DNA of 12,903 nt from a bacterium (GTDB taxonomy: Bacteria; UBP18; UBA7526), in contig JAUXAI010000036.1 of assembly GCA_030619985.1 (NCBI GenBank), positions 1 through 12,903 on the forward strand, written 5' to 3'. A program made the position numbers and the translations under genes. Below the pieces are notes generated by a model. It saw only the letters and a program-made list of their open reading frames with translations, was not told the DNA's origin and did no database searches. Shown here one piece after another: positions 1 to 12,903 of this stretch (positions within the stretch are counted from its first letter, which is position 1; each line of letters opens with the position of its first letter).

Positions 1-53
1 GCATCGTCCAAAAGAGAAAGGATAATCTTTGTGGTAGAGACTCGTCCTTTCAT
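1..53 (-). CDS. 5' end of an unidentified gene running off the left edge
   Basis: An ATG at 53 (minus strand) follows a strong ribosome binding site, GGGAGGTGAGGA, immediately upstream. Seventeen codons are visible before the window ends, reading MKGRVSTTKIILSLLDD and then a partial alanine codon. This is too little to identify the product. The 'K-I-x-L-S-L-L-D' pattern is reminiscent of the cytoplasmic start of some ABC exporter membrane subunits, and an exporter would fit the peptide gene cluster upstream, but that is only a guess. The gene is on the same strand as its neighbours and lies 162 bp downstream of the protease/nucleotidyltransferase gene, with two copies of the 36-bp palindromic element in the gap. 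Confidence 0.6.
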   Translation of the reverse strand, partial: MKGRVSTTKIILSLLDD

Positions 54-90
54 TCCTCACCTCCCGTAGAAGAGTTTTTTCTATCCCTTT

Positions 91-182
91 GCACAATTTT
101 AGAGACGATCGTCGATTGATTTGTGTATTGGCTCAATTTAACATGTGCACATTTTAGAAGACGATCGTCGATTGGTTTGTGT
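91..182. repeat. Two copies of a 36-bp palindromic element
   Basis: Copies occupy 91-126 and 147-182, starting 56 bp apart. Each has GCACA at the left end, the perfect palindrome GACGATCGTC exactly 13 bp further on (104-113 and 160-169), and TGTGT at the right end, so the whole 36-bp unit is twofold symmetric. The GACGATCGTC core is followed by GATTG in both copies. The same element occurs four more times at 2025-2244. The 20-bp gap between the two copies is AT-rich and not palindromic. The symmetry suggests binding by a dimeric protein or a small mobile or structural repeat; function is unknown. Confidence 0.85.
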
Positions 183-215
183 CATCAAAGGATTAATGTT
201 GGATAATCAATATCT

Positions 216-1862
216 TTAGAGATAGTGAGTCAATTTGGGGAGGGGGCCTAATACCTCTCTTAAATGTCGGAGGTAATGAAGGGAGTTCAAGTTTTTTCGG
301 GAGATGTTATTCCTCTGGGCCATTACTTGACGAGGAGGAAAAAATGTTCTAAAGATGAACCTCCCTTTAGCAAGTGGTCCTCTATTCAGAGAAAGATATA
401 ATAGATAGCTTAAGCCCGGGAATCGTCTGTTCCTTGAAATGAAGGATACGAACTTTTTCTCAAAATAGCCAAGCCTCTCTGGTTCGAGTCTCTTCAGGAT
501 ATGGGAGGGTATCTTCCTTCCTAAAAGTTTTTTTACAAGGTATAGGTTATAGTAGACCATACGATCTAGATTAAACATGAAACTATCTTTAATAATCCTT
601 TTCCAGTCCAGTCGGTCTTGGTATTTTTCGATCACCTCAGAGATGTCGCACAGAAGGATAAGCCTATCTAAGGAGTGCTTCATCCTCAGGGCATGCTCAG
701 AGAGATAGATAATGAGATGATGGGGTGCCAGGCTCAAGGCCTCTCTATCCGCTATCTTTATCTTCTCTGCCTCTTCCCAGATACCATCCATATCGATTCG
801 GGAAGAGAACATATGATTAGGAACACTAGAATTTACCAGATGCCAGTGGATGTGCAGAGGAATTGAGGCTTCTTTTTCTTTCCTGTAGTAGAAGAGGCTG
901 TTGAGATATCCCGAAATTGGCTTTTCTATGTAATCTAAGTAGTTATATGTGGTAGTATAGCCCAATCCCTTTAACCCTTCATGGGCCTGGAGAAGGTCTT
1001 TTCTTTTTACAAGGAGATCGATGTCGGACATAGACCTCAGGCCCGGATTCTTATAGATTTCTTCTACGAGAAAAGTGCCCTTTAAGACCAGGGCTGGGAT
1101 CCCTGCTTCTTTAAAAGCCTTCAAAACCCTACCCAATTCTTTCAAGAAGAATAGGTTGCGAGAAGTTATATTGAAGTATCTTTCCTCTAAAGTCTCCATG
1201 ATACTTGGAGGAACAATTTTTTCATCAAATCTCTTTAGATTATAATAAAAAAGGCCGGAGAGCCCTTCTCTCTCGGCCTTTTTTAATAAATAGTCCCAAT
1301 TTAGTCTTCTTCCGAGTAATCTTTTAATTCTATTCTTAATTTCTTTGTCTAACTTTGTTCGGGCGCAAAGGAGGATTAGTCTATCCTCAAGATCATTCTG
1401 AATTTTTGCGTGGCCAAAAAGACCTCGCTTTAGTTTACGGGCGATACCTAATACCAAGCCCTCAATCAGGAAAAGAATAGCCAAGACCGAATTGATAATT
1501 CTCCAGGATCTCTTTCTCAGATTAATGGTTCTGGATTTCTTCTTAATAGTGATTATCTTTCCTAATAGTTGCTCTTTAGGAAAGGGGGTATCGAGGAAGA
1601 GAGCATTGTCGCCTTTGGTAAGAAGGGACAATTCCCTCCGATACAAGAACCTATGGGTGTAGAGGGTTCCTTCCTTTTCGTAGAGGATGATATCTCCAGG
1701 AATAAGGTTTTCTGCTCGGCAGTCTTTGACCACTACCCTATCGCCGGGGTTGATCAAAGGTTGCATACTCTCCTGGGCAACTTTTAAAGAGACCTCTTTC
1801 CCGGATGTAATCTCTTCCCTCAAGAGATGAGCAACCGCTTCCTTAGTCGTGGAATTTAACAT
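216..1862 (-). CDS. S26-type signal-peptidase-like / nucleotidyltransferase-like fusion protein
   Basis: This 548-residue protein has two recognisable parts. Residues about 22-110 resemble S26B (SipW/archaeal-type) signal peptidases: S-M-Q-P-L at 32-36 with the candidate nucleophile S32, P-G-D at 39-41, T-H-R at 69-71 with the candidate catalytic H70, and K-G-D-N at 83-86. One hydrophobic segment follows at about 123-141. Residues about 170-480 resemble the nucleotidyltransferase family found in many peptide-modification loci (NTP_transf_5-like): L-K-G at 260-262, R-S-M-S-D-I-D-L at 276-283 with the likely metal ligands D280 and D282, and H-I-H-W-H at 337-341. The start is supported by GGAGG nine bases before the ATG. 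It lies downstream of the small peptide gene on the same strand, so a role in leader removal plus peptide or cofactor modification is plausible but not shown. The family normally lacks an attached protease domain, as far as I know. Confidence 0.85.
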   Translation of the reverse strand: MLNSTTKEAVAHLLREEITSGKEVSLKVAQESMQPLINPGDRVVVKDCRAENLIPGDIILYEKEGTLYTHRFLYRRELSLLTKGDNALFLDTPFPKEQLLGKIITIKKKSRTINLRKRSWRIINSVLAILFLIEGLVLGIARKLKRGLFGHAKIQNDLEDRLILLCARTKLDKEIKNRIKRLLGRRLNWDYLLKKAEREGLSGLFYYNLKRFDEKIVPPSIMETLEERYFNITSRNLFFLKELGRVLKAFKEAGIPALVLKGTFLVEEIYKNPGLRSMSDIDLLVKRKDLLQAHEGLKGLGYTTTYNYLDYIEKPISGYLNSLFYYRKEKEASIPLHIHWHLVNSSVPNHMFSSRIDMDGIWEEAEKIKIADREALSLAPHHLIIYLSEHALRMKHSLDRLILLCDISEVIEKYQDRLDWKRIIKDSFMFNLDRMVYYNLYLVKKLLGRKIPSHILKRLEPERLGYFEKKFVSFISRNRRFPGLSYLLYLSLNRGPLAKGRFIFRTFFPPRQVMAQRNNISRKNLNSLHYLRHLREVLGPLPKLTHYL

Positions 1863-1900
1863 CCTTTATATCCTCCAAGATATCTTTGTTACACTCCGAA

Positions 1901-1971
1901 TCTGATTACACAGATTCTTAAAAGCGATTACACAGATAAACCTAATCAATCTGTATCTTAATCTATTTAAT
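1901..1971. repeat. GATTACACAGAT-type dispersed repeat
   Basis: The motif GATTACACAGAT occurs twice in direct orientation (near 1904 and 1927), followed by an inverted relative, ATCAATCTGTATCTTAATC, near 1945. ACAGAT and ATCTGT can pair across about 11 bases. Such short repeats are common in gaps of some uncultured bacterial genomes. No coding capacity or terminator is evident. Confidence 0.5.
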
Positions 1972-1973
1972 CA

Positions 1974-1998
1974 AGTATCGGATTAGAATTCCGATACT
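1974..1998. promoter_or_regulatory. Perfect 9-bp inverted repeat upstream of the protease/nucleotidyltransferase gene
   Basis: AGTATCGGA (1974-1982) and TCCGATACT (1990-1998) are exact reverse complements separated by seven bases. The element lies about 112 bp upstream of the start at 1862, between that gene and the palindrome array. As RNA it would form a nine-pair hairpin with a seven-base loop. It lacks a following T-run on either strand, so it is not a standard intrinsic terminator; an operator or a 5'-leader hairpin is equally possible. Confidence 0.6.
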
Positions 1999-2024
1999 GC
2001 AAAATAATAGGATATATTATGTTG

Positions 2025-2244
2025 ACACAAGTTGATGGACGATCGTCGATGAGAATGTGCACCAAGATTAAATTGAATTGTTGAAATCACAAATTAATAG
2101 ACGATCGTCGATCGAAGTGTATAGGAAGTAAACTAAACAATTAAATCGATGCACAAATTGGGAGACGATCGTCGATGAAAGTGTGCAGAATATCAAGTTA
2201 AACTGAAAGCACAAACTGAGAGACGACCGTCGATGAAAGTGTGC
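2025..2244. repeat. Array of four 36-bp palindromic elements
   Basis: Copies start at 2025, 2087, 2151 and 2209 (spacings 62, 64 and 58 bp). In each, the core lies exactly 13 bp from the left end: GACGATCGTC at 2038, 2100 and 2164, and GACGACCGTC with one change at 2222. The outer arms are GCACA and TGTGC in the copies at 2151 and 2209 and are slightly altered in the other two. The spacers of 22-28 bp are AT-rich and only loosely alike. The array lies in the 547-bp gap between the small peptide gene and the protease/nucleotidyltransferase gene. The conserved spacing and symmetry imply selection on a protein-binding or structural unit. Confidence 0.9.
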
Positions 2245-2409
2245 TAAAAACAAACAGTAAAATTTAGGTTAAAGAATTTGAGGGAATCTTTTGCTGGGTA
2301 CTTCGATATCTACCGAGGTCGCAAGAGCTTTGTCACTTTCGAAGTCGAGTCCAATCAGATGTACTTGTTCGGATAGTTCTCTTCCGAAGTTTGATGGTTA
2401 ATCAGTTAA
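2245..2409. other. Gap downstream of the small peptide gene with a weak hairpin
   Basis: No gene with a start codon was found here. On the minus strand, 22 bases after the peptide stop codon, TTCGGA and TCCGAA (2383-2388 and 2368-2373 in plus coordinates) can form a six-pair hairpin with a nine-base loop; no T-run follows. ACTTCGA near 2299 and TCGAAGT near 2338 form a second, wider inverted pair. The minus strand is open from 2397 to 2272 in the same frame as the peptide gene, but without ATG, GTG or TTG. Confidence 0.5.
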
Positions 2410-2553
2410 TTAAGTAACGATTTTGGTACAGGCTCCATAGTCCGTCTGGCAGATCCAGTCTCCTTCGTAGGCAGAGGTACAAATTCCAGCCAAAGTCTCT
2501 ATTTCCTTCTGATAGACAATCCTGGGTTTTTGGTAGGTTTTTTTCTTGGGCAT
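2410..2553 (-). CDS. Candidate RiPP precursor peptide, 47 residues, three cysteines
   Basis: The product begins M-P-K-K-K-T and has a basic, polar N-terminal half followed by a short region with C25, C35 and C42. I infer a leader of about residues 1-23 and a core of about 24-47. The leader contains Y-Q-K-P-R-I at 7-12, matching the Y-x-x-P-x-(L/I) element by which PqqD-type recognition domains bind lasso-peptide leaders (established for lasso peptides). The core has the segments CTSAYEGDWIC and QTDYGACTKIVT, with Asp, Glu, Trp and Tyr residues between the cysteines. The start follows an unusually strong ribosome binding site. Radical SAM, PqqD-like and HPr-kinase-like genes lie upstream and the S26-like fusion downstream, all on the same strand. 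It has no signal peptide and no Gly-Gly or obvious cleavage site. I do not recognise a named precursor family. Three cysteines make thioether or other side-chain links plausible products of the SPASM enzyme. Confidence 0.8.
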   Translation of the reverse strand: MPKKKTYQKPRIVYQKEIETLAGICTSAYEGDWICQTDYGACTKIVT

Positions 2554-2560
2554 TGTGTTT

Positions 2561-2570
2561 CACCTCCCCC
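2561..2570 (-). promoter_or_regulatory. Strong ribosome binding site of the small peptide gene
   Basis: The minus strand reads GGGGGAGGTG here, close to a full anti-16S match, with GGAGG nine bases from the ATG at 2553. It is the main reason to accept this short gene as translated, and it fits a precursor made in larger amounts than its enzymes. Confidence 0.85.
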
Positions 2571-2577
2571 CTATATA

Positions 2578-2672
2578 GAAATCAAATATTAAAAATTAAA
2601 TATCAAAATTACACATCATAGGAAAATCAAAATGTAAAAATCAAAAATCAAGATTACATATTAAATTGTAAA
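2578..2672. repeat. AT-rich dispersed repeat upstream of the small peptide gene
   Basis: The stretch is built from variants of AAATCAAATATTAAAAATT and AAAATCAAAATGTAAAAATC. A near-identical block begins at about 12784, and an opposite-orientation relative lies at 3018-3048. It fills most of the gap between the four-helix-bundle gene and the peptide gene. Confidence 0.65.
2615..2644 (-). promoter_or_regulatory. Possible sigma70-like promoter for the small peptide gene
   Basis: On the minus strand TTGATT (2644-2639) and TATGAT (2620-2615) are 18 bases apart, about 62 bases before the peptide start codon. The match to TTGACA/TATAAT is 4/6 and 5/6. Because the region is an AT-rich repeat, such matches arise easily, so this is only a candidate. 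A local promoter would uncouple the precursor from the upstream enzymes. Confidence 0.25.
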
Positions 2673-2673
2673 G

Positions 2674-3045
2674 TTATCTCTTTCCCTTGAGGGTTAGGAT
2701 ACTTGAAGCAAAGATATTGGCGATCTCGTCAAGTTCTTTTAGGAACCAGGCAACTTCTTCCGGTTTAGCTCGCTTGCTATCACGAAGTAAGGCGAACCAC
2801 AGCTTACTCTCGTTCGCCGATTTCAGAGACGTATTGAAATAGTTGATAAAATCTTTCTTGCTGCTTGCTGACTCTCCTTCAATGTAATTTCCAAGAATGC
2901 TTGTACCACTCCGTAGTAATTGATCACCAATTCTTCTTGAAACATTATCTTTCGGTAATCTATCTATAAATTCTATAAGCTTTAGAACAAAGTTATATAA
3001 TCTTTTTTTGAACTCCTCTTTAAATTTTGATTTGTCATTTTCCAT
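2674..3045 (-). CDS. Four-helix-bundle protein (S23 rRNA intervening-sequence-like family)
   Basis: The 123-residue product, starting M-E-N-D-K-S-K-F, matches the small helical family first described as encoded in 23S rRNA intervening sequences. Recognisable elements are R-R-I-G-D-Q-L-L-R-S-G-T-S-I, then N-Y-I-E-G, S-K-K-D-F-I-N-Y, and S-A-N-E-S-K-L-W-F-A-L-L. The biochemical role of the family is not established; structures show a four-helix bundle that forms oligomers. A longer reading from 3117 exists, but its extra 24 residues are translated repeat sequence and would overlap the radical SAM gene by 35 bp, so I prefer the ATG at 3045. Neither start has a clear ribosome binding site. The gene sits between the radical SAM enzyme and the precursor; since this family appears in many unrelated contexts, it may be a passenger rather than part of the peptide pathway. 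Confidence 0.85.
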   Translation of the reverse strand: MENDKSKFKEEFKKRLYNFVLKLIEFIDRLPKDNVSRRIGDQLLRSGTSILGNYIEGESASSKKDFINYFNTSLKSANESKLWFALLRDSKRAKPEEVAWFLKELDEIANIFASSILTLKGKR

Positions 3046-3115
3046 TTTAATCTTTAATTTTTGATTTGTCGCTTTTCTGTGCTCATCTGTTCTTTTCATC
3101 CGTGCTGATCCGTGC
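3018..3115. repeat. Dispersed repeat block overlapping two gene ends
   Basis: Positions 3018-3048 match 12845-12876 at 30 of 32 bases (CTTTAAATTTTGATTTGTC and onward), a copy of the AT-rich repeat. Next to it, 3075-3115 holds the CTGTTCTTTTCATCCGTGC / TGATCCGTGC type of short repeat. The first supplies the probable start codon and first codons of the four-helix-bundle gene; the second encodes the last codons of the radical SAM gene. Confidence 0.65.
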
Positions 3116-4126
3116 ATTCTCGTAGGTGGTTTTGCGGGCGCGGGCTAAGGTGCAGGCGGCTCTTGAGGGGCCGAAGAGGTCGCCATCCTCCAAGAGAGCG
3201 AGGCCGGAACAGCGGAAACAGTAGAAACGAAGAGGGCAGGTGGAACACTCTTTTAGATCAGAGAACTTGGTGGCCCTGAGTCTCTTCAGGATGGGTGCCT
3301 GCCATACTTCGCTTAAGGACTGCCTAGTTAGATTGCCGCAACTCTCTCTTATGCTGACACAGGGGTAGGTCTCACCATAAGGGGAAATGTAGATGGTATT
3401 TAATCCGGCACCACACAAAGGGCTATCGTCTGGTATTTCTATTGGTTCCCACTTCGATGTCCTACTATTTGAGGAGAAAAAATCGATCAGGTCATTCTCT
3501 GTAAGTCTATGGGCAAGGGGCTTTTTAGATCCATCATTACAAGGTGTAATACCGGGGTCAAAGACAAAGCCAGCGCCTATTTCTTGAGCAAAGGCTTTTA
3601 ATCTCTCAAATTCTCCTACATTCTCTTTCATTAGAATAGAGTTGATGGCAACTTTTATCCCTCTCTCCTTGAGAAGTATGAGGGCCTTAATAGTCTTTCG
3701 CTGAGAACCTTTTGATCTGGTAATGGTATCATGGATAGCAGGAACAGTAGCATAGAGGCTCATCCTGACAGATATGGGGTTTAAGTCTTCAATTTTATCT
3801 GCTATCTTGGGAGTAATTAAGGTTCCGTTGGTGAGAAGGCGGAGGACAAAGTCTTTTCCCCGGGCATAAGAAGCAATCTCAAAGAAATCCTCACGAGTGA
3901 AAATCTCTCCTCCACTAAAGGTGAGACAGAGGGTGTTTGCTTTTGCCAGCTGATCCAGAATGGACTTTATCTCTTCTGTGGAGAGTTCTTTTCTTCCTTT
4001 TTCCTGAGTGACGTAGCAATGGACACACTTCAGATTACACTTATAGGTAAGGTCGAAGTGGACAGTGAATGGGATGTTTTCATCTACTGTTTTTTTGACA
4101 ATTTTTTGATAATAATCTAACTTCAT
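3083..4126 (-). CDS. Radical SAM/SPASM peptide-modifying enzyme
   Basis: The 347-residue protein has the radical SAM iron-sulfur motif C-N-L-K-C-V-H-C at 30-37 and the S-G-G-E motif at 71-74, which helps bind S-adenosylmethionine. Its C-terminal half has the cysteine pattern of a SPASM domain, which binds auxiliary Fe-S clusters: C238, C256, C263, C294, C297, C303, C306 and C325, including C-S-T-C-P-L-R-F-Y-C-F-R-C. SPASM enzymes mature peptides and proteins, for example by forming thioether or carbon-carbon links. With a PqqD-like partner encoded just upstream and a cysteine peptide downstream, that small peptide is the likely substrate (inference). GAGGAG six bases before the ATG supports the start. 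The last 11 or so residues (from E-N-A-R-I-S-T-D) come from a dispersed repeat and probably lie outside the fold. Confidence 0.92.
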   Translation of the reverse strand: MKLDYYQKIVKKTVDENIPFTVHFDLTYKCNLKCVHCYVTQEKGRKELSTEEIKSILDQLAKANTLCLTFSGGEIFTREDFFEIASYARGKDFVLRLLTNGTLITPKIADKIEDLNPISVRMSLYATVPAIHDTITRSKGSQRKTIKALILLKERGIKVAINSILMKENVGEFERLKAFAQEIGAGFVFDPGITPCNDGSKKPLAHRLTENDLIDFFSSNSRTSKWEPIEIPDDSPLCGAGLNTIYISPYGETYPCVSIRESCGNLTRQSLSEVWQAPILKRLRATKFSDLKECSTCPLRFYCFRCSGLALLEDGDLFGPSRAACTLARARKTTYENARISTDEKNR

Positions 4127-4143
4127 GGTTTACTCCTCAGAGC

Positions 4144-4215
4144 AAGTTGATAAGTTGATTGGTTAATAAGTTAATAAGTTTCTGGCCAACTTGTTTCCTT
4201 GTTAACTTGTATTCT
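4144..4215. repeat. Two opposed arrays with an 8-bp period
   Basis: Positions 4144-4183 consist of five 8-bp units close to AAGTTRAT. After a short linker, about 4191-4222 consists of four 8-bp units starting TTGT (such as TTGTTAAC), which is roughly the reverse-complement type. The pair could fold back on itself. It fills the gap between the PqqD-like and radical SAM genes. A related array is at 12273-12319. Confidence 0.7.
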
Positions 4216-4222
4216 TGTTATC

Positions 4223-4498
4223 TTACTTTAGAGTCATCATTCCCTTCTTGGCCAGACTCCTTACAAATTCTGTAGTGTCTTTGAGGGCTTTCTTCTTGGT
4301 GACCTTGAATTCTTTGAAGATGGTATCTGCGATCTTTTTTATGCTTCTCTTTCCATTGGAGAGTTCCCAGATGCGGCTTCCTACTTCATTCAGGACGTGC
4401 ACCCGGCTCTTTTTCAATAAAACGATAACCGCTTCGCCATCTATTATGCGGGATGCGGTCTGGGAGGATTTACAAGGGATTTTGTTTTCGATAGCCAT
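4223..4498 (-). CDS. PqqD-family peptide-binding (RiPP recognition) protein
   Basis: The 91-residue product has the size and pattern of the PqqD fold: a strand-rich first half (G-E-A-V-I-V-L-L, then S-R-V-H-V-L-N-E-V-G-S-R-I-W-E-L at about 31-46) and a helical second half beginning S-I-K-K-I-A-D-T-I. In known systems PqqD-like proteins bind the leader of a precursor peptide and deliver it to a radical SAM/SPASM enzyme. Here that enzyme is the next gene, 96 bp downstream. The N-L-x-x-x-(G/S)-x-x-I-W type motif is a hallmark of the family and is present as V-L-N-E-V-G-S-R-I-W. GAAGGAG a few bases before the ATG supports the start. The protein could instead serve the HPr-kinase-like neighbour; both may apply. 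Confidence 0.88.
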   Translation of the reverse strand: MAIENKIPCKSSQTASRIIDGEAVIVLLKKSRVHVLNEVGSRIWELSNGKRSIKKIADTIFKEFKVTKKKALKDTTEFVRSLAKKGMMTLK

Positions 4499-4548
4499 TG
4501 CTTCTCCTTCTAACTTAACCCTTACCCCTTTATTTAGTTATATATGGC

Positions 4549-5394
4549 TCACTGGGTAATTAATTCTTTTTCTATGCATCGCCAGAAGGTTTTGTTGGGG
4601 AGGAAGTGGAGTTCGTAGCAGGGGGTCTCTTTTATGAGATGAGAGGAGATGTTTAATAGTTTATCGATCGGTTGATGTTCTTTAGGGATGCCGGGAAGGG
4701 TGAGGACCTCGGCCATTCCCTGAGAATAAGAGAACCTCTTCAAATAAGTCTTGTTATCTTTAACTAGCTTGAATAATCCAGCGATCTCAAAAATTCCCCT
4801 TTTCCCCTGACTCTCCTTTAGTCTATCCCAATAGGGAGTTCCAAAGACCTTGCAGGAGCCGTTGACTCTCTTAATGACTATCAGGTCGTCACTCAAAATA
4901 GTATAATCCTTTGACAACTGAGCAACTGTTGATTTACCGCTCTGGGAGGGGCCGAAAAAGATATAGGCCCTATTATCTTTTACTATCCCGCAAGCGTGAA
5001 GGACTAAGCCACCTTCTCTGGTGAGCAAAATATTATAAATGATCCTCAAGAAACTGGCCAGGGATTCTCTGGCGTAAGAAGGCAGAATGTCTATTTCTCC
5101 CTTCCTCTTTGATAGATCCATTCTTCCTAAAAAATTACTTCCTTTAACAATGGCTTCCTTCCCATAAAAATAAAGGCCCGGAATAGAGGATTCCTGGGCC
5201 TTGAGGTTATCTACTATCTTTACCCCTATATTAATCTCTGCTGATTTGTTTGACTCGCCCGCCTTCGTTAAAACTTCGGCGGATAAAAACTCTGAGAAAG
5301 TTTCTCTCAACTGCTGAAATAAGAATAAGAAGGGGTCATCTAACTCTAAAGAGGTGACGATATTCGCCACCTCTATTTTCAGTTCATATTTCAT
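4549..5394 (-). CDS. HPr-kinase-like P-loop protein
   Basis: The 281-residue protein carries a Walker A motif, G-P-S-Q-S-G-K-S at 148-155, preceded by L-V-L-H-A-C-G at 130-136 and followed by L-S-D-D at 167-170 and F-G-T-P-Y-W at 184-189. This order is the HPr kinase C-terminal type seen in HprK-related proteins of peptide-modification loci. The first 110 residues match nothing I recognise and probably form a separate domain. True HprK phosphorylates a serine of HPr, but no HPr gene is present, and related kinases in some lasso-peptide clusters phosphorylate the peptide itself. A peptide or partner kinase is therefore a reasonable inference; activity is unproven. AGAGGA before the ATG supports the start. 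The PqqD-like gene starts 50 bp downstream. Confidence 0.85.
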   Translation of the reverse strand: MKYELKIEVANIVTSLELDDPFLFLFQQLRETFSEFLSAEVLTKAGESNKSAEINIGVKIVDNLKAQESSIPGLYFYGKEAIVKGSNFLGRMDLSKRKGEIDILPSYARESLASFLRIIYNILLTREGGLVLHACGIVKDNRAYIFFGPSQSGKSTVAQLSKDYTILSDDLIVIKRVNGSCKVFGTPYWDRLKESQGKRGIFEIAGLFKLVKDNKTYLKRFSYSQGMAEVLTLPGIPKEHQPIDKLLNISSHLIKETPCYELHFLPNKTFWRCIEKELITQ

Positions 5395-5502
5395 ATAAGT
5401 CCTCTTTACTCTTTCTCTCTATCTCCCTTTCTCCCTGTTACCGTTTCCCTTTATGACTCTCGGCCCTCGTTACTTGTGACACGTTGCTTGTTACTCTCTC
5501 CG
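5395..5502. other. Repeat-rich gap between the C25 and HPr-kinase-like genes
   Basis: Read on the minus strand, the gap contains several GTAACAAG / GTAACGAG / GTAACAGG variants followed by a purine-rich AG tract that leads into the AGAGGA ribosome binding site of the next gene. No terminator hairpin with a T-run is seen, so transcription could continue from the giant gene into the peptide cluster. Related GTTACGAG copies lie at about 12333-12375. Confidence 0.45.
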
Positions 5503-8500
5503 TTATTCCCAGATGGGGTATTTGTGGGGAGGTTTTGTGGCTCTCTTGGTTAGCCAGAGGATGGGCTTTAACCCTGCCCTCATCAGGGCTTTGAGGGCCT
5601 TCTTCTTTTCAATGAATCTGGATATGGGTGGACTGTGGCGATAGTAGAAGCGGACGAAGGCTCTACCTTTTCTATTGGTGAGCAGGCATTCATCCCGGAA
5701 GTTGCGGAATACTTCTACCTCCTCTGCCAGAGAGGTGCCATAGGCAGCGGAGGCGATGGGACAGGTAAGGCCATAGGTATGGCCATCACCGGCAGGGAAA
5801 GGAATCTTTAATCCTAAAGCAGGATCACCCAATAGGCTGAAGGTCTCAGAGATGTCTTCATAACCGCTACCATTGGCCAAGAAGGTGGTGTGAGCCTGGG
5901 CGATGGCATCACCAAGGATGTGGGTGGTACCTCCGAAGAAGGCCTTGAATAATCCCTCATCAAGTATCTTCTGGCCGTAAGGGCATGACGCACCACTTGA
6001 AGCAAAGACCCCAATGGCTCCTTTATTCTCTGCTTTCAGAAGTTTCTCCGCTAAGGAGTCTGTAGTGCGATAGCTGAAGAGGCCATTGGTGCAGCTCATG
6101 CTAACAAAGAAAGGTAATTTCTCCCCATTGGTAAGGGAATCAACATCGCTTGGGGATTGGAAGAGATACTCGTGTGCCCAAAAATCCAGCCACCCATGTC
6201 CCGCATAGTTAACAATGGCTACCCCGTCATTGATGGCATTCTTGATGGCAATTTTGCAAGCGCTTGCATCCCCATTATGATCAGTAGCGAGGTAAGATGT
6301 GGTTACCTGACAGGGACCAGTGGTGAGACCATTATTTGTGGTCTCAAATGTAATATCATCATCATCTGCGACCAGAAGGATCTTATTCTCCCAGGTATTG
6401 GTAGAAGAAGTCCCCTCATAGGCTAAGATTTTATCAACGATGTACTTTAATTCATCGCTGGTTCTTACGGGAAGGCGGCCGATATAGATATCGGGGATAT
6501 GGTCACCGCCACTTACCCAGGAATACCAGTTGTCATTGGCGGTCTCACCGAAGAACGTAGTATAGGAGGGATAGGTGGGGAGATGGGCAAAGGAGCCATT
6601 TCCCTTATTATCCTTATAATCGTAGGTAGCATCCCCGACCAATAGACAATATTTTGGTTTCGGATCTTGCCAGTTATCGTAGGCATAGGTCAAGAAGTCC
6701 TTTATTGCCTTAGGATTGAAGACCCCATGATTGAATTCATTGTAGATATCGTTTACCTTTACCTTCTTGACCCTTAATCCCTTAACTTCTCTGTGGTTAA
6801 CTAGAGAAGTTAGGTTATCATCATCATAGAAATCATCATTGCTCACGATGATGATGTAGTCCGCCCCATTATCTTCAGAACGTATGCCAGAGTTTATATA
6901 TTCCTCAATGGATGTAGGTGTTAATGGCGTCTGTGCTAAATAGGTAGTGGCTCCCGTGATAGTGTCGTTGAACTTTGCAGTATAACCCTCTACCGTAAAG
7001 GTAATATGCTGGGGACTACTCGCATCTGTGATATCAAAGATCTCTATATCGCCAGTAGTGAAACCTGATATCTCAAAGCGGTGGTCGGTAGGAGTCTCAT
7101 TGCTGAACTTCAGGGAGTCATTCTCTGCTACAAAACTGCGGTAGTAATCGATCTTTATAGTATCCAGCATAATTAGGTCATACTTTGCCCCGGTATCGCG
7201 AAGTGACTGAACGGTTATCGTCTGAGTTCGGTCTCCTTCTCCAGAATTGAGATAGGACTGGGTGAAATCGGCATTCAGGGTTGTCTCTCCCTTCCCATCC
7301 CAGTAAATCCCATCGGGATCTCCGACTTGATTATCATTCACATAGATTTTAGCATGGTTATTATCCTCTGGAGGGATATCGAAGTAGCCACGCAATGTCA
7401 CCCTTATTCGAGCATTTTCTTCTGTAGAGACAACATCTTTGAGAGTGACAGTATAATTCTGAGAGACCTCGGCCAAGGGGTCATTTGGTTCATAGGTTAC
7501 TGAAGCATACTTATTGAAGAACCATCTGTCAAAGGTATCAGCTCCCGGGCAGAGGCCATCGTAGCGTAGATTTTCCTCTTCTTCCTTTAGAGAGTAAAAG
7601 GCACTCTCTGGAGTATCGCTGGGGCCGGTATTATTTTTCTTATTTATTCTGGAACCAGTCGCACCACCAGAGGTTAGCCAATAGGCGTTGGTGGTAGTAT
7701 ATTTGGTATCCTTTGCCTTTCCATAGAACTCGATATAGTCGTTAGAATCGAATACATCGGCTTCATCCTCATCATGAACATAGATGGGGATCTCGCTTCC
7801 CTCATTATAGAGCTTGAAGGTGCTCAAGGAAGCAGAGAGGTCCATCCCAGCACTTGTGAGATAGGTATGGGTCAATCTATAGATTCCATCTTGGCTCAGG
7901 GATATCTTATAGGCTGGATTGGGGAAATCAGAGGGGAAAGAGGGGCTGGGGTCTGCCCAGGCAGGAGTAGAAAATAGAGAGGGAATCTTCGCTATTCGAT
8001 GGACAGAGGTACCTCCAGAGGCGAAGTCAAGTCTCACCCTTATCTTTTTATAGAATTTGAGTTCCCTGGTTACTGGATTGAACTGTATGGGGTAGAGTTT
8101 TATCTGAACGACCTTCTGCTCCCTTTTATATCCTGTGAAGCCCGGTTCTGCTAAATTGTCGGGATAGAAGGCATCTGAACTATAGGCTATTTCATCCTTA
8201 GTAAATATCTCTTTCACATACTTAACATTCTCCGATTTCCTGGGCTCTTGGGTGGGGACAGGATAGAGGTTATAATCAGGGAAAGTGGTAGATTCAGTAT
8301 CAAGGATGCTGATCTCAATTGAGGAATCAGAGGGAACCCCAAGCAGGGCACCCTTCATGGGGACCTGGGGCTTCCCTATCTCAGAGGAGTGGCCGTGGAT
8401 ATATCCCGGGATGGAGATTCTCTGATAGGTGATGCCCTCCTCAATCTTCTCCTCTTCATCAAATTCCTCTGTAGTGAGTTCTAAGGTTACTCCAAATTCA

Positions 8501-11500
8501 TCGGATTCAATGATCTCTATTCCTTCCTTGGGGATCTCCTCAATCTCTGGTGGACGAGGAGATATGACTTCCTCTATGTCAGAAATAAAGGGATTGGTAT
8601 CGTTCCGAAACTCCTCATAGTTGGTGAAGCCATCATTATCCGGGTCCAGGCCACCATCGTTTATATTAGGATTAAGACCATACCTCTTTTCCCAGCCATC
8701 TGGTATGCCATCGTTATCACTATCTATCCCTGGTGTGGCCCAGACCGGACCGTGCAGGGTCTTCTTACCAAAGCAGTCGACATCCTCCAACTTATAATAG
8801 TAGGTAGTTCCATCGAAGACATCGCTATCCAGATACCAGTATATTTTACCAATTACAGAGTATAATAGTCCGGGAATAAGGGAATCATTCAATTTAGTAT
8901 AGGGACCATCTCTATTCTCACTTCTATAGATATTGAAGCCGGCATTCCCTACCTCGCTGGCTGTCCGCCACCAGAGCCAGACACCCCTCTCATAACTTAG
9001 GGCCTGGAAGTCTGCCAAGCCCACCAGGGTAGGCCAATATTCATTACCGGCAATCCCGAAGCATTCCTGACTATTCATAGAATTGGTTTCCACCGGAGTT
9101 ACTGTTCCCCAGGTAGAGCCATTCCACTTCTGGACATCGATGTCAGGACCGGCAGTAGCATCATCATCTGAGGTCATGAGCATGATCTCGTATGTGCTCG
9201 GATCAGAGGCTAAGGCAATCCACTGGGGAACCGCTCCTACAGTAGTGGCAGGGGCCTCTGGTGATGACCAGGTGCTTCCGTTCCAGGTACAATACTTGGG
9301 AATGTTAGTATTATCGCTCCAGACAATCATGCCCTTTTGGTTGATGGTCGTCTCATAGGCAACATCGAAGTATCTTTTACCAATGCCTGGAGCAGTGAGC
9401 TCCACCTCCTGATAATTATCCCAGGTAGAGCCGTTCCAGATCTCAACTTGAATATCATTCAGGTTATCCTGGGTACCTAAAATAATCTCATCTGAACCTG
9501 GCTTAGAAGCCATCTTTGCCCAGCGCTGGTCACCGGCCCCTCGAGCAGTACAGTTTCCTCCTGTCCCCCAACTGCTCGCTTCCCAGATGCTATAGCGCGG
9601 TATATCATCAACATCTTGATAGACTACTAATGCGTGGCCAGATAACTGTTCATAGGCAACATCAAAGCTCTGATTAGTAGCAACATCACAGGCAACGTTT
9701 ACTTTCGTTGCATTACCCCAGGTGGAACCATTCCAGACCTGGGCATAGATATTCTTATTACTGTCTTCGGTAGCTAAAATGATCTCATTGGAATCGGTTT
9801 TTGGCTTGGCCTCTAATCTGACCCACGCCAGATTACCGTCACCAATGGTTGCGCACTGCTCTCCAGCGCTCCAGGTAGAACCATTCCAGAATTGATAGTA
9901 GGGGATGGTTTCAGCAGAATCATTCATGTAGACCACCATAATATTCCCAGACTGCCGCTCGTAGGCGATATCAAACCACCTCCTGTCAACAGTAGCACCA
10001 CTATTGTCTATTATTGTGGTTACTGTTCCCCAGCTATCGCCATCGTAAATCTGTACCTTTAGAGCTTCGAGATCGTCCAGGGTGCCCAGGATATATTTAT
10101 TCGCCTTAGGGTCTGCCCGGACGATGACCCAGTGGGCATCGGCATCTGTTCCCAGGCTTCCCGCCTCACCCTCACTAGACCAGTTCGTTCCATCCCAGGT
10201 GCGATACGAGGGGTTAATGTTCGGTTCCGATCCTTCGTAGTAGGCCATCAGAGCATTGATAACGGCTTTGGCAGCCGTGGTGAAGGTTCCATAGCCAGCC
10301 TCATCATGAGTATGGCCGCATTGGGCGCTTTCATTCCCCACCTTATCCTTTGCTTTTACCCGCCAGTAATAGACGGTCTCCCCATCAAGCGATGGGCTCC
10401 AGCTGGTGCTGGACTGCCAATCGCTGTGCTGCTCATTTTCGGTGAATCCAATATTGGTGGCTAGCTGGAAGTAGTACTGGACACTACCCGAGCCAGAATC
10501 CGCGGCAGTTAGAGCCACCAGGGGAGTAGATGTTGGTACATCCAGATCATTGTTGCCTGGGGTATTACATCCCACATTGGTGGGAACAGCACCATCCACA
10601 GTATACTTCCAGGCGGTATCGGGGCCGGTGGTGAGGTAGTACATCACGGTGTCAACCTTGAACGCCACCTGGACGGTATTTCCATCAGCAATCTCTGCAT
10701 TATTATGGTCGATGGTAAACTGGTAGGAGCCTGGCCATGTGCCAGAGTCTTTAGCTACACTGGTGTCAGATGATCCATCACCATCCGGTAGGGCTTCAGT
10801 ATCCCACCAGAGCACCGGGTCGGCAGAAGGTTCGTTAAGCAGGGTCATATTAACGACATGATCGGCTTTATCATTTAAGTAGTCACCGGCCGTAAAGCCT
10901 GAGGTAATGGGGTTCTCTCCATCGGTGATGCTGTTGACGGTCACTGCCGAAGGGGTATACTGCCTATAGGCAAACATGGCACATTCTCCGTGATATTCGG
11001 AGCCGAGCGTCTCACGTGCCCCATCATAGCTCCAGCCAGTGCCCTCCACATACCTCTGGCTACAGATACCATAACCGGTAAGTTCAATGGTTATACACAT
11101 AACCTCATCTGCATCTGGATCGGATAAAAGACGAATCCATTCTATGTCATCCCCAGCATTGTCTGTACAATCGGTAATCGATCCCCAGGTTGTGCCATTC
11201 CAGATGTTATACGAGATGTGCAGAAGACTTGCATCCGCAGAAGCGGCGGCCATACACGTACCCGTTGTCCCTATCCAGGCGATGCTCGTATCGCGATAGG
11301 TGGCGGTCTCACAGGTAGCATCCTCTGGTCCAGAAAGACCCCAGGAGGAACCATCCCAGATGAAGTATCTCCAGTCAGCACCGCTATCAATGCTCGTCAG
11401 GCCGATCTTGTCTGAGGCTGAGGAGGGATCGGAAGCAGCCTGGAGCCAGTAGACTGTATTGTTAATAAGCGGCCCATTTATCAGTTCACTTCCCCAACTA

Positions 11501-12261
11501 CCGCCACTATATATCCTGTAGCGTGCCGTCGTGACGATGTCCTCCCCATAGATGAGCAGGCAGTCACCACTATTATTCTCCCAGGCAAGGGCAAAGCACT
11601 CCCTGAGATCATTGGAGGCTGTTATCTCTGCCTCCAGGGTATCCTCCCAGACACTCCCTGTCCAGTGGGCAGTCCAGATGTCATCATCACCATTCACCAT
11701 AGCCATCATGATCTCATTAGAATCCTTCTTTGGTGCCAGGGCGATATATGTTGGTTTCCCAGTTCCTGCAGTGGTCAGATCTAACTCAGTCGGCCCAGTC
11801 CAGGTACCTCCATCCCAGGTATAATACCAAGGGTCCTCCTCATCCCTATTGTAGAGTACCAGAGCATCCCCAGAGGTCTGTTCATAGGCGATGTCGAACT
11901 TTCTCCTAAGATAAACAGCATCGCTATCAGTAATGTTTAGGGCGTCTCCCCAACTGCCTCCGTCCCAGACCTGAATATGGATATGGCCTGATGCATCAAT
12001 CGCCCCCAGGATATACTCATCCCTTGTTGGACAGGCCTTGAGGACGACCCAATAATTTAGAGCGCTGCTATCCGTAGCAGTGGCAGCCTCGCTTACCCAG
12101 CTTGTTCCATTCCAGGACTGATACTTTGGTATATTATCTGAAGTATCACCATAAGCGAGCATGCCCTCAGTTGCATATGCCCTACTGTTCCAGCTTAGAA
12201 GAAGGCCAGCAGAGAGGAATAATATCACTATTAAGTTCTGGAAAAATCTTCTTTTCTTCAT
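5503..12261 (-). CDS. Giant secreted gingipain-type (C25) cysteine peptidase-like protein
   Basis: The 2252-residue protein starts with a signal peptide (M-K-K-R-R, hydrophobic core, probable cut after A-Y-A near 31). Two blocks of about eight repeats with W-(N/D)-G-(S/T)-x-W-G motifs (about 35-430 and 665-1045) suggest beta-propeller-like folds. Between them, about 555-660, is a fibronectin-III-like stretch (Y-Y-W-R-V-K-A-K-D). Next come another such domain (about 1085-1175), a calcium-binding D-x-D-x-D-G segment (about 1178-1222: D-S-D-N-D-G and D-P-D-N-D-G) and a C25 propeptide-like region (about 1240-1430). The peptidase domain, about 1797-2150, has N-Y-A-G-H-G with H2022 and S-M-S-C-T-N-G with C2057; the 35-residue spacing fits the gingipain His/Cys pair. 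The C-terminus (C2167-P-I-A-S-A-A-Y-G, later F-R-N-F-R-D and Y-Y-R-H-S-P-P) resembles the 'CFIATAAYG' C-terminal box. GAGGTG precedes the ATG. Its substrate and any link to the peptide cluster are unknown. Confidence 0.92.
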   Translation of the reverse strand: MKKRRFFQNLIVILFLSAGLLLSWNSRAYATEGMLAYGDTSDNIPKYQSWNGTSWVSEAATATDSSALNYWVVLKACPTRDEYILGAIDASGHIHIQVWDGGSWGDALNITDSDAVYLRRKFDIAYEQTSGDALVLYNRDEEDPWYYTWDGGTWTGPTELDLTTAGTGKPTYIALAPKKDSNEIMMAMVNGDDDIWTAHWTGSVWEDTLEAEITASNDLRECFALAWENNSGDCLLIYGEDIVTTARYRIYSGGSWGSELINGPLINNTVYWLQAASDPSSASDKIGLTSIDSGADWRYFIWDGSSWGLSGPEDATCETATYRDTSIAWIGTTGTCMAAASADASLLHISYNIWNGTTWGSITDCTDNAGDDIEWIRLLSDPDADEVMCITIELTGYGICSQRYVEGTGWSYDGARETLGSEYHGECAMFAYRQYTPSAVTVNSITDGENPITSGFTAGDYLNDKADHVVNMTLLNEPSADPVLWWDTEALPDGDGSSDTSVAKDSGTWPGSYQFTIDHNNAEIADGNTVQVAFKVDTVMYYLTTGPDTAWKYTVDGAVPTNVGCNTPGNNDLDVPTSTPLVALTAADSGSGSVQYYFQLATNIGFTENEQHSDWQSSTSWSPSLDGETVYYWRVKAKDKVGNESAQCGHTHDEAGYGTFTTAAKAVINALMAYYEGSEPNINPSYRTWDGTNWSSEGEAGSLGTDADAHWVIVRADPKANKYILGTLDDLEALKVQIYDGDSWGTVTTIIDNSGATVDRRWFDIAYERQSGNIMVVYMNDSAETIPYYQFWNGSTWSAGEQCATIGDGNLAWVRLEAKPKTDSNEIILATEDSNKNIYAQVWNGSTWGNATKVNVACDVATNQSFDVAYEQLSGHALVVYQDVDDIPRYSIWEASSWGTGGNCTARGAGDQRWAKMASKPGSDEIILGTQDNLNDIQVEIWNGSTWDNYQEVELTAPGIGKRYFDVAYETTINQKGMIVWSDNTNIPKYCTWNGSTWSSPEAPATTVGAVPQWIALASDPSTYEIMLMTSDDDATAGPDIDVQKWNGSTWGTVTPVETNSMNSQECFGIAGNEYWPTLVGLADFQALSYERGVWLWWRTASEVGNAGFNIYRSENRDGPYTKLNDSLIPGLLYSVIGKIYWYLDSDVFDGTTYYYKLEDVDCFGKKTLHGPVWATPGIDSDNDGIPDGWEKRYGLNPNINDGGLDPDNDGFTNYEEFRNDTNPFISDIEEVISPRPPEIEEIPKEGIEIIESDEFGVTLELTTEEFDEEEKIEEGITYQRISIPGYIHGHSSEIGKPQVPMKGALLGVPSDSSIEISILDTESTTFPDYNLYPVPTQEPRKSENVKYVKEIFTKDEIAYSSDAFYPDNLAEPGFTGYKREQKVVQIKLYPIQFNPVTRELKFYKKIRVRLDFASGGTSVHRIAKIPSLFSTPAWADPSPSFPSDFPNPAYKISLSQDGIYRLTHTYLTSAGMDLSASLSTFKLYNEGSEIPIYVHDEDEADVFDSNDYIEFYGKAKDTKYTTTNAYWLTSGGATGSRINKKNNTGPSDTPESAFYSLKEEEENLRYDGLCPGADTFDRWFFNKYASVTYEPNDPLAEVSQNYTVTLKDVVSTEENARIRVTLRGYFDIPPEDNNHAKIYVNDNQVGDPDGIYWDGKGETTLNADFTQSYLNSGEGDRTQTITVQSLRDTGAKYDLIMLDTIKIDYYRSFVAENDSLKFSNETPTDHRFEISGFTTGDIEIFDITDASSPQHITFTVEGYTAKFNDTITGATTYLAQTPLTPTSIEEYINSGIRSEDNGADYIIIVSNDDFYDDDNLTSLVNHREVKGLRVKKVKVNDIYNEFNHGVFNPKAIKDFLTYAYDNWQDPKPKYCLLVGDATYDYKDNKGNGSFAHLPTYPSYTTFFGETANDNWYSWVSGGDHIPDIYIGRLPVRTSDELKYIVDKILAYEGTSSTNTWENKILLVADDDDITFETTNNGLTTGPCQVTTSYLATDHNGDASACKIAIKNAINDGVAIVNYAGHGWLDFWAHEYLFQSPSDVDSLTNGEKLPFFVSMSCTNGLFSYRTTDSLAEKLLKAENKGAIGVFASSGASCPYGQKILDEGLFKAFFGGTTHILGDAIAQAHTTFLANGSGYEDISETFSLLGDPALGLKIPFPAGDGHTYGLTCPIASAAYGTSLAEEVEVFRNFRDECLLTNRKGRAFVRFYYRHSPPISRFIEKKKALKALMRAGLKPILWLTKRATKPPHKYPIWE

Positions 12262-12272
12262 CCCGCACCTCT

Positions 12273-12319
12273 TGATAAGTTAATAAGTCAACAAGTTGAC
12301 AAGTTAATAAGTTGATAAG
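12273..12319. repeat. Array with an 8-bp period upstream of the giant gene
   Basis: About six units follow an exact 8-bp spacing in which AAGT alternates with TRAT-like tetramers (TGAT, TAAT, CAAC, TGAC, TAAT, TGAT). It lies immediately upstream of the giant gene's ribosome binding site and resembles the array at 4144-4183. Confidence 0.75.
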
Positions 12320-12332
12320 AAAACATTCGGTT

Positions 12333-12390
12333 ACGGTTACGAGTTACGTGTCTCGGGTTACGAGTTTTGTGTTATCCTGTCACTTGTTAC
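12333..12390. repeat. GTTACGAG-type short repeats
   Basis: Variants GGTTACG, GGTTACGAGTTACG, GGGTTACGAG and CTTGTTAC follow one another between the regulator stop and the period-8 array. A related set occurs at 5455-5500 in the opposite sense. Confidence 0.5.
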
Positions 12391-12645
12391 TTAAGCAAAT
12401 TTCTTGCTGAGGATGTTCTTGATCTCGTTCAGGCTTGGCCTATGGCTATTAATCCTCTTAATCTCTTCCAATCTTCTTAAGGTATCCTTGCTGTCATAGA
12501 GGCGATAGCCACCTGGGGTGTGGCTTATCGGTCTCAATAGTCCTATCTGAGTATAGTATCTCACAGTAGAGGGCAGGACCCCGGCCTCCTTGGCCACTTC
12601 CCCAATCTTAAGAAGCCCCTTAGCCAATCTTTCCTGACGCTTCAT
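12391..12645 (-). CDS. Small MerR-family transcriptional regulator
   Basis: The 84-residue product contains the MerR winged-helix DNA-binding domain: L-K-I-G-E-V-A-K-E-A-G-V at 12-23, S-T-V-R-Y-Y at 26-31, G-L-L-R-P at 35-39 and G-G-Y-R-L-Y at 45-50. It ends after a short helix (P-S-L-N-E-I-K-N-I-L), so it lacks the effector-binding domain of larger MerR proteins. I place the start at the ATG at 12645 because AGGAG lies eight bases upstream; an in-frame GTG at 12672 would add nine residues but has a poorer site. It reads towards the giant peptidase gene 129 bp downstream, which it might control (inference from position). Confidence 0.88.
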   Translation of the reverse strand: MKRQERLAKGLLKIGEVAKEAGVLPSTVRYYTQIGLLRPISHTPGGYRLYDSKDTLRRLEEIKRINSHRPSLNEIKNILSKKFA

Positions 12646-12690
12646 TTCTTCTTCTCCTAAGATAGGCCTCACTTTCGTTCGGCAATTTCA

Positions 12691-12765
12691 CCCCGCACCT
12701 TTTAAATATTCAGAATTTCTTGAATACTTAAATAATGCCTTTATGAATGCTAAAAAGGTGCGGGG
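12691..12765. promoter_or_regulatory. Long-armed inverted repeat upstream of the regulator
   Basis: CCCCGCACCTTTT (12691-12703) is the reverse complement of AAAAGGTGCGGGG (12753-12765), with a 49-base AT-rich interval. A smaller pair, TATTCA and TGAATA, lies inside it. The site is 46 bp upstream of the regulator start, a natural position for an operator or a 5'-leader hairpin. The arm sequence AGGTGCGGG also occurs as the ribosome binding region of the giant gene. Confidence 0.6.
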
Positions 12766-12782
12766 CAAGCAGATTAGCAGAT

Positions 12783-12903
12783 GAAAATCAAATATTAAAT
12801 ATTAAAAATTAAAGTTACATACTAAAATTCAAAAGTTTCTTAAACTTTACATTTTGATTTGTCATTTTGCATTTTAATTTTTGCATTTTGCATTTAATTA
12901 TCT
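12783..12903. repeat. AT-rich dispersed repeat at the right edge
   Basis: The first half reads like 2578-2672 (AAATCAAATATTAAATATT and onward). The second half, from 12845, is the opposite type (TTTGATTTGTCATTTTGC). They meet at AAAGTTT-CTT-AAACTTT near 12832-12848, so the block is a large imperfect inverted repeat. No gene was seen here; the block continues to the window edge. Confidence 0.65.

Follow-up and report, generated by a model that had tools for sequence, protein, structure and literature searches.

The locus raises the question of whether a short cysteine peptide, encoded with a radical SAM/SPASM enzyme, a PqqD protein, an HPrK-like protein and an S26/nucleotidyltransferase fusion, is the precursor of a RiPP and, if it is, to which class the product belongs. 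The gene set most likely produces a modified peptide, and it represents a genuine radical SAM RiPP family that could not be assigned to any class and has no naming NCBIfam model. The window, i.e., the whole stretch of 12,903 nucleotides that was analysed, carries all five genes on its minus strand.

Gene content and organization of the locus

All five genes were confirmed at the positions given by the first-pass annotation, with every one of them on the claimed strand. Its description of the gene set held for the five families, but not for the limits of the system, as an unrelated gene lies inside the set and the system reaches beyond position 5394. The features observed are as follows.

216-1862, minus strand: fusion of an S26/S24-type peptidase and a nucleotidyltransferase (PF14907 NTP_transf_5, 3.6e-53)
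2025-2244, no strand assigned: 36-bp imperfect palindrome around GACGATCGTC, present four times in the stretch separating the peptide and fusion genes
2410-2553, minus strand: precursor peptide, 47 aa with three cysteines, MPKKKTYQKPRIVYQKEIETLAGICTSAYEGDWICQTDYGACTKIVT (sister conservation; leave-out profile)
2674-3117, in the slot separating the peptide from the radical SAM gene: S23/IVP four-helix gene, unrelated to the set
3083-4126, minus strand: radical SAM/SPASM peptide maturase, 347 aa (PF04055, 1.4e-24; SPASM PF13186, 7e-12)
4223-4498, minus strand: PqqD-type RiPP recognition element, 91 aa (PF05402, 1.1e-13)
4549-5394, minus strand: HPrK/PEPCK-superfamily kinase, 281 aa, with an H-K-D-D motif (LHACG, GKST, SDD; from motif and predicted model)
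5503-12261, minus strand: secreted C25 (gingipain/PorU-type) peptidase, 2252 aa, with a propeptide and a CFI-box C-terminal domain (PF01364, 1.7e-85)

A purine-rich, Shine-Dalgarno-like stretch was found 5′ of every start, that of the peptide gene being GGGGGGAGGTG. The S23/IVP gene was rejected as a component, since the same slot in the sister species holds a different and unrelated gene (GxxExxY, PDDEXK_3), which indicates that this position does not belong to the system. Two further copies of the palindrome were located at 91-182, and the copies sit at matching places in the sister species; the palindromes are likely regulator sites, a putative role that rests only on their association with the operon. 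No exporter was found within the operon.

The precursor peptide and its relatives

The leader of the peptide covers approximately residues 1-24 (Y7-x-x-P10, E19 and A22), whilst the core contains the cysteines C25, C35 and C42 and ends in Thr47. The reading frame is kept in the sister species; where the first 26 codons of the two genes differ, 8 of the differences are synonymous and 6 are replacements. A leave-out profile made from 16 Chloroflexota peptides only, excluding both the window peptide and the sister peptide, had the window peptide as its sole real match among 284 six-frame stretches (E = 4.5e-12, the runner-up being at 0.23). On this sequence evidence of in-frame conservation and profile match, the peptide ORF is not due to chance.

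Between the two species of the genus the leader is constrained and the core is variable. Two marks of an RRE-dependent RiPP cluster are thus present, namely a short precursor whose leader is conserved while its core varies, and a discrete PqqD-type protein (PF05402 above cut-off) encoded beside a radical SAM/SPASM enzyme. The Y-x-x-P motif, A22, C25 and C42 were common to all 20 aligned peptides, with P10, A22, C25 and C42 being invariant and E19 present in 19. Homologous loci were thereby found to keep both the Y-x-x-P leader and cysteines, as the check proposed earlier for the RiPP reading had asked. The proposed three-cysteine precursor stands with regard to C25 and C42, which are the sole invariant core residues of the window-type peptides, whereas C35 is confined to the window genus; the C-terminal residue is conserved as well, being Ser or Thr in 20 of 20 precursors. 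The closely related group-1 Chloroflexota peptides have a single cysteine, close to the C-terminus.

A total of 38 loci from 35 Chloroflexota genomes carry the same families, which were also observed in one further phylum, with synteny kept in both; 32 of the 38 have the PqqD gene beside that of the radical SAM enzyme. A short cysteine peptide is encoded in 31 of these loci, and three of the remaining seven end at a contig edge, so that the consistent lack of such a peptide, which would have refuted the claim, was not encountered. The peptide family occurs, as judged from sequence, in several phyla. No relatives of the radical SAM protein were found in viral contigs. Plasmid matches were rejected as kin, the best being only ~30% identical and from other radical SAM peptide systems, and PADLOC matches reflected general viperin-like radical SAM similarity only.

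The enzymes, the inferred pathway and its alternatives

The radical SAM and SPASM cysteines are kept in 26 relatives. The predicted model of the enzyme (pLDDT 92) resembles peptide maturases best, with CteB, SuiB, SkfB and ChlB tying as the best structural matches, which leaves thioether formation unseparated from other reaction types; among solved structures, PqqE is the top sequence match. A SPASM-type maturase with auxiliary-cluster cysteines and a fold match to CteB and SkfB satisfies what is asked of a sactipeptide or ranthipeptide enzyme; the thioether from Cys sulfur to a carbon of the backbone or a side chain, which these classes also call for, is here a prediction. As regards the other outcome that would have counted against the first-pass annotation, a grouping with enzymes of known unrelated function, the protein lies below the cut-off of every named NCBIfam enzyme and its model lies nearest to peptide maturases.

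The kinase model (pLDDT 89) has a PEPCK fold (Z 16); HPr kinase is not among the matches listed for it, which is uninformative either way, and the ScmC/HprK-related NCBIfam matches are all below cut-off. The window kinase meets the H-K-D-D criterion of the lasso-type C-terminal kinases PadeK and ThcoK, and published work has lasso-cluster kinases with this motif phosphorylating a C-terminal Ser. All 14 DD-type kinases are paired with precursors ending in Ser or Thr, and outside the clade such an ending was observed in 13 of 18 clusters with a kinase versus none of 26 without, a correlation that is partly phylogenetic owing to the relatedness of the clusters. Where the kinase is missing at the locus, it is present elsewhere in those genomes. 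In Chloroflexota group 1, precursors often lack the terminal Ser/Thr and the kinases are D-E-N, while at locus L167 a D-E kinase is paired with a precursor ending in Ser. The fusion protein comprises an S26-type Ser/His peptidase (residues ~20-133), a hydrophobic segment (122-142) and the PF14907 nucleotidyltransferase (187-448); the catalytic Ser and His of its S26 domain are kept in 20 homologues, and peptidase and nucleotidyltransferase are separate genes in relatives.

With moderate confidence, we read the locus as directing the biosynthesis of a RiPP, of a class that could not be assigned, by leader binding, radical SAM modification, C-terminal phosphorylation and S26 cleavage, with the C25 peptidase as partner. 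Counting against this reading are the kinase pairings of group 1 and L167, the partly phylogenetic nature of the kinase correlation, structure matches that do not single out thioether formation, the lack of an exporter in the operon, and the absence of a C25 gene from some of the clusters. The Y-x-x-P leader would be bound by the PqqD protein, which would hand the peptide to the radical SAM/SPASM enzyme so that the core can be modified, most likely by a thioether from C25 and/or C42; as the only invariant core residues, these two are the likeliest sites. The C-terminal Thr/Ser would receive a phosphate on its side chain from the HPrK-like enzyme, in the manner of PadeK and ThcoK on lasso peptides; this apparent activity is inferred by analogy, and the acceptor residue is there in all 20 precursors. 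The nucleotidyltransferase domain may extend the phosphate, cf. PsmN, which adds hexose, and the membrane-attached S26 domain would cleave the leader. The likely steps are thus a radical SAM modification at cysteine, phosphorylation of the C-terminus and removal of the leader by S26, but all of the chemistry, the order of the steps and the biological role are inferred only. What the analysis shows directly is the gene set with its conservation and synteny, the precursor family with its fixed cysteines and terminal Ser/Thr, the catalytic residues, the folds of two enzymes and the linkage to C25.

Within the same cluster, the radical SAM enzyme might also catalyse a different reaction in place of a thioether (epimerisation, excision, or a crosslink of C-C or ether type), with the cysteines serving disulfides or metal binding. 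The tie of SuiB and ChlB with CteB and SkfB and the one-cysteine group-1 peptides speak for this, but the exclusive invariance of C25 and C42 in the window-type core speaks against it, and we regard it as rather unlikely. It is also unlikely, and we give it less credence, that the peptide is not a substrate of the HPrK-like protein, which would instead be a kinase of metabolism or regulation or a maturation factor driven by ATP, with Ser/Thr kept for another reason such as recognition by a protease or exporter. Its best folds are indeed PEPCK and no peptide kinase, and for group-1 kinases there is no fixed acceptor at the C-terminus; however, in different phyla its gene lies directly beside those of PqqD and the radical SAM enzyme, and the motif, the correlation with C-terminal Ser/Thr and the lasso-cluster precedent all favour a peptide substrate.

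PQQ and mycofactocin systems share the architecture of PqqD plus radical SAM/SPASM, and this, together with the PqqE match, would fit a peptide dismantled into a small redox molecule. Cofactor precursors keep their core residues fixed, whereas here the core varies within the genus under a constrained leader, and the secreted peptidase gene and membrane-attached S26 domain point outward, which makes such a system very improbable. A lasso cluster with cyclase and B2 peptidase encoded elsewhere is disfavoured to the point of being scarcely credible. The YxxP leader, PqqD-type B1-like protein, kinase and nucleotidyltransferase are all known from lasso clusters, but none of the related loci has a cyclase, the constant gene being instead that of the radical SAM enzyme, and the B2 transglutaminase-type leader peptidase (PF13471) is absent from three genomes of the genus (75-93% complete), on which ground the lasso assignment was rejected. 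The earlier remark that no lasso cyclase was in view was borne out, as neither the window nor the sister locus has an asparagine-synthetase-like ORF of this kind.

Under the preferred reading of a modified, unclassified RiPP, the secreted C25 peptidase would be an extracellular partner, either a second processing protease or a target of the peptide. Its gene, overlooked in the first-pass annotation, clearly meets the Peptidase_C25 model (288 bits against a Pfam cut-off of 23) and is the sole C25 gene of the genome. Among the 32 Chloroflexota loci with room for it, 24 have a C25 gene beside the cluster, downstream of the peptide; it is absent from the sister genome's cluster, and none was found near loci L020 or L167. 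It is possible, though held only tentatively, that in a widespread RiPP family one and the same peptide receives a radical SAM modification and, as in lasso peptides, C-terminal (glyco)phosphorylation, and is tied genetically to one or two secreted C25 peptidases as their activator, inhibitor, anchor or substrate. To our knowledge, the role of C25 (gingipain/PorU-type) proteases outside Bacteroidota is little understood, and the link, if true, would join RiPP biology to them. The reading further predicts that C-terminal Ser/Thr marking, known from lasso peptides, is a general module that includes radical SAM RiPPs.

Comparison with known systems

RiPP classes are defined by chemistry. No NCBIfam model was above cut-off for the radical SAM protein, PqqD, kinase or peptide, and the homologous loci with conserved leader and cysteines support the earlier proposal of an undescribed cluster outside the named classes. 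No literature on the gene combination, or on C25 peptidases with radical SAM enzymes, was found; subscription papers were poorly covered, so a prior description is not excluded. With its fixed gene set in Chloroflexota and two little-known lineages, and with no curated model covering it, the family lends itself directly to the search for new enzyme chemistry.

The GeoRSP and PQQ systems share a PqqD partner and a radical SAM/SPASM enzyme, with their models far under cut-off (GeoRSP 104/400 and 28.2/100, PqqE 97.3/381 and PqqD 34.9/46 bits). The SynChlorMet cassette (ScmC/D/E/F) likewise unites HPrK-like, PqqD-like and radical SAM/SPASM proteins, but has two radical SAM models (ScmE and ScmF) against one gene in the window, and its models also fall far short (ScmC 27.3/125, ScmD 27.5/100, ScmE 104.9/400 and ScmF 79.8/400 bits). 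Sactipeptide and ranthipeptide systems (AlbA, SkfB, CteB, StsB/StsC) share the SPASM radical SAM fold, a cysteine core and, in some, an RRE partner; the curated sactipeptide cut-offs were not reached (StsB 144/625, AlbA 98.7/850 bits), and the window differs in its stand-alone enzyme with a separate PqqD gene, its kinase, nucleotidyltransferase and C25 linkage, and its two or three cysteines. Lasso clusters (paeninodin PadeK/ThcoK, pseudomycoidin PsmK/PsmN and BsfK/BsfN) share the YxxP leader, the PqqD-type binder, the HPrK-like H-K-D-D kinase, the nucleotidyltransferase gene and the C-terminal Ser/Thr of the precursor, whereas the window has a radical SAM/SPASM enzyme in place of cyclase and B2 peptidase, an S26 protease that may be the one to remove the leader, and a core with cysteines.

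Gene content of the locus and its precursor peptide

The genome of the window is 1.25 Mb in size and about 84% complete, with the window being one entire contig of it, and the phylum is represented by six genomes only in the collection searched. The five genes which the first-pass annotation had proposed as an undescribed RiPP cluster were found with the coordinates and families it had named, all on the minus strand. A purine-rich Shine-Dalgarno-like stretch precedes each gene.

216-1862, minus strand, S26/nucleotidyltransferase fusion
2410-2553, minus strand, putative 47-aa precursor peptide
3083-4126, minus strand, radical SAM/SPASM enzyme
4223-4498, minus strand, PqqD
4549-5394, minus strand, HPrK-like kinase
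5503-12261, minus strand, C25 peptidase

The 47-residue peptide ORF, as had been supposed, is a real gene. The sister species (G003) shares the order HPrK-PqqD-radical SAM-peptide-S26/nucleotidyltransferase and encodes MPKKKTYRKPKIIYQKEIETLAVVCSSAKEPPDGPCRTSVPEGCTNLYS at the matching position; the first 26 codons carry eight synonymous and six replacement differences; Y, P, E, A and C stay unchanged there, and the core diverges in both length and sequence. A constrained leader with a free core is the usual pattern, and the pair fits it. The locus is very probably a RiPP locus.

A profile built from 16 Chloroflexota peptides only, with the window peptide left out, detected the window peptide at E = 4.5e-12 (next match 0.23), the sister peptide at 9.4e-13 and those of two genomes of a second phylum, that of the unclassified bacterium Yes70-31, at 2.9e-6 (locus L020) and 6.8e-7 (locus L167), each being the sole real match of its locus. 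These peptides form one precursor family. Its 20 aligned members, numbered as in the window, all have P10, A22, C25 and C42; Y7 and E19 are nearly invariant, and the last residue is Ser in 17 and Thr in three. The peptide had been described as a three-cysteine one; C25 and C42 are family-wide, whereas the middle cysteine at position 35 is common to the window and its sister species only within this alignment. Extra cysteines lie at other positions in L020, L155 and L167. In a second Chloroflexota group (L010-L019 and others) most leaders carry W-x-x-P, an L-G-P-L-x-x-S stretch recurs, and a cysteine lies close to the C-terminus.

Between the radical SAM gene and the peptide, the window carries an S23/IVP four-helix gene (2674-3117) with A/T-rich repeats (ATTAAAAATTAAATATCAAAA) on both sides, and the same gap in the sister species holds a GxxExxY (PDDEXK_3) gene (L005, 3069-3452); the gap appears to be a common insertion site that takes up mobile filler genes. 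Imperfect 36-bp palindromes, GCACA..AGACGATCGTC..TGTGC, spaced by about 60 bp, flank the S26/nucleotidyltransferase gene on both sides (91-182 and 2025-2244). The array is kept in the sister species (L005, 3890-4146, 5937-6008 and 6861-6876), and genome-wide the palindromes occur here, on contig C30, apparently the continuation of the window beyond position 1, and in one copy on contig C10. They are perhaps operators of the adjoining PaaX-like gene.

Distribution and gene order of related loci

A search of 84,980 species genomes with the C-terminal portion of the radical SAM protein as query gave, after the sister species, best matches mostly from Chloroflexota, plus Yes70-31, whose phylum yielded additional members on search. 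Of 396 genomes belonging to the Chloroflexota class, 55 matched a profile at E <= 1e-60. Neighbourhoods of the relatives were scored in six-frame translation against profiles for each of the five families. Across 38 Chloroflexota loci from 35 genomes (score about 320 bits or more), a PqqD gene lies within 5 kb in 32 and an HPrK-like gene in 25, several of the absences being contig ends. Homologous loci with a conserved Y-x-x-P leader and cysteines, which the first-pass annotation had set as a check on its proposal, do exist: 31 of the 38 have a short YxxP peptide, and a contig end truncates three of the seven without one.

L020 and L167 share the window order of kinase, PqqD, radical SAM and peptide, followed by nucleotidyltransferase and S26 genes in either order; these two are separate genes in the relatives examined, and the fusion was seen in the window genus only. 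The gene set and its conservation are shown, as is synteny in at least two further lineages. In the radical SAM tree the window pair joins both Chloroflexota groups (support 85/87), separate from other YxxP-peptide systems, with L020 and L167 weakly placed.

Predicted maturation and the two proteases

The radical SAM model (pLDDT 92) matches CteB (Z 25.9, rmsd 4.3, 314 aligned) and SuiB, SkfB and ChlB (Z 25.5 each), which are all peptide maturases, and the radical SAM-cluster and SPASM-domain cysteines are kept in 26 relatives. This supports peptide modification without singling out one reaction. Modification of the precursor at Cys is inferred, with somewhat better than even chances; a Cys-based thioether on the core would be the preferred reaction because the two cysteines are the fixed core residues, and PqqD would bind the leader.

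Work on lasso peptides has established that PadeK and ThcoK, both HPrK-like, place a phosphate on the C-terminal Ser and require a His-Lys-Asp-Asp motif, and that the nucleotidyltransferase PsmN attaches hexose to the phosphate (review PMC9266682); a further kinase of this kind, BsfK, was reported to act on a ring Ser (PMC10368454). In the window kinase LHACG, GKST and SDD follow one another as expected, with H, K and the first D invariant in 22 relatives, and its model (pLDDT 89) adopts the fold of PEPCK (Z 16, rmsd about 4), in keeping with membership of the HPrK/PEPCK superfamily. Catalytic residues and the folds of two enzymes belong to what is shown.

A correlation of the kinase with a C-terminal Ser/Thr was also observed. 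All 14 DD-type kinases are paired with precursors ending in Ser/Thr, whereas group-1 kinases are D-E-N with varied last residues in their partners, and when all D-E-type kinases whose precursor is known are taken together, L167 among them, 4/10 precursors end in Ser/Thr. Among the other radical SAM systems from the scan, 13/18 with a kinase have this ending versus 0/26 without (Fisher p = 1.7e-7). The test takes no account of relatedness and on the tree the label falls into clusters (10 changes versus 26 in shuffles), so the correlation counts as support and falls short of proof. In the window-like group, four Chloroflexota genomes lack a kinase at the locus but encode a strong homologue in another part of the genome. 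That the last residue is phosphorylated remains an inference, which we consider moderately probable; nucleotidyl or sugar transfer might follow as tailoring.

The S26 domain keeps its SM-x-P serine and HR histidine in 20/20 aligned proteins, as in Ser/His signal peptidases, and in the window is followed by one hydrophobic segment (about residues 122-142). It is the natural candidate for removing the leader, and the chances of this inferred cleavage are about even.

The second protease, a 2252-residue C25 peptidase with a propeptide and a CFI-box C-terminus, lies outside the cluster as first proposed, directly upstream of the kinase. In Chloroflexota locus L014 the next gene after the peptide is a C25 (5e-74), and of the 32 Chloroflexota loci that offer 3 kb or more of room, or have a hit, 24 carry C25 genes downstream in the same orientation, some of them two in tandem. 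Five loci from other radical SAM clades (L021, L040, L163-165) have C25 genes as well. As there are only 1-8 C25 genes per Chloroflexota genome checked (3.2-8 Mb), and exactly one in the window genome, chance adjacency is very unlikely. The partner is not obligatory at the locus, since the sister species has C25 genes elsewhere and none at the cluster, and none lies near L020 or L167. The linkage is observed; a functional partnership is likely, and any action of C25 on the product, or of the system on C25, would be inferred. Just beyond the PaaX-like gene, on the opposite strand, both species carry an ABC-2 exporter pair (L005, 6909-8670; contig C30 in the window genome), which possibly exports the product, this too being an inference.

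Other peptide systems and comparison with named ones

A distinct, kinase-less radical SAM peptide system was also noticed (L006 at 5392-5508, L031, L043, L044, L045, L049, L058, L060 and L067), with the core AECRPNSKPSGRPC(N/K)PP(G/K)P(S/G)GR near-identical in an E. coli plasmid, Pectobacterium, Bacteroidota, Oscillospiraceae and Desulfatitalea. A RiPP core fixed across phyla is unusual. Megablast gave no match to it in complete E. coli genomes. In a related Clostridia group, mostly Lachnospiraceae (L038, L039, L046, L048 and L053), the peptides end in CGxGPCGRPCSxxxA with a radical SAM gene adjoining. In Omnitrophota, loci L022 and L024 combine an HPrK-like gene and three radical SAM genes with PqqD-like matches and with long peptides that have multiple cysteines and a terminal Thr/Ser; the L024 enzymes tested received no NCBIfam name above cut-off.

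For the window and the relatives tested, no NCBIfam model (June 2026) reached cut-off for the radical SAM enzyme, kinase, PqqD or peptide, and the cut-offs of SynChlorMet, the nearest named system, were missed by a wide margin, which agrees with the initial view that this set with this precursor could not be assigned to a named class. In the open-access literature searched, HPr kinase, radical SAM and RiPP were joined in one paper only, in different clusters there, and no paper joined a C25 peptidase with radical SAM; as subscription literature was mostly outside the search, we claim only that the system could not be assigned. It is not a lasso peptide, and membership of the sactipeptides or ranthipeptides is undetermined at the decisive feature. 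The system works like a radical SAM RiPP crossed with a kinase-tailored lasso peptide.
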